Positions 1-64,000 of a stretch of DNA of 64,000 nucleotides are shown here, piece by piece (the stretch's first letter is position 1; each line of letters opens with the position of its first letter). This DNA comes from Thermodesulfobacterium sp. TA1. GTDB taxonomy: Bacteria; Desulfobacterota; Thermodesulfobacteria; Thermodesulfobacteriales; Thermodesulfobacteriaceae. The DNA lies in contig NZ_CP043908.1 of the NCBI RefSeq assembly GCF_008630935.1, positions 682,001 to 746,000 on the forward strand, given 5' to 3'. Under the pieces are notes generated by a model that ran no database searches, had not been told where the DNA came from, and worked only from the letters and a program-made list of their open reading frames with translations. Position numbers and translations under genes: made by a program.

Positions 1-589
1 TAATTAGCACAGTAATTAGGCGTTTATCGCTTTTTACTACAGCTTCTTCCCTGCTAAGTCCTCTATTTTCTATTTCATCTCTTATAGATAAGTAAAAGAA
101 GGATTGTCTGTGATGATAGGCTGGAATATAAAAAAACTCATCCTCTTTAGTGTAAAGGTCCCACTCCTTTATTAGCTCACTATCAGACTTTTCTGGAATT
201 GTCCTTAAACGATCTTTTAAATCTTCTAAATAAACCTCTCTCAAATAGGGATAATCATAGAAATAATTGGCAGGATAAAGCCTTTTAGTTATAAGGTCTA
301 AACACCACCACCATAAAGAACTATCTCTGCCTGCAGACCAATCTACTCCTTCTTTTAAAACCCAACGAAGAAGTTTTTCATCTGCATCTCTAACAGCAGG
401 AATATATTCCAATCCAGTTCCATAAAACTCCCGATGATGTGAATTTTCATCGTATATTTTCTGTCTAACTAAAAGATAATCGTTACAAGTTTCATAGCTT
501 TTAAACTTCCAAAGATTTTCTTCTTTACAGCACTCAACCCAAAGTTCTACTAACTCATCAAGTTGATAGACAGATAAACCTCTTTTCAT
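1..589 (-). CDS. Unknown protein, 3' end outside the window
   Basis: An open frame runs from an ATG at 587-589 on the minus strand off the left edge, giving about 196 codons without a stop. The protein begins MKRGLSVYQLDELVELW and is rich in Tyr, Trp, Asp and Glu, with a WWWC stretch near residue 90. No signal peptide or membrane segment is visible and I do not recognise a family. The start is fixed by the repeat upstream of it: the ATGAAATGAAATGAAA array offers other ATGs, but each is out of frame or meets a TGA at once. Codon use looks native. It lies next to a mobile-element region, so it may be accessory. The call that it is coding rests on the long open frame. Confidence 0.6.
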   Translation of the reverse strand, partial: MKRGLSVYQLDELVELWVECCKEENLWKFKSYETCNDYLLVRQKIYDENSHHREFYGTGLEYIPAVRDADEKLLRWVLKEGVDWSAGRDSSLWWWCLDLITKRLYPANYFYDYPYLREVYLEDLKDRLRTIPEKSDSELIKEWDLYTKEDEFFYIPAYHHRQSFFYLSIRDEIENRGLSREEAVVKSDKRLITVLI

Positions 590-606
590 TTCATTTCATT
601 TCATTT
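583..606. repeat. Short TTTCA pentanucleotide array at a start codon
   Basis: Four to five tandem copies of a TTTCA unit overlap the start codon and ribosome-binding region of the minus-strand gene ending at 589. Slippage by one unit would shift the upstream ATGs relative to the gene, so the array could alter expression. This is a small array and may be chance. Confidence 0.5.
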
Positions 607-960
607 TGTTTTATCCATAACCTCTTTTGAGGTAATAGGTCTGTAAATTTGATCTACAAAGTGGAAAGTAATTTTCACGGTTGTGGGTAAGTTCATAGGG
701 TATGTATATTTTTAAAAATCTCCTCTTTGATGCTTGCATTTTAATTACCTTTCTTAGGGCACTCCTGCATTTTTTCAGACAAAGAAATATTACAGGGCTA
801 AGTTTTCTTAGGTCATCAAATATTTAGTATTTTTGAATTTTTCATCCCTTAGCCCCTTTTAGTCTTCAATGTTTATTTTGTAATTTTACAGGTGAAAGTT
901 CAATTGGTCTACCCCTCGGTTTAGCTTAAAAAGCTCTCGCGAAAAATTATAATCTACAAT
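590..960. other. Intergenic region, no gene seen
   Basis: No convincing open frame. The only structure noted is an 8-bp perfect inverted repeat, GGGCTAAG at 795-802 and CTTAGCCC at 848-855, separated by about 45 bases and followed by CTTTT. It could be a weak terminator or chance. Confidence 0.4.
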
Positions 961-1358
961 AGTGTCTCTTTAATTGTGTAAAGACTTGAGGAAAAGGGAA
1001 GGGTATGGTAGCTTCCCCAATCCTTAATAACCAAAACTACCAGAAAGGAGGGGAAGCTACCGTGAAAGAAAAAACTAAAACTTTAACAAAACAACCTATA
1101 GAAGAAATTCTAGACTTTTTTCAGCAAGAAGTCAACAATCTTATTAAAAACCTTTTAGAAAACCTTATGCTTAAAGAAAGAAGGATTTATTTAGAAGAGC
1201 AAGAAGACTATGAATCAAGTTGAGAGAGTCGTTATATTTAATCTTGAAAGAAATAGATGAGAGATTAAACTCAAGGAGGTTAAGAGGATTTAATGGAGGT
1301 TAAAGTGAGGACTACCATGCTCTCCTCAAAAGATTCTTTACACAATAAAAGAGACACT
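961..1358 (+). mobile_element. Internally deleted IS256-like element, copy A
   Basis: Terminal inverted repeats of 23 bp lie at 961-983 and 1336-1358 with one mismatch (AGTGTCTCTTTAATTGTGTA... and its complement). Between them are the transposase 5' end and a short 3' end. The middle is gone: at about 1215 the N-terminal codons join the NQVER/VERLL region, where a GTTGAGAG motif recurs in the fuller copy at 2797-3886. Recombination at that repeat is a likely cause. No clear target-site duplication was seen. The element cannot make a working transposase but could be moved in trans. Confidence 0.8.
1062..1223 (+). pseudogene. Transposase N-terminal fragment (IS256-like)
   Basis: A GTG at 1062 preceded by AGGAGGGG opens a 53-codon fragment starting VKEKTKTLTKQPIEEILDFF, nearly identical to the N-terminus of the transposase relic at 2900. 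The frame ends at TGA just after the deletion junction. The remaining 3' part, from about 1216, encodes the C-terminal sequence out of frame. All DDE catalytic residues are missing. In an intact copy this would be a mutator-type transposase of about 400 residues. Confidence 0.75.
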
Positions 1359-1651
1359 ATGATCTTTTACTCTCTAACGGCAAGCATCAGTCGTCAGAAA
1401 GCGTGAGAAAAAAATGATTTAAGAAAGAAATGGCAACATGAACAATCACAATAATTATAATGCAACATTAAAATTTGTTAAATCAACAATAGCCCTACTT
1501 ATGAGATACTTTGAGCCATCATCTCGTCTCTGAAGAATATTCTACCAATCTGACCTCTCATATTAGGAATTAAGGGTGAACTTTATAATAGTAACCACAA
1601 TTATTTTTCTTGATCTTGAAAAAGAAGGTTAATGGTATATCTTTTTAAACT

Positions 1652-1918
1652 ATGAAAGGAGAGACAAAAAAGTACCTCTGGGATGATGCAAAAAGTAAGG
1701 ATACGCTTGCTTTCAGAAAAATGTGCTTTGAACCTTACGAGATTCTTTTGGAAGCTTATCCATTGGAATACTTGAAAGAGCTTTACTTTAAGTTCTACTA
1801 TCAGTTGGACAAAAGAAACAAAAACTTCTGGAAAATAATCTTGGGAATCTCGGATGAAGAAATTAACCAAAAGGCAAAGAAAGGTTTTAGAGAGGCTTGT
1901 AAGATCTGGAATTATTGA
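1652..1918 (+). CDS. Small putative partner of the AbiEii-type toxin
   Basis: An 88-residue charged protein with no membrane segment. Its C-terminal half carries NFWKIILGIS, which resembles small proteins found before nucleotidyltransferase-type toxins. That family assignment is inference. It overlaps the next gene by 65 bases in another frame, so the two are probably translated together. The start is uncertain: the ATG at 1652 lacks a good Shine-Dalgarno site, and an AAAGGAGAG lies just inside the frame. A relic of the same gene end occurs at 60180-60305, with 41 matching codons still open, which supports this as a real reading frame. It may be an antitoxin. The ATG-proximal sequence could also be a truncated N-terminus. 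Confidence 0.55.
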   Translation: MKGETKKYLWDDAKSKDTLAFRKMCFEPYEILLEAYPLEYLKELYFKFYYQLDKRNKNFWKIILGISDEEINQKAKKGFREACKIWNY

Positions 1919-2537
1919 AGAAGGATTTTATTTAGCAGGTGGGACTGCCTTAACCTTAAAATACAATCATAGAGGCTCAAGAGATTTTGACTTTTTTTCT
2001 GAAAGCTTTTTTAAAAACTCTCCTCTCCATTATTTAAACATCCTCCAAAGGGGAGGCGACTTAAAGATAGAAATGTTAAAAGCCGACACTTTAATTTTTT
2101 TTCTCCAAGATGTAAGGTGTAGTTTTTTCCTTTATCCCTACAAATTGATAAGACCTTTGGAAAAGATAAAAATTTCCATTTCTGATGAAGAAAAAAACAA
2201 CGAGTATGTAGCTGTAGCTTCTGATGAAGACATAGCTGGAATGAAGGCAGTTGCTATCGTTCAAAGAGGAACAAAAAAGGACTTCTACGACCTGTGGTTT
2301 CTAATGAAAACTTACAACTGGAACTTGACTGATGTAAAGAAAATTTGCAAAACTAAATATGGTGCCCTCTTTCCTGAATCAGCCTTTGAAAGGGCCATCG
2401 TTTACTTTGATGACGCAGAAAAAGAATCTTTTTCGGAAATAGATCCCTTTTGGGAAGAAATAAAGCAGTTTTTTGTTAATGTAGTTAAGCATCCTGTTAG
2501 CTCAAAGCTAAAAATAAAAAAGGAATTGCTCAATTAA
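1854..2537 (+). CDS. AbiEii/AbiGii-family nucleotidyltransferase toxin
   Basis: A 227-residue protein of the AbiEii-type nucleotidyltransferase family. Characterised members transfer nucleotides, for example to tRNA acceptor ends, and act in type IV-like toxin-antitoxin or abortive-infection systems. Visible motifs are FYLAGGTALTL (residues 25-35), RDFDFF with D44 and D46 as probable metal ligands, and DEDIAGMKAVAIVQRG followed by KKDFYDLWFL near residues 122-150, the usual family end-of-domain signature. It overlaps the preceding small gene by 65 bases. It sits between two IS256-like copies, fitting an acquired defence module. No AbiEi-type winged-helix antitoxin is seen, so the small upstream protein is the best partner candidate. 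Confidence 0.85.
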   Translation: MKKLTKRQRKVLERLVRSGIIEEGFYLAGGTALTLKYNHRGSRDFDFFSESFFKNSPLHYLNILQRGGDLKIEMLKADTLIFFLQDVRCSFFLYPYKLIRPLEKIKISISDEEKNNEYVAVASDEDIAGMKAVAIVQRGTKKDFYDLWFLMKTYNWNLTDVKKICKTKYGALFPESAFERAIVYFDDAEKESFSEIDPFWEEIKQFFVNVVKHPVSSKLKIKKELLN

Positions 2538-2839
2538 TGTCTTACCCTAAAAGACCTCTAAAAGGAATATAATAAGAAAACCGTTCTTCACCCTTCCCCC
2601 TTCTTTAAATTTAGATTCCCCTCAGGGATGTCAAGGAAAGAATTTTGATCGTTGCTGGTGCAGTTTTTAATCAAATTTAAAAAAGAAAAAGGTCTAGTCT
2701 AGTTTTAATAATTATAGCGTTTTTTTTCTTGTTTTTGGAAAAGTTTTATCAAAGAACTTTATTTGAAGCCATTGTTAGTAAAATAGATGTAAAGGTAGTA
2801 TCTCATTAATTGTGTAAAGCCTTGAAGAATAATAAAGGG

Positions 2840-2902
2840 CATGGTAGCTTCCCCCCAGGGAAACAAGTAAAAATTACCAAAAAAGGAGGGGAAGCTACCA
2901 TG
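2840..2902 (+). promoter_or_regulatory. Hairpin sequestering the transposase start codon
   Basis: A 15-bp perfect inverted repeat, CATGGTAGCTTCCCC at 2840-2854 and its complement at 2888-2902, includes the last bases of the AAGGAGGGG ribosome site and the ATG itself. In a transcript entering from outside, the ribosome site and start would be paired. A transcript starting inside the left arm would leave them open. This logic is known from IS10 and IS50. Here it is inferred from the sequence only. The same arms are present in copy A and in the mini-element. Confidence 0.65.
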
Positions 2903-3876
2903 AAAGAAAAAACTAAAACTTTAACAAAACAACCTATAGAAGAAATTCTAAACTTTTTTCAGCAAGAAGTCAACAATCTTATTAAAAACCTTTTAGAAAA
3001 CCTTATGCTTAAAGAAAGAAGGATTTATTTAGAAGAGCAAGAAGACTATGCAAATGGTTTTTATACCAGAGATTTACTTTTCGTGCCTTCCTACTTCCTG
3101 AAAGAAGGAGGGCTGAAAAGCATTTCCCGGTTAATAAAGGTGACTGAAGATGAAGTTAAAGAACTTATTTGTCTATTCGTCGAAATGAGGTAGCAAAGGA
3201 GCCAGTATATTTAGCTTTAGGGATAAAGCCTGATGGGAGAAGAGAGATACTTGGATTTTGGATATTTGGGTATGCCAGGGAGAGTGCCAAGAATTGGGAA
3301 AACCTTTAAGAGAGTTAAATCGGCGTGGGGTAAAGAAAGTTCAACTTTTTATTACGGATGATTTGCCTGGGATAGAAAATGCCATAAAGATGGTTTATCC
3401 AGCTTCGGAATGGCAACTTTGTGTATTACATACTGTAAGGAATTCTTTAAATAAGGTGCGGGCAAAAGATAGAGGTTTATTTGCAGAAGATTTAAAAAGG
3501 ATATATAGAGCAGAAACAGAAGAAAGAGCTAAGGAGGGGATATTAAGATTAAGGGAAAGATGGGGTAAGGTATATCCTAAGGTAGTGAAGAAATGGGAGG
3601 ATAAAGCGTATGCATTATTAACCTTTTTGTTTGAGGTATCCGAGAGAGATAAGGCAGTTTATTTATACAACTAATCAGGTTGAGAGGTTAGCGAAAGAGA
3701 TAAAAAGGAGGATAAAGGTAATAGAAGTATTTCCGGATGAAGGCTCTGTTGAGAGGTTGTTATATTTAATCTTGAAAGAACTGAATGAGAGGTTAAACTT
3801 AAGGAAGTTAAGAGGGTTTAATGAAATTGAATTGGGGAACTACCATGCCTTTCCCGGAAAAATTTTTACACAATAA
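2900..3876 (+). pseudogene. IS256-family transposase, disrupted
   Basis: The frame opens at ATG 2900 after AAGGAGGGG and matches a mutator-type transposase in pieces. The N-terminal part runs to a stop at 3193. Another frame carries AKEPVYLALGIKPDGRRE and GFWIFGYARES up to about 3290. The sequence then shifts into KPLRELNRRGVKKVQLFITDD, where the second catalytic Asp region lies. A second shift in a T-run near 3630 leads to LRYPREIRQFIYTTNQVERL and the end at 3876. The segment with the first catalytic Asp, between the VKELI and RRNEVAKEP parts, appears to be deleted. About 325 codons remain of roughly 400. It is probably inactive. Confidence 0.85.
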
Positions 3877-4045
3877 AAGGGACACTATGAATTATTTTGG
3901 TAATTGGGAATTTTTTACAAAAATTTTTTATATAAGGATTGTCAATTCCTCAAAATAGGGACTATTGAAATAGAAAGAAAGATGAGGTAAGTTTTTATCT
4001 TAAATTTAAGAAGATATTTTAAAATATTAAAAAAAGAGGGAACCA

Positions 4046-5119
4046 ATGGAAGAAAGTTTTAAATTTATCGGTCTTCTTTTGGTCTTCATATTTTTGGTTT
4101 TAATTTATAAACAATACAAAAAGCTTATTCAGATTTATAAAGAAATAGGTGCAGAGATGTTCTCCTATTTTCCTCCTAAAGCTTTGCTAAAGCTCGGAAG
4201 TCAGAAAATTGAAATTTCTTACCTCTATGGATTAGTTATAAGAACAAAGGTGTCTTTAAATGGATACCTTTCCCTTGAGAAAAAGTGGCTTGGAAAGAGT
4301 TTTAATACTTTTTTTGATGATCCTAACTGGGCAAAAATTGTTTTAGATTCTTCAAAGCTTAGTCTACTTATAACACCTGAATCCCAGCTTCAACACCTTT
4401 CTTCCGTTGAAATTCTTGGTAACACTCTCAAAATTGCCTTTTATCATAGAAAAATTGATCAAGCTTTTAAAGAAGAGATAAAAAGGGCAATCGAATTATT
4501 GCCTGAAGTAGTTAAAAGTTTTGAGGGATTACCAAGCTCAAAAATTGGTATAGTTAAAGAGAGACTAAGAAATTGGTTATTTTACTATCTTCCTCTAAGT
4601 ATTTTCTTAGTTTTCACTGCAGTTGGTATTTATTGGAGAGTATTAGGATATGGTGATGTTTTATGTAGAGATGATCTTTTTAAACTTGGTTTTAAACTCT
4701 TAATCCCTATATATCTTTTGCATCTTCTTGCTACATATTTTATTCTTGGTAGACATTTTCATCTTAGAAAAAATCTTTTAATTCTAATAATTCTTTACTT
4801 TGCTGGATACTACTTGATACCATTTGTTGTACTTGAGCCCTTTAACGCAAGGTTTGACAGGTCAGAAGCAAAAAGGATTGAAACCATTGTAAAAGGTAAA
4901 TATGTTTTGTATGGGAAAATGGGTGGTTTTTTCTTAAAGTTAAGTGATCTAAACTGTCCTTTTAGAGTGTCAGAGCGACTCTATAAAAAGGCAAAGATAG
5001 GTGATAAAATGGTTTTTTATGTAAAAGATGGAGCCTTTGGGCTGCCTTGGGCCTATCGCTTTTGGATTGAAAGAGTCTCTACAGAAAATTTTAGAGAAAA
5101 TAAAACCTCAAACCGATGA
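4046..5119 (+). CDS. Membrane protein of unknown function
   Basis: A 357-residue protein with an N-terminal membrane segment (about residues 7-23), a long charged region, then three hydrophobic segments near 178-200, 218-240 and 248-268. A soluble C-terminal domain of about 85 residues follows, ending in WAYRFWIERVS. No known motif is recognised. The start is supported by an AGAGGGA site nine bases before the ATG. It follows the IS copy B and converges with the GGDEF gene at 5149. The C-terminal part (VLYGKMGGFFLKLSD) looks like a small beta-rich domain, but I cannot name it. Confidence 0.65.
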   Translation: MEESFKFIGLLLVFIFLVLIYKQYKKLIQIYKEIGAEMFSYFPPKALLKLGSQKIEISYLYGLVIRTKVSLNGYLSLEKKWLGKSFNTFFDDPNWAKIVLDSSKLSLLITPESQLQHLSSVEILGNTLKIAFYHRKIDQAFKEEIKRAIELLPEVVKSFEGLPSSKIGIVKERLRNWLFYYLPLSIFLVFTAVGIYWRVLGYGDVLCRDDLFKLGFKLLIPIYLLHLLATYFILGRHFHLRKNLLILIILYFAGYYLIPFVVLEPFNARFDRSEAKRIETIVKGKYVLYGKMGGFFLKLSDLNCPFRVSERLYKKAKIGDKMVFYVKDGAFGLPWAYRFWIERVSTENFRENKTSNR

Positions 5120-5148
5120 ATCCTTTATCCTGATTAATTTTTGTCTAA

Positions 5149-5973
5149 TTAGGTTGTTGTGTTATTTATTAGAATTTCACAGCGATTTCTTCCATTTCTT
5201 TTTGCTATGTAGAGAGCTTGATCTGCTCTATTGATAAGAGTTTTTTTACTATCTGTACATAGAAATTGTGTTATGCCAAAACTTGCAGTTATATGTTCCT
5301 TGATTCCCTTAATTTTAATCTTTGCTATTTCTTTTCTTATTCTTTCAGAGGCTTTCAAAGCATCGTCTATCTTAGTATTTGGTAGAAGAATAATAAACTC
5401 CTCACCACCATATCTTCCAAATATATCTTCTGCTCTTATCAATTTTCTAACCTTATTAGCTACCTTTTTTAGAACTCGGTTACCCACTTCATGTCCGTAT
5501 TTGTCGTTTATTCCCTTGAAATGATCTAAGTCAAACAAAACTACTGAGAGAGGTAGTTTGTGCCTTAGAGCAAAGGAAATTTCGCGACTTAAAATTTTAT
5601 TTAGTGCTCGTTTATTTAAAATTCCGGTTAAGGGGTCTGTATTTGCTAATTTTCGTATAGTGGCTAAAGCTTCAGATAGCTGGTCGTTCTTCTTTTTGAG
5701 TTCTATTGTAATATTAACTAATTGGTCGTTTAATTTAGACATTTTTTCTAGTAAATCATAATAAGTAAGTAAATGTTGATCAAAAATTAGGAGAAAAAAT
5801 GTACCACAATTAAAGATGTGTCCCTTAAGAAGGATTGGTAGTGTCTCATTAATTGTGTAAAGCCTTGAAGGAAAGGGAAGGGTATGGTAGCTTCCCCAAT
5901 GCATAATAACCAAAACTACCAGAAAGGAGGGGGAAGCTCCCATACCCATTTTACTTTTCAAGTTTTTACACAA
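5149..5973 (-). CDS. GGDEF diguanylate cyclase, N-terminus rebuilt by a mini-IS
   Basis: The C-terminal 170 residues form a GGDEF domain that makes cyclic-di-GMP from two GTP. The signature GRYGGEEF is intact and an RAED inhibitory site lies five residues before it. DPLTGILNKRAL opens the domain. A coiled-coil linker (LNDQLVNITIELKKKNDQL) precedes it. The first 45 or so residues are encoded by the mini-element at 5840-5987, so the original sensor domain and start have been lost. The frame as given starts at a TTG in the element; ATGs at 5949 or further inside are alternatives. No membrane segment remains. The protein could be an unregulated soluble cyclase if expressed, or a decaying gene. 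Confidence 0.75.
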   Translation of the reverse strand: MCKNLKSKMGMGASPSFLVVLVIMHWGSYHTLPFPSRLYTINETLPILLKGHIFNCGTFFLLIFDQHLLTYYDLLEKMSKLNDQLVNITIELKKKNDQLSEALATIRKLANTDPLTGILNKRALNKILSREISFALRHKLPLSVVLFDLDHFKGINDKYGHEVGNRVLKKVANKVRKLIRAEDIFGRYGGEEFIILLPNTKIDDALKASERIRKEIAKIKIKGIKEHITASFGITQFLCTDSKKTLINRADQALYIAKRNGRNRCEILINNTTT

Positions 5974-5987
5974 TTAATGATATAATA
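5840..5987. mobile_element. Miniature IS256-like element (MITE-like), copy C
   Basis: The left end AGTGTCTCATTAATTGTGTA matches the other copies. About 95 bases of left-end sequence, including the start-codon hairpin arms, join directly to a right end ending TTTTACACAATTAATGA. The last few bases of the right repeat have diverged. There is no coding capacity of its own. It lies in the 5' end of the GGDEF gene. Confidence 0.75.
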
Positions 5988-6095
5988 TCGAATGGATGGA
6001 ATTAATTATTATTGTTTTTGCTTTTTTATGTATAATTTTCCTGATAGAAAGCGGGTAGAAATTTTGGAATAAAAGTTGTTGGTTTTTAAGAATTT

Positions 6096-6450
6096 TGGTG
6101 GAGGCGGCGGGAATTGAACCCGCGTCCGGAGATAGTTCAAGTTAAACCTCTACAGGCTTAGCCTGTGGGTAGATCTCGTAGGGCGCTCGTCACAGGCACC
6201 GAGCAACCCTACCAGGTGGGTTGCATTCTCGGAAGGCTTAACCCCACCTATTAAGCCTTCCAGAGCCTGTTAGGTCACACACCTTTAGACCCACAGGCAA
6301 GGTCTAAAGGTGCGTGGCAGCGCTCTTAGGCTGCCAAAGCGTAGGAGTATTCGTTGGCAGTTGTGTTTTTGCACCCTATTTAACGTGGTTGGGTGCGACC
6401 ACGGCCTGCTGTTTAACCCTACCTATCCCCGTCGAGCCCTTTTCGCCCCC
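6096..6450 (-). ncRNA. ssrA: tmRNA
   Basis: The 5' end GGGGGCGAAAAGGGCTCGAC and the 3' end with GGTTCAATTCCCGCCGCC and encoded CCA are classic tmRNA ends, and the 7-bp acceptor stem pairs fully. The RNA rescues stalled ribosomes: it is charged with alanine and then encodes a degradation tag. The tag frame ends in GCT TTG GCA GCC TAA and reads ANEYSYALAA. The downstream pseudoknot helices are strong, and the whole region is GC-rich against an AT-rich background, as expected in a thermophile. It is the one-piece form. A promoter lies about 35-60 bases upstream. Confidence 0.97.
6326..6358 (-). other. tmRNA tag reading frame (ANEYSYALAA)
   Basis: The resume codon is most likely GCC at 6356-6358, followed by AAC GAA TAC TCC TAC GCT TTG GCA GCC and the stop TAA at 6326-6328. 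The tag ends in the LAA signal recognised by ClpXP-type proteases. The resume codon is inferred from family patterns; upstream in-frame codons exist. Confidence 0.85.
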
Positions 6451-6481
6451 ATATTTTCTAAGAACATCCGACTACTTAAAA

Positions 6482-6509
6482 ATAATAAAACAAGATAAAA
6501 TTTTTTCAA
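6482..6509 (-). promoter_or_regulatory. Sigma-70-type promoter for tmRNA
   Basis: On the minus strand TTGAAA (6504-6509) and TATTAT (6482-6487) are 16 bases apart. This puts the transcript start about 25 bases before the mature 5' end, leaving a short leader for RNase P to remove. Confidence 0.55.
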
Positions 6510-6564
6510 CCTTTATCAAGCCCAAAAATATTGAATACGGTATTTAAGACGGTAAAATAGCAGA

Positions 6565-6592
6565 TTGCTTTTTTTAAAAAATGTGGTATAAT
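6565..6592 (+). promoter_or_regulatory. Sigma-70-type promoter for the 108-aa gene
   Basis: TTGCTT at 6565-6570 and a perfect TATAAT at 6587-6592 with a 16-base spacer. The spacer ends in TGTGG, close to an extended -10. It leaves a leader of about 150 bases before the ATG at 6752, AT-rich and without an evident riboswitch fold. Confidence 0.6.
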
Positions 6593-6751
6593 ATTTAAAA
6601 TAAGCTTAAAATTTAAAATCAGAGATATTTCTTAAATAAATTCAATAAAATAAATTCATAACAGTAATCCTAATATCTAAATAAACTCATAGTCCTATAT
6701 AGTCAAACTTATATAGTTAAGGCTGTTAAAAAACTAAAAGGAGGCAGTTTT

Positions 6752-7078
6752 ATGACTAAAGTTCCCCATTTTGATAACCAGATAGAATGGATGATAGAGT
6801 TAGAAGAATATGTTTATAAATTACTTAAAGATTATAAAGAGGAATTTGAAAAGATAGCTAAAAGCATAGATGAAAATTTTATGAGTCATGTTAAAGATCC
6901 AAAAAATAGATTTTTTATAAGCTTTTTTATAAGCAAAATTGTCGGAGAATATTTTACAAACTTTTTGCTTGGTGATTTCATCAAGCTTGAAGAAATAAAA
7001 CTAAGAGAAGCTTTGGAAGATGACTATGATGAAATCAAAGCAAAAGAGGAAGAGGATGATGAAAAAATCATCAATTAA
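6752..7078 (+). CDS. Small acidic protein of unknown function
   Basis: A 108-residue soluble protein with a good AAAAGGAGG ribosome site eight bases before the ATG. It appears mostly helical, with an amphipathic middle (NRFFISFFISKIVGEYFTNF) and a very acidic tail (EDDYDEIKAKEEEDDEKI). No family is recognised. It is a single-gene unit between tmRNA and tRNA-Leu, with its own promoter at 6565-6592. The acidic tail and strong promoter suggest an abundant small protein. That is inference. Confidence 0.65.
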   Translation: MTKVPHFDNQIEWMIELEEYVYKLLKDYKEEFEKIAKSIDENFMSHVKDPKNRFFISFFISKIVGEYFTNFLLGDFIKLEEIKLREALEDDYDEIKAKEEEDDEKIIN

Positions 7079-7189
7079 AACGCAAAGGATGGTGGATAAT
7101 ATTTTGGGTGGTATGTAAATTATGGTAATACTTTAGAAAAACTTGTTTAAGAATTTTTATGTGTTTTAAAAAAGGATTATCTTGAAGAG

Positions 7190-7275
7190 TGCCCGGGGCC
7201 GGACTCGAACCGGCACGGGGCGGAAACCCCAGTGGATTTTAAGTCCACAGCGTCTACCAATTCCGCCACCCGGGC
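7190..7275 (-). tRNA. tRNA-Leu (UAA anticodon)
   Basis: An 86-base tRNA with acceptor GCCCGGG/CCCGGGC, a long variable arm (GGGGTTTCCGCCCC) as in class II tRNAs, and an anticodon stem GTGGA/TCCAC around CTTAAAA, giving anticodon TAA. GGTTCGAGTCC is the T arm. The CCA end is not encoded. Confidence 0.97.
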
Positions 7276-7385
7276 TATATTAGTTCTAAGACTTTTAAAA
7301 TAATAATCTAAAAATTAGGTTTAGCAAGAGGGTTTACCTTGTTTTTTATAAGAAAATGTTTTAAAATTTTATAGTCATTTAAGGT

Positions 7386-9026
7386 ATGTTAAAAGAACTT
7401 AGCATCAAAAATCTAGTTTTGATAGACGAGGTTTCCCTTAATTTAGATAAGGGGTTTATTGTTTTTACTGGTGAAACCGGAGCAGGTAAGTCTTTGGTAA
7501 TAAAGGCTATAAGGCTTTTGTTAGGCGATAGGTTTAGTCAAGACTATCTTAAGCCTGGGGCTAAGGAAGGAGAGGTAGAGGCTGTTATTTGGGGTGGAGA
7601 ACTTTTATACCAAAGGTTAAAAGAATTGGGTTATTCTGAGACCGAGGAAGTTCATGTTATACGCTCTTTTTCTCCAAAAAAACAAAAAGTTTTTATTAAT
7701 GGGGAATTAGCTTCTTTGACAGAACTTAGTTACTTAACCAAGGACTTCATCCTTCTTACCAGTCAGCATGAATTTTATACCCTACTGCATCCAGAAAAAC
7801 AGTTAGAGCTTTTAGACGAGTTTATTAACTTATCCCCTCTTCTCAAGCCTTACCGAGAAGCTTTATCTCAATATAAAGAAATCTCTTCTCAAGTTTTATC
7901 TTTAGAAAAGAAACTTGAAGACTTGATGCTAAAAAAGGATTTTTTAACCTTTCAAATAAAAGAGCTTGAAGATTTAAATCCAAATCCAGAAGAGGAAGAA
8001 GAGCTTAAAGAGAAAAGGGAAAAACTTAAAAATCTTACTTTTTTAAGAGAACAGTTGAGTTTGGTCTCAAATCTTTTAGAAGAAACCACCTCTAACCTTC
8101 ATCAAACTTTATCTTCTTTTGAAAAACTTAGCGATTTAGATAAAACCTTTAAGTTTTATGCTGAAAGAACTTTAGGGTTTTACTACGAAATAAAAGAAAT
8201 GTTGCGAGAGGTTCAAGCCTATTTTAAAGAACTTCCTGAGGACAACTCAGAATTAGACCAAATAGAAGCACGACTTTCTCAATATGAAAGGTTAAAGAAA
8301 AAGTATCAAAAAGATACCCAAGGTTTGCAGAAACTTTTAAAAGAATTAAAAGAGGAACTTAAGCTTTTAGATTGTGGAAAAGAGGACTACGAAGACTTAA
8401 AGAAAAAAAGGGAAGTTTTGGCAGATGAAGTGATAAAACTTGCAGAACACCTAACCTTTAAACGAAAAGAAGGGGCGTCAGTCTTAACTAATTTGTTAAA
8501 AGAAGAGCTTAAAGAACTTGGGATGGAAAAGGTTGAGATCTTGATAGAGGTAATTACTAAGTCTTTTGACCCTAAAAATTTTAGTCCTTATGGGCTTGAC
8601 GAGGTTAAGATCCTTTTTTCATCCAATCCAGGGATTCCACCAAGACCGCTTGAAAAGGTGGCTTCTGGAGGAGAACTTTCTCGCTTTTTCTTAGCTACTC
8701 AGTCTATCATTAAGGATAAACAGACCGCTAAGACGGTTATTTTTGATGAGGTAGACGTGGGGATAGGAGGACTTACCGCTAAAAAGGTAGGGGAAAAACT
8801 AAAAAGACTTTCTGAAAATACCCAGGTGCTTTGTATTACCCATCTTCCTCAAATAGCAGCTTTGGCAGACCACCATTTTTTAGTAGAAAAGGTCTCAACT
8901 CAAGAAGAAACCAAGGCTATGGTTAAACTTCTTAAAGGAGAAGAAAGACTTAAGGAAATTGCTCGGATGTTAGGCCATCCAGACCATATTGAATTAGCTT
9001 TTCAATTTTTAAAGGAACGGGCCTAA
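7386..9026 (+). CDS. recN: DNA repair ATPase RecN
   Basis: A 546-residue SMC-like protein that acts at DNA double-strand breaks. The Walker A motif FTGETGAGKSLVIKA lies near residues 29-43. Two coiled-coil arms follow (about 150-360). The C-terminal half has the ABC signature SGGELSRFFLA and Walker B TVIFDEVDVGIGG, and ends with the family's THLPQIAALAD histidine switch. Length is typical of RecN. The ATG at 7386 follows a weak TAAGG site. It heads a tight + strand run; the next gene starts one base after its stop. Confidence 0.95.
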   Translation: MLKELSIKNLVLIDEVSLNLDKGFIVFTGETGAGKSLVIKAIRLLLGDRFSQDYLKPGAKEGEVEAVIWGGELLYQRLKELGYSETEEVHVIRSFSPKKQKVFINGELASLTELSYLTKDFILLTSQHEFYTLLHPEKQLELLDEFINLSPLLKPYREALSQYKEISSQVLSLEKKLEDLMLKKDFLTFQIKELEDLNPNPEEEEELKEKREKLKNLTFLREQLSLVSNLLEETTSNLHQTLSSFEKLSDLDKTFKFYAERTLGFYYEIKEMLREVQAYFKELPEDNSELDQIEARLSQYERLKKKYQKDTQGLQKLLKELKEELKLLDCGKEDYEDLKKKREVLADEVIKLAEHLTFKRKEGASVLTNLLKEELKELGMEKVEILIEVITKSFDPKNFSPYGLDEVKILFSSNPGIPPRPLEKVASGGELSRFFLATQSIIKDKQTAKTVIFDEVDVGIGGLTAKKVGEKLKRLSENTQVLCITHLPQIAALADHHFLVEKVSTQEETKAMVKLLKGEERLKEIARMLGHPDHIELAFQFLKERA

Positions 9027-9956
9027 ATGATAAAAGCGCTTTTATTGTTTTCAGACGGGCTTGATAGCCTTCTTGCAGGTCTACTTCTTAAAAATCAAGG
9101 GATAAAGGTATTTCCTGTGAGGTTTATTACTCCTTTTTTTGGTTGGAAATATAAAGAAAACCCTGAGATGTTTTATCAGAAAACTTTAGATGTTGGTTTT
9201 GAAAAGGGTCTGGTGGTAGATATAACCGAAGAATACTTAGAGGTTTTAAAAAAACCTAAGTATGGATATGGAGATTTTGCTAATCCTTGTTTAGACTGTA
9301 AGATTTTGATGATTAAGCTTGCTAAAAATTTGCTTGGTGAGCTTGGATGTGATTTTATAGCTACTGGAGAGGTAGTAGGTCAAAGGCCCATGAGCCAGAA
9401 TAAACAAGCGTTAGGGCTTATAGAAAAAGTTGCAGGAGTAGAAGGTTTTCTTCTAAGGCCTCTTTCTGCTAAGCTTTTAGCTCCTACTATACCTGAAGCT
9501 AAAGGGTTGATAGACAGAGAAAAACTTTTAGACCTTCAGGGAAGACAAAGAAAAACCCAATTTGAATTGGCTAAAAAGTGGGGGTTAAAAGAAATTCCAA
9601 CCCCTGCAGGGGGATGTTTGTTGACCGATCCGCAAATAGGGACAAGGGTTCTTAGAGTCTTAAAGGAAAAAAGACCGCTTAACTATAAAACCGCTCAAAT
9701 TCTTTGTTTAGGGCGCCATTTTTTTGAAGAAAATCTTTGGGTTGTGCTTGGAAGAAATCAAGAGGAAAATCAGAGAATTCAAAAAATAATAAACGTAGAT
9801 TACGCGCTTTATACACTTAATGAAAGTGCACCCATTGCCTGTATCCTCGAAGGTAATCCTCCTTTAGAGTTTATAAAAGAACTTTTACTGAAATACTCTC
9901 CTAAAGCTAAAAGAAAGTTAGCTGCAGGAGAAAGGATAGAATGTATAAAACTGTAG
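9027..9956 (+). CDS. PP-loop tRNA-thiolation-like enzyme with NFACT-R_2-type tail
   Basis: A 309-residue protein of the MnmA/ThiI-like adenine-nucleotide alpha-hydrolase group. The PP-loop LLFSDGLDSLLAG lies at residues 5-17. NPCLDCK (about 87-93) and PAGGCLL (about 194-200) hold the paired cysteines typical of tRNA 2-thiolation enzymes. The C-terminal part, GRHFFEENLWVVLGRNQEEN, resembles the NFACT-R_2 domain seen fused to this subgroup. The substrate base is not certain. The gene abuts recN and overlaps the next gene by 16 bases, so it is translated in the same operon. Confidence 0.8.
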   Translation: MIKALLLFSDGLDSLLAGLLLKNQGIKVFPVRFITPFFGWKYKENPEMFYQKTLDVGFEKGLVVDITEEYLEVLKKPKYGYGDFANPCLDCKILMIKLAKNLLGELGCDFIATGEVVGQRPMSQNKQALGLIEKVAGVEGFLLRPLSAKLLAPTIPEAKGLIDREKLLDLQGRQRKTQFELAKKWGLKEIPTPAGGCLLTDPQIGTRVLRVLKEKRPLNYKTAQILCLGRHFFEENLWVVLGRNQEENQRIQKIINVDYALYTLNESAPIACILEGNPPLEFIKELLLKYSPKAKRKLAAGERIECIKL

Positions 9957-10753
9957 CTTTACTTACTGACTTTGGGTCTAAAGACCACTATGTAGGGGTG
10001 GTTAAAGGTAGAATATTGCAAGAACTTGAAAAAAAAGGATGGTCAAACTTTGCAGACCTTCAGTTTATAGACCTTTGTCATGAAATACCCCCTCAAGATA
10101 TTAAAAAGGCCGCTTTTATGTTGTTTTTTTCTTATCAATATTTTCCTCAAGGTACCATATTTTTATGTATCGTTGACCCAGGGGTAGGCACTGAAAGAAA
10201 GGCATTAGTTCTTAAGACTGATAAATATTTTTTTGTTGGTCCAGATAACGGAATTTTTTCTTTAATCTATCAAAAAGAACCAAAATTGATTCCCTATGAA
10301 ATAGAAGTAAATAAGGTTTTAAGACCTCCTTATAGTCAAACTTTTCATGGGAGAGACCTTTTTGCTCCTGTGGTTTCTTGGTTGTTAACAGGGGAGTCAT
10401 TAGAACATTTTAGCAGGAGGATTTCTTTAGAAAGCTTGATTAAATTAGAGTTTAAACCTCCTGAAAAAACAGAAAAAGGTTTGAAGCTTTCTGTATGGTA
10501 TGTAGATCGTTTTGGCAACCTGATTACCAACCTGCATCAAGATTTGGCAAGACAAGTCGGAAAGGCTTTTAAAATTTTGGTAGGCGGTAGAGAAATTCCG
10601 ATGGTTAAAACTTATGCGGAGGCTAAAAAAGGAGAGATAGTAGGGTTGTTTGGAAGCGAAGGCCTACTTGAAATAGCGGTCAATCAAGGTTCAGCAGAAG
10701 AGGTTTTAGGTATGCCTGAGATAGAAATTATTTTGGAGAAAAAGGAGAGTTGA
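9941..10753 (+). CDS. SAM hydroxide adenosyltransferase family protein (DUF62)
   Basis: A 270-residue member of the DUF62/SAM chlorinase-fluorinase superfamily. Non-halogenase members hydrolyse S-adenosylmethionine to adenosine and methionine. Motifs seen are LLTDFGSKDHYVGVVKG (residues 6-22), CIVDPGVGTERKAL, FVGPDNGIFSLI and HGRDLFAPV, all conserved in the family. WYVDRFGNLITNL marks the C-terminal domain. Its start lies within the previous gene and its stop is three bases before mpl. A halogenase role is unlikely because the halogenase-specific loop is absent, but this was judged by eye. Confidence 0.9.
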   Translation: MYKTVALLTDFGSKDHYVGVVKGRILQELEKKGWSNFADLQFIDLCHEIPPQDIKKAAFMLFFSYQYFPQGTIFLCIVDPGVGTERKALVLKTDKYFFVGPDNGIFSLIYQKEPKLIPYEIEVNKVLRPPYSQTFHGRDLFAPVVSWLLTGESLEHFSRRISLESLIKLEFKPPEKTEKGLKLSVWYVDRFGNLITNLHQDLARQVGKAFKILVGGREIPMVKTYAEAKKGEIVGLFGSEGLLEIAVNQGSAEEVLGMPEIEIILEKKES

Positions 10754-10756
10754 GTT

Positions 10757-12166
10757 ATGAAGGTATTTTTTATAGGAATCGGTGGAATAGGAATGTGTGG
10801 AGTAGCAGGTCTTTTAAAACAATCTGGATATCAAGTTTTTGGTTCAGAAAAAGCAGAGGTTTATCCTCCGGCTTCAGAAATTTTAAAAGAATTAAAGATT
10901 AGAGTCTTTCCTTTTGACCCAGAAAACATAAATCAAATCAAACCCGATTGTGTAGTGGTAGGAAACTCGGTCAAGGCTGAGCATCTGGAAGTTTTAAAGA
11001 CTCAAGAGTTAAAAATCCCGCTATTTTCTTTTCCCCAATTTCTTGAAAAGAATTGTTTTAACGGAAAAAAGGTTTTAGTTTGTGCTGGAACCCATGGCAA
11101 GACAACTACTACTGCACTTTTAAGTTATTTAATGAAAAAAGGTGGATATGAGCCTTCATTTTTGATAGGAGGGGTGTTAAAGGATGAAGGGAGAAATTTT
11201 GGTTATGCCGAAGGAAAATGGATAGTGATAGAAGGAGATGAATATCCTTCTGCTTTTTTTGACAAGGTACCTAAGTTTTTTCATTATAAACCTTATGCTG
11301 TTATCTTAACGAGCTTAGAGTATGATCATGCAGATGTATATCCTGATCTCGAAACTTTAAAAAAAGCCTTTATAGAATTTATAAAACTTTTACCTGAGGA
11401 TGGGTTGTTGGTTTATAACGGTGATGAACCTAATTTAAAGGAGGTAATAACAAGGGCAAACCCTAAAGCTAAGGTTATTTCATACGGAAAAGAAAAGAGC
11501 AATGATTTTAGGTTGGTGGAAGCTGAAACTTTTTGGGGAGAGAAGTGTTTTATGTCTAAGTTTAAGGTTAACCAATCTGATAAAGAAGAGATTTTTCAGG
11601 TAAGTTTGGTAGGAGAATATAACATGTTAAACACCTTAGGGGTGATAGCTTTATTAAAAGGATTAAATCTTTTTAATCAGGACATAAAAGAGGGATTAAA
11701 AACCTTTCCGGGAATAAAAAGAAGACAAGAGGTAGTCTATAAATCTAATGAGCTTGTGGTAATAGATGATTTTGCCCATCACCCTACCGCGGTTAGAGTT
11801 ACTCTTGGTGAGCTTAAAAAAGCAGTAAAACCAGAGTTAACCGTGTTGTTTTTTGAACCTCGGACCAACTCAAGCAAGCGTAAGATTTTTCAACAGGCTT
11901 ATGTAGAAAGCTTATGCTTAGCCGATGTGATTTATCTTAAAGAACCAATAGGGTTAGAAAACATTCCTCAAGAAGACCGGATAGACCTTGATAGAATGGT
12001 AGAAGAGATTAGATTTAAAAATAAGAAAGCTTTTAAACTGACAGAAGAGTTTAACCTAATAACAACCTTTGATTGGTTAAACTATCCTGGTAAAAAACTG
12101 GTAGTGTTTATGTCTAGTGCTTATATGGAAAAAGAAATGCAAGGATTGTTGAAACTGCTATTCTGA
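10757..12166 (+). CDS. mpl: UDP-MurNAc:tripeptide ligase Mpl (Mur ligase family)
   Basis: A 469-residue Mur ligase that attaches the recycled tripeptide L-Ala-gamma-D-Glu-mesoDAP to UDP-MurNAc. The Rossmann start FIGIGGIGMCGVAGLL lies at residues 5-20, the ATP loop GTHGKTTTTALL near 114 and the C-domain DDFAHHPTAVRVTL near 336. The stretch YPSAFFDKVPKFFHYKP matches the Mpl subfamily (DTAFFDKRSKFxHY) rather than MurC. Sequence and length fit Mpl; MurC activity is the main alternative. It is in a run with recN upstream and a two-component pair downstream, overlapping the kinase start by one base. Confidence 0.87.
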   Translation: MKVFFIGIGGIGMCGVAGLLKQSGYQVFGSEKAEVYPPASEILKELKIRVFPFDPENINQIKPDCVVVGNSVKAEHLEVLKTQELKIPLFSFPQFLEKNCFNGKKVLVCAGTHGKTTTTALLSYLMKKGGYEPSFLIGGVLKDEGRNFGYAEGKWIVIEGDEYPSAFFDKVPKFFHYKPYAVILTSLEYDHADVYPDLETLKKAFIEFIKLLPEDGLLVYNGDEPNLKEVITRANPKAKVISYGKEKSNDFRLVEAETFWGEKCFMSKFKVNQSDKEEIFQVSLVGEYNMLNTLGVIALLKGLNLFNQDIKEGLKTFPGIKRRQEVVYKSNELVVIDDFAHHPTAVRVTLGELKKAVKPELTVLFFEPRTNSSKRKIFQQAYVESLCLADVIYLKEPIGLENIPQEDRIDLDRMVEEIRFKNKKAFKLTEEFNLITTFDWLNYPGKKLVVFMSSAYMEKEMQGLLKLLF

Positions 12167-13203
12167 TGGTATTTTTGGAAAACTCTATAATTTTTACTAA
12201 GGATAGCATAGAAAAAATTAATTACCCTACTGCTATTTCTGAATGTGAAAGGGTAGGGCTTGAGTTTAAGCATAAAATCGTTTATTATAACTCAAGGTTT
12301 TTAAGGGACTTTATTTATCTTCTTAAAGATGATGAGGTGGTTTTTTTAGAAGAGCTTTTTGGTCCGGTTTTTGATACCTTTGGGTTGACGTTTTTTACCT
12401 TTGAAAACAATTTTTATTACCTTTTTAATCTTCCTATTAATCCAAATTATACTATACATGTGTTTATTCAGGAAAAAGACTGGTTTAGATTTCCTTACTG
12501 GATTAACACCGAAAGACTTGCCAGTTTGGGGAAATTAGCAGGTGAAATATCTCATGAGTTAAAAAATCCTTTAAGTGGTATCCTTCTTTATGCCAGTATG
12601 TTAAAGGAGGAAATCGGAGAGGTTCCTACCTATCAGACATGGTTAGAAAGGATTATCAGCCTTACTGAAAGATGTAGGATGATTATCAACGGACTGTTGA
12701 CTTTTGGGAGACCTGAGGAAGAAAAAAGAGAATGGGTAGAGGTTAATTTTACCATAAAGAAGGTATATGAGCTTCTGTCGGAATATCCTTTATTTAAAAA
12801 CATAAAATTTAACTTAAAATTACAAACCAACCTTCCCCAGATTTATGCGAGCCAAGGCCAGATAGAGCAGGTGTTGTTTAATCTTTTTATTAACGCTGCC
12901 CAGGCTATGAAGGGAAAAGGAGAAATTACCGTAGAAACTTTTTTTAAAAACGATACGATAGTGATAAAAGTAAAAGATACAGGTCCAGGTATACCTTCTG
13001 AGATCATGCCTTTTATTTTCGACCCTTTTTTTACTACCAAAGAAAAAGGTGAGGCTACCGGTTTGGGACTTTCCATTTGTTATGGTATTATCAAAAACCA
13101 TGGAGGAAGGATAAACGTTTACAACCTAAAAGAGGGAGGGGCTTGTTTTGAAATTCTTTTTCCTTTATTAACCAGGGAGGCTTTAAGAGAAGATGCGGTA
13201 TAA
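12166..13203 (+). CDS. Soluble NtrB-like sensor histidine kinase
   Basis: A 345-residue kinase with a 115-residue N-terminal region of unknown fold and no membrane segment, so sensing is probably cytoplasmic. HisKA with GEISHELKNPLSGILL (His near residue 130) is followed by an ATPase domain with the N box QVLFNLFINAAQAM, G1 DTGPGIP and G2 GLGLSICYGII. It overlaps the response regulator by 11 bases and is co-transcribed with mpl. The partner regulator activates sigma-54 promoters. The signal is unknown; its position after a murein-recycling gene hints at envelope stress, but that is inference. Confidence 0.87.
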   Translation: MVFLENSIIFTKDSIEKINYPTAISECERVGLEFKHKIVYYNSRFLRDFIYLLKDDEVVFLEELFGPVFDTFGLTFFTFENNFYYLFNLPINPNYTIHVFIQEKDWFRFPYWINTERLASLGKLAGEISHELKNPLSGILLYASMLKEEIGEVPTYQTWLERIISLTERCRMIINGLLTFGRPEEEKREWVEVNFTIKKVYELLSEYPLFKNIKFNLKLQTNLPQIYASQGQIEQVLFNLFINAAQAMKGKGEITVETFFKNDTIVIKVKDTGPGIPSEIMPFIFDPFFTTKEKGEATGLGLSICYGIIKNHGGRINVYNLKEGGACFEILFPLLTREALREDAV

Positions 13204-14593
13204 AGGAAGGATTTTGGTAGTAGATGATGAAGTAGACATAAGAGAAGGGTTGGCTATTTTTTTTCAAAAAGAAGATTATCGGGTGGATACAGCTGAGAAT
13301 AAAAAGGACGCTTTAGAATATTTTTCTAAAAAGGAGTATGACGTAGTATTTTTAGACCTAAAACTTCCAGATGGAAACGGACTTGACCTTTTAAAAGAAT
13401 TTTTAGAGATAAACTATGAAAGTCAGATTATCGTTATTTCAGCCTACGGGAATATAGAGACCGCAGTTTCTGCTATTAAAATGGGGGCTTTTGATTTTTT
13501 AGAAAAGCCCTTCTCGGTTTATCAGGCTAAGGTAGCGGTTGAAAAGGCTATAGAGAAAAAAAAGCTTATCCTGGAGAACTTATACCTTAAGTTTAGTTTA
13601 AAAGAGAAAGAAGAAAAAATACCCTTTATAGGTGAAGACCCTAAGATTAAACAAATTCTTGAGAAGGCTAAAATTATTGCTTCAACCGACTGCACCGTCC
13701 TTATTACAGGAGAATCAGGAACAGGTAAAGGGCTTTTAGCTAAAAAGATTCACGAAATGGATTTAATTTATAAAGGACCTTTTGTATGTGTAGACTGTGG
13801 AGCAGTGGTACCGACCCTTTTCGAAAGTGAACTTTTTGGCCATGCTAAAGGGGCTTTTACCGGAGCCCAACAAGCCAAAATAGGAAAAATAGAGTTTGCT
13901 CAAGGAGGGGTGCTTTTTCTTGATGAAATAGGTAACATCCCACTTGACTTGCAAGCCAAACTTCTAAAAGTAGTAGAAGAGAAAGAGTTCAGCCCTGTAG
14001 GTAGTTTAAAGGTTATTAAAGCAAACGTAAGGATAATAGCCGCTACCAACAAAGACCTAAAAGAAGAGGTAAAAAAAGGAACCTTTAGAGAAGACCTTTA
14101 TTATCGTCTTAATGTAGTAAGCCTACATCTTCCCCCTTTAAGAGAACGAAAAGGAGATATCCTGATTTTATCAAACTACTTTTTAAAACATTTTTGTGAA
14201 AAATACAAAAAACCTTTAAAGCTTTTTTCTCCCAAGGTTTTGAGTCTTTTTATGGAATATAATTGGCCAGGCAACATAAGGGAATTAAAAAATTTAATAG
14301 AAAGATTGGTAATTTTTTCTACTAAGGATGAAATCACAGAAAAAGACTTGCTTTTGGCTGAGTTTGAACCTCTAACTAAAGAAAAAAACGTAGAAAGATT
14401 AACAGAAGAGATGTTTACTTCTACTTTTGAAGAAATTTTACCTATAGAGGAAATAGAAAAACAGTATATAATGAAGGTGCTTAAACAGCTTAACTGGAAC
14501 AAAAGTTTAGCCGCAAAAAAATTAAAAATAGATAGAAAAACTTTAACTCAAAAACTTAAAAAGTGGGGAGTTGATAAAGAAATGGTAATATAA
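13193..14593 (+). CDS. NtrC-family sigma-54 response regulator
   Basis: A 466-residue activator. The receiver domain (about 1-125) has VVDDEVD and [10 protein letters not shown] with the phospho-acceptor Asp near residue 55. The AAA+ domain has Walker [12 protein letters not shown], the sigma-54 contact loop GAFTGAQQ, Walker [11 protein letters not shown] and the arginine region [12 protein letters not shown]. The C-terminal helix-turn-helix of Fis type reads [20 protein letters not shown]. All ATPase motifs are intact. It is paired with the kinase just upstream. The regulated promoter is not identifiable here. Confidence 0.95.
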
Positions 14594-14666
14594 GTTAATT
14601 TTTTCACTTTTACTCCAAATTGTTTATTTTTTAAGTATTTTAATTTACAAAAATTGGGAGGAAGTT

Positions 14667-15431
14667 ATGGAGCTTGAGATCCAGAGGGCTATCGTAAAGT
14701 ATGGTATGGAAGACCTTTATGATTACAGTGATGTAGATGTACTGATAGTAGGAGCAGGTCCTTCAGGACTTACATGTGCTAAGTATTTAGCTGAAAAAGG
14801 CTATAAGGTAGCGGTTTATGAAAAACGTTTGTCCTTTGGTGGAGGTATAGGTGGTGGTGGTAATATGATACCTAAAATAGTGGTTCAAGAGGAGGTATTG
14901 CCTATAGTAAATGATTTTAAGATACGATATAAAAAAGCAGAGAAAGGTTTGTATGTGGTTGACCCTGCTGAACTTATCGCTAAACTGGCTACAGGGGCTT
15001 TAGATGCTGGAGCTAAGTTTTTTCTTGGAGTATATGTAGAGGATGTAATAGTCAGGGATAACCCACCTAAGGTCTGTGGGGTGTTGTGGAAGTGGACAGC
15101 TATAGAAATGGCAGGTCTTCATGTAGACCCACTTTTTACTCAGTCTAAAGCTTTGGTCGATGCCTCTGGTCATGGGGCTGAAATTGTACAAATTGCCGCT
15201 GAAAAAAATCCAGAGTTAAACATTTTTATCAAAGGAGAAAGGTCTAACTGGAGTGAAGTTTCTGAAAAGGTGGTGGTAGAACATACTGCTAAGGTAGCAG
15301 AAGGGCTTTATGTTACAGGAATAGCCGTTTGTGAGGTTTTTGGCCTTCCAAGAATGGGTCCTATTTTTGGCGGGATGCTTATGAGTGGCAAAAGAATAGC
15401 AGAGATTATTGACAAGGATCTATCTAAATAA
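14667..15431 (+). CDS. thi4: Thiazole synthase Thi4, sulfide-dependent type
   Basis: A 254-residue flavoprotein-like enzyme that makes the thiazole part of thiamine from NAD and glycine. The dinucleotide site VLIVGAGPSGLTCAKYLAE is near residue 29 and GGGIGGGGNMIPK follows. The critical position reads DASGHGAEI: His is found where suicidal eukaryotic Thi4 has Cys. This predicts a catalytic enzyme using free sulfide, as in methanogen homologues, and fits a sulfidogen. The ATG follows GGGAGGAAG. It is a single-gene unit with a terminator at 15450-15471. No TPP riboswitch is apparent in the 73 bases before it. Confidence 0.92.
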   Translation: MELEIQRAIVKYGMEDLYDYSDVDVLIVGAGPSGLTCAKYLAEKGYKVAVYEKRLSFGGGIGGGGNMIPKIVVQEEVLPIVNDFKIRYKKAEKGLYVVDPAELIAKLATGALDAGAKFFLGVYVEDVIVRDNPPKVCGVLWKWTAIEMAGLHVDPLFTQSKALVDASGHGAEIVQIAAEKNPELNIFIKGERSNWSEVSEKVVVEHTAKVAEGLYVTGIAVCEVFGLPRMGPIFGGMLMSGKRIAEIIDKDLSK

Positions 15432-15449
15432 TTATTAATCATAAAGACA

Positions 15450-15471
15450 GGGGCTGTTTTATAACAGCCCC
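15450..15471. terminator. Bidirectional terminator between thi4 and uvrC
   Basis: A perfect 9-bp stem, GGGGCTGTT and AACAGCCCC, closes a TTAT loop between two convergent genes. T-rich sequence follows on the plus strand (CTTAACCTTTT). It can serve both transcripts. Confidence 0.8.
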
Positions 15472-15482
15472 TTAACCTTTTA

Positions 15483-17285
15483 TTAGGTTTGATATCTTGT
15501 CAAATTTTCCTTTAAGGTTTTTGCCAGTTTTAGATTAAATCCTGGTAGTTTAGCGATTTTCTCTAAAGGTGCTTGAATTATTTCTTCGAGACTTTTAAAA
15601 TGGGAGAGAAGCACTTCTTTGCGTTTTGGTCCTATTCCTCGGATGTTGTCTAACCAACCTAAAAGGTTTTTTTGGGTTTTACTTTTTTCTGCAAAGGTTT
15701 TAGCAAACCTATGAGCCTCTTCCATAATCCGTCCGATAAAATGATGAACTTCTTTATGTTTGGGGAGAAAGACAGGATTTTTTCTTCCAGGGATATAAAG
15801 TTTTTCAGGCTGTCTTTTTTCGTTCTTAGCAATCGCTCTTATCTCTACTTCTTTTAGGTTTAAGTCTTCAACTACTCTTAAGGCTGTTTCTAAATGTCCC
15901 TTCCCTCCGTCTATCAAGAATAGGTCAGGAAGGTTTTGTTCTTCTAATCCTCGTTTTAACCTCCGATATAAGACTTCATAAAGCATAGAATAGTCATCTC
16001 TTCCGGCTTCTTTTATGTGATATCTTCTATAAAGACTTTTATCTGGTTCTCCCTCAAAAAAACAGACCGTAGCCCCTACTTTTGCCTCTCCATAAAACTG
16101 AGAGAGGTCTATAGCTTCAATCTTACGTGGTTCTTTAGAAAGTTTGAGCACTGTTTTAATCTCTTCGGCAAGTCCTGCATACCAAGGTTTTTCTTGTCGT
16201 TTTTCTGAAATGACATACTCTTTAAGGTTTTTTAGTGCTATTTGTTTTAACACGATAAATTCTTCTGACTCTGGATGGACTAATATTTCTACTTTATAAT
16301 TTGCGTTTTCTGTTAAAACTTCTTCTAAATCCTCTTTTTCTTCTAACTCATAAGGAAGGTAGATTTTAGGAGGAATGACTTTACCGTCAAGATAAAACTG
16401 AACTAAAAGCTCTTTTAGGGTAGACCCTTCAAGAGGGTTTTTAATCCCAAAACTTTGGAAGCCATAAAGGTACCCATGTCTTATAAAAAGAACGATAAAA
16501 TATTCCTTAGCTTCTGTTTTTTGAGTAAACCAAAAGTCTAAGTCTAAGGCTTCTTGTAGAACTACCGCCTGTTTTTCTAAGATGATTTCAAGGTCTTTTA
16601 GCCTATCTCTTAAAAAAGCCGCTCGTTCGAACTCTAAATTTTCAGCAAGTCTTTCTATTTCTTCTCGGATTTTTTCTGCTAATTTTTTCCCTCCTCCTTG
16701 GAAAAATTCTATTATTCCTTGAACTAATTTTTGATATTCTTCTTTAGGTATAGGATGAACACAAGGGGCTAAGCATTTTTTGATTTGATAATAAATACAA
16801 GGGTTTTTTCTTCTTTTCATCTCTGCGAGGCTACATTTTCTCAAAGGAAAAAGGTTAGAGAGGAGTTTAAGGACCTCTCTTAGACCACGGGCAGAGGTGA
16901 AAGGGCCAAAGTATAAGGCTTTATCTCCCCTTTTTCTTCTACGTACAATTTGTAAAGCAGGATATTCTTCTTGTAATCCTATCCTTAAAAGAGGATAGTT
17001 TTTATCATCCTTTAAAAGAACGTTATATTTAGGACGATATTTCTTGATAAGACTTGCTTCAAGAAGAAGGGCTTCCTTTTCTGTTCGAGTAAGAAAGTAT
17101 TCTAAACTTTCAGTAGTTTCTACTAAACGTTGAATTTTAGGAGAAAGGAGAAGTCCTTTTACATAATAGGACAACCTATTTTTTAGATTTTTGGCCTTTC
17201 CTACATAAAGGACTTCTCCTCTTCCTCCTTTAAAGAGATAAACTCCGGGTGATTCGGGGATTTCTTTTAAATTTATCATTAACAT
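15483..17285 (-). CDS. uvrC: Excinuclease ABC subunit C
   Basis: A 600-residue nucleotide-excision-repair nuclease that cuts on both sides of a lesion bound by UvrB. The N-terminal GIY-YIG domain is clear (SPGVYLFKGGRGEVLYVGKA). A UvrB-interacting UVR segment (EIERLAENLEFERAAFLRD) lies near residues 205-230. The C-terminal RNase H-like nuclease has EAIDLSQFYGEAKVGATVC and FLIDGGKGHLETAL, and a helix-hairpin-helix pair (DNIRGIGPKRKEVLL) closes it. Length is standard. It is the last gene of the minus-strand run from ileS, starting eight bases after the dehydrogenase stop. Confidence 0.96.
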   Translation of the reverse strand: MLMINLKEIPESPGVYLFKGGRGEVLYVGKAKNLKNRLSYYVKGLLLSPKIQRLVETTESLEYFLTRTEKEALLLEASLIKKYRPKYNVLLKDDKNYPLLRIGLQEEYPALQIVRRRKRGDKALYFGPFTSARGLREVLKLLSNLFPLRKCSLAEMKRRKNPCIYYQIKKCLAPCVHPIPKEEYQKLVQGIIEFFQGGGKKLAEKIREEIERLAENLEFERAAFLRDRLKDLEIILEKQAVVLQEALDLDFWFTQKTEAKEYFIVLFIRHGYLYGFQSFGIKNPLEGSTLKELLVQFYLDGKVIPPKIYLPYELEEKEDLEEVLTENANYKVEILVHPESEEFIVLKQIALKNLKEYVISEKRQEKPWYAGLAEEIKTVLKLSKEPRKIEAIDLSQFYGEAKVGATVCFFEGEPDKSLYRRYHIKEAGRDDYSMLYEVLYRRLKRGLEEQNLPDLFLIDGGKGHLETALRVVEDLNLKEVEIRAIAKNEKRQPEKLYIPGRKNPVFLPKHKEVHHFIGRIMEEAHRFAKTFAEKSKTQKNLLGWLDNIRGIGPKRKEVLLSHFKSLEEIIQAPLEKIAKLPGFNLKLAKTLKENLTRYQT

Positions 17286-17293
17286 TTTGCATG

Positions 17294-18433
17294 CTAAAGT
17301 TCCACTCCTTCTTCAGTATACTTAGCCACCAAATCTCCTACTTCGGTGGTAGTATAACCCATTTGTCCTGCAGACAGGCTTTTTAAATGGTCTCTGCAGA
17401 CTTTGATAACCGCTTTTTCTATGGCTTTTGCTGCTTCTTCTTCTCCTAAATGTTCTAACATCATCATACCTGCACAGATAGCAGCCAAGGGATTGATGAC
17501 GTTTTTTCCTGTATATTTAGGAGCAGAGCCACCGATAGGCTCAAACATAGAGACCCCGTTAGGGTTGATATTTCCTCCGGCTGCTATACCCATACCACCT
17601 TGTATCATAGCCCCAAGGTCTGTGATGATGTCGCCAAACATGTTGTCTGTAACGATAACGTCAAACCATTCAGGGTTTTTGACAAACCACATACAGGTTG
17701 CGTCTACATGGGCATAATCTTTTTCTATATCAGGGTATTCTTGTCCTACTTCTTGGAACACCCTATACCAAAGGTCAAAGGCATAGGTTAAAACATTGGT
17801 CTTGCCTACTAACGTAACCTTCTTTTTTTTGTTTCTCTTTCTGCAGTATTCAAAGGCAAACCTTATGCACCTTTCTACTCCATATCTTGTATTAATGGAC
17901 TCTTGGATAGCTACCTCATAAGGAGTACCTTTCCTTAAAAAGCCACCACCTCCTGCATAAAGACCTTCTGTATTTTCTCTGACTACTACAAAATCTATAT
18001 CTTCTGGACCTTTATCTTTAATAGGGGTCCAAACTCCTGGATAAAGTTTAATCGGTCTAAGGTTAACGTATTGGTCAAGTTCAAACCTAATCCTCAATAA
18101 GATTTCTTTTTCAAGAATGCCAGGTTTAACCTCAGGATGACCGATGGCCCCCAAATAAATAGCGTCATGTTTTTTAAGTTCTTCAATGCCTCCTTCAGGG
18201 ATGGTTTCACCGGTTTTAAGGTATCTTTCTCCTCCCCAGTCAAAAAAATTCCATTCAAACTTTAGGTTGAACCTTCTTCCTGCAGCCTCTAATACCTTAA
18301 TACCTTCTCTTATTACTTCAGGTCCTGTTCCATCTCCCGGAATTACAGCTATTTTGTAAGTTTTCTTTGCTTCTTTTTTTACTTCTTGAGCCCCTTCTTT
18401 TTTCCTTTTACAACTTCCTCCTTTTCTTGTCAT
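17294..18433 (-). CDS. leuB: Isopropylmalate/isocitrate dehydrogenase family, probably LeuB
   Basis: A 379-residue NAD-dependent beta-decarboxylating dehydrogenase. [18 protein letters not shown] opens the domain, [17 protein letters not shown] carries the substrate Arg region, and [19 protein letters not shown] holds the metal-binding Asp pair. The most likely reaction is oxidation of 3-isopropylmalate in leucine synthesis. The [10 protein letters not shown] stretch is nearer to homoisocitrate or tartrate dehydrogenase relatives, so the substrate is not certain. The first 28 residues are a Lys-rich extension unusual for the family; the ATG at 18433 has a good AAGGAGGG site, so the extension looks real. 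It follows pabBC by 35 bases. Confidence 0.8.
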
Positions 18434-18468
18434 CTCTTAACCCTCCTTATTATACACTTTTAGATGTT

Positions 18469-20238
18469 TCATTTTAGTATAAACCAATCTTTTACTTTAC
18501 CAAGTCCACGCACCGCATTCCCTATGTAAATTTCTGAAAACCTTTTTAGGTCTTCAAGGAAAAGTTCTTGCTCTATAGCTATATTCTTTTTGATTAAGTA
18601 TTTTCTTATAACGCCATCAAGAATTTTTAGGTTTAAAGCCGGAGTAAAAAGTTTACCATCTTTTTTAGCAAAAAAAGTAGAAAAAGAACCTTCGAGAATT
18701 CTTCCGTTTTCATCATAAAATACTACTTCGTCAAATCCTAACTCTTTTGCTTTTTTTAGAGCCTCATCTAAAGGGGACCTTATGGTAGTTTTATGATAGG
18801 AAAAATAACTTAAATCAAAATTGCGCTTCATAAAGGCTATTTTTAACTCTTTTTTCCAACCTTCAAAAGGGAGAAAGGATAGTTCTATCTTTCCCTCAGG
18901 ATAAAGAAGAAACCTTACTTTATATTTTTTTGGGTCTGGAATTTTTTCTTGGATAAGACTTTTAAAAGAAGCAAAATTTTTTAAAGATTCAGGGAGTTTA
19001 AACCTAAAAAATTTAGCAGAAAAAATCAATCTTTGATAGTGAAATTTTAAAAGAGGGTTAGGGGTATTAAGTTTAAACCAAAAAGTTTCTATCAGTTGAA
19101 AATAAGGTACTGGATTTAAGAAAAACTTTGCTTTGAGCAAACATTCTTCATATTCTTTTTCAGGTTGGCTATCCCAAACAATCCCACTTCCTATTCCTGC
19201 TTCTCCTTGATAAAGGTCTAACCCTTGCTTAAAAAACACTAAAGTTCTTATACCAACGTTAAATAAAAAGTTGCCTTTTGGGTCTATGTAGCCTATAGCA
19301 CCGGTATAAACTCCCCGAGGCTCTTTTTCGAGCTCAGCGATGATTTCCATCGCCCGTATTTTGGGAGCACCGGTAACTGACCCACAAGGGAAAAGGGCTT
19401 TAAAAACCTCAAACAGGTCTTCGGTGAAAAGCCTTCCTTTAATAGAAGAGATCATCTGATGAAGGGTAGGGTAGGTTTCTATTTTAAAAAGCTCTTCTAC
19501 CCAAACTTCTCCTGGAAAGCAAACCCTGCCTAAGTCGTTTCTTAAGAGGTCTACTATCATAACGTTTTCTGCTCGGTTTTTTTCGTCAAACCAAAGTTTT
19601 CTTTTGGTTTCTTGGTCTAAAATAAAGAGAGGAGCCCTTTTTATCGTTCCTTTCATCGGAGAGGTGGTTAAAAAAGGGCCCTCTTTTTTAAGAAAAAGTT
19701 CTGGGGATAAAGAGGCTATCCAAAAATCTTTTCCTTCTAAAAAAAATCCGTATTTACACCGCTGAGAAAATAGCAGTTGATAAAACAGTTCTAAAGGATG
19801 GCCTCGTAAAGTAAACTTTAACTTAAAGGTATAGTTAACCTGATAAACATCTCCTGAGACTATGTATTCCTTAATTTTTTGGATATTTTTTTGATAGGTA
19901 GTTTTAGAAACATCACAAATAAAGGTTTCAAGGTTAAAGTTTGTGGTTCTCAAGCAAGAAGGATTAACGGAAAAAATTTGAGGGGGAGGATAGATAGCAA
20001 ACCAACCAACTGGAAGATTAGGCTTTTTGAATAAATGGTTAAGTTTTTTTTCTAATAAATACCCTAACTCATAGCTTAAAAATCCACAGGCATAAAAGCC
20101 TTTTTTTATAAAACTTTGTAGTTTTTTAAAGAATTTTTCTGTATATAAATGGTCTTCTAATACGAGAACCTCTAAAGGATTTTCAAAAGATAAGACTTGG
20201 TAGGGAAACGTTTCTGAGTTAACCCAAATAAACTTCAT
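18469..20238 (-). CDS. pabB: PabB-PabC fusion for p-aminobenzoate synthesis
   Basis: A 589-residue two-domain protein. The first 360 residues are a chorismate-binding aminodeoxychorismate synthase: TSPMKGTIKRAP, MIVDLLRNDLGRV and CGSVTGAPKIRAMEII are present. The last 200 residues are an aminotransferase-IV lyase domain (EALKKAKELGFDEVVFYDEN, GSFSTFFAK, ILDGVIRKYL) that releases pyruvate to give p-aminobenzoate, a folate precursor. The glutaminase subunit PabA is not in the window. The fusion is known in several bacteria. Its first base overlaps the stop of the upstream gene. Confidence 0.93.
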   Translation of the reverse strand: MKFIWVNSETFPYQVLSFENPLEVLVLEDHLYTEKFFKKLQSFIKKGFYACGFLSYELGYLLEKKLNHLFKKPNLPVGWFAIYPPPQIFSVNPSCLRTTNFNLETFICDVSKTTYQKNIQKIKEYIVSGDVYQVNYTFKLKFTLRGHPLELFYQLLFSQRCKYGFFLEGKDFWIASLSPELFLKKEGPFLTTSPMKGTIKRAPLFILDQETKRKLWFDEKNRAENVMIVDLLRNDLGRVCFPGEVWVEELFKIETYPTLHQMISSIKGRLFTEDLFEVFKALFPCGSVTGAPKIRAMEIIAELEKEPRGVYTGAIGYIDPKGNFLFNVGIRTLVFFKQGLDLYQGEAGIGSGIVWDSQPEKEYEECLLKAKFFLNPVPYFQLIETFWFKLNTPNPLLKFHYQRLIFSAKFFRFKLPESLKNFASFKSLIQEKIPDPKKYKVRFLLYPEGKIELSFLPFEGWKKELKIAFMKRNFDLSYFSYHKTTIRSPLDEALKKAKELGFDEVVFYDENGRILEGSFSTFFAKKDGKLFTPALNLKILDGVIRKYLIKKNIAIEQELFLEDLKRFSEIYIGNAVRGLGKVKDWFILK

Positions 20239-22127
20239 TATTCTGGATTTTTAGCGTAGGCAAGTATCAAACAGAGGATTAGTAGAAACACCGAAATAGT
20301 TAAAAACACCGGAAGAGAAAGAAGGTTTTCTAAAAAAGAAAACTCAGCAAAATAACCCAGCACATAGAGGACAACTAAAAAGGTCTCTAATAATAAAAAA
20401 TTTCTTAAAAAGTCTGCTAATCTTTGTTTAAACAGCCATTTTTTTCTAAGTTCATCTTTTAAGTTTTTTAATATATCAACTTTTTCTTCTGCCAGGTTTA
20501 ATTCTGAAACGATGAGAGATAAAACTTGAGAAATATCTCTTTTTTGGGTTCGTTCTATGTTTTTTTCTATCAATTCCTTTAAGGCTTTTAGTTCTTTTCC
20601 AAAAATCAAGTCTTCATCTTTATAAGGATACCTTAACCAAAAGTTAGCAAACACTTCATACTGTTTTCTTAATTCAGTTAGTTTTTGGTTCATTTCTTTG
20701 ATTTTGTTATATACTAAACTTTGGAGCTCAAGGTTAAGGTCAAGTGCTCGGTCTGAGGCTTTGTCTATCGCTCCCATTCCTTTGTGGTAGATTTCATAGG
20801 CTAAGGTTTTAAGTTTTTCTTCATAATCTTTTACTTCCTCTTTAGTCATGACATGTTTTAAACGATGAAATAAATCCTCAGCCTCTTTAAGTCTTTGCAA
20901 GGCAGTTTCTCTTTTTTCAAGGAGTTTTTTTTCTATAAAATTTTCTAATTCTTCCTGATCTTTGATAAATAGGGGTTCGTTCCAAGCCCAAAACACCAAA
21001 AAAGGATGGACAAAGTAGTTTATAAACTTTTCTAACGGTTCATCCCTTAAATAATCGAAAATTTTAAGTTTGTAAAAAGCTGGAAAGCAGGTCTTATCTA
21101 ACTCAAAGGCTCTTTGGTAAAGTTCTTTTGCTGTAAGATCGTTTCCTCTATATTCGGTTATGTAACCTTTCAGAAAAAGAAGGTAACTTTTGATGAAGTT
21201 GGAAGAAGTTTTACTTAAGGAGTTTTCAAGAAAATATAAGGCTTTATCCCAGTTGTTTTTTAATAGGTTTACCCAGATTAAACCTATCGAGGCTTTTAGG
21301 TCCTCCTCTTCTTCAGAAAATCGACTTTCAGCAACGTTTAAGTCGCCTTTTATAAGTGCTTCTAATCCTATACCTAAGCTTCCCCCTCTAACAGGGGTTT
21401 CTGCCGTAAGTTTTAACTGAGCCCAAGAACTGAGGTTATCTCCTCGGTAAAAAACAATTTTTAAAAACTCAGGTAAGAGATAAAAATGTCTTACATGGAA
21501 ATAACTTGGGGTTTTTTCTTCCTCGATTAAGTTTTGCCAGGTCTTTTGAGCCACTTCTGAAAAAGGAAGGTCTAAGGCTTTATCTAAGATTTCTCTTGGG
21601 TTGGGTTCTAAAAGCCCAGGGCATTTTTGGTATGGATGTAGAGTGCTTCCACAGAAGAAACAAGGAAAGTTTTCTCCAGTAAAAAAGAAGTCTTTAAAGA
21701 AAAAAATTAGCTTAGGGTCTACGGTTGCCGGTAGTAAAAGTTCTTTCCAATCGTCTATCCAGTCTTGGATTTTAAAAAAGAGATTTAGCCCTTCAAACTC
21801 TTGTAAAACCTCTTTTTTTACTTCCTCTTTTAAATAAATCTTACCAGCCCTTACATAACGTGGTTTTTCGGAAGAATCTTTATCTTTAAAAAGAATTATA
21901 TAAAAAGGTAAAGGAGAGGCCTCTAAAAATTTTTTAAACCTATCTTTAAGGTGATAAAGAATTTCGTTTAAATAGACCAGTTTTTTAGGTTGAACTTGAT
22001 AAACCGTAGACGATAAAGGATAATAGGTCTTTTTTAAAAGATCTTCTAAATGATAGTCAAATTCGTGAGAAGAGGTTTTAAATAAAAACTGTTTTAACCT
22101 TGGTATTTCAACTATTTTAAGAAACAT
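20238..22127 (-). CDS. Large protein with helical repeats and C-terminal membrane anchor
   Basis: A 629-residue protein I cannot assign. The N-terminal third holds a cysteine cluster, FPCFFCGSTLHPYQKCPG (about residues 155-172), that could bind a metal. The middle (about 255-360) looks like tetratricopeptide-type helical repeats. Residues 390-560 are coiled coil. The end has two hydrophobic segments (about 577-595 and 603-623), probably a hairpin or tail anchor. It overlaps lspA by 11 bases and pabBC by one, so it is translated within the operon. A role as a membrane-bound scaffold is inference. Confidence 0.75.
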   Translation of the reverse strand: MFLKIVEIPRLKQFLFKTSSHEFDYHLEDLLKKTYYPLSSTVYQVQPKKLVYLNEILYHLKDRFKKFLEASPLPFYIILFKDKDSSEKPRYVRAGKIYLKEEVKKEVLQEFEGLNLFFKIQDWIDDWKELLLPATVDPKLIFFFKDFFFTGENFPCFFCGSTLHPYQKCPGLLEPNPREILDKALDLPFSEVAQKTWQNLIEEEKTPSYFHVRHFYLLPEFLKIVFYRGDNLSSWAQLKLTAETPVRGGSLGIGLEALIKGDLNVAESRFSEEEEDLKASIGLIWVNLLKNNWDKALYFLENSLSKTSSNFIKSYLLFLKGYITEYRGNDLTAKELYQRAFELDKTCFPAFYKLKIFDYLRDEPLEKFINYFVHPFLVFWAWNEPLFIKDQEELENFIEKKLLEKRETALQRLKEAEDLFHRLKHVMTKEEVKDYEEKLKTLAYEIYHKGMGAIDKASDRALDLNLELQSLVYNKIKEMNQKLTELRKQYEVFANFWLRYPYKDEDLIFGKELKALKELIEKNIERTQKRDISQVLSLIVSELNLAEEKVDILKNLKDELRKKWLFKQRLADFLRNFLLLETFLVVLYVLGYFAEFSFLENLLSLPVFLTISVFLLILCLILAYAKNPE

Positions 22128-22587
22128 TTTTTATCTGCTGGTAAATTAGGATAAACAGTCCTACGGTAATCCCTATGTCTGCCACGTTAAAAGCAGGCCA
22201 ATGGTAGTTTCCTACATAAAGGTCGATAAAATCAAAAACCGAACCAAACACCAGCCGGTCTAAAAGATTACTAAGTCCTCCTCCAAAAATCAACCCTAAT
22301 CCAAAGGTTTCAAGCCTTGCTTCAGGTTTATAAGCCTTATTTTTAGCCCAATAAAACACTAAACCTAAGATAATTAGGTTTGCCAATATCAAACCTAAGG
22401 TTCCTAATAGACTATCTTTAGCAAACAAACCAAAGGCTATACCTTTATTCCATACCTTAACCAGGTTAAAACCAGGAAAAACCTTCCAAATGTCTTGATT
22501 TCCCGGATAGTTAAGGTTTATAAAACAAAATTTGGTTAATCTATCTAACACAAAAACAAGGTTAGCCCATACCCAAAAGGTTTTCAT
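22117..22587 (-). CDS. lspA: Lipoprotein signal peptidase II
   Basis: A 156-residue inner-membrane aspartyl protease that removes signal peptides from prolipoproteins. It has four membrane segments. Family motifs VWNKGIAFGLF, GGGLSNLLDRL and FNVADIGITVG are present; the two Asp in LLDR and NVAD are the catalytic pair. Its ATG overlaps the ileS stop by four bases. An ileS-lspA pairing is common in bacteria. The substrates are lipoproteins such as RlpA and the 54859 product in this window. Confidence 0.95.
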   Translation of the reverse strand: MKTFWVWANLVFVLDRLTKFCFINLNYPGNQDIWKVFPGFNLVKVWNKGIAFGLFAKDSLLGTLGLILANLIILGLVFYWAKNKAYKPEARLETFGLGLIFGGGLSNLLDRLVFGSVFDFIDLYVGNYHWPAFNVADIGITVGLFILIYQQIKNVS

Positions 22588-25391
22588 TTAATCTCACCTA
22601 CTACCTGATAACATCTTTCACAAAGTTCAGGATTAGGAAGGTTCCCTACTTCAGGTTTTCTTTGCCAACACCTTTCACATTTTTTATATTCGGTAGGTTT
22701 AATTAATACCTTAAGTCCAGATATCTCCTCAGAAACAAAGGTTTGCGGCTCTAATTTCTCGTTTAAGTTTTCAACTAATTCAAACTTAGCTATCATCAAG
22801 AAGTATTCCCAAAAAGCTTTGTCTTTTAGATACTCTTTTATCTCTTCTGGAGCCTTAACATAAACTTCAGCTTCTAAAAAGGTGTTGATAGACTTATGGT
22901 CTTTTCTTGCTATTTCTAAAGCTTTTAGAAATTCTTCTCTAAGTCTAAGCAGGGTTTCCCATTTTTTAACCTCATCTTCAGGAATCTCAAATTTATAGTT
23001 AGGAAACTCGGTAAGAAAGACCGAAGGTTCATCCTTAGGGTAAGGAAGGTTTTGCCAGATATCTTCTGCAGTAAAAGAAAGAATCGGGGCTATAAGTTTA
23101 ACGATAGAATCTAAAGAATAATAAAAAACAGTTTGGGTAGCTCTACGTTTAGGGCTGTCTGGGCGTTCACAATAAAGATAGTCTCGGTTTATGTCTATGA
23201 TGAGAGAGGAAAGCTCTACCACACAAAACCGATAAATCTCATGATAAACCACGTGAAATTCAAAATCCTCATATCCTTTTTTTACTTTTTCTATTATTTT
23301 GCTTAGCCTATAAAGGATGTATTTTTCAAAAGAAGGAAGATTTTCAAAAGATATCAAGTCTTTTTTTGGGTCGAAGTCATAAAGATTACCTATCAAAAAT
23401 CTACAGGTATTTCTAACTTTACGGTAGGCTTCAACCAGCCTTGCAAGTATTTCCTTAGAGATTTTTATGTCATCCCGGTAGTCCTCAGCCGATACCCAAA
23501 GTCTTAATATTTCTGCCCCGTGCTGTTTGATCAAGTCTTGGGGATGAATAACATTTCCTAAACTTTTAGACATTTTTCTTCCTTGTCCGTCTACCACAAA
23601 TCCATGAGTAAGTAAGGCTTTATAAGGAGGAACCCCTCTAGTACCTACTGCACAAAGAAGCGAGCTGTGAAACCATCCTCTATGTTGATCAGACCCTTCT
23701 AAATAGAGGTCCGCAGGAAAAGAAAGTTCTTCTCTTTTCTCAATCACTGCAGCAAAGGAAACCCCAGAGTCAAACCATACATCTAAGATATCTTTTTCCT
23801 TGGTAAACTTGGTATGCCCACATTTAGGGCAGGTTGTGCCTTCTGGTAAAAGCTCTTCTGCGGTTTTAACAAACCAAGGGTCACAACCTTCTTTTTCAAA
23901 AAGGGCTATTACTTTTTCATAATACTTAAAATCTTTTAGTATCTCTCCACAATTTTCACATTTAAACACTGTAATCGGAACGCCCCATACCCTTTGTCTG
24001 GAAACACACCAATCAGGCCTACTTTCTAACATACTATAAAGACGGTTTTTCCCCCAAGAGGGGATAAATTTTACACTTTCTATAGCTTTCAAGGCTTTTT
24101 CTCTTAATCTTTTTAGTTCCATAGAAATAAACCATTGATCTTCAGCCCTAAAAATAATCGGTTTTTTACATCTCCAGCAGAAGGGATAGTTATGTTCTAT
24201 TTTATCAACATGAAGCAGTCTTCCGTTTTCTTTTAGAGTTTCTAAAATTTTTTCGTTAGCCTGATAGATAGAAAGCCCTCCTACCAATTCCACCTCTTTA
24301 TAAAATCTTCCCTCTTGGTCTACAGGCACATAAACCTCTAATCCATACTTAAGACCTACTTGATAGTCTTCTTCTCCATGACCTGGAGCAATATGAACAA
24401 TTCCGGTACCAGTGTCTAAACTTACAAAGTCAGCTAAGATGATAAGGCTTTCCTTTTGATAAAAAGGATGAAAGGCCTTTTTTCCTTCTAAGGTTTTGGG
24501 GTCTATCTTAGCTATAAATTTAGGTAGGTCTTTATTGAGCTCGGCGCAAAGTCCTGACACTCGCCCTTCAGCTACTAAATAATATTCCTCTTCCCATTCT
24601 ACCAATAAGTAATCAAATTCAGGGTTTAAGGCTAAACCTAAATTTGCCGGTAAGGTCCAAGGAGTAGTCGTCCAAATCAATACATAAGCTGGTTTATCTA
24701 AAGAAACTCCATAATTTTTAGAAATAAACTCTTTAAGGTCTTCTGTAAAAGGAAATTTTACAAAAATAGAGTAAGATTTGTGAGGTCCATATTCTACCTC
24801 AGCCTCTGCAAGGGCGGTTACACAGGTCGGGCACCAAAAAACAGGTTTTTTCTTGCGATAAACCTGTCCAGATTCTAAAAATCTTAAAAATTCCCTGGCG
24901 ATGGTGGCTTCATATTTATAGTCCATCGTAAGATAGGGTTTATCCCAAAAGGCAAAAACTCCAAGTCTTTTAAACTCTTCTCTTTGAATGTTAATGTATC
25001 TTTCTGCATACTTTCTGCAGGCCTCTCTTATTACTAAGGGAGGCAATTCTCCTCTTTTTACCCCTAACTCTTGTTCGGTTTTTAACTCTATAGGTAAGCC
25101 ATGACAATCCCATCCAGGCACAAAGGGCACTTTATACCCTGCCATGGTTTTACTTTTTACTATAATGTCTTTTAAAATTTTATTTAGGGCTGTCCCTAAA
25201 TGAATATGTCCGTTAGCATAAGGGGGGCCGTCATGAAGAACATATAAAGGAGCGTTCTCTCTTTTTTTAAGCATTTTTTCATAAATTTTTTCTTTTTCCC
25301 AAAATTCTAAAAACTGAGGTTCCCGCTCTACTAAATTAGCTTTCATCGGAAAGCTAGTTTGTGGAAGGTTAAGGGTATCTTTCCAATCCAT
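22584..25391 (-). CDS. ileS: Isoleucyl-tRNA synthetase
   Basis: A 935-residue class I synthetase that charges tRNA-Ile. The HIGH-type motif reads PPYANGHIHLGTALNK (about residue 55), the KMSKS motif GRKMSKSLGN is near 605, and the editing domain contains TTTPWTLPANLGLAL and IAPGHGEEDY. The C-terminal zinc-binding region has CERCWQRKPE and CERC. It is full length. The ATG at 25391 is preceded by AAAGGGGGGC. It is the first gene of the minus-strand run to uvrC. No T-box is apparent in the 90-base leader. Confidence 0.97.
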   Translation of the reverse strand: MDWKDTLNLPQTSFPMKANLVEREPQFLEFWEKEKIYEKMLKKRENAPLYVLHDGPPYANGHIHLGTALNKILKDIIVKSKTMAGYKVPFVPGWDCHGLPIELKTEQELGVKRGELPPLVIREACRKYAERYINIQREEFKRLGVFAFWDKPYLTMDYKYEATIAREFLRFLESGQVYRKKKPVFWCPTCVTALAEAEVEYGPHKSYSIFVKFPFTEDLKEFISKNYGVSLDKPAYVLIWTTTPWTLPANLGLALNPEFDYLLVEWEEEYYLVAEGRVSGLCAELNKDLPKFIAKIDPKTLEGKKAFHPFYQKESLIILADFVSLDTGTGIVHIAPGHGEEDYQVGLKYGLEVYVPVDQEGRFYKEVELVGGLSIYQANEKILETLKENGRLLHVDKIEHNYPFCWRCKKPIIFRAEDQWFISMELKRLREKALKAIESVKFIPSWGKNRLYSMLESRPDWCVSRQRVWGVPITVFKCENCGEILKDFKYYEKVIALFEKEGCDPWFVKTAEELLPEGTTCPKCGHTKFTKEKDILDVWFDSGVSFAAVIEKREELSFPADLYLEGSDQHRGWFHSSLLCAVGTRGVPPYKALLTHGFVVDGQGRKMSKSLGNVIHPQDLIKQHGAEILRLWVSAEDYRDDIKISKEILARLVEAYRKVRNTCRFLIGNLYDFDPKKDLISFENLPSFEKYILYRLSKIIEKVKKGYEDFEFHVVYHEIYRFCVVELSSLIIDINRDYLYCERPDSPKRRATQTVFYYSLDSIVKLIAPILSFTAEDIWQNLPYPKDEPSVFLTEFPNYKFEIPEDEVKKWETLLRLREEFLKALEIARKDHKSINTFLEAEVYVKAPEEIKEYLKDKAFWEYFLMIAKFELVENLNEKLEPQTFVSEEISGLKVLIKPTEYKKCERCWQRKPEVGNLPNPELCERCYQVVGEIK

Positions 25392-25445
25392 GACAATGCC
25401 CCCCTTTTATATAAAAGATATATAGATGTTTAATTTTAACATAAC

Positions 25446-25473
25446 TTGAAAAAAGGACTATTGTTTTTAAAAT
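25446..25473 (+). promoter_or_regulatory. Sigma-70-type promoter before the CxxCH sensor kinase
   Basis: TTGAAA at 25446-25451 and TAAAAT at 25468-25473 are 16 bases apart. The predicted transcript start falls only a few bases before the ATG at 25484, and no Shine-Dalgarno site is visible, so the mRNA may be almost leaderless. Confidence 0.45.
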
Positions 25474-25483
25474 TAAACTATCG

Positions 25484-27457
25484 ATGAAAAATTTAAAAAA
25501 TTTTTTAAACAATTTAAGTCTAAGCACCAAGTTTACCCTTTATCTTTTGTGCGTTATTTCCCTTTTTTGTTTCCTTTTTTCAACCCTTCTTTATTATTTT
25601 TTAAAAAATAAGATGCTGGAAGAAGCAAGAAGAGAATCTGAGATATTGATTACTCAAATAGACGCTTTGGGAGATTATGTAAAAGAAGAACTAAGACCTT
25701 CTCTTTTTAAGTTTTTTAAAGAAGTGAATTTAAAAGAAGATTTTATCTTGGAGGCTATGTCTACCACCCATATAAGGACTAAAGTAATGCAAAGGTTTAA
25801 AGCCAAATTTAATGACTATGAATATAAAAGGGTTTCGTTAAAACCAATAAACCCTAACCACCTCCCCAATGAGCTCGAAAGAAAACTTTTAGCCATTTTT
25901 AATCAAGATAAAAATCTTAAACGTTGGGAAAATATAATAGAAATAAATAAAGAAAAATATTTAGTGGTTGTAAAACCTATTATAACGGAAAAAGAATGTC
26001 TTATATGTCATGGTAGGGTAAAAGATGCACCAAAAAACCTTCTTAAAATCTATCCGAGAAAAGAGGATTTTAATTGGAAACCAGGAGATTTGATGGGATT
26101 AGAGGCTGTCTATATACCGCTAAAAACTTGGTTATGGGAAATAAAACATATCGCCCTAACTACGTTTATTTCTGGTATGTTAACCATCATCTTATTGTTA
26201 GTCACGATAGAAGGGGTTTTTTGGGCTATTGTAGGCAAACCTATTAAAAGGCTTACCATCCATTTTAGAGACATTATCTCTGGAAAGGCTCCTTTAAATC
26301 AGAAGATAGAAGTAGAAAGAAAAGACGAAATAGGGGAGCTTCTTCAGTCTTTTAATCAATTGGCTAATCATCTTTTTGAAGCTCAAGAAGCTATAAAAAC
26401 GTATGCTCAAACCTTGCAAACCATCTTTAATCATATAACCGACCCATTAGCATTAGTTAACCTAAACTGTACTATAGAGGTTAGCAATAAAGCCTATCAG
26501 GAATGGATAAATCAGAAAAAGGGACCGGTTTTCAACATGGAATGTAATCCTCTGCAATCAGACGAGATCAGACCTTGCCTTGTAGCTTTATTAAAAAAAG
26601 TAATGGAGACCAAACAGCCGGTTTCAGAACATCTTAGCTCGCCTGAAGGAGGGTATTATTATACTCATCTTTATCCAGTTTTTGATGAAAAAGGTAAAGT
26701 GGTAAAGGTGGTTCATTATGTTGAAGATGTAACCGAAAAGAAGAAAATAGAAGAACAAATGGCCATTACCGAAAAATTGGCTGCTATCGGACAGCTTGCC
26801 GCAGGAATAGCCCATGAAATAAACAACCCTTTAGGAGGTATTATTTTATGCGTAAACAATCTTTTTAAAACTTCTATGGATGAACAAACGAGAAATCAAC
26901 ATATAGAACTTATCAATCAGGGATTGTCTCGTATTCAAAATATCCTTAAAGTCCTACTTGATTTTTCCAAAAAAACTGAGTTAGAACTTAAGGCTTGCGA
27001 GGTTAAAAACTTAATAGAAAATGTTTTGAAACTCATTAGCTATTATCTAAAAGAAAAAAGTATAAAATTAATCTTAGAGTTGGAAGAAAATTTAAAGCCG
27101 GTTTATTTAGATGCAAATAAAATCGAACAGGTTTTACTTAATCTTTTGTTAAATGCGATAGACGCTATGGAACATTCTGGGACCAAGATTTTAACCGTAA
27201 GGGCTTACATGAAAGAAAATAAAATGATCTTTGAGGTTTCAGATACAGGAACAGGAATACCAGACCATATAGCCAAAAAGATTTTTGAGCCATTTTTTAC
27301 TACTAAACCTTTAGGTAAAGGGACAGGCCTTGGACTTTTCATTTCTAAGTCTATAGTTGAGCAACACGGAGGTAAAATTTGGTTTTATACCTCAGAAAAA
27401 GGAACTACTTTTGTGGTAGAACTACCTTTAGAAAAGGAAAAGGTATATGAAGGGTAG
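25484..27457 (+). CDS. Membrane sensor histidine kinase with heme-motif sensor domain
   Basis: A 657-residue kinase. Membrane segments at about 16-38 and 225-250 enclose a periplasmic domain with CLICHGR, a CxxCH c-type heme motif in a DUF3365-like (Tll0287-like) context. HAMP, a PAS-like domain (about 305-420), HisKA ([14 protein letters not shown]) and an ATPase domain ([19 protein letters not shown]) follow. The sensor is therefore probably redox- or gas-responsive; heme attachment is inferred. It overlaps the regulator gene by 11 bases. The downstream sigma-54 promoter and transporter are the likely targets. A chemoreceptor at 47433-49391 has a similar sensor domain. Confidence 0.9.
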
Positions 27458-28808
27458 AATTTTAATAGTTGACGACGAGCCAATTATTTTATTTGGACTT
27501 TCTCACTATTTAAAAGACCAAGGTTTTGAAGTAGAAACCTGTGAAACAGGCACAGAGGTTCTAAAAAAGTTAGAAGCACAAAGGTTTGACCTTTGTATTG
27601 TTGATCTCAAGCTTCCAGATATAGATGGCCTTACGTTGTTAAGAAAAATAAAAACACAAGACCAACAAGTAGGGGTAATAATGATTACCGCTTTTGCTGA
27701 AATTAAAAGTGCGGTGCAGGCTATAAAAGAAGGGGCATTTGATTATTTGGCTAAACCTTTTACCAACGAAGAATTGATGATAGCAATAGAAAAATTTTTT
27801 GAGTTTAAAACTTTAAGAAAAGAGGTAGATGAGTTAAGGGAAAAATTAAAAGAAAAAGAAGCCTTTAAACAGATAGTGGGAGAAAGTAAGGCTATCAAAG
27901 ACATTTTAAACAAAATAGAACTTGTAGCCAAAACAGATGTTTCTGTGTTGATTTTAGGAGAAAGCGGAACAGGTAAAGAATTAATAGCTGATTGCATCCA
28001 AGCTTTAAGCTTAAGGGCAGATAAACCCTACCTTAAAATAAACTGTGCAGCCATTCCTGAGAATTTGTTTGAGGCAGAGCTTTTTGGTTACGAAAAAGGG
28101 GCGTTTACCGGTGCCTATAATTCTAAAAAAGGTAGATTAGAATTAGCTAACGGCGGAACGCTTTTTTTTGATGAAATCGCAGAACTTCCTCAGAACTTGC
28201 AAGCTAAACTGTTAAGGGTTTTAGAAGATCAAACCCTATATCGTTTAGGAAGCGAAAAACCTATAAAGATAGATGTAAGGTTTCTTTATGCTACCAGTAA
28301 AAATTTAAGACAACTGGTAAAAGAAGGGAAATTTAGGGAAGACCTTTATTATAGAATAAACGTTATGTCTATTGAAATACCTCCTCTTAGAGAAAGAAAA
28401 GAGGATATTCCTATTTTGGTAAACCACTTTTTAAAGAAATTCTCTGAAAAGTTTAAAAAGCCCATACCTCAGATTACCGAAGAAGCCTTTCAAGCTTTAA
28501 TGAATTATGATTATCCAGGCAACGTAAGAGAACTAAAACATGTTATAGAAAGGGCTGTCTTATTAGCTGTAGACGGCAAGATAACCCTTAAGCACTTACC
28601 TGAAGAAATAATCCATAGTTTTAAAACAGAGACCTCAGATTATAAACTTGCCAAAGAAGCATTAGAAAAAGAAATTATACTTCAAGCCTTAATAGAAACC
28701 AACTGGAACAAAACCGAGGCTGCCCAAAAGTTAGGGATTAGCCGTAAAACTTTATGGCAAAAACTTAAAAAGTTTGGACTTCTTCCAGTCCACACAGAAG
28801 AGGAATGA
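27447..28808 (+). CDS. NtrC-family sigma-54 response regulator
   Basis: A 453-residue activator paired with the kinase just upstream. The receiver domain has IVDDEPI and CIVDLKLPDIDG with the phosphorylated Asp near residue 51. The AAA+ domain has LGESGTGKELI, EKGAFTGAYN, GTLFFDEIAELP and [13 protein letters not shown] Fis-type DNA-binding end reads NKTEAAQKLGISRKTLWQKL. All functional motifs are intact. It most likely activates the sigma-54 promoter at 28962-28977 through the dyad at 28866-28881. This is inferred from position. Confidence 0.95.
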   Translation: MKGRILIVDDEPIILFGLSHYLKDQGFEVETCETGTEVLKKLEAQRFDLCIVDLKLPDIDGLTLLRKIKTQDQQVGVIMITAFAEIKSAVQAIKEGAFDYLAKPFTNEELMIAIEKFFEFKTLRKEVDELREKLKEKEAFKQIVGESKAIKDILNKIELVAKTDVSVLILGESGTGKELIADCIQALSLRADKPYLKINCAAIPENLFEAELFGYEKGAFTGAYNSKKGRLELANGGTLFFDEIAELPQNLQAKLLRVLEDQTLYRLGSEKPIKIDVRFLYATSKNLRQLVKEGKFREDLYYRINVMSIEIPPLRERKEDIPILVNHFLKKFSEKFKKPIPQITEEAFQALMNYDYPGNVRELKHVIERAVLLAVDGKITLKHLPEEIIHSFKTETSDYKLAKEALEKEIILQALIETNWNKTEAAQKLGISRKTLWQKLKKFGLLPVHTEEE

Positions 28809-28865
28809 ACCGTAGTAGTTTGTATAAGGATAACGTTACTTAAAAGAAACATAAGGTCTAAAAAC

Positions 28866-28881
28866 CGTTACCTTTAGGTAA
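28866..28881. promoter_or_regulatory. Dyad, candidate activator site for the yeiH-like promoter
   Basis: GTTACC and GGTAAC form a perfect 6-bp dyad around TTTA, about 80 bases before the -24 element, a usual place for an enhancer. A second palindrome, TAACGTTA, lies at 28831-28838. Both fit binding by the dimeric regulator encoded just upstream, but no binding data are available. Confidence 0.45.
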
Positions 28882-28961
28882 CAGTAAAAATTTCTTAAAA
28901 AATCCATTCTTAAAACCTTAGGTTTTTTCAAGTTTTTTAAAAAGAATAAAAAAATAAAAAT

Positions 28962-28977
28962 AGGCATGTTTTTTGTT
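28962..28977 (+). promoter_or_regulatory. Sigma-54 promoter before the YeiH-family gene
   Basis: AGGCATGTTTTTTGTT has GG and G(T) at the -24/-12 spacing (GG-N10-GT), one base off the usual GG-N10-GC. It lies about 125 bases before the ATG at 29102 and next to a sigma-54 regulator gene, which raises its likelihood. Confidence 0.5.
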
Positions 28978-29101
28978 ATTTTTGCCTAGGTAAAACTAAA
29001 ATCTGGAACAAGGGGGTGAGATAATGAAAAAAGGTTGAGGTGGTTAAAAGTAAAGTTTAGGATTTTTAAGGTTTAAAATTTAAAAGAAAGGAGGAGGTCG
29101 T

Positions 29102-30718
29102 ATGGTAGAGGAGAAGAAAAAAGGTTTGGTTAATGAAGATTGGTTAGCCTTTTATTTAGCGATGGCCTTGATAATAATTTCTTTTTTAGCCTATGTAGGG
29201 ATAGACCCATTTGGTTGGACGGTAAAGACTTCAGAATGGATTTCTCTTGATAAAGCCATTGCCCCTCTTAGTAAGAAGGTAGGTATTTCTGGTGGGGTAT
29301 CTTTAATTTTAACCTGGCTTTTTTTAACTGTGTTTTTTGCTATTGGGGCTGCCTTTTTAGGGCTTAACGTAGGGAGGTTTATCGTTGGTTTCTTTTTTAT
29401 TTTTTGGTTAAGTTATATTTGTTGGTTGATAGGACATTATGCATATTTTGCGGCTACCGATCCTACTAAACATAACATCCCTTGGTCTTTAAAACTTACT
29501 GGAGAAGGTGGACTTATCTTTGCTCTAATCCTTGGTTTGATTATAGGTAACTTTTTTAGAGGGTTTGCTAATTTTATCAAAGAGGCTGTTTTACCAGAGT
29601 TTTACGTTAAGACAGGTATTGGTTTGATGGGTGCGGTTCTTGGTTTAAAATCAGCTCAAGCCTTTGGTCTTGCTTCAGCGGTTCTTTTCAGAGGACTTTG
29701 TGCTATAGTTGAGGCTTATCTTATTTATTGGGCTCTTGTTTATTGGTTGGCAAGAAAATATTTTAAGTTTAGTAAGGAGTGGGCTGCACCTTTAGCCTCA
29801 GGTATTTCTATCTGCGGTGTTTCTGCATCCATCGCCACCGGTGGTGCAATTAAGGCAAGGCCGGTTGTTCCGGTTATGGTTTCTTCTTTGGTGGTTATTT
29901 TTGCGGTGGTTGAATTACTTATCCTTCCTTTCTTAGCCCGTGAGTTTTTATGGCAGCAACCAATGGTTGCTGGTGCTTGGATGGGACTTGCGGTTAAAAC
30001 CGACGGGGCTGCTTTTGCCTCTGGTGCTATAGTAGATGCTTTGATAAGAGGTAAGGCTGAAGCCGTAGCAGGTATCAAATATGAACCTGGTTGGATTATG
30101 ATGGCTGCAGCTACTACCAAGTTGTTTATAGACATCTTTATCAGTATTTGGGCTTTTATTTTAGCTTATATCTGGTGTGCTCATATAGAATGTCAAGAAG
30201 GTCAAAGAGTTACCGCTAAAGAAATCTGGCATAGGTTTCCCAAGTTTGTTTTGGCTTATGCCCTTGGTTTCGTAATCTTTTTGATTATTTCTGCCCCTCA
30301 TGCTCCTAAGGTGGGAACGGTAGAACATCAGATTAAAGGGGTTCAAAAACAGATAGAAAAGCTTGAAAAACAAGCAGCTACAGCAGTTGATCCAGCTATT
30401 AAAGACCAGTTGGCTCAACAGATAGCTGCTAAAAAAGCTGAAATAGAAGAGTTAAAGGCCAGTATAAAGGATTCTAAGAACGTAGTTGATCAAACCAAAA
30501 CTGCTACCAATGGATTAAATAACTTAAGAACTTTTATGTTCCTCTTTACCTTTTTTACCATCGGTATCATTTCTGATTTTAGGAAACTTTGGGAAGAAGG
30601 TATCGGCCGTTTGGCTGTGGTGTACTTAGTATGTCTGTTTGGTTTTATCATCTGGATTGGACTTTTGATTTCTTACATCTTCTTCCATGGAGTAAAACCA
30701 CCTATAATAGGGCAGTAA
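29102..30718 (+). CDS. YeiH-family (UPF0324) transporter with coiled-coil insert
   Basis: A 538-residue inner-membrane protein with about 11-12 hydrophobic segments. The core KTGIGLMGAVLGLK, SGISICGVSASIATGGAI and GLAVKTDGAAFASGAI matches the YeiH/UPF0324 family, annotated as putative sulfate exporters. That function is little tested. Residues 405-470 form a charged coiled coil (KQIEKLEKQAATAVD...), which is unusual for the family and makes the protein longer than the usual 340 or so residues. An AAAGGAGGAGG site precedes the ATG. It is followed by a 56-residue membrane peptide in the same unit. In a sulfate reducer, transport of a sulfur oxyanion is attractive but unproven. Confidence 0.82.
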   Translation: MVEEKKKGLVNEDWLAFYLAMALIIISFLAYVGIDPFGWTVKTSEWISLDKAIAPLSKKVGISGGVSLILTWLFLTVFFAIGAAFLGLNVGRFIVGFFFIFWLSYICWLIGHYAYFAATDPTKHNIPWSLKLTGEGGLIFALILGLIIGNFFRGFANFIKEAVLPEFYVKTGIGLMGAVLGLKSAQAFGLASAVLFRGLCAIVEAYLIYWALVYWLARKYFKFSKEWAAPLASGISICGVSASIATGGAIKARPVVPVMVSSLVVIFAVVELLILPFLAREFLWQQPMVAGAWMGLAVKTDGAAFASGAIVDALIRGKAEAVAGIKYEPGWIMMAAATTKLFIDIFISIWAFILAYIWCAHIECQEGQRVTAKEIWHRFPKFVLAYALGFVIFLIISAPHAPKVGTVEHQIKGVQKQIEKLEKQAATAVDPAIKDQLAQQIAAKKAEIEELKASIKDSKNVVDQTKTATNGLNNLRTFMFLFTFFTIGIISDFRKLWEEGIGRLAVVYLVCLFGFIIWIGLLISYIFFHGVKPPIIGQ

Positions 30719-30751
30719 GTTTTATATAAAAATCTACCAAAGGAGGTAAAT

Positions 30752-30922
30752 ATGGCTGAAGAAAAAGAAGCAAAACTTATAGAAGAACTTCAAAAAATGA
30801 AATATGACCCCTGGTTGCCTATAGAAAGTAAACTGGTAAAATGGTCTGTAGGATTAGGAATAATTCTTTTGATTGTCTTGGTTTGGGTTAGTTATACCTT
30901 CTTTCCTGCTTCCCACGGATAA
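30752..30922 (+). CDS. Small single-pass membrane peptide downstream of the transporter
   Basis: A 56-residue frame with a strong AAAGGAGG site eight bases before the ATG. The first 30 residues are charged (MAEEKEAKLIEELQKMKYD) and one membrane helix follows (WSVGLGIILLIVLVWVSYTF). It starts 33 bases after the transporter stop and ends before a terminator, so the two share a transcript. It is likely an accessory subunit of the transporter; no family is recognised. Strong translation signals and a typical membrane-helix sequence make it a real gene. Confidence 0.75.
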   Translation: MAEEKEAKLIEELQKMKYDPWLPIESKLVKWSVGLGIILLIVLVWVSYTFFPASHG

Positions 30923-30949
30923 AAATCTCGTCTAACGATTAAATTTAAG

Positions 30950-30981
30950 CCCTGGGAGGTTATTGCCTCTCAGGGTTTTTT
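30950..30981. terminator. Terminator after the transporter unit
   Basis: A 10-bp stem, CCCTGGGAGG and CCTCTCAGGG with one G-T pair, is followed by six T. It lies between convergent genes and probably serves the plus-strand unit. Confidence 0.85.
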
Positions 30982-30984
30982 CAT

Positions 30985-31728
30985 TTAGTATGCATAAAGA
31001 TTACCGTATGGTCTATGGGACATAGGAGTTATTTTGAAAAATTTTTCGTTTAGCAAAACTCCTAAGTCTTCGCCTATATCAGCACAATATTCTTTTAAAA
31101 TTTTTTTAAGATATGCCTGGTCTTCTTCGTTTAGAGAAGAGACCTTTAGGTTTTTTCCAAGAAAAAAAGGGTCTATTTTACCTCTTAAGTAGATAGCCCC
31201 TCCGTGCATACCTGTTCCTAAAAACTTTCCTACTATAGGTCTTTCTGGATGTTGAGAATATATTCCTAAAACCACGATCGTTCCTCCAGCCATGTATTCT
31301 CCTAAAAAGTCTCCAGCTTTTCCACCTATTACGATTACCGGATGTTTATCTTGATAGGATTTCATATGAATGCCCACACGGTATCCTACATCTCCTTTAA
31401 TAAAAATCTTCCCGCCTCGCATGCTGTAACCCACTACATCACCTGCCATTCCGTATACCGTTATTTTCCCTTCTTCCATCGTATTTCCGCAGCCATCCTG
31501 AACGTTTCCATAGACATATATTTCAGGACCGCTCATAAAACATCCTAAATCAAGTCCTACGGTCCCCCAAATTTTTACCGTAATCTTTTCTTTTATTCCT
31601 GCAAGTAAGTATCTATGACCGTTTACCCCGTGTATTTCAAACGCTTTTTTACCTTCTAAGATTTTTTCGCGGACAATTTGATTTACTTTGGTATAACTTA
31701 ATTTCCCAACGTTAAAAACTACGCTCAT
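30985..31728 (-). CDS. Glutamate synthase GXGXG-domain subunit
   Basis: A 247-residue beta-helix protein equal to the C-terminal GXGXG domain of the glutamate synthase large chain. Repeats such as GTVGLDLGCFMSGPEIYVYG, GGKAGDFLGEYMAGGTIVVLG and GKFLGTGMHGGAIYLRG are characteristic. In the split, archaeal-type enzyme it is a separate polypeptide that structures the ammonia channel between the glutaminase and synthase parts. It is the last of three glutamate-synthase genes on this strand, 23 bases after the glutaminase gene. Confidence 0.9.
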   Translation of the reverse strand: MSVVFNVGKLSYTKVNQIVREKILEGKKAFEIHGVNGHRYLLAGIKEKITVKIWGTVGLDLGCFMSGPEIYVYGNVQDGCGNTMEEGKITVYGMAGDVVGYSMRGGKIFIKGDVGYRVGIHMKSYQDKHPVIVIGGKAGDFLGEYMAGGTIVVLGIYSQHPERPIVGKFLGTGMHGGAIYLRGKIDPFFLGKNLKVSSLNEEDQAYLKKILKEYCADIGEDLGVLLNEKFFKITPMSHRPYGNLYAY

Positions 31729-31751
31729 TAAGGGCTTCCTCCTAGCAACTT

Positions 31752-32867
31752 TTATTTATAACTTTTTTGGTGAGGAATAGTACCTTCTGTTATTTCTAAG
31801 ATTACTGGTTCTCCTGCCTTAGGATGCCAAACAATCTCAGGGTTAGGACAAATGGTTCTTATAGCGGCTTCTTCACTGGCTAAATAATACAAATCCCCTG
31901 ATTTAGCTACTACTAAAGGTCTAAGCTTAGATCTGTCGGTTAACCCTACTATTCCACCGTTATAGGCAAAGATAATGGCAAAAGGACCGTTTAAAAGGGC
32001 TCCTCCGTACACTACTCTCAAGGCCTCTATCAAATTTTTTTCTTCTTCATTTAAACATTCTATTTCCATCCAAAAAGGTGGAGCCAAAGCAGTACAAGCT
32101 AATTTAATAGGCAATTTGTGCCTTCTTATAAGGAGGTCTAAAAGATAGGTAACCACCTCTGTATCAGTAAGAAGGGTACATTTATAACCAAAAAGTTCTA
32201 AATATCTCTTATTGGTCCCGTAGCTTGAAATTTCACCATTATGTACGATAGACCAGTCAAGAAGACTAAAGGGATGTGCTCCTCCCCACCAACCAGGGGT
32301 ATTTGTAGGAAAACGATTGTGCGCTGTCCAGATATATGCTTGATATTCGTCTATTCTAAAGAATTCTGCTATTTCACTTGGGAACCCCACTCCCTTAAAA
32401 ACTCCCATGTTTTTTCCAGAAGAAAGGATGTAAATCCCTTTTAGGTTGGCGTTGATATACATAACCATTTCTATTATTTTGTTTTCTTGCTCTTCTAAAG
32501 AAAGGGTTTCTTCTATTTCAGGTTTTACAAAGTATCTTTTAAAAATAGGAGGATTTTTGATGGTTTTTACTTTTCTAGTAGGGATAGGTTCGTGGTAGAT
32601 TGCTTTAATTTTTTGAAAAAGGAAGGCTTCAAATTTTTCCAAACAATTTTTGTCATCAGCCATCACATGTAAGGCATAAAAGTCTTTAAAGTCAGGATAA
32701 ATTCCATAACCAGCAAACCCGGCACCCAAACCGTTCCCTCTTTCTTCTTGACAAACGATAGATTTTATTATTAGGTCTCCTGGTATCAACCCTCCCTTGA
32801 GGTTGATTATTCCAGAAACCCCACAACCAGAAATTTCTTTATAATCTTTAAGGATAAAGTCCCACAT
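31752..32867 (-). CDS. Glutamate synthase glutaminase subunit
   Basis: A 371-residue class II glutamine amidotransferase that supplies ammonia to glutamate synthase. HNRFPTNTPGWWGGAHPF, WSIVHNGEISSYGTN and LTDTEVVTYLLD match the GltB glutaminase domain. The catalytic Cys is normally residue 1 of the mature protein. Here CGVSG starts at residue 15 after MWDFILKDYKEISG, so a 14-residue propeptide must be removed or the start lies further in; no in-frame ATG or GTG is seen just before the Cys. It lies between the synthase and GXGXG genes. Confidence 0.9.
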   Translation of the reverse strand: MWDFILKDYKEISGCGVSGIINLKGGLIPGDLIIKSIVCQEERGNGLGAGFAGYGIYPDFKDFYALHVMADDKNCLEKFEAFLFQKIKAIYHEPIPTRKVKTIKNPPIFKRYFVKPEIEETLSLEEQENKIIEMVMYINANLKGIYILSSGKNMGVFKGVGFPSEIAEFFRIDEYQAYIWTAHNRFPTNTPGWWGGAHPFSLLDWSIVHNGEISSYGTNKRYLELFGYKCTLLTDTEVVTYLLDLLIRRHKLPIKLACTALAPPFWMEIECLNEEEKNLIEALRVVYGGALLNGPFAIIFAYNGGIVGLTDRSKLRPLVVAKSGDLYYLASEEAAIRTICPNPEIVWHPKAGEPVILEITEGTIPHQKSYK

Positions 32868-32886
32868 CGTTAAACCCCTTTGATAT

Positions 32887-34410
32887 TTATTCGCCTGCCT
32901 GTTTTACTTCAAGGACTTCCATCTCTTCTCGAGTTAAGCCTATAGCCCTTAGTTTTTCTCTATTACTCCGTAAGCTTTCTATCGAGTTGAACCCCATTGC
33001 CCCAAGCATTTCTTTTATCTCACTCTGCCAACCTATCATTAGGTTGTAGACTTTTTCATAGACTATGTCTGGTGAAAGACGTTTTATTAATTCTGGATGG
33101 TTGGTAGCTATACCCCAAGGACATTTTCCAGTATAACATCTTTGGCAAAGGGTACACCCTACAGCGATAAGAAGTGGGGTGCCGATAGCTACTACATCTG
33201 CCCCTAAAGCAATGGCTTTCACTACATCAGCACTGCAGCGTATACCACCAGAGGCGATGATGGTAGTTTTATGCCTAATACCTTCTTCTCTTAGTCTTTT
33301 ATCTACAGCAGAAATAGCAAGTTCTATCGGTATGCCTACGTATTGTCTAAACATCGTCGGAGCAGCCCCCGTGCCCCCTCTTATCCCATCTATAACTACT
33401 GCATCAGCCCCAGCCCTTATTATTCCAGAGGCAATAGCAGCGATGTTATGCACCGCAGCTACTTTTACGAAAACAGGTTTTTTATACTCGGTGGCTTCTT
33501 TTAAAGCAAAGATAAGACCTCTTAAGTCTTCTATCGAATAGATGTCGTGATGAGGGGCAGGGGAGATGGCATCGGTGCCTAAGGGTATCATCCTGGTTTT
33601 AGAAATTTCTTCAGTAACCTTTTCTCCTGGTAAATGCCCTCCAATACCAGGTTTAGCCCCTTGTCCTATTTTTATTTCTATAGCTACCCCAGAATTTAGA
33701 TAATCTACGTTAACCCCAAACCTTCCAGAAGCACACTGGACCACTATATGGTCTTTATATTCATATAAAGAAGGATGCAATCCTCCTTCCCCTGTGTTGT
33801 ATAAAATTCCTAAGTCTTTAGCTGCGCGTACAAGTCCTTGGTGAACATGAAGGTTTATAGAACCATAGGACATTCCTGAAAATATTATAGGCATTTCTAA
33901 TTTTATCAAAGGAGGCAAAGATTTTTTAAGTCTAAAGCCTTTTTCTGTTCTTTCTATCTCCAGTTTTTCAGGTTTTGAGCCAATATAAGTCCTCAACTCC
34001 ATAGGCTCTCTTAATGGATCGATAGGTGGATTGGTAACCTGACATGCATCCAGCACAAGATGGTCAAAATAAACCTTTAAAGGCAAATCACATCCGGTTG
34101 AAGAAAGTAAAATTCCACCTTTGTCTGCTTGTTTATATATATTTTTAATAAAATTGGGAGTCCACAGATGATGTTCTCTAAACTCCGAAGGATTTTTTTT
34201 TATTATTAAGGCATTGGTGGGGCACATAGCCTCACACCTATGACATCCTACACATTTAGTATGGTCCTCTTTTAACAATTTCTTTTTTTCATCCCAAACA
34301 TGTACTCCATAAGTACACTCTTTGACACAAACCTTACATTTTACACACTTATTCTCTAAACGTTCTACATAAAAATCAGGATAAAAATTTGCAAAATTAG
34401 TTGGTTTCAT
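32887..34410 (-). CDS. gltB: Glutamate synthase, FMN/iron-sulfur synthase subunit
   Basis: A 507-residue central subunit that reduces 2-oxoglutarate with glutamine-derived ammonia to glutamate. The N-terminal ferredoxin-like part has CVKCKVCVKEC and CVGCHRCEAMCP for two iron-sulfur clusters. The FMN-binding barrel has EGGLHPSLYEYKDH, IKIGQGAKPGIGGHLPG, VIDGIRGGTGAAP and ASGGIRC. CTLCQRCYTGKCPWGIAT holds the cluster typical of glutamate synthase. Electrons probably come from ferredoxin or an unlinked subunit, since no GltD is in view. It heads the three-gene unit. Confidence 0.93.
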   Translation of the reverse strand: MKPTNFANFYPDFYVERLENKCVKCKVCVKECTYGVHVWDEKKKLLKEDHTKCVGCHRCEAMCPTNALIIKKNPSEFREHHLWTPNFIKNIYKQADKGGILLSSTGCDLPLKVYFDHLVLDACQVTNPPIDPLREPMELRTYIGSKPEKLEIERTEKGFRLKKSLPPLIKLEMPIIFSGMSYGSINLHVHQGLVRAAKDLGILYNTGEGGLHPSLYEYKDHIVVQCASGRFGVNVDYLNSGVAIEIKIGQGAKPGIGGHLPGEKVTEEISKTRMIPLGTDAISPAPHHDIYSIEDLRGLIFALKEATEYKKPVFVKVAAVHNIAAIASGIIRAGADAVVIDGIRGGTGAAPTMFRQYVGIPIELAISAVDKRLREEGIRHKTTIIASGGIRCSADVVKAIALGADVVAIGTPLLIAVGCTLCQRCYTGKCPWGIATNHPELIKRLSPDIVYEKVYNLMIGWQSEIKEMLGAMGFNSIESLRSNREKLRAIGLTREEMEVLEVKQAGE

Positions 34411-34548
34411 GTTCCACCCTTTTTAAAAACTTTATAAAAGTTTCAGTTCAGAAATGTTTAAATCAAAAATTATGCCTAACTTTATTGGGGCCTTTCTTAA
34501 GACTTTTTAACCTTAAATTACATTCTTTTACATTTTTTTACATTTATG

Positions 34549-35262
34549 TTATTTTTTGTTCAAACTAAAACTTAAAAATTCAAAAATGTCCTTAGGATAG
34601 ATTTTTTTATTTTTAAAAATAACCAGCCTTTCTACCAAGTTTTGAAGTTCCCTTATGTTGGCGGGCCATGGGTAGTCTTTTAATATTTCTATGGTTAAAG
34701 GTTGAAAGAAGACCCTTTTTTGATATTTTTGGTTAAATATTTTTAAGAAATACGCTAAAAATTCTGGTATATCTTCTTTTCTTTCTCTTAGGGGTAAAAT
34801 TTGTAGACTATAGAAATAGGTCCTAAACACGTTTAAAGTTAAATTTTTAGCAGATGAAGAGGCTATGAACTTTAGCTGAGATTGAGATAAAACGATTTTG
34901 ATAAAAGTTTCTAAGAATTCTTCAGACAGTCTATCTATATGATTTACAAAAAGGGTCCCTTTTTGGTTTTGAAGTAGATATATTTCTTTGAAAATTTCCT
35001 CTTTACAAAAAGAGGAGGCAAGACAATCTAAATAAAAAAATGTATGTTCTTTGTTAAACAAAAAATGAGCTTTTTTAGCTATAAAAGATTTCCCTACTCC
35101 GCTTTCTCCCCCTAAGAGTATAGGTATTTTAGAGTTATATAGCTTTTCTAATACAGGTAATAAAGTTTTTAGAGATGTAAAATCTATAAACTCCTTAGGG
35201 TTAATCTCGATAGATTTAATTTTAAAAAGCCCCTGAAGAAGGGGCTTTTTAAAATTTTTCAT
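34549..35262 (-). CDS. Degenerate sigma-54-activator-like AAA+ protein
   Basis: A 237-residue AAA+ domain related to NtrC-type activators but stripped down. Walker A (LGGESGVGKSFIAKK) is intact. The GAFTGA loop that contacts sigma-54 is missing. The Walker B position reads TLFVNHIDRL instead of LFLDEIG, so both acidic residues are gone. The arginine region is FRTYFYSLQILPLRERKEDI. WPANIRELQNLVERLV (sensor II) is kept. There is no receiver domain and no helix-turn-helix. It may bind but not hydrolyse ATP. It starts two bases after the glnA stop, and its first codons form a terminator. It may be a modulator of the sigma-54 network or a decaying gene. Confidence 0.75.
   Translation of the reverse strand: MKNFKKPLLQGLFKIKSIEINPKEFIDFTSLKTLLPVLEKLYNSKIPILLGGESGVGKSFIAKKAHFLFNKEHTFFYLDCLASSFCKEEIFKEIYLLQNQKGTLFVNHIDRLSEEFLETFIKIVLSQSQLKFIASSSAKNLTLNVFRTYFYSLQILPLRERKEDIPEFLAYFLKIFNQKYQKRVFFQPLTIEILKDYPWPANIRELQNLVERLVIFKNKKIYPKDIFEFLSFSLNKK
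35224..35250 (-). terminator. glnA terminator inside the 5' end of the next gene
   Basis: AAAAAGCCCC and GGGGCTTTTT form a 10-bp stem around TTCTTCA, an excellent rho-independent terminator on the minus strand. It lies 15 bases after the glnA stop and inside the first codons of the AAA+ gene (residues about 5-13). Expression of that gene must therefore depend on readthrough, or translation must disrupt the hairpin. Confidence 0.85.
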
Positions 35263-35264
35263 TT

Positions 35265-36599
35265 TTAAAGTATAGGTAAGTACTTTTCTATCTCGTATTC
35301 AAAAACTCTTATTCTGTAGTCATCCCATTCTAATTTTTTGTTTTCTATGAGTTGAGTATAGACGTGGTCACCTAAAACCTCTTTTAAGACCGTGCCTTTT
35401 TCTGCTTCTTCTATAGCTTCATACAAGCTTCCGGGAAGTTCCTTTATACCCAGTTTTTTTCTTTCTTCAGGGCTTAGATGGTATACATCCATTTCTACCG
35501 GTTCTGGTAAAGTGTATCGGTTTTGAATACCTTTTAACCCTGTCCAAAGCATGGCTGCAAAGGCTAAATAAGGATTACATCCTGGGTCAGGAGACCTAAC
35601 CTCAATCCTGGTAGCCTTTTCTTTTCCTGGTTTATACATAGGCACTCTAACCAAGGCAGAACGGTTTCTTCTTGCCCAACAGATATAAACCGGGGCCTCA
35701 TATCCAGGGACAAGCCTTTTATAAGAGTTAACCCATTGGTTAAGGACAAGCGTAATTTCTCTAATATGAGTCAGAATGCCTGCGGTATATTGTTTAGCTA
35801 TCTCAGAAAGATGATAAGGGTCGTTGGGGTCAAAAAAGGCGTTTTTATCTTTGATAAAAAGGGATTGATGGGTATGCATACCACTTCCGTTTACTCCAAA
35901 GATAGGTTTAGGCATAAAAGTGGCATAAACTCCGTATTTTTGAGCTATTTCCTTTACGGTTACCTTATAGGTCATCACGATATCAGCCATGTCTAACGCA
36001 CTGGTATACCTTAAGTCTATTTCATGTTGAGAAGGGGCTACTTCATGATGAGAATATTCTACTCTGATACCCATACTTTCTAAGGCTAAAATAGTGTCTC
36101 TTCTTAGGTCTTCGGCAGCGTCTAAAGAATAGTCAAAATATCCACCTTGGTCTAAAATTTCAGGATTATTTGGTGATTTAAAGTAAAAAAATTCTAATTC
36201 AGGGCCTACGAAAAAGTCAGTAAATCCCATTTCTTTCATTTTTTCTAAGGCTTTTTTTAATACATATCTTGGGTCTCCTTTATAAGGGTTGCCGTCAGGC
36301 TCGTAGATATCACAAAACATCCTGGCAACTGTTTTTTCCTTAGGCCTCCATGGAAGAATAATAAAAGAGGTAGGGTCTGGGATAGCTATCATATCTGACT
36401 CATCAATCCTTGCAAAACCTTGAATAGAAGACCCATCAAAACCCATTCCTTCTTCAAAGGCAACCTCTAATTCATCTACATGAATGGTGAAACTTTTAAG
36501 TTGGCCTAATACATCGGTAAACCAAAGTTTTACAAACCTTACATCATGAGCTTTGATAAGTTCCATTACATCCTTCTTGTCCCTCGGTTTTCTAAGCAT
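35265..36599 (-). CDS. glnA: Glutamine synthetase type I
   Basis: A 444-residue enzyme making glutamine from glutamate, ammonia and ATP. VELEF-type motifs FVGPELEFFYF, the beta-Grasp FDGSSIQGFARI, NGSGMHTHQSL and KPGKEKATRIEVRSPD match type I. The C-terminal ELPGSLYEAIEEAEK replaces the NLYDLP adenylylation site, so this is the non-adenylylated alpha subtype, often feedback controlled. The start at 36599 is chosen because GGAGGAG lies seven bases before it; an upstream ATG at 36617 would place that site inside the gene. A sigma-54 promoter lies just upstream. Confidence 0.95.
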   Translation of the reverse strand: MLRKPRDKKDVMELIKAHDVRFVKLWFTDVLGQLKSFTIHVDELEVAFEEGMGFDGSSIQGFARIDESDMIAIPDPTSFIILPWRPKEKTVARMFCDIYEPDGNPYKGDPRYVLKKALEKMKEMGFTDFFVGPELEFFYFKSPNNPEILDQGGYFDYSLDAAEDLRRDTILALESMGIRVEYSHHEVAPSQHEIDLRYTSALDMADIVMTYKVTVKEIAQKYGVYATFMPKPIFGVNGSGMHTHQSLFIKDKNAFFDPNDPYHLSEIAKQYTAGILTHIREITLVLNQWVNSYKRLVPGYEAPVYICWARRNRSALVRVPMYKPGKEKATRIEVRSPDPGCNPYLAFAAMLWTGLKGIQNRYTLPEPVEMDVYHLSPEERKKLGIKELPGSLYEAIEEAEKGTVLKEVLGDHVYTQLIENKKLEWDDYRIRVFEYEIEKYLPIL

Positions 36600-36637
36600 C
36601 TTTACTCCTCCTTTCAAGCTTTTTATTTAGAGGAATA

Positions 36638-36653
36638 AGCAAAATACATACCT
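36638..36653 (-). promoter_or_regulatory. Sigma-54 promoter of glnA
   Basis: On the minus strand AGGTATGTATTTTGCT carries GG-N10-GC with a perfect TTGC -12 box. The start of transcription would be about 29 bases before the glnA ATG at 36599. Sigma-54 control of glnA matches the NifA-like activator divergently encoded next to it. Confidence 0.7.
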
Positions 36654-36753
36654 AAAAAATTTTTGATAAACATGTAATTTTTGAAAAAAATTTTTTGACC
36701 AAAAAGTTCATTAAAGTAATATTTTGTAATTTTTAGTAAATTTTGGTAATTTG

Positions 36754-36782
36754 AGATTAATTAACTCAGACTCTGTTAATCT
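36754..36782. promoter_or_regulatory. Inverted repeat, candidate activator site
   Basis: AGATTAA and TTAATCT, 15 bases apart, lie about 100 bases before the glnA sigma-54 promoter and upstream of the divergent activator gene. The position fits an enhancer or an autoregulatory site. The sequence is AT-rich, so chance is possible. Confidence 0.4.
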
Positions 36783-36895
36783 AAGACATAAGTTAGCCAT
36801 TTCATTGTTATTGCTTTCTCTCGGGAGTTTTAGAAAAAAACTTTTTATATAGTTTGGGACAAAAAATATTTTTTTTAAGTCCTATTGCTATAAAC

Positions 36896-36923
36896 TTGCT
36901 AAAGTTGTAAACATAGTTATATT
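36896..36923 (+). promoter_or_regulatory. Sigma-70-type promoter of the NifA-like gene
   Basis: TTGCTA at 36896-36901 and TATATT at 36918-36923, spacer 16, about 50 bases before the ATG at 36972. Confidence 0.45.
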
Positions 36924-36971
36924 TATAAAAACATTTTTTAAACAAATTGACCGATAAGGTTACAAACTAAC

Positions 36972-38504
36972 ATGAACGAAGGAAATCTAAAGGAAAGGGC
37001 TTATCAAGAGATTTTAACCTTATTTAAAGTTAGTAAAGTTTTAAGCTCATCTTTAAACATTTTTGAGAACCTTAGAAATGCCCTTAAGATCCTTGCAGAA
37101 AACCTACATTTAACAAGGGGGACGGTCACTCTTTTTGACCCTAATACCAAAGACTTAAAAATCACGGTGGCTTATGGTCTTACAGAAGAACAGATTAAAA
37201 GAGGACGTTATAAAATTGGAGAAGGGGTGGTAGGTAGGGTTTTTGAGACAGGGGAACCCATGGTTATTCCAAACATCGGGAAAGAACCTCTTTTTTTAAA
37301 CAAAACAGGAGCTCGGATTGAAAAGGACAACATTTCATTTCTATGTGTTCCCATCAAGTTAGGAGATGAAATTTTGGGGGTTTTATCGGTTGATAGGATC
37401 TTTGATCAGGGTATTGATTTTAGTGAAGACTTAAGAGTTTTAGAAATCTTAGCCACCCTTTTTGCACAGATGATAAAGGTTTACAACCTGCTTTATGAAG
37501 AAAAGAAAAAAAGGGAATTTTTTGAAAGAGAAGTAAAGAAAAAATATCAGTTTCATAATCTTATATATTCTTCAGAACCTATGAGACAGATAATAAAGAT
37601 ATGTGAAAAAATTGCTTCAACCAAGGCTCCTGTTTTAATTCAAGGAGAAAGCGGTACAGGAAAAGAGCTTATAGCCAAGGCCATTCATTTTAATAGCGAT
37701 AGAGCAGATAAACCTTTTATAGCTATAAATTGTGCTGCCATACCTGAGAGTTTATTAGAGGCTGAACTCTTTGGGTATGAAAAAGGTTCTTTTACTGGAG
37801 CTCTTACCTCAAAGCCTGGTAAGTTTGAATTGGCTAACGGGGGTACGTTATTTTTAGATGAGATAGGAGACCTACCTTTATCCCTTCAGGCTAAATTATT
37901 AAGGGTTCTGCAAGAATATACTTTTGAAAGGTTGGGAGGAACCAAACCTATAAAGGTGGACATACGCATAATTTCTGCTACCCATAAAAATTTACAAGAA
38001 CTTATCAACCAGGGAAGATTTAGAGAAGACCTTTATTTTAGACTTAACGTAGTAAACATATATATCCCACCTTTAAGGGAAAGAAAAGAGGATATTTTAG
38101 TCTTAACCGAACATTTTTTGGACCAGTTAAGCCAAAAATATAAAAAAAACGTAAAAATAGCTAAAGAAACCTTAAAAATCTTTTTAGAATACCCTTGGCC
38201 AGGAAATGTAAGAGAACTTGAAAACGTTCTTGAAAGCTTGGTTATACTTTCAGATGAAGAGTTTATAACCCCTGAACATCTACCTGAAGGTTTTAAATCA
38301 TGTCAAACATCTCAATCTATTTCGATCACTAAGGAACAGACCTCCCAAAACATAAGTCTTAAACAAGAGATAGAGGAAGAAGAAAAGCAGAGAATCATAT
38401 CAGCCCTTAAGGCTTGTAAATTTAACCAAACACAAGCAGCTAAACTTTTAGGTATGACTAGAAGACAATTAAACTACCGTATCAGAAAATACGGTATTTC
38501 TTAA
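36972..38504 (+). CDS. NifA-like GAF-domain sigma-54 activator
   Basis: A 510-residue activator with an N-terminal GAF domain (about 20-175; GEGVVGRVFETGEPMVIPNI) in place of a receiver. The AAA+ core has IQGESGTGKELI, GTLFLDEIGDLP and FREDLYFRLNVV. The sigma-54 contact loop reads GSFTGA, a known but less common variant of GAFTGA. A Fis-type end, NQTQAAKLLGMTRRQLNYRI, binds DNA. Overall it is arranged like NifA. No nif genes are in the window and the Cys pair of oxygen-sensing NifA is not seen. It most likely controls glnA and glnB-amt, whose sigma-54 promoters flank it. Confidence 0.88.
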   Translation: MNEGNLKERAYQEILTLFKVSKVLSSSLNIFENLRNALKILAENLHLTRGTVTLFDPNTKDLKITVAYGLTEEQIKRGRYKIGEGVVGRVFETGEPMVIPNIGKEPLFLNKTGARIEKDNISFLCVPIKLGDEILGVLSVDRIFDQGIDFSEDLRVLEILATLFAQMIKVYNLLYEEKKKREFFEREVKKKYQFHNLIYSSEPMRQIIKICEKIASTKAPVLIQGESGTGKELIAKAIHFNSDRADKPFIAINCAAIPESLLEAELFGYEKGSFTGALTSKPGKFELANGGTLFLDEIGDLPLSLQAKLLRVLQEYTFERLGGTKPIKVDIRIISATHKNLQELINQGRFREDLYFRLNVVNIYIPPLRERKEDILVLTEHFLDQLSQKYKKNVKIAKETLKIFLEYPWPGNVRELENVLESLVILSDEEFITPEHLPEGFKSCQTSQSISITKEQTSQNISLKQEIEEEEKQRIISALKACKFNQTQAAKLLGMTRRQLNYRIRKYGIS

Positions 38505-39128
38505 CCTTATAAAATAAAAAAAATTTGGTAATCGCTCAAGATGTTCCACTTATGCTATAACATATAGCAGGAGGTAATATAAGTAAGATTAAATTGGCTG
38601 GCTTGTAGAAATAGCGGGATTGGAGAAAAAAGCAGAAGCGTTTTGACGGTCAAAAAGAGTGCTAAAAACTTTTAACAAATGTCCTGTCTGCCATAACCAA
38701 ACCGTAGGAAAAGTTAGAAGAAATTTTTATAAGTGCTATAGCTGTAAAAACTGGAACATTAGAAAAAACAAGATTTGAAGGTTCCTCTTCATATTGTCTT
38801 TTTATTGGATAAAAGAGACAATATAGCCTTGCGGGATGATTGTACAAGCAGCCTATTTAAACTTTTACTTTATAGAAGTTGAAAAGATTGTTTGTGCCAC
38901 TGAGAAAGATATTCTAAAGTTAGGCTGCAAGAGATATTAACACATCAGACTTTTATGGACTGACCCAGCATATTATGGAAGATTTGGATCATCTAAACTT
39001 TGTGAAGACATACAAATCTGAATACATCATAGTCGTGGGGTGTAATTTTTGATTTTGGATCCTCCAGAGAGCATACACTAATATCCATAAAGTATGCGGG
39101 TGGTCCAGGTGGTCATAGGGTGTTAACT
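38505..39128. other. Long intergenic region between activator and glnB
   Basis: About 620 bases with one short zinc-ribbon frame (38659-38778) and otherwise only short broken frames. The last codons of the activator at 38476-38495 form a hairpin (ACCGTAT and ATACGGT) that may end its transcript. Base use differs from both sides, and the stretch may hold remains of inserted DNA. The glnB promoter begins at 39129. Confidence 0.4.
38659..38778 (+). CDS. Short zinc-ribbon frame, possible fragment
   Basis: A 39-codon frame from a GTG at 38659 encodes CPVCHNQTVGKV followed by FYKCYSCKNW, two CxxC pairs 17 residues apart as in zinc ribbons. There is no strong ribosome site. Such ribbons occur in transposon and phage proteins. 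It may be the remaining end of a longer gene or a free-standing small protein. Confidence 0.35.
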   Translation: MLKTFNKCPVCHNQTVGKVRRNFYKCYSCKNWNIRKNKI

Positions 39129-39144
39129 TGGCACAATTTTTGTA
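39129..39144 (+). promoter_or_regulatory. Sigma-54 promoter of glnB-amt
   Basis: TGGCACAATTTTTGTA has a perfect TGGCAC -24 box and TTGT at -12, with GG-N10-GT spacing. It lies 26 bases before the glnB ATG at 39170, just far enough for the AAGGAGGTGG ribosome site in the leader. Confidence 0.75.
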
Positions 39145-39157
39145 TAAAACCTCATAA

Positions 39158-39508
<351 letters not shown>

Positions 39509-39669
39509 GACACTTTTTTAAAGGATTTTGAGCTAAGGTTAAATATTTGCCGGAATAGGGGCTACAAAAAGACTCAAGTAAAATAAGAACTTTTATTAAA
39601 GCCAAAGCAAAGGTTGGTAGACGGAAAAAACCGTAAAGTCTATAAGACTTAAGCAAAGGAGGAGTTAAC

Positions 39670-40959
39670 ATGCGTAGGGTAGGAAGTATTATGATTATAC
39701 CATTGCTATTATTTGATTTATCATTTGCTCAAGAGCAAGCTATACAGCTTGACACTGGGGACACTGCTTGGATGACCGTGGCAACAGCCTTAGTTATACT
39801 TATGACGCTTCCGGGTCTTGCTATCTTTTACGGCGGGATAGCAAAAAGAAAGGATACTCTAAACACTATTGCCATGTCCTTTGTGTCTTACTGTATAGCA
39901 ACTGTGCTTTGGATTCTTTACGGCTACAGCTTAGCTTTTAACACTGACATCTCGGGTATTATAGGGAGTCCATCAAAGATTTTGTTAAATGGTATAAGTT
40001 TAAAAAGTTTGAAAGGAACTATACCTGAGTTCATTTTTGTAGTCTTTCAGCTAACTTTTGCTGCAATAACCGTTGCTCTGATCAGTGGATCGTACATAGA
40101 GAGGATGAAGTTTTCCGCATGGGTAATTTTTAGCATTCTTTGGATAAGTTTCGTTTATGTGCCAGTAGCTCACTGGGTATGGGGAGATGGATTTTTAGCA
40201 AAGCTTGGTGCCCTTGATTTTGCAGGTGGAACGGTGGTGCATATAAACGCTGGTATTGCGGGTTTGGTAGGTGCTTTTCTTTTGGGCAGGCGTAAAGACG
40301 CTACTCTCATTCCGAGCAACCTTCCCATGGTTGTCATAGGCACTGGTTTGTTGTGGTTTGGATGGTTCGGTTTTAACGCAGGTTCCGCGCTTGCCTCAAA
40401 CGAGCTTTCAACAGTAGCCTTCTTAAATACAAACACTGCAGCAGCAACTGCAGCTCTATCCTGGATGTTTACCGAATGGCTTCACGCTAAAAAACCTACC
40501 GTTCTTGGTCTTGCATCTGGTGCTGTAGCAGGACTTGTAGCCATAACACCAGCTGCGGGCTTTGTCAATGTAGTCGGTGCTCTTATCATAGGACTTTTTG
40601 CTGGTATTATTCCCTACTTCATGGTTGCAATAGTAAAACACAAATTAAGATACGATGATGCCCTTGATGTTTTTGGTATCCACGGAATTGCGGGGATACT
40701 TGGCGCAATACTAACTGGCGTATTCGCAGACCCATCTATAAACGAGGCAGGCAGGGGAATTCTTTATGGAAATCCAAATCAAGTGCTCATCCAGCTTTTA
40801 GCGGTAGGTTTAACCATAATCTACGATGGGATAATGACTTTTTTAATACTTATAGTAATAAAAATCATGATAGGCTTAAGGGTTAATCACGAAGAGGAGA
40901 TAACGGGACTGGATAAGTCCCAGCATGGAGAAAGTTCTTACAACTTAGGATTAGGATAA
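39670..40959 (+). CDS. amtB: Ammonium transporter, Amt family
   Basis: A 429-residue inner-membrane ammonium channel with a signal sequence (MRRVGSIMIIPLLLFDLSFA, cleaved after AQ-type end) and 11 membrane segments. The pore twin His are in FAGGTVVHINAGIAGL and VFGIHGIAGILGA. PGLAIFYGGIAKRKD and GLLWFGWFGFNAGSAL are family hallmarks. It follows glnB by 161 bases with its own AAAGGAGG site. GlnB probably regulates it directly. Its composition is richer in GC than the flanking genome, matching the transferred-island view. Confidence 0.95.
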   Translation: MRRVGSIMIIPLLLFDLSFAQEQAIQLDTGDTAWMTVATALVILMTLPGLAIFYGGIAKRKDTLNTIAMSFVSYCIATVLWILYGYSLAFNTDISGIIGSPSKILLNGISLKSLKGTIPEFIFVVFQLTFAAITVALISGSYIERMKFSAWVIFSILWISFVYVPVAHWVWGDGFLAKLGALDFAGGTVVHINAGIAGLVGAFLLGRRKDATLIPSNLPMVVIGTGLLWFGWFGFNAGSALASNELSTVAFLNTNTAAATAALSWMFTEWLHAKKPTVLGLASGAVAGLVAITPAAGFVNVVGALIIGLFAGIIPYFMVAIVKHKLRYDDALDVFGIHGIAGILGAILTGVFADPSINEAGRGILYGNPNQVLIQLLAVGLTIIYDGIMTFLILIVIKIMIGLRVNHEEEITGLDKSQHGESSYNLGLG

Positions 40960-40972
40960 GGAGGTGTTAACC

Positions 40973-41134
40973 ATGAAAAGATTAATTTTACTGGGGCTTT
41001 TTAGTCTTTTGGGAACAGGTGTTTCTCAGGCACAGGAACTAAAGGACACTACTTTCGGAACTCTTAACCTAGAAGGTGCGGTAACGGTTTATAGCATATA
41101 CACCAACAACAAGGAAAAAGATAAACCTACGTAA
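40973..41134 (+). pseudogene. Truncated exported protein, probably outer-membrane
   Basis: A 53-residue frame with an AAGGAGGTG site, starting 13 bases after the amt stop. A clear signal peptide (MKRLILLGLFSLLGTGVSQA) is followed by QELKDTTFGTLNLEGAVTVY, as at the start of a beta-barrel porin. It ends early where the sequence runs into an integrase fragment, so the gene has been cut off at about 41105. The original may have been a porin belonging to the amt unit. Confidence 0.6.
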
Positions 41135-41328
41135 AAAGGAGCTTTAACACAGCTTGCAAAAAAGCAGGAATAAAGGATTTTAGATTTCACGACCTAAGGC
41201 ATACCTTTACAAGCCATCTTATTATGAATGGGGTTGAATTTAAAAGTTTTTCGGATATAAAAACTCTCGATAACTTTAAGATACACTCGTTTAAGGCAAG
41301 CACACAAGAAAAGCCGCAAAAACAATAG
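41110..41328 (+). pseudogene. Tyrosine recombinase C-terminal fragment
   Basis: In another frame than the exported fragment the sequence reads [19 protein letters not shown] followed by [18 protein letters not shown], the catalytic HxLR box of phage-type integrases. The rest ([17 protein letters not shown]) resembles the end of such proteins, with the LGH and catalytic Tyr motifs lost or deleted. It ends 57 bases before the tRNA-Asp 3' end. This is the expected mark of an element that integrated at this tRNA. Confidence 0.7.
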
Positions 41329-41385
41329 AGAAAATAATTTTAAAGAATATTTATCACGATTTAGGAAGTAGACTTTTTAGAAAAG

Positions 41386-41460
41386 CGGGGCTGACGGGAC
41401 TTGAACCCGCGGCCTCCTGCGTGACAGGCAGGCGCTCTAACCGTGCTGAGCTACAGCCCC
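41386..41460 (-). tRNA. tRNA-Asp (GUC anticodon)
   Basis: A 75-base tRNA with acceptor GGGGCTG/CAGCCCC, D arm TAGCTCAGCACGGTTAGAG, anticodon loop CTGTCAC (GTC), and T arm GGGTTCAAGTCCC. The CCA end is not encoded. An integrase fragment lies on its 3' side. Confidence 0.96.
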
Positions 41461-41837
41461 AACTTTCAAATATAAAAATAGCATATAATTTTGAAAATGC
41501 AAGCCTTTAATAAGAGATATTCTTAAAAATTTCTTTAATCTTTATTTAGTGCAATTTAGAAAATATCTTAAGTTTGTTCGAGGTAAAGAAAGGGAGTGAT
41601 AAGCTTGAAACTTCTCATTATATTTTGGGAAATATAGAACAAATTTTTTCAGTTTGTTCGAAATGAATAGTGGGAAAACCCTGGTCATATTTTGAAGAGA
41701 TATGGCTGAAAAGTTTTCGGGTTTGTGTCTAAAGGAGATGGGGCTGTGCAATATTTTTAGAAAGCACCTTTGTTGCCTTGACAAATCCTTCTTTTTCCTT
41801 AAAATACTTGAATAAATCAAACAGAAAGGAGCTTTAC
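41461..41837. other. Intergenic region with two imperfect repeat units
   Basis: About 375 bases without a convincing gene. GTTTGTTCGA occurs at about 41573 and again at about 41652, each followed some 50 bases on by CATATTTTG or TATATTTTG and then a T-rich stretch, suggesting a decayed two-unit repeat of about 80 bases. A 92-codon minus-strand frame here looks fortuitous. The pgi ribosome site AAAGGAG is at 41825. Confidence 0.4.
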
Positions 41838-43556
41838 ATGTCTCAACCTCCGAAGATTGCCAAAACTTATCGAGATTTTGGACATATCAAACGTCCAAGG
41901 AATTTTTCTAACGAGCAAAAACAAGAAATTTTGCAAAGATTGTTTCAAAAGGACCCTTCACTTTTTAGTTCTGACCCTAAGGTTCAAGAAAAAATAAAAA
42001 GACGTTTAGACTGGGTAGATGGAGTAATTTCTATTCTTTCCAAAATAAAAGATTACCAGGCTTTTGCTGAAGAGGTAAAGACTGAGTTTTCTCATGTAGT
42101 TTGGTGTGGGATGGGAGGGTCTTCTCTTTTTCCGTGGGTATTAGCTCAGATGTTTGGCTCTCAACCAGGATATCCTCAGTTTTGGGTGCTTGACACCAAC
42201 GACCCAGAGGTAATCTCCCAAATAGAAAGTTTACCTTTAGATAAGACCTTGTTTTTTATCGTATCTAAATCAGGGACAACGTTAGAAACCCTTTCTCATT
42301 TAAAGTATTTTTGGCAAAAATTAGAAGGTCTGGTCTCTAATCCCGGAGCTCAATTTGTGGCTTTAACCGATGAGGGGTCGCCTCTGGAATCGCAGGCTAA
42401 AGAACTTGGCTTCAGAAAGGTCTTTTTTCATCCTCCTTTTATAGGTGGGCGATATGCAGCCCTTTCAGAAATTGGGTTTTTACCGGCTGCTTTGATGGGA
42501 CTTGATTTAAACAAAGCTTTAAGTTATGCCCAGAAGATGTATGAAGCTTGTAATGCTGACATTCCCTGGGGATATAATTTAGCTGCTACTTTATCTGAGT
42601 TTTTGGTAGAAGCCTATATTCAGGGTCAAGACAAAATTTCTTTTATCACCGATCCCTTACTTAAGCCTTTTGTCTTATGGTTGGAGCAGCTTATCGCTGA
42701 AAGTTTAGGAAAGAACTATACTGGTTTAGTCCCTATCGTAGGTGAATCCCCGGGATCTCCTACGGTTTACGGAAATGATAGAACTTTTATTTATCTTGCG
42801 CTTAAGGGAAGAGAAAAGATTTATCAAAGGTTGGTTTCAGACCTTACAGAAGAGGGATTTAGGGTAAAAACCTATGTGCTTGATGAACGATATGAAATTT
42901 TTGCAGAGGCTTTTAGATGGATGGTAGCTATAGCTCTTTGTGGTTATTTTCTTACTTTAAACCCGTTTGATGAACCGGATGTCGTCCTTACTAAGGAGAA
43001 AACTAAAACCTTTTTACAAAAATTTAAGCAAGAAAAAGATTTTGGTATAGAGCTTTATTTAGACGAGTCTACAGGAATTAGTTTTTATTATGAAGACACC
43101 ATCTCTATAGAGTTTCCTAAGTTTTCAGCACTGCTTAAGAAGTTCTTTAAGGACTTTTCCCCTTGGAATTATGTAGGGTTTTTAGCTTATCTTCCTCCAA
43201 CCTCTGAAGTTGAAGACCTTTTTAGGGATTTTAGGACCCTTGTTCGTGAAAAGAAAAATTGTAGCACTGTTTTTGGTTTCGGTCCGAGATATCTTCATTC
43301 TACCGGACAGATGCATAAAGGAGGACCTATTCTTTCAAGGTTTATGTTGTTTACCAGAAAGGGTAGAAAGGCTAACCAGGTAATTCCTGAAGAGGGTTAT
43401 ACTTTCTGGGATCAACAGTTTGCCCAAGCTTGTGCAGATTTTAAAGCCTTGGTAGAAAGAAAAAAACCGGTAATACTTATTCATCTTACAGAAAACTATA
43501 AAGAAGACTTAAAGACTTTTTATAATTTATTGGAGAAGGCTTTAAATTTTGAATAG
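41838..43556 (+). CDS. pgi: Glucose-6-phosphate isomerase
   Basis: A 572-residue SIS-fold isomerase interconverting glucose-6-P and fructose-6-P. VWCGMGGSSLFPWVLAQ, SKSGTTLETLSHLKYF, GRYAALSEIGFLP and ESPGSPTVYGNDRTF are visible. HSTGQMHKGGP holds the catalytic His region. The sequence is closest to the isomerase half of transaldolase-isomerase fusions, here without the transaldolase. The start is set by AAAGGAG eight bases before ATG 41838; an upstream ATG at 41778 has no ribosome site. It heads a plus-strand run through era. Confidence 0.92.
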   Translation: MSQPPKIAKTYRDFGHIKRPRNFSNEQKQEILQRLFQKDPSLFSSDPKVQEKIKRRLDWVDGVISILSKIKDYQAFAEEVKTEFSHVVWCGMGGSSLFPWVLAQMFGSQPGYPQFWVLDTNDPEVISQIESLPLDKTLFFIVSKSGTTLETLSHLKYFWQKLEGLVSNPGAQFVALTDEGSPLESQAKELGFRKVFFHPPFIGGRYAALSEIGFLPAALMGLDLNKALSYAQKMYEACNADIPWGYNLAATLSEFLVEAYIQGQDKISFITDPLLKPFVLWLEQLIAESLGKNYTGLVPIVGESPGSPTVYGNDRTFIYLALKGREKIYQRLVSDLTEEGFRVKTYVLDERYEIFAEAFRWMVAIALCGYFLTLNPFDEPDVVLTKEKTKTFLQKFKQEKDFGIELYLDESTGISFYYEDTISIEFPKFSALLKKFFKDFSPWNYVGFLAYLPPTSEVEDLFRDFRTLVREKKNCSTVFGFGPRYLHSTGQMHKGGPILSRFMLFTRKGRKANQVIPEEGYTFWDQQFAQACADFKALVERKKPVILIHLTENYKEDLKTFYNLLEKALNFE

Positions 43557-43565
43557 GGGGAATAC

Positions 43566-44537
43566 ATGTTTTTTCCGGAATATAGACCAAGAAGGCTTAG
43601 AAAAAATGAAAACATTAGGTCTTTGGTCCGAGAAACAGTTCTTACGGTAAACGATTTAATTTATCCGCTTTTTGTATGTGAAGGTAAAGGCATAAAACAA
43701 GAAGTAAAATCTATGCCTGAGGTTTATCGGTTTTCGATAGATAAACTTATCGAAGAGGTAAAAGAGGTAGTAGACCTTGGGATCAAAGCGGTCCTTCTTT
43801 TTGGTATTCCTGAAAAGAAGGACGAGATAGGTAGTTCAGCCTATGCTAAGGATGGGATTATTCAAAAGGCTTTACGGGCATTAAAAGAAAAATTTCCTGA
43901 GCTTGTAGTGATTACAGATGTGTGTTTGTGTGAGTACACTTCCCATGGACATTGCGGAATTATTAAAAATCATACAGTAGAAAATGATGCCACCTTAGAA
44001 CAGCTTGCTAAGATAGCCGTTTCTCATGCTAAAGCAGGGGCTGATGTAGTTGCTCCTTCAGACATGATGGATGGAAGGGTAGGAAGGATAAGGGAGGCCC
44101 TTGATGAAGCAGGATTTTCAGAGGTAGCCATCATGAGTTATGCGGTTAAGTATTGTTCTGCTTTTTATGGTCCCTTTAGAGAAGCTGCTGATTCTGCTCC
44201 CAAGTTTGGAGACCGTAGGTCATATCAGATGGACCCTGCTAACCTTAGAGAAGCCTTGAGAGAGGCTTATTTAGACGTACAAGAAGGGGCTGATATTTTG
44301 ATGGTTAAACCTGCTATGCCTTATTTAGATGTAATAAGGGCAATAAGAGAAGAGTTTAATCATCCATTGGCCGCCTATCAGGTTAGTGGAGAGTACGCTA
44401 TGATAAAAGCTGCTTCTAAGTTAGGATGGCTTGATGAAGAGAAAACCATGTTTGAAAGTCTTATAGCTATAAAGAGGGCAGGGGCAGACCTTATTATTAC
44501 CTATTTTGCTAAAAAGGTGGCTCAGGCTTTAGCTTAA
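43566..44537 (+). CDS. hemB: Porphobilinogen synthase
   Basis: A 323-residue enzyme joining two 5-aminolevulinates in tetrapyrrole synthesis. Zinc site [14 protein letters not shown] has all three Cys, indicating a zinc enzyme. The Schiff-base lysines are in [13 protein letters not shown] and [21 protein letters not shown] and [10 protein letters not shown] are conserved. It starts ten bases after pgi. Heme and siroheme are needed for cytochromes and sulfite reductase in this type of organism. Confidence 0.97.
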
Positions 44538-44548
44538 GAGAATAGATT

Positions 44549-45310
44549 ATGAGAAAAAGATGGTTTTGGTTTTTAGGTTTTTGTTTCTTTTTAATAGGTT
44601 GTGCCAAACCTCCTAAGCCATTAGATTTTTCTCAAGAATACACTTTCTCAGGCCCTTCTTTAAATATTCCTGGATGGCTAAAACCTTATACCATTAACGG
44701 GAAAACTTATTATCCTTTGCCTTCTGCTAAGGGATATGAAGAAATTTGCATTGCCTCTTGGTATGGCCCAGGATTTCATGGTGCTTTTGCTGCAAGTGGT
44801 GAGGTTTATAACATGTATGAATATACAGCAGCTCACAAACTTCTTCCTATGGGAACCTATCTTTTGGTTACTAATTTAGAAAACGGGAAGCAAGTAGTAG
44901 TAAGGGTTAATGATAGAGGTCCCTTTGTTGGTGATAGGTGTCTTGACCTCAGTTATGTAGCAGCCAAAGAGTTAGATATTATAGGAAAAGGAACGGCTAA
45001 GGTAAAAATAGTAGCTCTAGGTGAGGGAGAAATTAAAGATAGTCAGATGGTTTATACTCATATCCCCAATTTTTATAAGGGTGAATTTTATCTTCAAGTA
45101 GGGTCTTTTAGACACAAAGAAAATGCTTTGCAATATAAAAGACAGTTAGAAAAAGAATTTTCTAAGGTTGAAATAGAACCTTTTATTAAAGGAGATTGTA
45201 TATTTTATAGGGTTCAAATTTTTTTAAGCGATGATTTAAATCAGGCCCTTTCGCTTTATCAAAACCTAAAAAAACAAAGATTTAAGGGCGCTTTTTTGGT
45301 TGCTCGCTGA
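44549..45310 (+). CDS. rlpA: RlpA-like septal lipoprotein with SPOR domain
   Basis: A 253-residue exported lipoprotein. The signal peptide ends in FLIGCAKPP, a lipobox. A double-psi beta-barrel (IASWYGPGFHGAFAASGEVY, NDRGPFVGDRCLDLS with the catalytic Asp) resembles RlpA lytic transglycosylases that cut naked glycan strands. The last 75 residues (GEFYLQVGSFRHKENALQY) form a SPOR domain that binds septal peptidoglycan. It depends on LspA for maturation. It is 11 bases after hemB. Confidence 0.92.
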   Translation: MRKRWFWFLGFCFFLIGCAKPPKPLDFSQEYTFSGPSLNIPGWLKPYTINGKTYYPLPSAKGYEEICIASWYGPGFHGAFAASGEVYNMYEYTAAHKLLPMGTYLLVTNLENGKQVVVRVNDRGPFVGDRCLDLSYVAAKELDIIGKGTAKVKIVALGEGEIKDSQMVYTHIPNFYKGEFYLQVGSFRHKENALQYKRQLEKEFSKVEIEPFIKGDCIFYRVQIFLSDDLNQALSLYQNLKKQRFKGAFLVAR

Positions 45311-45322
45311 TAGTATTAATCT

Positions 45323-46033
45323 ATGGAAAAAGATTTGGAAGAATTAGAAAAACTCATAGAATTTAGGTTTCAAAACAAAGAACTTTTAAGGACAGCCCTA
45401 ACCCACAGGTCTTATAAAATAAGTCATAAAGAACTTGCTTTAGAGGACAACGAAAGGCTTGAATTTTTAGGAGATGCTGTGTTAAACCTTTGTATTTCTC
45501 AGCTGATTTTTCAAAAATATCAAGAAGACCAAGAAGGGGTTCTTACTAAGAAAAGGGCATACCTTGTTTGCAAAAACACTTTGATAAAGGTTGCTAAGAA
45601 ACTAAACCTTTTAGATTATTTATATTTAGGAAAAAGAGAGGAAAAGCTTGATCCAAAAAGTAAGGAAAACATTGCTGCTCGGGCTTTAGAGGCACTTATT
45701 GGGGCTATTTTTTTAGAAGGTGGCCTTGAAGTGGCTTGTGAGTGTGTTAAGACATGGTTTAAACCTTATCTTGCAAAGTTTCCAAAAATTGTAGGATATG
45801 ATTATAAGACAGAACTCCAAGAGTTTTTACAAAGTAAATACCACGAAAGACCAGAATATGAGGTAGTCTCTATAAGTGGACCCCCTCATAATCCTAAATT
45901 CGAAGTAGTGGTAAAACTGAAAGACCAAATCCTTGGAAGAGCCAAAGGTCCTTCCAAAAAAGAAGCAGAAAATTTGGCAGCTAAAAAGGCGTTAAAACAA
46001 CTAAAATCTGAAGAAAAGAAAGAACATGAATAA
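45323..46033 (+). CDS. rnc: Ribonuclease III
   Basis: A 236-residue double-strand RNA endonuclease that processes rRNA precursors. The signature NERLEFLGDAVLNLCIS lies near residue 42 and the second metal-site region AARALEALIGAIFLEGG near 113. The C-terminal double-stranded-RNA-binding domain reads DYKTELQEFLQSKYHERPEY and ends in KKEAENLAAKKALKQL. It overlaps the DUF1284 gene by eight bases and is followed by era, the common rnc-era pairing. Confidence 0.96.
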   Translation: MEKDLEELEKLIEFRFQNKELLRTALTHRSYKISHKELALEDNERLEFLGDAVLNLCISQLIFQKYQEDQEGVLTKKRAYLVCKNTLIKVAKKLNLLDYLYLGKREEKLDPKSKENIAARALEALIGAIFLEGGLEVACECVKTWFKPYLAKFPKIVGYDYKTELQEFLQSKYHERPEYEVVSISGPPHNPKFEVVVKLKDQILGRAKGPSKKEAENLAAKKALKQLKSEEKKEHE

Positions 46034-46427
46034 CAGCTTGCATCTTAGAGGACATCATTTAATCTGTTTACAGTTTTATAAAGGTTTAGGCTACGATGCA
46101 TCTTTTGTAAAGAACCTAAATAGGGTAGTTAAAGCTTGGGAGAAAACGCCGGCGCTTATCGTAGAAGGACCTGATATGGTTTGTAAATCCTGCCCTTACC
46201 TTGAGGGAGAAAAATGCGCGCTTAGTGATAAAATAGACCAAAAGGACTTATTAGCTTTAAATCTTCTAAAGGTGCAGTTAGGTGTTTTAATAGAAAAACA
46301 AACAGTAAAAAACAAACTTTATGAAATATGGGAAGTTTGGAAAGAAAAAGCTTGTAAAGATTGTTTATGGAATGAAGTTTGTTCAGAAGAGGTAAAAACC
46401 AAAACTAAACATAAGAGGAGTTTTTAA
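46026..46427 (+). CDS. DUF1284-family protein
   Basis: A 133-residue protein opening LHLRGHHLICLQFYKGLGY, the DUF1284 start. Cysteine pairs VCKSCPYLEGEKC and CKDCLWNEVC suggest an iron-sulfur cluster or zinc. Function is not known for the family. It sits between rnc and era in the same run, overlapping rnc and abutting era. Confidence 0.85.
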   Translation: MNNSLHLRGHHLICLQFYKGLGYDASFVKNLNRVVKAWEKTPALIVEGPDMVCKSCPYLEGEKCALSDKIDQKDLLALNLLKVQLGVLIEKQTVKNKLYEIWEVWKEKACKDCLWNEVCSEEVKTKTKHKRSF

Positions 46428-47363
46428 ATGAGTGATAAAACCAAAGAAATTAAGGAGATAAAAGCTATACCCAAAATCAAATCAGGTTTTGTAGCTCTCA
46501 TAGGTTTTCCTAATGTAGGTAAATCTACGTTGTTAAACCAAATGATAGGTACCAAGATTTCTATCGTAAGTCCTAAACCTCAAACTACCAGGTTTAACAT
46601 TAGAGGGGTCCTTACTAAAGACCACTATCAAATAGTGTTCATAGACACGCCAGGGATTCATGATGCTAAATCTCTTTTTAACAAAATGATGGTAGAAGAA
46701 GCTTTAAATGCTTTAGAAGAGGTAGACATCATTTTATGGGTGGTTGATGTGACCCACAGACTGCCTGAAGAGGAGAAACTTTTAGACTTAATAAAAAAAG
46801 CAAATAAACCCACTATTTTAGTTTTAAATAAGATAGACCTTATCAAAAAAAGTGAGCTTTTACCGATGATAGACTACTTTTCTAAGCTTCATGATTTTAA
46901 AGCTATAATTCCGGTTTCTGCTCTAAAAAACGACGGAGTTGACAGGATAATTAATGAACTGGTTGAATTGCTACCAGAAGGTCCTTTTTACTACGAACCA
47001 GACAGGGTTACAGATTTACCACTTAGTCTCTTGATAGCTGAAATTATTAGAGAAAAAATCTTTCAACATACCTATCAAGAAATACCTTATAGCACTGCGG
47101 TGAAAGTAGAAGAAATAAGAGAGGATAAAGAAAGAAACTTTCTTTATATTCAAGCTACCATTTTTATAGAAAGAGATTCTCAAAAAGGAATTATCATAGG
47201 AAAAAAAGGACAGATGTTAAAAAAAATAGGAACTCTTGCCAGAGAGGAATTAGAGTTCCTTTTAGGAAAAAAGATATATTTGGATCTATGGGTTAAAGCC
47301 TTAAAAGACTGGCGAGAAAAAGAATCTCATATAAGAAACTTAGCTATACCTTTTAAAGATTAA
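46428..47363 (+). CDS. era: Era GTPase
   Basis: A 311-residue GTPase that binds 16S rRNA during small-subunit assembly. G1 GFPNVGKSTLLNQ, G2 QTTRFNIRG, G3 DTPGIH and G4 NKID are present. The C-terminal KH domain has IIIGKKGQMLKKIG. It begins directly after the DUF1284 stop and ends the plus-strand run. The 17-residue N-terminal extension is Lys/Ile rich and slightly longer than usual. Confidence 0.96.
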   Translation: MSDKTKEIKEIKAIPKIKSGFVALIGFPNVGKSTLLNQMIGTKISIVSPKPQTTRFNIRGVLTKDHYQIVFIDTPGIHDAKSLFNKMMVEEALNALEEVDIILWVVDVTHRLPEEEKLLDLIKKANKPTILVLNKIDLIKKSELLPMIDYFSKLHDFKAIIPVSALKNDGVDRIINELVELLPEGPFYYEPDRVTDLPLSLLIAEIIREKIFQHTYQEIPYSTAVKVEEIREDKERNFLYIQATIFIERDSQKGIIIGKKGQMLKKIGTLAREELEFLLGKKIYLDLWVKALKDWREKESHIRNLAIPFKD

Positions 47364-47432
47364 CTCTTTTAGGATAAACTTTGAGGCTCGAGATAAACTA
47401 AACCCCAAGCCTCATTCTTAAAGAATAGCTAT

Positions 47433-49391
47433 TTAACCTTTTTTAAGTTCAGAAAGATAAATTTCTTCCATTTTATTAAGAAATTCCCTTATTTTCTGTG
47501 AATTTTGTTCTAACTCTTTTTCTAAGGTTTTTACTTTTTCGAATTGACCAGATTCGTAGGCTAAAACAGTTTCTTTACTCAAAAGATGGCATTTTTTATG
47601 TATCTCTTCGAATTCTTTAAACACCGGTAGGTTTCTAAATTTTGCACCCTCTTCTCCATAATACCACTTACCTATGCCACAATCCTGATAGTTAGCTATA
47701 AGTTCAGGGTTCAATTTATCCCATCCCTTTAAGTGAGCTTTAACCCTTAAAAACATCCTTTCATGGTCACCTATAAAGATATCAAAGAGAGCCTCTTTAA
47801 GTTTTTGCGTAACCACCGAGGTAGCGGTATGTCTTAAATCAGAAGAAATTAAGATGAGTTGATAGATCGATTGACCTAATTGTTCTACAAAATGATCTAC
47901 TTCAGAGGCAATTTTAGCTACTTTTTCTACATTTTGGCTAATTTCTTCGCTGGCAACAGACTGTTGTTCTGTGGCTGCGGCGATTTGAGAGATAGCGTCT
48001 TTTACCTGTTGAGAAGAGGTTACGATTTGGGTTAAAACCTGTTTTACTTTTTCTAAAGAGGATAAGGCTGTTTCTACTTCTTTAGCGGTGCTTTCCATGT
48101 TGGTAAAGGCCTGGTGTGTTTCCTGTTGGATGTTGCTTATTTTTTCGGCGATTTCTTGGGTGGCTTTTAAGGTTCTGTCTGCTAACTTTCTTATCTCGTC
48201 TGCTACCACAGCAAAACCTTTACCGTGTTCTCCAGCTCGAGCAGCTTCGATCGTTGCATTAAGAGCAAGAAGGTTTGTTTGGTCTGCTATGTCTTTTATA
48301 AGTTGAACTATGTAACCAATTTCTCCTGCTCTTTGATTTAGACTGTTTATGACTTGTTTTAAAGCAAGGGTTTCTTGGTTAGCCTTTAAAACAACTCTTC
48401 CTGCTTCTTCCGAGATGTTTTGGCCTTCAAAGGCAATCTCTATGTTTTTAGAGGCTAAATCTGAAACCGAGTTAGCATTTTTAGCAATATCTCCGATGGT
48501 TGCGGTCATTTCCTCTATAGCTGCTGCAATTTGAGAGGCTTGGGACGTTAGTTCTTTTGAACTTTCAAAGGTTTTGTCTACGTATTGGAAGTTTTTATCT
48601 GTGGCTTCAGCTAAACGATGAGAGTAAGAAAGAGACTTTTCGTTTAGTTCTATAAAAGAGTTAAGCAACTTTTGAATGCTTCTTGCCACCCTTCCTGTAA
48701 TGTCCTTAAAGTCTGAATAAGGTACCTTTACCGTCAAATCCCCTTCAGCCATTTTTTGTAATATCAAGGCTAATTGGTCTAATGGTTTGTGGGATATTAT
48801 ATAGGCAAAATAAACAGCTAAAAAACCACCTATAATACCTAAAAAACCAAACACTCCATAAACTATTTGAGTTTTGGTGATAAGAGAAAAAATTTCGTTG
48901 TAAGGTAGGCTTATTACTAAAGCCCCTAAAACCTCTCCTTCGTTTACTTTATGACACCCTAAGCATCTATTTTCAGCTTTAATTGGATAGATCCCTTGTA
49001 GAGTATGGTTTTCTTTGCGAAATACTTCTTTACCGCCTAAAACAGCCTCTTTTTCTACAGAAGATAATTCTAACGATACATTTTTGTCTGCTCCAAACTG
49101 GCTTTCCACCTTAGGTCCTCTTAAAACTTTAACATTACCTAAAGAAGAAAGATAATAATTTCTTAGGTCTTTATAATTAGGATTTACCATATCTTTTACC
49201 AGAGATTCTTTTACAGCTTTAGCATAATGCGGTAAACTTTTAGTTTTAGCATGATAAAGGTTTATATAGTAAAGACTGTAGGAAGTAACAAAAACGGTTG
49301 CAGTTATACCTATAAAAAGCACCAATACTAAAGGAATAGTAAGTTTCCACCTTAGCCTTAAATTTTTATTAAGATTGCTGAACATACCCAT
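47433..49391 (-). CDS. Chemoreceptor with heme-motif sensor and CZB domain
   Basis: A 652-residue methyl-accepting protein. Membrane helices at about 15-37 and 180-200 flank a periplasmic DUF3365-like domain with CLGCHKV, a CxxCH heme motif. HAMP and a signalling coiled coil follow, with the hairpin tip [25 protein letters not shown] in the usual place. The C-terminal CZB domain ([34 protein letters not shown]) is a zinc-binding module that can sense oxidation or zinc. It is a single-gene unit. It probably directs redox or gas taxis. The sensor resembles that of the kinase at 25484. Confidence 0.92.
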
Positions 49392-49522
49392 TTACATTCC
49401 CCTCCTAAATTAAGCTAGTTATAAATTAGAATATGTTTATATTCTATATTTAAAATTTTATAAAAGTCAAGAGATAGACTGGGGGAGTTAGTAAGATTTT
49501 TAATTATTATTATATTACTTCT

Positions 49523-49553
49523 CTTTTCCCTGTTTTTTTGAGAAAGGGAAAAG
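49523..49553. terminator. Possible bidirectional hairpin
   Basis: CTTTTCCC and GGGAAAAG form an 8-bp stem over a loop of 15 bases between the Fur gene and the chemoreceptor. There is no clear T-run, so a terminator role is uncertain. The rest of 49392-49667 shows nothing else. Confidence 0.35.
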
Positions 49554-49667
49554 GCTTCTTGAGGAGATCATTCCTATGTTGTTAGAGGATGACAAGAAAA
49601 AAAGGTTAAAAAGTTTTTAAAGAAGAGCGCTTATTAGAGCCAAGAAAAAAATATCTGATTGAGAATT

Positions 49668-50117
49668 CTAAACTTTTTGACAGTCTTTGCAGAGTCCGTA
49701 GGCTTGGATTTCTAAGGTATCTACCATAAAACCAAATTCTTTTTTTATTTTTTCAGTTAGTTCTTTTAAGGTTTGATATTCTTCAGAAGGGGTATAGTTA
49801 AAAATTTTACCGCAGTTTTTACAAATAAGATGGTGATGGTCTCTTTCCTCAGGTTTTATAAATTCAAACCGGGCTTTACCCTCTTGAAAATCTAATTTTT
49901 TAACCAATCCCAATTGGGTAAGAAGTTCTAAGGTTCGGTAAACAGTAGCCAATCCTATACCAGGTAAAACTTCTTTAAGTTTCCAAAAGATTTCTTCGGC
50001 GGTTAGATGTCCTTCAGTTTGACTAAGAAGTTCTATCAAGGCTTCTCTTGCCTGGGTTTTCCTAACACCACACTCTTTAAAACCATGTTTTTTCCAGCAC
50101 CATCTACCATATCTCAT
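49668..50117 (-). CDS. Fur-family metal-dependent regulator
   Basis: A 149-residue repressor. A winged-helix domain (TQAREALIELLSQTEGHLTAEEIF, GIGLATVYRTLELL) is followed by a dimerisation domain with DHHHLICKNCGKI and CKDCQK, the two CxxC pairs that hold structural zinc. The metal it senses (iron, peroxide via iron, or zinc) is not clear from sequence. It lies 25 bases after the ThiF-like gene, so it may be expressed with the tungsten-enzyme maturation genes. The N-terminal 15 residues contain an extra Cys pair. Confidence 0.9.
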   Translation of the reverse strand: MRYGRWCWKKHGFKECGVRKTQAREALIELLSQTEGHLTAEEIFWKLKEVLPGIGLATVYRTLELLTQLGLVKKLDFQEGKARFEFIKPEERDHHHLICKNCGKIFNYTPSEEYQTLKELTEKIKKEFGFMVDTLEIQAYGLCKDCQKV

Positions 50118-50142
50118 GTTTTTCTATTTAAACAGATGTTTT

Positions 50143-50829
50143 TTAAAAATGCAACTCTATTTTGTGATATTCTTGATTAAGTAAATCTACGTAGAGAAGT
50201 TTTTTTGAAAGAATTTCTCCTCGTTTTAAGCTTATTTTTACCACCTCGCTAACTTGAATTCCTGCTATCACAGCTGGAGAAAAAGAGGGTGTTCCTAATT
50301 CTTTTTCTATACCATTAGAACGGTTTTTATAGATTATAGATAAAGTTTTATCTCCGGGTAAAACGGTAGTAACTTGGCCATACCAACCAGCTATTGCTCC
50401 ATGAATGAGAGGTATTTTTAGGTCTTCACATGTTCTTTCGAGAAGAATCTTGTGGGGTATGCTATCAAGGGCGTCTACCACCATCTCGTGCCCTGCGAGT
50501 ATTTCTTTTGCGTTGTTTTCTTCTATCTTAGTTAAGACTGGATTTACTGATACCTCAGGGTTGACCGCTAAAATTCGTTCTTTAGCAACTAAGGCTTTTT
50601 TCTTTCCGATGGTATTAACATCACTAAAAAGCTGTCTGTTGAGGTTGGTTTCTTCAAAGACTTCATCGTCAACTACGGTTATAAAACCTATACCCAGTCT
50701 TGCAAGCATTTCAACTACATAACCTCCAAGACCTCCACATCCAGCCACTAAAACTTTAGTATCTTTTAGCTTTTTTTGTTCTTCTAAAGAAAGCATCTTA
50801 AGGTTTCTTAAATATCTTTTTTCTATCAA
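50143..50829 (-). CDS. ThiF/MoeB-family adenylyltransferase
   Basis: A 228-residue E1-like enzyme that activates the C-terminal glycine of a MoaD/ThiS-type carrier. The nucleotide site VLVAGCGGLGGYVVEMLARLG, DDEVFEETNLNRQLFSD and VDALDSIPHKILLERTC are standard. It lacks a rhodanese domain. The carrier gene at 50833 ends in GGG and lies three bases upstream. Together with the radical SAM gene and aor, it probably serves the tungsten pterin cofactor. Confidence 0.9.
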   Translation of the reverse strand: MIEKRYLRNLKMLSLEEQKKLKDTKVLVAGCGGLGGYVVEMLARLGIGFITVVDDEVFEETNLNRQLFSDVNTIGKKKALVAKERILAVNPEVSVNPVLTKIEENNAKEILAGHEMVVDALDSIPHKILLERTCEDLKIPLIHGAIAGWYGQVTTVLPGDKTLSIIYKNRSNGIEKELGTPSFSPAVIAGIQVSEVVKISLKRGEILSKKLLYVDLLNQEYHKIELHF

Positions 50830-50832
50830 GGT

Positions 50833-51054
50833 TTATCCTCCCCCTACCGGTGGAAAAATAGCTATTACATCACCATCAGAGAGAGGTTCATCTAAGGATT
50901 TATCTCTTCCGTTTACCAAAAATATAGATACCTGCTTTTCTGGGATGTTAAGCGCGTTAAGGATATATCTTCCGTTTATACCTTCAAAGAACTCAAAATC
51001 TATTTCATTTTTTCTACCTTCTCTTAAGGTTGCAAAAAGTTTTACTTTTATCAT
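50833..51054 (-). CDS. MoaD/ThiS-like sulfur carrier
   Basis: A 73-residue ubiquitin-fold protein starting MIKVKLFATLREGRKNEI and ending FPPVGGG, with the terminal Gly-Gly that is adenylated and thiocarboxylated. The start at 51054 is supported by GGAGGGAAA seven bases before the ATG; a longer frame is open upstream but lacks support. It is next to its likely activating enzyme and a tungsten-enzyme maturase. It may donate sulfur to molybdopterin. Confidence 0.9.
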   Translation of the reverse strand: MIKVKLFATLREGRKNEIDFEFFEGINGRYILNALNIPEKQVSIFLVNGRDKSLDEPLSDGDVIAIFPPVGGG

Positions 51055-51074
51055 GTTTTTCCCTCCTCCCAAAT

Positions 51075-52118
51075 TTAGGGACATATAGCAAACCCTCTGC
51101 TCCACAGACAATCTCCACAAGAAGGCATAAGGGCATAACAATCACATTCCGAGGTTTTTACCAATTCACAGCCGTCTATCAAGTCGCAGTCAATACAAGA
51201 GGGATATCTATTAGCATAGATACGGTAACGGAAGTCTTGATATGAGGAGGTATTAAAAATTTCTATTAAGCTTTTTTCTCTTAAATCTCCAAAAGAGTGC
51301 TTGAAGACCTCTTTTTTTCTTCCAAAAATATATTCTACCATAGAATGAGAAAATCTGTAACAGGGATAAACCTTCCCGTCTGCTCCCACGACCAGAGCTT
51401 TTTCTTCTATAAAAGGACAGAACCTTTCGGTTTTTAGTTCTACCTTAGGAATAACTAATTTTAATCCCTTTTTTAAAGCATAAAGTTTTACCTTTTCTAA
51501 TAAACTTTTAAGTTTTTGATTGTTATATTTTTTATATAAAATCTTGTTTTTATTAACCTCTGTTTGAGGTACAAGCTGGGAGATGATAAGCTGGTCGGCT
51601 TTTATCTCGGCACAGATCTCTACCATCTTAAGCAGTTCTTTCTGGTTTTCTTTAGATAAGACAAACTCAACCGATAAAAAAGGGAGCTCAGATTTGAGTT
51701 TTTGTTTGATATTGTTTAAAGCTTTTAGATTGTTTAAAACTTCGTTTAAAGGATAACCTCTTATCTTTTCATAGGTTTTAAAACTTCCATCGATAGAGAC
51801 TACTACTTTGCTAATTTTGGTAGCAACCATTTCTAAAAGTTCGTTTTTAAGAAGGGTTCCGTTTGTGGTTAAGGTAAGGTTAAATCGTGAAAAGAGGTTT
51901 AAAGTTTCTTTTATGTAAGGATAAAAAAGAGGTTCTCCTATGCCACCTAAAACTATTTCTTTTAAATTCAAGCCTTTTGTTTCTTGATAGATTTTTTCTA
52001 AAAGAGAAAAATCCAGGTCCTGTAAGGTTTCTTGCCATCCCTGACGATAACATATTTTGCAGGTAAGATTGCATTTACTGGTAAGTTCTAAATAAAGCTT
52101 TTCAAAACTCAATAGCAA
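51075..52118 (-). CDS. Radical SAM maturase of the aldehyde oxidoreductase
   Basis: A 347-residue radical SAM protein. The cluster motif is CNLTCKICYRQGW near residue 15, with VLGGIGEPLFYPY following. The C-terminal SPASM-like region has many Cys (CIDCDLIDGCELVKTSECDC and PSCGDCLWSRGFAICP) for extra clusters. This family accompanies tungsten aldehyde:ferredoxin oxidoreductases and is annotated as cofactor-modifying protein. It lies 79 bases after aor, separated by a terminator, and is followed by the MoaD-like and ThiF-like genes. Confidence 0.88.
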   Translation of the reverse strand: MLLSFEKLYLELTSKCNLTCKICYRQGWQETLQDLDFSLLEKIYQETKGLNLKEIVLGGIGEPLFYPYIKETLNLFSRFNLTLTTNGTLLKNELLEMVATKISKVVVSIDGSFKTYEKIRGYPLNEVLNNLKALNNIKQKLKSELPFLSVEFVLSKENQKELLKMVEICAEIKADQLIISQLVPQTEVNKNKILYKKYNNQKLKSLLEKVKLYALKKGLKLVIPKVELKTERFCPFIEEKALVVGADGKVYPCYRFSHSMVEYIFGRKKEVFKHSFGDLREKSLIEIFNTSSYQDFRYRIYANRYPSCIDCDLIDGCELVKTSECDCYALMPSCGDCLWSRGFAICP

Positions 52119-52136
52119 CCCCCATTAAAATATTCA

Positions 52137-52168
52137 TAAAAAAGGGCTTCGGAAAATTTCCGAAGCCC
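52137..52168 (-). terminator. Terminator between aor and its maturase gene
   Basis: GGGCTTCGG and CCGAAGCCC with extra A-T pairs form a 12-bp near-perfect stem, followed on the minus strand by a T-run of six. It should limit readthrough from aor to the maturation genes and so set a high ratio of enzyme to maturase. Confidence 0.88.
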
Positions 52169-52197
52169 TCTTGGTTTGAGATAGGTTTTTTAAAACT

Positions 52198-53997
52198 TTA
52201 GATTTCTAATCTTTTTAAAGTTTCTTCTTTAGGATAGCCTTTTTCATCCCAACCTCTTACTTCATAGTACTTAGGCAGAAGTTCTGAAAGCTTATGGACT
52301 GCACCTTTGGATGGTCCTTCAGGTATAGGTTCTTCAAGAAGTCTCTTAGGAAGGGTATCTTGAGATGGGTCTATACCTGCTTTTAAGTTGAAGAGTCTTT
52401 CTAAGTTGTTTATTCTTTCTCCGGCAGTAAGTAAGGTTTCTTCTGTATAGTCTGTACCACAAACAGCGTTTATCAAGTCTACATAATCTTTAAGGCCTAA
52501 AGCAAAAGAAGTAAACAGACACATCCCAAGGGAATCGATCACCGCGGTAAGGTCTTGGAATAGTTTAGCCCATTCAGCCTTATTTTCAAGAGAAAATCTG
52601 TCAAGCTTTTGAGGAATACCCAAGATTTCAGCAGAGATAAGATATCCTCTAACATGACAACCACCTCTGTTAGCAGTAGCATAAACCAAACCATGGCCTT
52701 GTACGCCTCTTGGATCGTAGGCAGGAAGTTCTAGTTTTTTAACACTCATGGAAAGTTCTGCAACTCCATAGGCTTCACACAGCCTATAAGAACCTTCTGC
52801 CAGTTTATCTCCTAACCCTTCTCTTTTTCCTATTTTAATCGTCCAACCTACTATAGCCTCAGGGTCTCCAAACTTAAGGGATAATCCATCTTTAGCTATC
52901 TCTTCATCTTTGATATATCCTTTTTGATAGAGCTCCATCGCTGCTGCTATGGTAGCTCCTGTAGAGATGGTGTCTAACCCGTACTGGTTGCACCAGTAAT
53001 TAGCCTCAGCAATAGCGTTTAGGTCGTATACCTCACAGTCTGCTCCGTAAGACCACACGGTTTCATATTCAGGTCCACCCACTTCTTTTCCATCTTTTAA
53101 TCTAACTATTCTCCCGCAGGCTATAGGACATCTGAAACAAGCATGTTTTTTGGTTAGAATGGTTTTTGCCATGGTTTCACCGCTTATATTATCAGCTTCA
53201 GGGGTATAGGCTTTTTGGAAGTTCGCTACCGGAAAGATACCATGTTCGTTAATGATGTTTACCAAAATGGCTGTTCCGTATGCCGGTAAGCCTTCTCCAG
53301 TAACAGGGTTTTCACGGATAATCTTTATCTTACTTGCTACCACATCTTTTACCTTTTGTTCATCAGCTACAGAAACTCCCTTGGTTCCTTTGGCTACGAT
53401 AGCTTTTACGTTTTTAGAACCCATCACAGCACCAACCCCAGACCTTCCGGCTGCCCTGTCATAATCGTTCATAACCGCAGCAATTTTTACCAGCTTTTCT
53501 CCTGCAGGACCGATAGCAAGAACCTTGGCTTTGTCTCCGTATTCTTGTTTTAAAAAGTCGGTGGTTTCATAAACCAACTTTCCCCAAAGATGTGAAGCAT
53601 CTTTTATCTCAACTTTGTCGTCCTCAATAGCAATGTAAACCGGTTTAGGGGCTTTACCTTCAAGTATTATCATATCATAACCAGCCATCTTAAGCTCAGC
53701 CCCAAAAAATCCTCCTGAGTTAGAACAAGCGATGGCTCCTGTAAGAGGGGATTTGGTAATCACCATATACCTTCCACCTGTAGGAACAGAGGTCCCTGTA
53801 AGAGGTCCGGTAGCCACGATAAGCTTATTTTCAGGGCTAAAAGGATCTACCTTAGGGTCTATTTCTTCAAAGAGATACTTACTGGCAAGCCCCCTTCCTC
53901 CAACATATTTCTTAGCCCATTCGGTATTTAGGTCTTCTACCTTGATCTCTTGATTTGTCAAATCAATCCTTAAGATTTTACCTGCATATCCGTACAT
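52198..53997 (-). CDS. aor: Tungsten aldehyde:ferredoxin oxidoreductase
   Basis: A 599-residue enzyme oxidising aldehydes to acids with ferredoxin and a bis-pterin tungsten site. The N-terminal domain has GKILRIDLTNQEIKV and GGRGLASKYLFEEIDP. KHACFRCPIACGR and the later Cys near the C-terminus (SLGMCLFTSFALG) bind the iron-sulfur cluster. Pterin contacts include YDPRGVQGHGLVYATANRGGCH. Length is typical. The ATG follows AAGGAGGTGA. Its own strong promoter is upstream, and the maturation genes are downstream. Tungsten rather than molybdenum is inferred from the family. Confidence 0.95.
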   Translation of the reverse strand: MYGYAGKILRIDLTNQEIKVEDLNTEWAKKYVGGRGLASKYLFEEIDPKVDPFSPENKLIVATGPLTGTSVPTGGRYMVITKSPLTGAIACSNSGGFFGAELKMAGYDMIILEGKAPKPVYIAIEDDKVEIKDASHLWGKLVYETTDFLKQEYGDKAKVLAIGPAGEKLVKIAAVMNDYDRAAGRSGVGAVMGSKNVKAIVAKGTKGVSVADEQKVKDVVASKIKIIRENPVTGEGLPAYGTAILVNIINEHGIFPVANFQKAYTPEADNISGETMAKTILTKKHACFRCPIACGRIVRLKDGKEVGGPEYETVWSYGADCEVYDLNAIAEANYWCNQYGLDTISTGATIAAAMELYQKGYIKDEEIAKDGLSLKFGDPEAIVGWTIKIGKREGLGDKLAEGSYRLCEAYGVAELSMSVKKLELPAYDPRGVQGHGLVYATANRGGCHVRGYLISAEILGIPQKLDRFSLENKAEWAKLFQDLTAVIDSLGMCLFTSFALGLKDYVDLINAVCGTDYTEETLLTAGERINNLERLFNLKAGIDPSQDTLPKRLLEEPIPEGPSKGAVHKLSELLPKYYEVRGWDEKGYPKEETLKRLEI

Positions 53998-54036
53998 AAG
54001 TTCACCTCCTTAAAATGTTTGTAATTACTTACTTGT

Positions 54037-54065
54037 TTTATATAATAAACTGTACAAAAAGTCAA
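54037..54065 (-). promoter_or_regulatory. Sigma-70-type promoter of aor
   Basis: On the minus strand TTGACT (54060-54065) and TATAAA (54037-54042) are 17 bases apart, about 40 bases before the ATG. It is a strong match and suggests constitutive high expression. Confidence 0.65.
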
Positions 54066-54332
54066 GACTGATTTTTTTAGTTAAAGGTTTTAAAGATATC
54101 AATGTCTTCTCTTTTATCTAATAAAAAAATTTTTTTGAAGGTTTATTTTTTTTTAAAACGTTATTAGAAAGTCAAAGGAAGTTTTTTCTTCAACCAAGCT
54201 TGAATTAAGCAAAAGAGGTATATCTTTGTAATTTGTGATTTTAATATTATCGAACAAGGAAACTACCTCTTTATTTTTGAGCCGAGAGATAGAGCTTCAT
54301 AATATTTTTTAAACAACCCTTACTAAATTTAC
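54066..54332. other. AT-rich spacer upstream of aor and tRNA-Glu
   Basis: No gene seen. AAAGAGGTA (54212-54220) and TACCTCTTT (54264-54272) form a 9-bp inverted repeat with a 43-base loop, followed by ATTTTT. It may be the terminator of a lost gene. Confidence 0.35.
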
Positions 54333-54360
54333 TTGACAAAAGATAGAAACCATTTATATT
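54333..54360 (+). promoter_or_regulatory. Promoter of tRNA-Glu and the RNA downstream
   Basis: A perfect TTGACA (54333-54338) and TATATT (54355-54360) with a 16-base spacer lie 24 bases before the tRNA. Confidence 0.7.
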
Positions 54361-54383
54361 TTTAAACATTAAAGTTTCAAAAA

Positions 54384-54456
54384 GCCCCCATCGTCTAGTG
54401 GACTAGGATACTGGCCTCTCACGCCAGAGACACGGGTTCGAATCCCGTTGGGGGCG
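54384..54456 (+). tRNA. tRNA-Glu (CUC anticodon)
   Basis: A 73-base tRNA with acceptor GCCCCCA/TGGGGGC, D arm TCGTCTAGTGGACTAGGA, anticodon loop CTCTCAC (CTC) in the stem CTGGC/GCCAG, and T arm CGGGTTCGAATCCCG. The identity is Glu. The CCA end is not encoded. Confidence 0.96.
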
Positions 54457-54465
54457 CTCTAAAAG

Positions 54466-54675
54466 TTGTCAAGTTAGTCCCCTTGCACAACCCTGGTCGG
54501 CTGCGGTGCAGCTCTAAGCGCTTGATCTGAACTATATGAAGATATAGAACGCGCTGTCGCTTACTCCTCGTGATTGGCTTATTTATGAGCGCAATATCTT
54601 TGACTGACTGCACGCCGAGGTGCAAGACCATCGACTTTAGCCGATAGACTTCAAGTAGTCTTTTATTCAAGTCTT
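54466..54675 (+). ncRNA. GC-rich structured RNA candidate, possibly 6S-like
   Basis: About 200 bases that are far richer in GC than the surrounding AT-rich spacers and carry no plausible gene. Long-range pairing is strong: CTTGCAC near 54483 with GTGCAAG near 54630, TCGGC with GCCGA, and GTGCAG with CTGCAC, stacked into one rod. Inside it, AGCGC and GCGCT enclose the hairpin CTATAT-GAAG-ATATAG. Downstream, AGACT and AGTCT with TTTTATT look like a weak terminator. A rod with internal loops and this length recall 6S RNA. It may share the tRNA-Glu transcript. The identity is inference. Confidence 0.55.
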
Positions 54676-54858
54676 CTGTTTAAATTTTACAATTTTATAA
54701 AATTATAAAATTATAAAATTTAATTAAAAAATTTAAAAAATAAAGAAAAACCCAAGAAAAGAAGACCTAATTAGGTCTAAAGGGATTTGACTTTTTTTGG
54801 GAAAGTTTCTTAAACTAAAATTAGATGAAAAAATTAAAAAATTATGAGGGGTTATCTT

Positions 54859-55305
54859 ATGAAAAAGTTGTTTTTGTTCTTTATTTTGTTTTTAGGACTT
54901 TGGGGAACAGCCTGTAGTAAAAAGGAAGTTAGTAAGAGTTCAGGTATAGACTTAAAAGAAGGAAAATGGGAAATAACGGTTAGCATGGAGTCTTCTTCAT
55001 ACCCTGGAAAACTTCCTAATCAGGTCTATACCCAATGTATTACTAAAGATGAGGCTATCCCTATCCAAGGGCAAGCTATGTCCTCTTCAAACCAGAACTG
55101 TGTTTATAAGCAAAAGGAGGTGAAAGGAAACAGTATTTCTTGGATTATGGAATGTAAAGAGGAGGGAGAAACAATCGTTAACCAGGGTTCTATGGTTTAC
55201 AAAGGAGACCAGTTTGATGGACGTGTAATCGTTAAAAGTAAAGATACTGAGTTTGTTCAAACCATGCAAGGTAAATGGGTAGGTAAATGTGAGGATAGGA
55301 GGTAA
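54859..55305 (+). CDS. DUF3617-like lipoprotein
   Basis: A 148-residue exported protein. The signal peptide (MKKLFLFFILFLGLWGTACSKK) ends in a lipobox with Cys at about residue 19. The mature part (GIDLKEGKWEITVSMES, QCITKDEAIP, CVYKQKEVKGNSISW, GKWVGKC) matches the DUF3617 pattern, with four Cys that could pair. The ATG at 54859 has GAGGGG at the right spacing; an ATG at 54844 would include it. Function unknown. The next gene starts three bases after its stop, so the two are a pair. Confidence 0.8.
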   Translation: MKKLFLFFILFLGLWGTACSKKEVSKSSGIDLKEGKWEITVSMESSSYPGKLPNQVYTQCITKDEAIPIQGQAMSSSNQNCVYKQKEVKGNSISWIMECKEEGETIVNQGSMVYKGDQFDGRVIVKSKDTEFVQTMQGKWVGKCEDRR

Positions 55306-55308
55306 ATC

Positions 55309-57267
55309 ATGAAAAAAAGTTTATTATTTTTAAGTTGCTTAATTTTTTTGGGTTTGGTGGTCCAACCTCTGAGGGTTCAATCTTTTCAGACTTTACAGAA
55401 ACAGACTTTACAAAAAGTTAGTCAACCAGTTCAACTTCAATGGATAGCTCCTAAAAAAGCTGTTTTAGGACATACAGACCCTATACCTTCTGAAGCGGTA
55501 AAGATTTCTAAGCTTAATTTGGAATTAAAACCAGGAGAAACCTTAGAGTTTTATGTTCCTTTGCAAAAAGGAGGGACAGAGGTCTCAGTTAAATTTGTTC
55601 CTGAAAAACTTACGATACAAAAACCTTTGCTTAAAAAGGTACCTATATCAGACCCTAAAAAGGTAGAAGAGGTTTTACAAACTTTAGTTTATGAGCAAAA
55701 TAAAGAGACAAAAACCAAGGACCTTTCTTTTATTCTTTTACTTAAAAACAACTTAGGGGTACAAAAAGTTTTTTATCCGGTAGAAGGATTAAGCAGTAGG
55801 TACAAGTTTTGGTTAAAAGTAGGGAGTGAGTTTTCAGGGTTTACACAGGCAAAAGGTATTTTGAAAAATGAAAGTTCTCATATACTCAAAGGAACGGTTT
55901 ATGTTTCTTCTACCGACCATGCTAAAAAGATGGCTTATCAGCTGCAAAAACAACAAACTGAGATAGAGGAAGCCATCGAAAACGCTAAAAATCCCGAAAT
56001 GTTGTGGATAGTGTCTCAACTACTTAAGAGGCATATAAAAGGTTATCCAGGTGGCAAGTCAGAGTTTGAAGAAAGCTTGGCTAAAAACCTATCAGGCTTA
56101 AAGGTTCCGCAGTCTTTAGTAGTAAACGTTTCTGAAACCCTTACTAAATATGAGCATAAATTAGAAAGAAGGATCGTTAACCGAGAAGTATTAAAAATAG
56201 GGGAAACCCAACCGGTTAAAAGAGAAACTATAAACAAGTTTTTGAGGTTAGAAAAAATAGATAAAAAATCTTCCTTAGAAGGATTAGAAGGGAAAGTTGA
56301 CAGAATACCTACCGATGGACCAAGGATACATATAATCTATCCTAACGGTGATGATACTTGGGAAGAGGGAAAAACTTATAACATAAGATGGGAAAGTGCT
56401 AACTATCAGCAACAGGTTAAACTGATTTTAAAGTGGCAAGGAGGTCAGTATGTGATAGGAAATATTCCTAATACAGGAAGTTATCTGCTAACCTTACCTA
56501 AGCTAAGTAATCAAAAGGAACTTCCAATATGGGTCGGTGTTTTTTCTATAGATGAAAAAATTGGAGATTGGAGTGATAAAAGTTTGGTGGTTAAAAAGTT
56601 TGGGGCAAACGAGAAGTATAAAATTAGATTATTAGGGATTATGTCCCATCGTTGTGCCGATGACGAAGGTTGGGAAAGAGGATGTGATGGAGAAGAACCT
56701 TATGTTTTGTGGACAGCCTTTGGCCCAAACTATGAGACATACGGAAGGACTGATGAAGGGAAGGGGGTAGAAAAGGGAGATTCTTGGCTTTTTTCTCAAG
56801 ATGTAAACGTCTATGGAGGAGGTTCAAACAAAACGCAGGCTATAGAAGTAAATTCTCCGCTTATTTTTGTATACATGGTTTTAGAAAAGGATTCTGGTTC
56901 ACCCAGCAGGGATGAAATAGTTAATGCTACAGTAGGAGCTCTTTCCTTGGCTAAAGCCATTTATGATAAAAAATGGGATGAAGCCATCAAAAACGTAGGG
57001 GCTGTTTGGGATACTATAGTAATCTTTCAAAAGATAGCGGCAAAAAGTGATGACCTTTATCCTCCTTATCTCTCTTATTTTGACCATCAAACCTTGCTTC
57101 AGATTACCACAGGAAACGGCAATCCACCTCCTTTAGATAGAGCTTTAGTCTCCTCTATTGGAAACTACGACCACCTGTCTATAAGAAAAGCAGACATATA
57201 TAACGACCCTATCAATCAACGAGGCCTTCAATGGAGCGTGATTTATATGGTAATAAGAGAAGAATAG
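55309..57267 (+). CDS. Large exported protein with Kre9/KNH-like domain
   Basis: A 652-residue protein with a signal peptide (about residues 1-25). I do not recognise the full length. Residues 340-420 (IHIIYPNGDDTWEEGKTYNI and GNIPNTGSYLLTLP) form an Ig-like fold typical of the Ser/Thr-rich Kre9/KNH family, seen in many bacterial surface proteins. A helical stretch at about 200-320 precedes it. The last 220 residues (HRCADDEGWERGCDGEEPYV, then VMVLEKD-type beta strands) look like a separate domain with an acidic, possibly calcium-binding, segment. It is co-transcribed with the lipoprotein before it. It may be secreted or held at the surface. Confidence 0.7.
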   Translation: MKKSLLFLSCLIFLGLVVQPLRVQSFQTLQKQTLQKVSQPVQLQWIAPKKAVLGHTDPIPSEAVKISKLNLELKPGETLEFYVPLQKGGTEVSVKFVPEKLTIQKPLLKKVPISDPKKVEEVLQTLVYEQNKETKTKDLSFILLLKNNLGVQKVFYPVEGLSSRYKFWLKVGSEFSGFTQAKGILKNESSHILKGTVYVSSTDHAKKMAYQLQKQQTEIEEAIENAKNPEMLWIVSQLLKRHIKGYPGGKSEFEESLAKNLSGLKVPQSLVVNVSETLTKYEHKLERRIVNREVLKIGETQPVKRETINKFLRLEKIDKKSSLEGLEGKVDRIPTDGPRIHIIYPNGDDTWEEGKTYNIRWESANYQQQVKLILKWQGGQYVIGNIPNTGSYLLTLPKLSNQKELPIWVGVFSIDEKIGDWSDKSLVVKKFGANEKYKIRLLGIMSHRCADDEGWERGCDGEEPYVLWTAFGPNYETYGRTDEGKGVEKGDSWLFSQDVNVYGGGSNKTQAIEVNSPLIFVYMVLEKDSGSPSRDEIVNATVGALSLAKAIYDKKWDEAIKNVGAVWDTIVIFQKIAAKSDDLYPPYLSYFDHQTLLQITTGNGNPPPLDRALVSSIGNYDHLSIRKADIYNDPINQRGLQWSVIYMVIREE

Positions 57268-57385
57268 ACTTTATAAACCAAAAGCCCAAAAAATAAGCTT
57301 AAATTGCTCTCTAATTTCTTTAAACGAGATTAGAGAGCAATTTTTTGTAGAATAGGCAACATGTTTTAATACCTCAAATAATTGT

Positions 57386-57454
57386 AGTGTCTAAAAAAGG
57401 ATTGTTATATTTATACAACGGATCAATTTGAGAGGAATTTTAAGGGGAAGTGAA
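57386..57454 (+). mobile_element. IS256-like relic, copy D
   Basis: AGTGTCT at 57386 matches an element end. From about 57408 the frame YIYTTDQFERNFKGK matches the transposase motif FIYTTNQVERLAKE of copy B. The rest is gone. It lies between the exported-protein gene and the P-type ATPase. Confidence 0.55.
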
Positions 57455-57539
57455 ACAGAGAGAATACTTTGGATTTTTTGCCTAAAAGAGTATAATACGA
57501 TATAATCTTTACAACAAAAGAATTTCTGAGATCAAAGAG

Positions 57540-60059
57540 ATGATGCATCAACTTACCGTAGATGAGGCTTTGCAAAGGCTTTCTGCTTCAGTTGGTGGTC
57601 TCTCTCAGGATGAAGTAAAAAGAAGGTTGCAATTTTATGGTCCCAACGAGTTAAAGGAAGAAAAAGAAAACAAGCTTAAGGTTTTTATCAGGCAGTTTAC
57701 CAGTCCCTTCATCTTGATCTTAATTTGTGCCGGGTTTTTAGCTTTTTTTCTTGGAGACCTAAAAGATGCCATAGTTATCTTTGGTTTGGTTTTGGCTAAC
57801 GGCTTGATAGGCTTCTATCAAGAGTTAAAGGCTCTTGCTTCCGTTGAGGCTTTGAGGAAGCTTGCTCAGGCTAAGGTAAGAGTTTTAAGGGATGGCAGAG
57901 AAGTAGAGGTGGATGTAAGGGAGCTTGTACCTGGAGATGTAGTTTTGCTTGGAGAAGGGGATGTTGTGCCAGCTGATCTAAGACTAATCTCTGCTACAGG
58001 CTTGATGGTAGATGAGGCTCTGCTTACCGGAGAGTCTATCCCTGCAGAGAAAATAGCCCAAGTAGTTCTTAAAGAGGATACCCCAATCCATGCAAGAAAA
58101 AACCTTGTCTTCAAGGGAACAACGGTTGTTAAGGGGAAAGCCATCGCTCTGGTGTATGCTACTGGAGAAAATACCGAAGTGGGGAAGATTGCTAAGAAGA
58201 TGCAGGAAAAGTCGCCTGAGAGCCCACTCATTAAGGCTCTCGGCGCTTTAGGTAAAAGGTGGGTCATTATTCTTGTTTTTCTTCTCTCTGTACTCGTTCT
58301 AATTGGTATTCACCAGGGAAGGGAAGCCAAAACTATCGTATTTTTTGCCATAGCTCAGCTTGTGTCTGCTGTGCCTGAGGGGTTTCCAATTGTGGTTACC
58401 ATAACGCTGGTTATAGGAGCCATAAGGCTTTCTCGAGAGAATGTCTTAGCAAAGTACCTTCCTTCGGTTGAAACCTTAGGTAGTGCTACCTTCATATGTT
58501 CTGATAAAACCGGAACTATCACTACAGGGAAGCTTAAGGTTGCTGACTATGTAACCATTGATGAAGAAAAATTCATCTTAGCTTGTGCCCTTTGCAACGA
58601 TGCTGAGCTTGTAGATGGTGAGGGAAAGGGCGATCCATTGGAAGTGAGCCTTCTTGAATGGTTAAAGGACAAAGAGGTTGACTACAGAGTCTTAAGAGAA
58701 GAATACCCAAGAGTCTGGGAAGAGCCTTTTGACACGAAAAAGCGGTTCATGGCTACTGCGGTAATAGCCAAAGAAGGGGGGATAGATTTCTACATCAAGG
58801 GTTCTTTTGAGAGCCTTTCTAAGATGTGCGAAGGTGAATGTCCAACAGAATTTTTTGCCATTCATGATAGTCTTGCAAAAAAGGGATTAAGGGTTTTAGC
58901 CTTTGGCTATGCAAGACTAAAGGACGTACCGAAAAACGTTGATGAAATAAGATTTCAGATCTTAGGCCTAATGGGTTTTCTTGACCCACCAAAGGAAGGG
59001 GTAAAGGAGGCTATCCTTCAAGCAAAAAAGGCTGGCATAAAGGTTATAATGATAACCGGTGACAATTTACTCACCGCAAGAGCAGTAGCGGAGATGGTGA
59101 GTCTTCATTCTAAAAATGACCTCACGATAGAGGGGAAAGATCTCGCTAAGTATAATGATGATGAGCTCTATGAGGTCCTAAAAAGGGTCTCAGTAGTTGC
59201 TCGGGCCGTACCTGATGACAAATACCGTATTGTAAAGGTGCTTCAGTCAAAGAAGGAAATCGTAGTGGTTACCGGTGATGGTGTAAACGATGTGCCAGCC
59301 CTCAAGGTGGCTGACCTTGGCATAGCTATGGGTTCGGGTTCTCAAGCGGCAAAGGATGCCGCAAAGATGATCATCACCGACAACAACCTTGCGATAATAG
59401 TTAATGCCATCAAGCGAGGGAGGCTCATTGCTAAAAATATATCTAAAGTCATAAGATATCTTTTTTCTACCAGTGTCTTTGAGGTGTTATACAACTCTTT
59501 AGCCATTATCATGGGCTTGCCCTTGCCGCTTTACGCCACGCAAATACTCTGGATAAACCTTGTAACCGATGGGGCTCAAGATAAAGCCTATCCCTTCACT
59601 AAGTATGAAGGGGAACCCATGAAGGAAAAGCCTAAGAAACCGGAGAAAGTTTTCTTAGGTAAAGAACAGATGTTCAAAATAGTCTACAATGGTTTATTTA
59701 TGGCTTTTTCTCATTTCTTTTTGTTCAAATATCTTGTGAATATTTATCCCTACGAAGTTGCTCTGACTATAAGCTTTACCTCAGCAGCAGTTACTCAGTG
59801 GGCTGTTGGTATCCAAGAGATTGGCGAGAAGCCTTTCTTTAAAAATCCAGTCCAGTACATGCAACTAAATCCCTACATATACTTGGGAGTCCTCATAGGT
59901 GGCTTGCTTCAGCTTATGGCTATCTATGCGATTCCTCACTATTTTCACGCTGTAATCCTTGGTATTAGAGAGCTCCTTTATGTGATGTTCATTCCAGTTT
60001 TGACTTTTATAGCCATTGAGATTAGAAAGTGGTTTTTCTTGAGACATGACTTGAAGTGA
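57540..60059 (+). CDS. P-type cation-transporting ATPase
   Basis: An 839-residue membrane pump. The actuator has LTGESIPAEK, the phosphorylation site is CSDKTGTITTGKL (Asp near residue 322), and the hinge is TGDGVNDVPALK. M4 has SAVPEGFP, as in calcium-type ATPases. M6 reads NLVTDGAQDKAYPF where calcium pumps have NLVTDGLPA, so the ion is not certain. The N-terminal cation-ATPase domain (TVDEALQRLSASVGGLSQDE) fits the PMR1/SERCA group. Composition is visibly richer in GC than flanking genes, and relics of IS and toxin genes flank it, so it looks acquired. No metal-binding N-terminal domain is seen. Confidence 0.9.
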   Translation: MMHQLTVDEALQRLSASVGGLSQDEVKRRLQFYGPNELKEEKENKLKVFIRQFTSPFILILICAGFLAFFLGDLKDAIVIFGLVLANGLIGFYQELKALASVEALRKLAQAKVRVLRDGREVEVDVRELVPGDVVLLGEGDVVPADLRLISATGLMVDEALLTGESIPAEKIAQVVLKEDTPIHARKNLVFKGTTVVKGKAIALVYATGENTEVGKIAKKMQEKSPESPLIKALGALGKRWVIILVFLLSVLVLIGIHQGREAKTIVFFAIAQLVSAVPEGFPIVVTITLVIGAIRLSRENVLAKYLPSVETLGSATFICSDKTGTITTGKLKVADYVTIDEEKFILACALCNDAELVDGEGKGDPLEVSLLEWLKDKEVDYRVLREEYPRVWEEPFDTKKRFMATAVIAKEGGIDFYIKGSFESLSKMCEGECPTEFFAIHDSLAKKGLRVLAFGYARLKDVPKNVDEIRFQILGLMGFLDPPKEGVKEAILQAKKAGIKVIMITGDNLLTARAVAEMVSLHSKNDLTIEGKDLAKYNDDELYEVLKRVSVVARAVPDDKYRIVKVLQSKKEIVVVTGDGVNDVPALKVADLGIAMGSGSQAAKDAAKMIITDNNLAIIVNAIKRGRLIAKNISKVIRYLFSTSVFEVLYNSLAIIMGLPLPLYATQILWINLVTDGAQDKAYPFTKYEGEPMKEKPKKPEKVFLGKEQMFKIVYNGLFMAFSHFFLFKYLVNIYPYEVALTISFTSAAVTQWAVGIQEIGEKPFFKNPVQYMQLNPYIYLGVLIGGLLQLMAIYAIPHYFHAVILGIRELLYVMFIPVLTFIAIEIRKWFFLRHDLK

Positions 60060-60179
60060 GGCTAAGATTAGCTAAGTTTAAGCTTGAAGCGTTTATTATC
60101 GTGTCTCGCGAAAGAATGTGTTGTGCAATTGTTCCATCCTCTGTAAGATCGTTTTGAAAACGATTATTCCACTTTTAAG

Positions 60180-60324
60180 GTTTACCAGCAGATAAACAAA
60201 AGAAACGGAAACCTCTGGGAAATAATTTTGGAATTTTCAGATGAAGAAGTTAAACGAAAGGCAAAGAAAAGTTTTAGAGAAGCTTGTAAAATCTGGAATT
60301 ATTAATATGATTAACTCTAAGTAA
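60180..60324 (+). pseudogene. Relic of the toxin-partner locus
   Basis: The sequence repeats the end of the 88-residue partner gene and the start of the toxin at 1652-2537. One frame (60180-60305) is open for 41 codons, ending DEEVKRKAKKSFREACKIWN and stop, against DEEINQKAKKGFREACKIWN in the other copy. The overlapping toxin frame starts at ATG 60241 (MKKLNERQRKVLEKLVKSGI) and stops after 27 codons. The rest of the toxin is absent. Both frames of the overlap have stayed open. Confidence 0.75.
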
Positions 60325-60383
60325 ATATTTTAGGGTATTTCTTACGATTAATGTTTAATCTTTAAAGGTATAATTTAAACAAA

Positions 60384-61520
60384 ATGAAACCTATTAGAAT
60401 AAGAGACTTATTTTTCTCTTTTTTAAAACTTGGGCTTACTGCTTTTGGTGGTCCTGCGATGGTTGCCTACATCCAGGACTTAGCTGTAGATAAAAAGAAA
60501 TGGCTTGATGAAAAAACCTTTCAGGAAGGAGTTGCCCTTGCTCAGGCTATTCCAGGTGCAACTGCTATGCAAGTTGTAGCTTATGTTGGATTTAAAACCA
60601 GAGGAAATATAGGTGGGCTTGTTAGTTTTATATCTTTTGGACTTCCCGCTTTTCTGCTTATGCTTTTTTTATCCTATGTTTATACCAAAACTTATAACCT
60701 TCCAGAGGTTATCTCTATTTTTGCTGGTCTACAAGCAATAGTTGTTGCTATTGTTGCTAATGCTTTTTTAAGTTTTGCAAAACCTGTAATTAAATCAGTA
60801 GGTAAGATAATCGTAGCTATTTTTTCTTTTTTGCTTTTTCTTTTTAAAATTAGTCCTTTCCTGATAATTATAGCTTGTTTTCTTCTTTCTCAAATAATTT
60901 TTAAAGACACTCCTGACCATAAATTCCAAAACTCAAAAAAGTTTAATTTTGTAGGCATTTTTATTTTAATCCTATTTATAGGATTAATTTTTCTTTATTT
61001 CTTGGACAAATTTCTTTTCAAACTTTCTTTGATTATGATGAAAATAGATCTTTTTGCCTTTGGAGGAGGATACGCCTCTGTACCTTTGATGTTACATGAA
61101 ATTGTAGATAGACTACATTGGCTTGATAGTAAAACCTTTATGGATGGAATTGCCCTTGGACAGATAACCCCAGGACCTATCGTCATTACAGCAACCTTTG
61201 TAGGATACTTAATAAGAGGTTTTTTAGGTGCTATAGTAGCCACAATTTCAGTTTTTATCCCTTCTTTTATAATAATGGCTTTTGCTTCTGAAATTTCTGA
61301 AAAAATAAGAAATTCAAAAATCTTTTTAAGAGCAAAAAAAGGGCTTTTAGCCTCTTTTTCGGGTTTACTTCTTTTTGCAACTTTTAAATTTATTATTTTA
61401 GTAGAGTGGAATTTTTTAAAACTAACGATAGCCTTAGGGAGTTTTTTAGCTCTTTATAAAAAAATAAATATTTTTTATGTAGTTCTCATTGGTGCGATTA
61501 TTTCGTCTATTATTTTTTAA
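60384..61520 (+). CDS. chrA: ChrA-family chromate transporter
   Basis: A 378-residue inner-membrane protein with two CHR domains. Domain 1 has LKLGLTAFGGPAMVAYIQ, VALAQAIPGATAMQ and VAYVGFKTRG. Domain 2 has IDLFAFGGGYASVPLMLHEI, GIALGQITPGPIVITATFVG and YLIRGFLGAIVA. About 10-12 membrane segments are expected. Members export chromate or related oxyanions such as sulfate, so in this organism a sulfur role is possible. It follows the ATPase with the toxin relic between them. The start lies soon after an AT-rich spacer with no strong ribosome site. Confidence 0.9.
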   Translation: MKPIRIRDLFFSFLKLGLTAFGGPAMVAYIQDLAVDKKKWLDEKTFQEGVALAQAIPGATAMQVVAYVGFKTRGNIGGLVSFISFGLPAFLLMLFLSYVYTKTYNLPEVISIFAGLQAIVVAIVANAFLSFAKPVIKSVGKIIVAIFSFLLFLFKISPFLIIIACFLLSQIIFKDTPDHKFQNSKKFNFVGIFILILFIGLIFLYFLDKFLFKLSLIMMKIDLFAFGGGYASVPLMLHEIVDRLHWLDSKTFMDGIALGQITPGPIVITATFVGYLIRGFLGAIVATISVFIPSFIIMAFASEISEKIRNSKIFLRAKKGLLASFSGLLLFATFKFIILVEWNFLKLTIALGSFLALYKKINIFYVVLIGAIISSIIF

Positions 61521-61540
61521 AATATCTATAGTTTTGGTAG

Positions 61541-61778
61541 TTCTTTCAAGATCAAGTATAATAACCTCTCAGTTGACCCTTTTCTTAGGAGATATCTTTA
61601 CCACCTCAAGTATAAGATTTTCCAAGATATTTTTTAAGTAGCTTGTTGAGCGTCTTATGAAACAAGGTTAAAAATTCTTCTAAAGAATGAAAAGGTAGGT
61701 AATTTTTTGTGTTAATCTTTAGGGAAGCTCCTATGCCCTTTTCTATTCCTCAAAACTTTACATAACTAATGAGACAAT
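61541..61778 (-). mobile_element. IS256-like relic, copy E (reverse)
   Basis: On the minus strand the left end TGTCTCATTAGTTATGTAAA is followed by the GGCATAGGAGCTTCCCT arm and a translated N-terminus (NYLPFHSLEEFLTLFHKTLN) similar to copy B. It then jumps to GTCAACTGAGAGGTTATTAT and TTGATCTTGAAAGAAC, matching the 3' part of the transposase gene. The right end is missing. The deletion resembles that of copy A. It carries no working gene. Confidence 0.75.
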
Positions 61779-61844
61779 ATTGTTAAAGACTTGATAAGTT
61801 TTTAGGTTGTGATTAAAATTATTTTTATAAATTAGGAGAGAAAT

Positions 61845-62996
61845 ATGCAAGTAATACCGATAGACCTTTACGAAACTTTGGAAGAGTTAGACCCTAAAAC
61901 AAAAGCCGCTTTTATACGATTGGTTAAATTTTTGGGAGAAATGGTTAGAAGAGAGGATTTTCTTGAACTTAAAAATGAGGTAAGAAACCTTACAAAAGCT
62001 GTAACAGAATTAGCGGAGGCTCAGAAGAGGACCGAGGAGAGACTAAATGAGTTAGCGGAAGCTCAGAAGAGGACCGAGGAGAGACTAAATGAGTTAGCGG
62101 AAGCTCAGAAGAGGACCGAGGAGAGACTAAATGAGTTAGCGGAAGCTCAGAAGAGGACCGAGGAGAGACTAAATGAGTTAGCGGAGGCTCAGAAGAGGAC
62201 CGAGGAGAGACTAAATGAGTTAGTGGAAGCTCAGAAGAGGACCGAGGAGAGACTAAATGAGTTAGCGGAGGCTCAAAAGAGGACTGAGGAGAGAGTAAAT
62301 GAATTAGCAGAAAAAGTAAATGAGTTAGCGGAAGCTCAAAAGAGGACTGAGGAGAGACTAAATGAGTTAGCGGAGGCTCAAAAGAGGACTGAGGAGAGAG
62401 TAAATGAATTAGCAGAAAAAGTAAATGAGTTAGCGGAAGCTCAAAAGAGGACTGAGGAGAGAGTAAATGGATTAGCAGAAAAAGTAAATGAGTTAGCAGA
62501 GGCTCAGAAGAGGACTGAGGAAGAATTGAAAAGTCTTTCCCAAATCGTAGCAGAGCTTGTGGTATCTCATAAAAAGCTGGCAGAGGCTCATAAAATCACA
62601 AGGGAACAACTCGGTGGTTTAGCACACACCGTAGGGTATGTTTTAGAAAACGAAGCGTATAAATACCTTCCTAAACTACTTAAAAGGGATTTTAACGTTG
62701 AAGTTGAAGGAAGGATCATAAGAGACTATATAGAGGTTTTACCCAATAAATATGAAGAAATAAATATTTTAGGTAGGGGCAAACTTGGGGAAGAACCTGT
62801 AGTTATTATAGGTGAGGCCAAGGCGCAGCTTAAAAAATCTGATATAGACCAATTTATCAAGCGAGTGCAAAGGTTAGAAAAGTTTTTCCCAGAGAAAAAA
62901 GTGTTGGTCCTGGTTACCCATCAAACTTCTCCTCAAGTTAGAAATTATGCCGAGACCAAAGGACTAAAAATCTATTTTTCCTATGAATTTGATTAG
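61845..62996 (+). CDS. Coiled-coil repeat protein with nuclease-like C-terminus
   Basis: A 383-residue protein in three parts. Residues 1-55 are helical. Residues 55-225 are 11 copies of a [14 protein letters not shown] unit (14 residues) or close variants, sometimes separated by an 8-residue VNELAEKV unit, making one long coiled coil. The last 130 residues resemble DUF3782-type restriction-endonuclease-like folds: [19 protein letters not shown] and [20 protein letters not shown] give an E-x-K active-site pattern. The function is unknown. A nuclease activity is inferred from the motif. The ATG follows TTAGGAGAG. Confidence 0.8.
62011..62530 (+). repeat. 42-base tandem repeat array encoding the coiled coil
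   Basis: Near-identical 42-base units (containing GAAGCTCAGAAGAGGACCGA) repeat in tandem, the first six or so with only one- or two-base differences. Later units have two variants and extra 24-base spacers. Recent expansion by slippage or unequal exchange is likely, and length should vary between strains. It is coding and not a CRISPR array. Confidence 0.85.
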
Positions 62997-63128
62997 ATAA
63001 CTTTTCATGAAAACTCTTTGGTTACGTTTATAAATTTAAACTCACAATATTAATAGTATCTTCTAAAAATTGACATAGAAAACTAACGTGTTATCTTTAA
63101 AACGATAAATAAGCTTAGGGAGAAGTTT

Positions 63129-63962
63129 ATGAAAGTCCTTAAAATTTTATGTGTTTTATTAATTTTTATTTTTTTGGGAAATAATAAAGTCTTAGCCCTT
63201 AATCTTGTGGTTTCAAACTCAGCTTTAGAAAAAATCGTAAAAGAAATAGTTTCTACCAAGCATCAAGTTATTACCTTACAATCTGAAAACAAAGATTTTC
63301 ATAGTTTTGAGCCTACTCCTTCTCAATGGAACTTTATTAGAAGGGCAGACTTGGTGATTATCGTAGGTACAGAACATTGGGCTATGAAAACCTATCAAAT
63401 AAGGGCTAATAAACCTTTACTAACTTTAGCGCAAGGACAAACCAGGTTTAAAGACCCGCATTTGTGGTTTGATTTAAGCAGGGTTAAGGCGCTCGTTTCA
63501 AATTTGGTTAATTTTTTAGAGACAAGAGACCCTTTTAACCGAGATTTTTATCATGAAAGGTTGCAGCTGTTTTTGCACAATCTTGTTAAATTAGAAGAAA
63601 AGGCTAAAAGCTTAAGAAATTGCAGGTATAAAGAGGTCTATATTTTAGGACATCCTGTGTTTGGATATCTATTAGAGCCTTACGGAATAAAAGAAAAAAC
63701 CCTTATTAAGGGACATCACAAAGAAGGGGAGCCTAGCGTAAAACTTCTTACAGAGATATTACAAAATGTAGAAAAAAGGCATCCTAAGGTTGTTTTTTTA
63801 ACCGACCCGGAGTTTGAACGCTATGTTTCTTGGTTTAAAAATAAAGGAGTAGAGGTGATAAAACTTTGGTCTGGAGGAACCTATAGGTTTCAAGGTAGCT
63901 TTATAGAACTTTTAGACTATAATCTAAGTTGGTTTAGTTATGCCTTAGGCTGTGGAAAATAA
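63129..63962 (+). CDS. Metal ABC transporter binding protein, ZnuA-like
   Basis: A 277-residue exported protein with a signal peptide (residues 1-23). It has the cluster A-I binding-protein fold: HSFEPTPSQWNFIRRADLVI, then TEHW, then DPHLWFDLSRVKALV and LGHPVFGYLLEPYGI hold the His and Asp ligands for zinc or manganese. The acidic His-rich loop of zinc-specific ZnuA is short or absent. It begins a transporter unit: a ribosome site and TTG at 63981 open the next gene. The metal is not certain. Confidence 0.85.
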   Translation: MKVLKILCVLLIFIFLGNNKVLALNLVVSNSALEKIVKEIVSTKHQVITLQSENKDFHSFEPTPSQWNFIRRADLVIIVGTEHWAMKTYQIRANKPLLTLAQGQTRFKDPHLWFDLSRVKALVSNLVNFLETRDPFNRDFYHERLQLFLHNLVKLEEKAKSLRNCRYKEVYILGHPVFGYLLEPYGIKEKTLIKGHHKEGEPSVKLLTEILQNVEKRHPKVVFLTDPEFERYVSWFKNKGVEVIKLWSGGTYRFQGSFIELLDYNLSWFSYALGCGK

Positions 63963-63980
63963 GACATCAGGAGGTAAAGG

Positions 63981-64000
63981 TTGTCTCTAAAACTCAAGTT
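63981..64000 (+). CDS. Start of next gene, partial
   Basis: GGAGG followed six bases later by TTG at 63981 opens the frame (M)SLKLK and runs off the window. By position it would be the ATP-binding subunit of the metal transporter. Only seven codons are visible, so this is a guess. Confidence 0.35.

Follow-up and report, generated by a model that had tools for sequence, protein, structure and literature searches.

A conserved pair of a type-A PSE/YeiH-like transporter and a small membrane peptide, encoded with a putative heme-c sensor kinase and a sigma-54 regulator in Thermodesulfobacterium sp. TA1

The window analysed here, a stretch of 64,000 nucleotides from the complete 1.83-Mb genome of Thermodesulfobacterium sp. 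TA1, carries at positions 25484–30922 a unit of four genes in the same direction, coding for a sensor histidine kinase, a sigma-54 response regulator, a long PSE/YeiH-like transporter and a 56-aa membrane peptide. The pairing of this peptide family with its transporter is near-obligate and clade-specific, and gene neighbourhood and phylogeny strongly support the proposal, made in a first-pass annotation of the sequence, that the peptide is a dedicated small subunit of the type-A transporter. For the unit as a whole we propose inducible export of a sulfur oxyanion, most likely sulfite, under a heme-c kinase, an explanation to which we would give an even chance. All the parts that the annotation had listed (kinase, regulator, dyad, promoter element, transporter, peptide and terminator) were found in the sequence, and its view of the genes as one unit withstood the comparison of gene order, which is conserved in related genomes.

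The peptide gene (30752–30922, + strand) is followed by a strong hairpin with a 14-bp stem and a T tail, an intrinsic terminator (30947–30978, + strand). Its product has a conserved core, EPLLPxEKKLIxWSLGLG, then a single membrane helix. The window peptide matched no Pfam or NCBIfam family, comparison of 25 members of this unnamed family with Pfam/NCBIfam gave nothing beyond zinc-ribbon or single weak matches, and no PDB chain matched the peptide; as far as the open-access literature searched goes, the family has not been described before. A profile built from nine peptides detected it beside the transporter in 73 of the 80 named homologous loci, which are the top 80 out of more than 572; three more copies lie in long open frames. 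The other four loci are cut off by the end of a contig, so 76 are testable, and a peptide homologue adjoins the transporter in every one of these (76/76), in many phyla and in two archaea. Depending on the locus the peptide gene is upstream or downstream of the transporter gene, and the pair stays together. Among 197 genomes of the phylum, 27 encode a high-scoring type-A transporter, 26 of them with the peptide; every peptide match at E below 1e-10 came from a genome with a high-scoring transporter, and no strong stray copy was found away from a transporter. The two genes are adjacent by coordinates throughout this set, except in G105, where the peptide is found at contig edges, adjoining the tail end of a transporter frame. 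The profile matches beside transporters, the conserved core and the lack of strong strays led us to reject a chance open reading frame. One copy, from Archaeoglobus (L078:8433–8678), carries an N-terminal zinc-ribbon (CPNC...CAKC).

Phylogeny points in the same direction. All peptide-bearing transporters group in one clade (81 tips; support 0.89), and a sister clade (type B; support 0.98) stands separate from it. In the Desulfovibrionaceae of the sister clade, nine of ten members have downstream of them a gene for a different single-helix protein, unrelated to the peptide (L141–L149), of approximately 85–110 aa, with a YYTDVEI motif and without a Pfam family. The peptide could instead be a small membrane protein in its own right, only co-transcribed with the transporter, and the fact that no natural fusion of the two was found among the homologous loci would agree with this. 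We consider it improbable, given the adjacency in 76 of 76 loci of bacteria and archaea, at times with the peptide upstream, the absence of strong stray copies, the restriction of the peptide to one transporter clade and the different partner that the sister clade has of its own. A physical complex of the type-A transporter and the peptide is what we infer from this pattern.

The transporter (538 aa; 29102–30718, + strand) belongs to PF03601 (PSE/YeiH), with 77.7 bits against a gathering cut-off of 24.5 over residues 136–397, and falls outside YeiH proper, TIGR00698, with 45.9 bits against a cut-off of 232.6. No solved structural homologue was found by sequence. An AlphaFold2 model built with 69 sequences (pLDDT 89.3, pTM 0.85) gave a VIA-align ranking led by structures of the CPA/AT type (PIN8, NhaP1, SbtA, KefC, NhaA and ASBT; Z 12–15), the top matches being PIN8 (Z 14.6), NhaP1 (13.8) and SbtA (13.7). 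The modelled fold is thus likely to be CPA/AT-like; this result is supportive and not conclusive, because helical bundles can reach Z values of this order through arrangement alone and Foldseek by itself gave no match to the model with E below 0.001. Since the structural matches span residues ~88–533, the last two helices would be part of the fold and the coiled-coil hairpin (~401–454; model helices 401–427 and 431–454) inserted before them. The coiled coil described in the first-pass annotation as an addition is therefore present, not at the end of the protein, and as an optional insertion inside the fold that occurs in about 15 of 69 homologues. A further insert of ~45 residues, resembling a small beta domain, is seen after the first helix, near residue 60 (GEITKIDGQKVTLKKADGKE...), in about 11 of 69 transporters (L048–L058, L063, L065). 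In one locus (L066:4117–6276) a short, 369-aa transporter of the same family, as judged by sequence, stands beside the long one, flanked by a Usp gene and by a gene for a membrane protein of 151 aa that contains a lipoyl-like sequence.

The kinase (657 aa; 25484–27457, + strand) is composed of a transmembrane segment, a periplasmic Tll0287/DUF3365 domain (heme-c Cache), a second transmembrane segment, HAMP, PAS_4, HisKA and HATPase. Residues 42–212 match the Tll0287-like domain with an E value of 2.6e-36; the PF11845 (sCache_heme) profile scores 125.7 bits against a cut-off of 24.1, and together with this profile match the domain has the expected CxxCH. This motif, CLICH (Cys172–His176), where heme would be attached, aligns with a CxxCH in all linked kinases, and in an alignment of 19 of them CxxCH and EAMST(S/T) are both kept. 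According to a preprint (PMC12889525), an sCache_heme domain that forms part of a signalling protein bound NO with a slow off-rate and did not hold O2, and stand-alone domains acted like redox proteins; the parts consulted name no target operon of this kind for sCache_heme kinases. The control by redox state or gas that the annotation had suggested is plausible because of this binding of NO, and not of O2, by the fused domain. NO is the best-supported candidate ligand of the kinase heme, and we put it forward as a hypothesis; no NO or nitrite experiment on the kinase–transporter module was found in the open-access literature searched. That the heme senses redox state or sulfur ligands such as sulfide and sulfite, and not NO, is a serious contender a little short of even: the physiology of the hosts is rich in sulfur and the stand-alone domains described in the preprint behave like redox proteins, but the signalling-type domain assayed so far binds NO tightly (PMC12889525).

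The kinase gene is overlapped by that of an NtrC/AtoC-type regulator (453 aa; 27447–28808, + strand), which has a receiver, a sigma-54 AAA+ domain with GAFTGA and a Fis-type HTH. As sigma-54 (rpoN) is encoded in the genome, everything expected of an enhancer-binding regulator (AAA+ with GAFTGA, HTH, RpoN) is present. Downstream lies the dyad GTTACCTTTAGGTAAC (28867–28882), for which chance would give 0.2 sites per window at two mismatches and which is found only once in the 1.83-Mb genome with up to one mismatch allowed. It occupies the corresponding place in five relatives (G013, G007, G001, G024 and G018), the last two of which belong to another genus and have it between the transporter and a divergent pair of genes for a TAT Fe-S protein and a cytochrome b. 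The dyad is the probable binding site of the regulator, approximately 115 bp upstream of the predicted transcription start (~28988). No catalytic subunit was seen with the divergent Fe-S protein of G024 and G018. Elsewhere in the window, at 34549–35262, an NtrC-like AAA+ fragment of 237 aa without GAFTGA or HTH has glnA on one side and split glutamate synthase genes on the other, and is conserved in G007 with 58% identity.

A sigma-54 promoter should contain a TGGCACNNNNNTTGCW-like element with GG-N10-GC. The predicted −24/−12 element AGGCATGTTTTTTGTT (28962–28977, + strand) scores 17.5 of 22.5, with GT replacing GC at −12; weak when taken alone, it is conserved in relatives, and its GG-N10-G core is invariant across six aligned relatives. 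In the named homologous loci, kinase-linked members, a set fixed before scoring, have a mean sigma-54 score of 19.1 and unlinked ones of 16.2 (of 22.5; p = 3.7e-5). The element is near-perfect in kinase-linked homologues, several of which match TGGCACN5TTGCW, and homologues reach 21.5. The predicted 5′ leader contains a mini-ORF, ATGAAAAAAGGTTGA (29024–29038, + strand; MKKG stop), with a strong Shine-Dalgarno sequence. Counterparts of four to five codons, reading MPGKG, MRGKG or MLGKG before a TGA stop, are present with a strong Shine-Dalgarno sequence in the leaders of G013, G007, G001, G024, G018, G014 and G022, and the distance to the transporter start is ~60–80 nt. The mini-ORF was rejected as a general leader, since it is found once in the genome and is confined to this bacterial family.

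The order kinase–regulator–transporter–peptide is kept in the genus (G013, G007 and G001). In G024, G018 and G014, kinase and regulator genes are close to the transporter–peptide pair but separated from it by Fe-S/cytochrome b or Fe-S genes, and in another family (G032/G034) the order is kinase, regulator, peptide, an 84-aa product and transporter. The four genes are likewise grouped in further families of the order, in other Deltaproteobacteria, in Desulfovibrionaceae and in Nitrospirota. A heme-c kinase, in most cases with a sigma-54 regulator, is near the transporter in 13 of the 80 named loci, a set that, being limited to these top-ranking loci, favours close relatives and in which many flanks are short and open reading frames were called mechanically; these 13 come from Deltaproteobacteria, Humidesulfovibrio and one Nitrospirota bin. 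The best match among the 80 is a Caldimicrobium bin. In Desulfovibrionaceae, 9 of 20 transporter loci have a heme-c sensor within 1.5-kb flanks. Across all transporter homologues the kinase is nearby in a minority, and beyond the kinase system no wider neighbour is dominant in the homologous loci. Chance adjacency of kinase and transporter was rejected because the genome encodes one PF11845 protein, this kinase, and the Poisson probabilities are small (~1e-4 for the named loci, 3e-11 for Desulfovibrionaceae) even at ten such sensors per genome, a generous guess of ours. In three loci (L034:8276–9914, L035:10535–12221 and L044:2187–2504) a gene for an HmcB/HybA-like Fe-S protein separates the kinase system from the transporter, accompanied in L034 and L035 by that for an FDH-gamma-like cytochrome b.

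Sulfonate-cleaving enzymes of the TauD, SsuD and NtaA/DmoA kind release sulfite in the cytoplasm. Genes of this kind neighbour the transporter–peptide pair in Alpha- and Betaproteobacteria, coding for a TauD-like protein (L086), SsuD (L120) and an NtaA/DmoA monooxygenase (L111), and in L107 the neighbours are an SsuA-like protein and an NtaA/DmoA monooxygenase. Because of these neighbours and of published work on YeiH, the cargo would be a sulfur oxyanion, most likely sulfite, with direction and specificity presumed. YeiH of Salmonella confers sulfite resistance (PMC12880088), which makes the earlier remark that YeiH proteins have no firmly established substrate partly out of date, and YeiH has been proposed as the sulfite exporter of Hyphomicrobium (PMC12423496, PMC11582611); a survey of sulfate transporters of sulfate reducers does not mention it (PMC5840216). 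The annotation's idea of a sulfur-anion transporter is thus favoured by gene context and by the literature on relatives, and transport itself is presumed from both. Against sulfite, this literature covers shorter YeiH proteins, and the present transporter is far below the TIGR00698 cut-off.

The same module could also import a sulfur oxyanion, sulfite or one derived from thiosulfate, from the periplasm for respiration. In G023, genes for a PhsA-like molybdoenzyme, an Fe-S protein and a cytochrome b stand just upstream of the transporter and peptide; such enzymes could release sulfite outside the cytoplasm, and this PhsABC-like context is equally compatible with import or export. The TAT Fe-S protein and cytochrome b divergent across the same dyad in G024 and G018, and the symporters ASBT and SbtA among the CPA/AT folds, would also suit import. 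We nevertheless regard it as unlikely, since the neighbouring genes of aerobic Proteobacteria release sulfite inside the cytoplasm and the studied relative YeiH protects from sulfite (PMC12880088). A different anion, either a carboxylate tied to lactate or acetate metabolism or molybdate, handled in an energy-stress response, seems quite unlikely. It would fit the PSE genes of D. vulgaris, which share their regulation with lactate oxidation genes, and the benefit that disruption of the PSE gene brings under molybdate (PMC3333781, PMC4641369, PMC10102598), as well as the carboxylate carriers within the CPA superfamily (PMC8396727), but not the sulfonate-cleavage neighbour genes, found in unrelated phyla, or the sulfite phenotype of YeiH (PMC12880088), and the D. 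vulgaris genes may not be of type A.

Sulfite export under kinase control would then work as follows. The periplasmic heme-c Cache kinase would detect a heme ligand, with NO as candidate, or a redox change, and phosphorylate the regulator, which would bind the dyad and activate the −24/−12 promoter. The resulting mRNA would code for the type-A PSE transporter and for the single-pass peptide as its dedicated subunit, and the two would jointly expel sulfite (or sulfate) that builds up in the cytoplasm, for instance during a block of dissimilatory sulfite reductase. For sulfate reducers sulfite is both a central metabolite and a toxic one, and nitrite blocks sulfite reductase; NO or nitrite could in this way lead to sulfite accumulation while the kinase induces the exporter. 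To our knowledge, neither a route of sulfite export nor a signal of its excess has been established in sulfate reducers. The imperfect −12 motif of the window's own promoter and the minority linkage of the kinase count against this explanation. More generally, and with clear reservations, it is possible that PSE-type exporters are two-component systems, in two clades with unrelated single-helix subunits, and that in sulfate reducers a heme-c Cache/sigma-54 system links NO or redox stress to sulfite release. The gene pair is now defined across many phyla, archaea included, and here one sensor and one promoter lie upstream of it, so that partner, cargo and trigger become testable; its small unnamed protein could easily be missed by studies of YeiH/PSE transporters, and the newly described heme-carrying Cache sensors are offered target operons.

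With the YeiH/PF03601 family (TC 2.A.98; Salmonella YeiH, P. pantotrophus SuyZ, Hyphomicrobium YeiH) the transporter shares the PF03601 core and a sulfur-anion context. It differs in its length of 538 aa, extra N-terminal helices and last two helices after the inserted coiled coil, in its near-obligate small partner and TIGR00698 score below the cut-off, and in its proposed kinase/sigma-54 control, in place of control by LysR (YeiE). The peptide recalls AcrZ, CydX and CcmD, single-helix proteins of ~50 aa dedicated to one membrane complex, to which it has no known sequence relationship; its putative partner, unlike theirs, is a transporter of modelled CPA/AT type. The kinase resembles other sCache_heme (DUF3365/Tll0287) kinases, in which a periplasmic heme-c Cache with CxxCH is fused to HAMP and a histidine kinase.

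Closest to the whole unit is the D. vulgaris cluster DVU0539–DVU0545, with a kinase, a sigma-54 regulator, a PSE transporter, a 133-aa membrane protein and two Usp proteins (PMC3333781, PMC4641369, PMC10102598). There too a kinase and a sigma-54 regulator (DVU0540–DVU0539) are placed over a PSE transporter that has a small membrane protein encoded after it (DVU0542–DVU0545), but with two Usp genes and divergent transcription. In E. coli, the D. vulgaris regulator was shown to switch on the promoter of the PSE operon (PMC3333781), and the PSE operons are part of the sigma-54 regulome (PMC4641369). Genes of the cluster have molybdate phenotypes (PMC10102598), and this related cluster has been tied to these and to lactate genes, not to sulfite (PMC10102598, PMC3333781). 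Compared by description, the 133-aa protein is closer in length to the small partner of type-B transporters, and fits it better, than to the 56-aa peptide; Desulfovibrionaceae hold transporters of both types, A and B. The annotation knew of no description of such a set, which holds for the 56-aa subunit family and not for the arrangement; since a related cluster has been described in D. vulgaris, the present unit is a variant of it with a subunit family of its own, hitherto undescribed.
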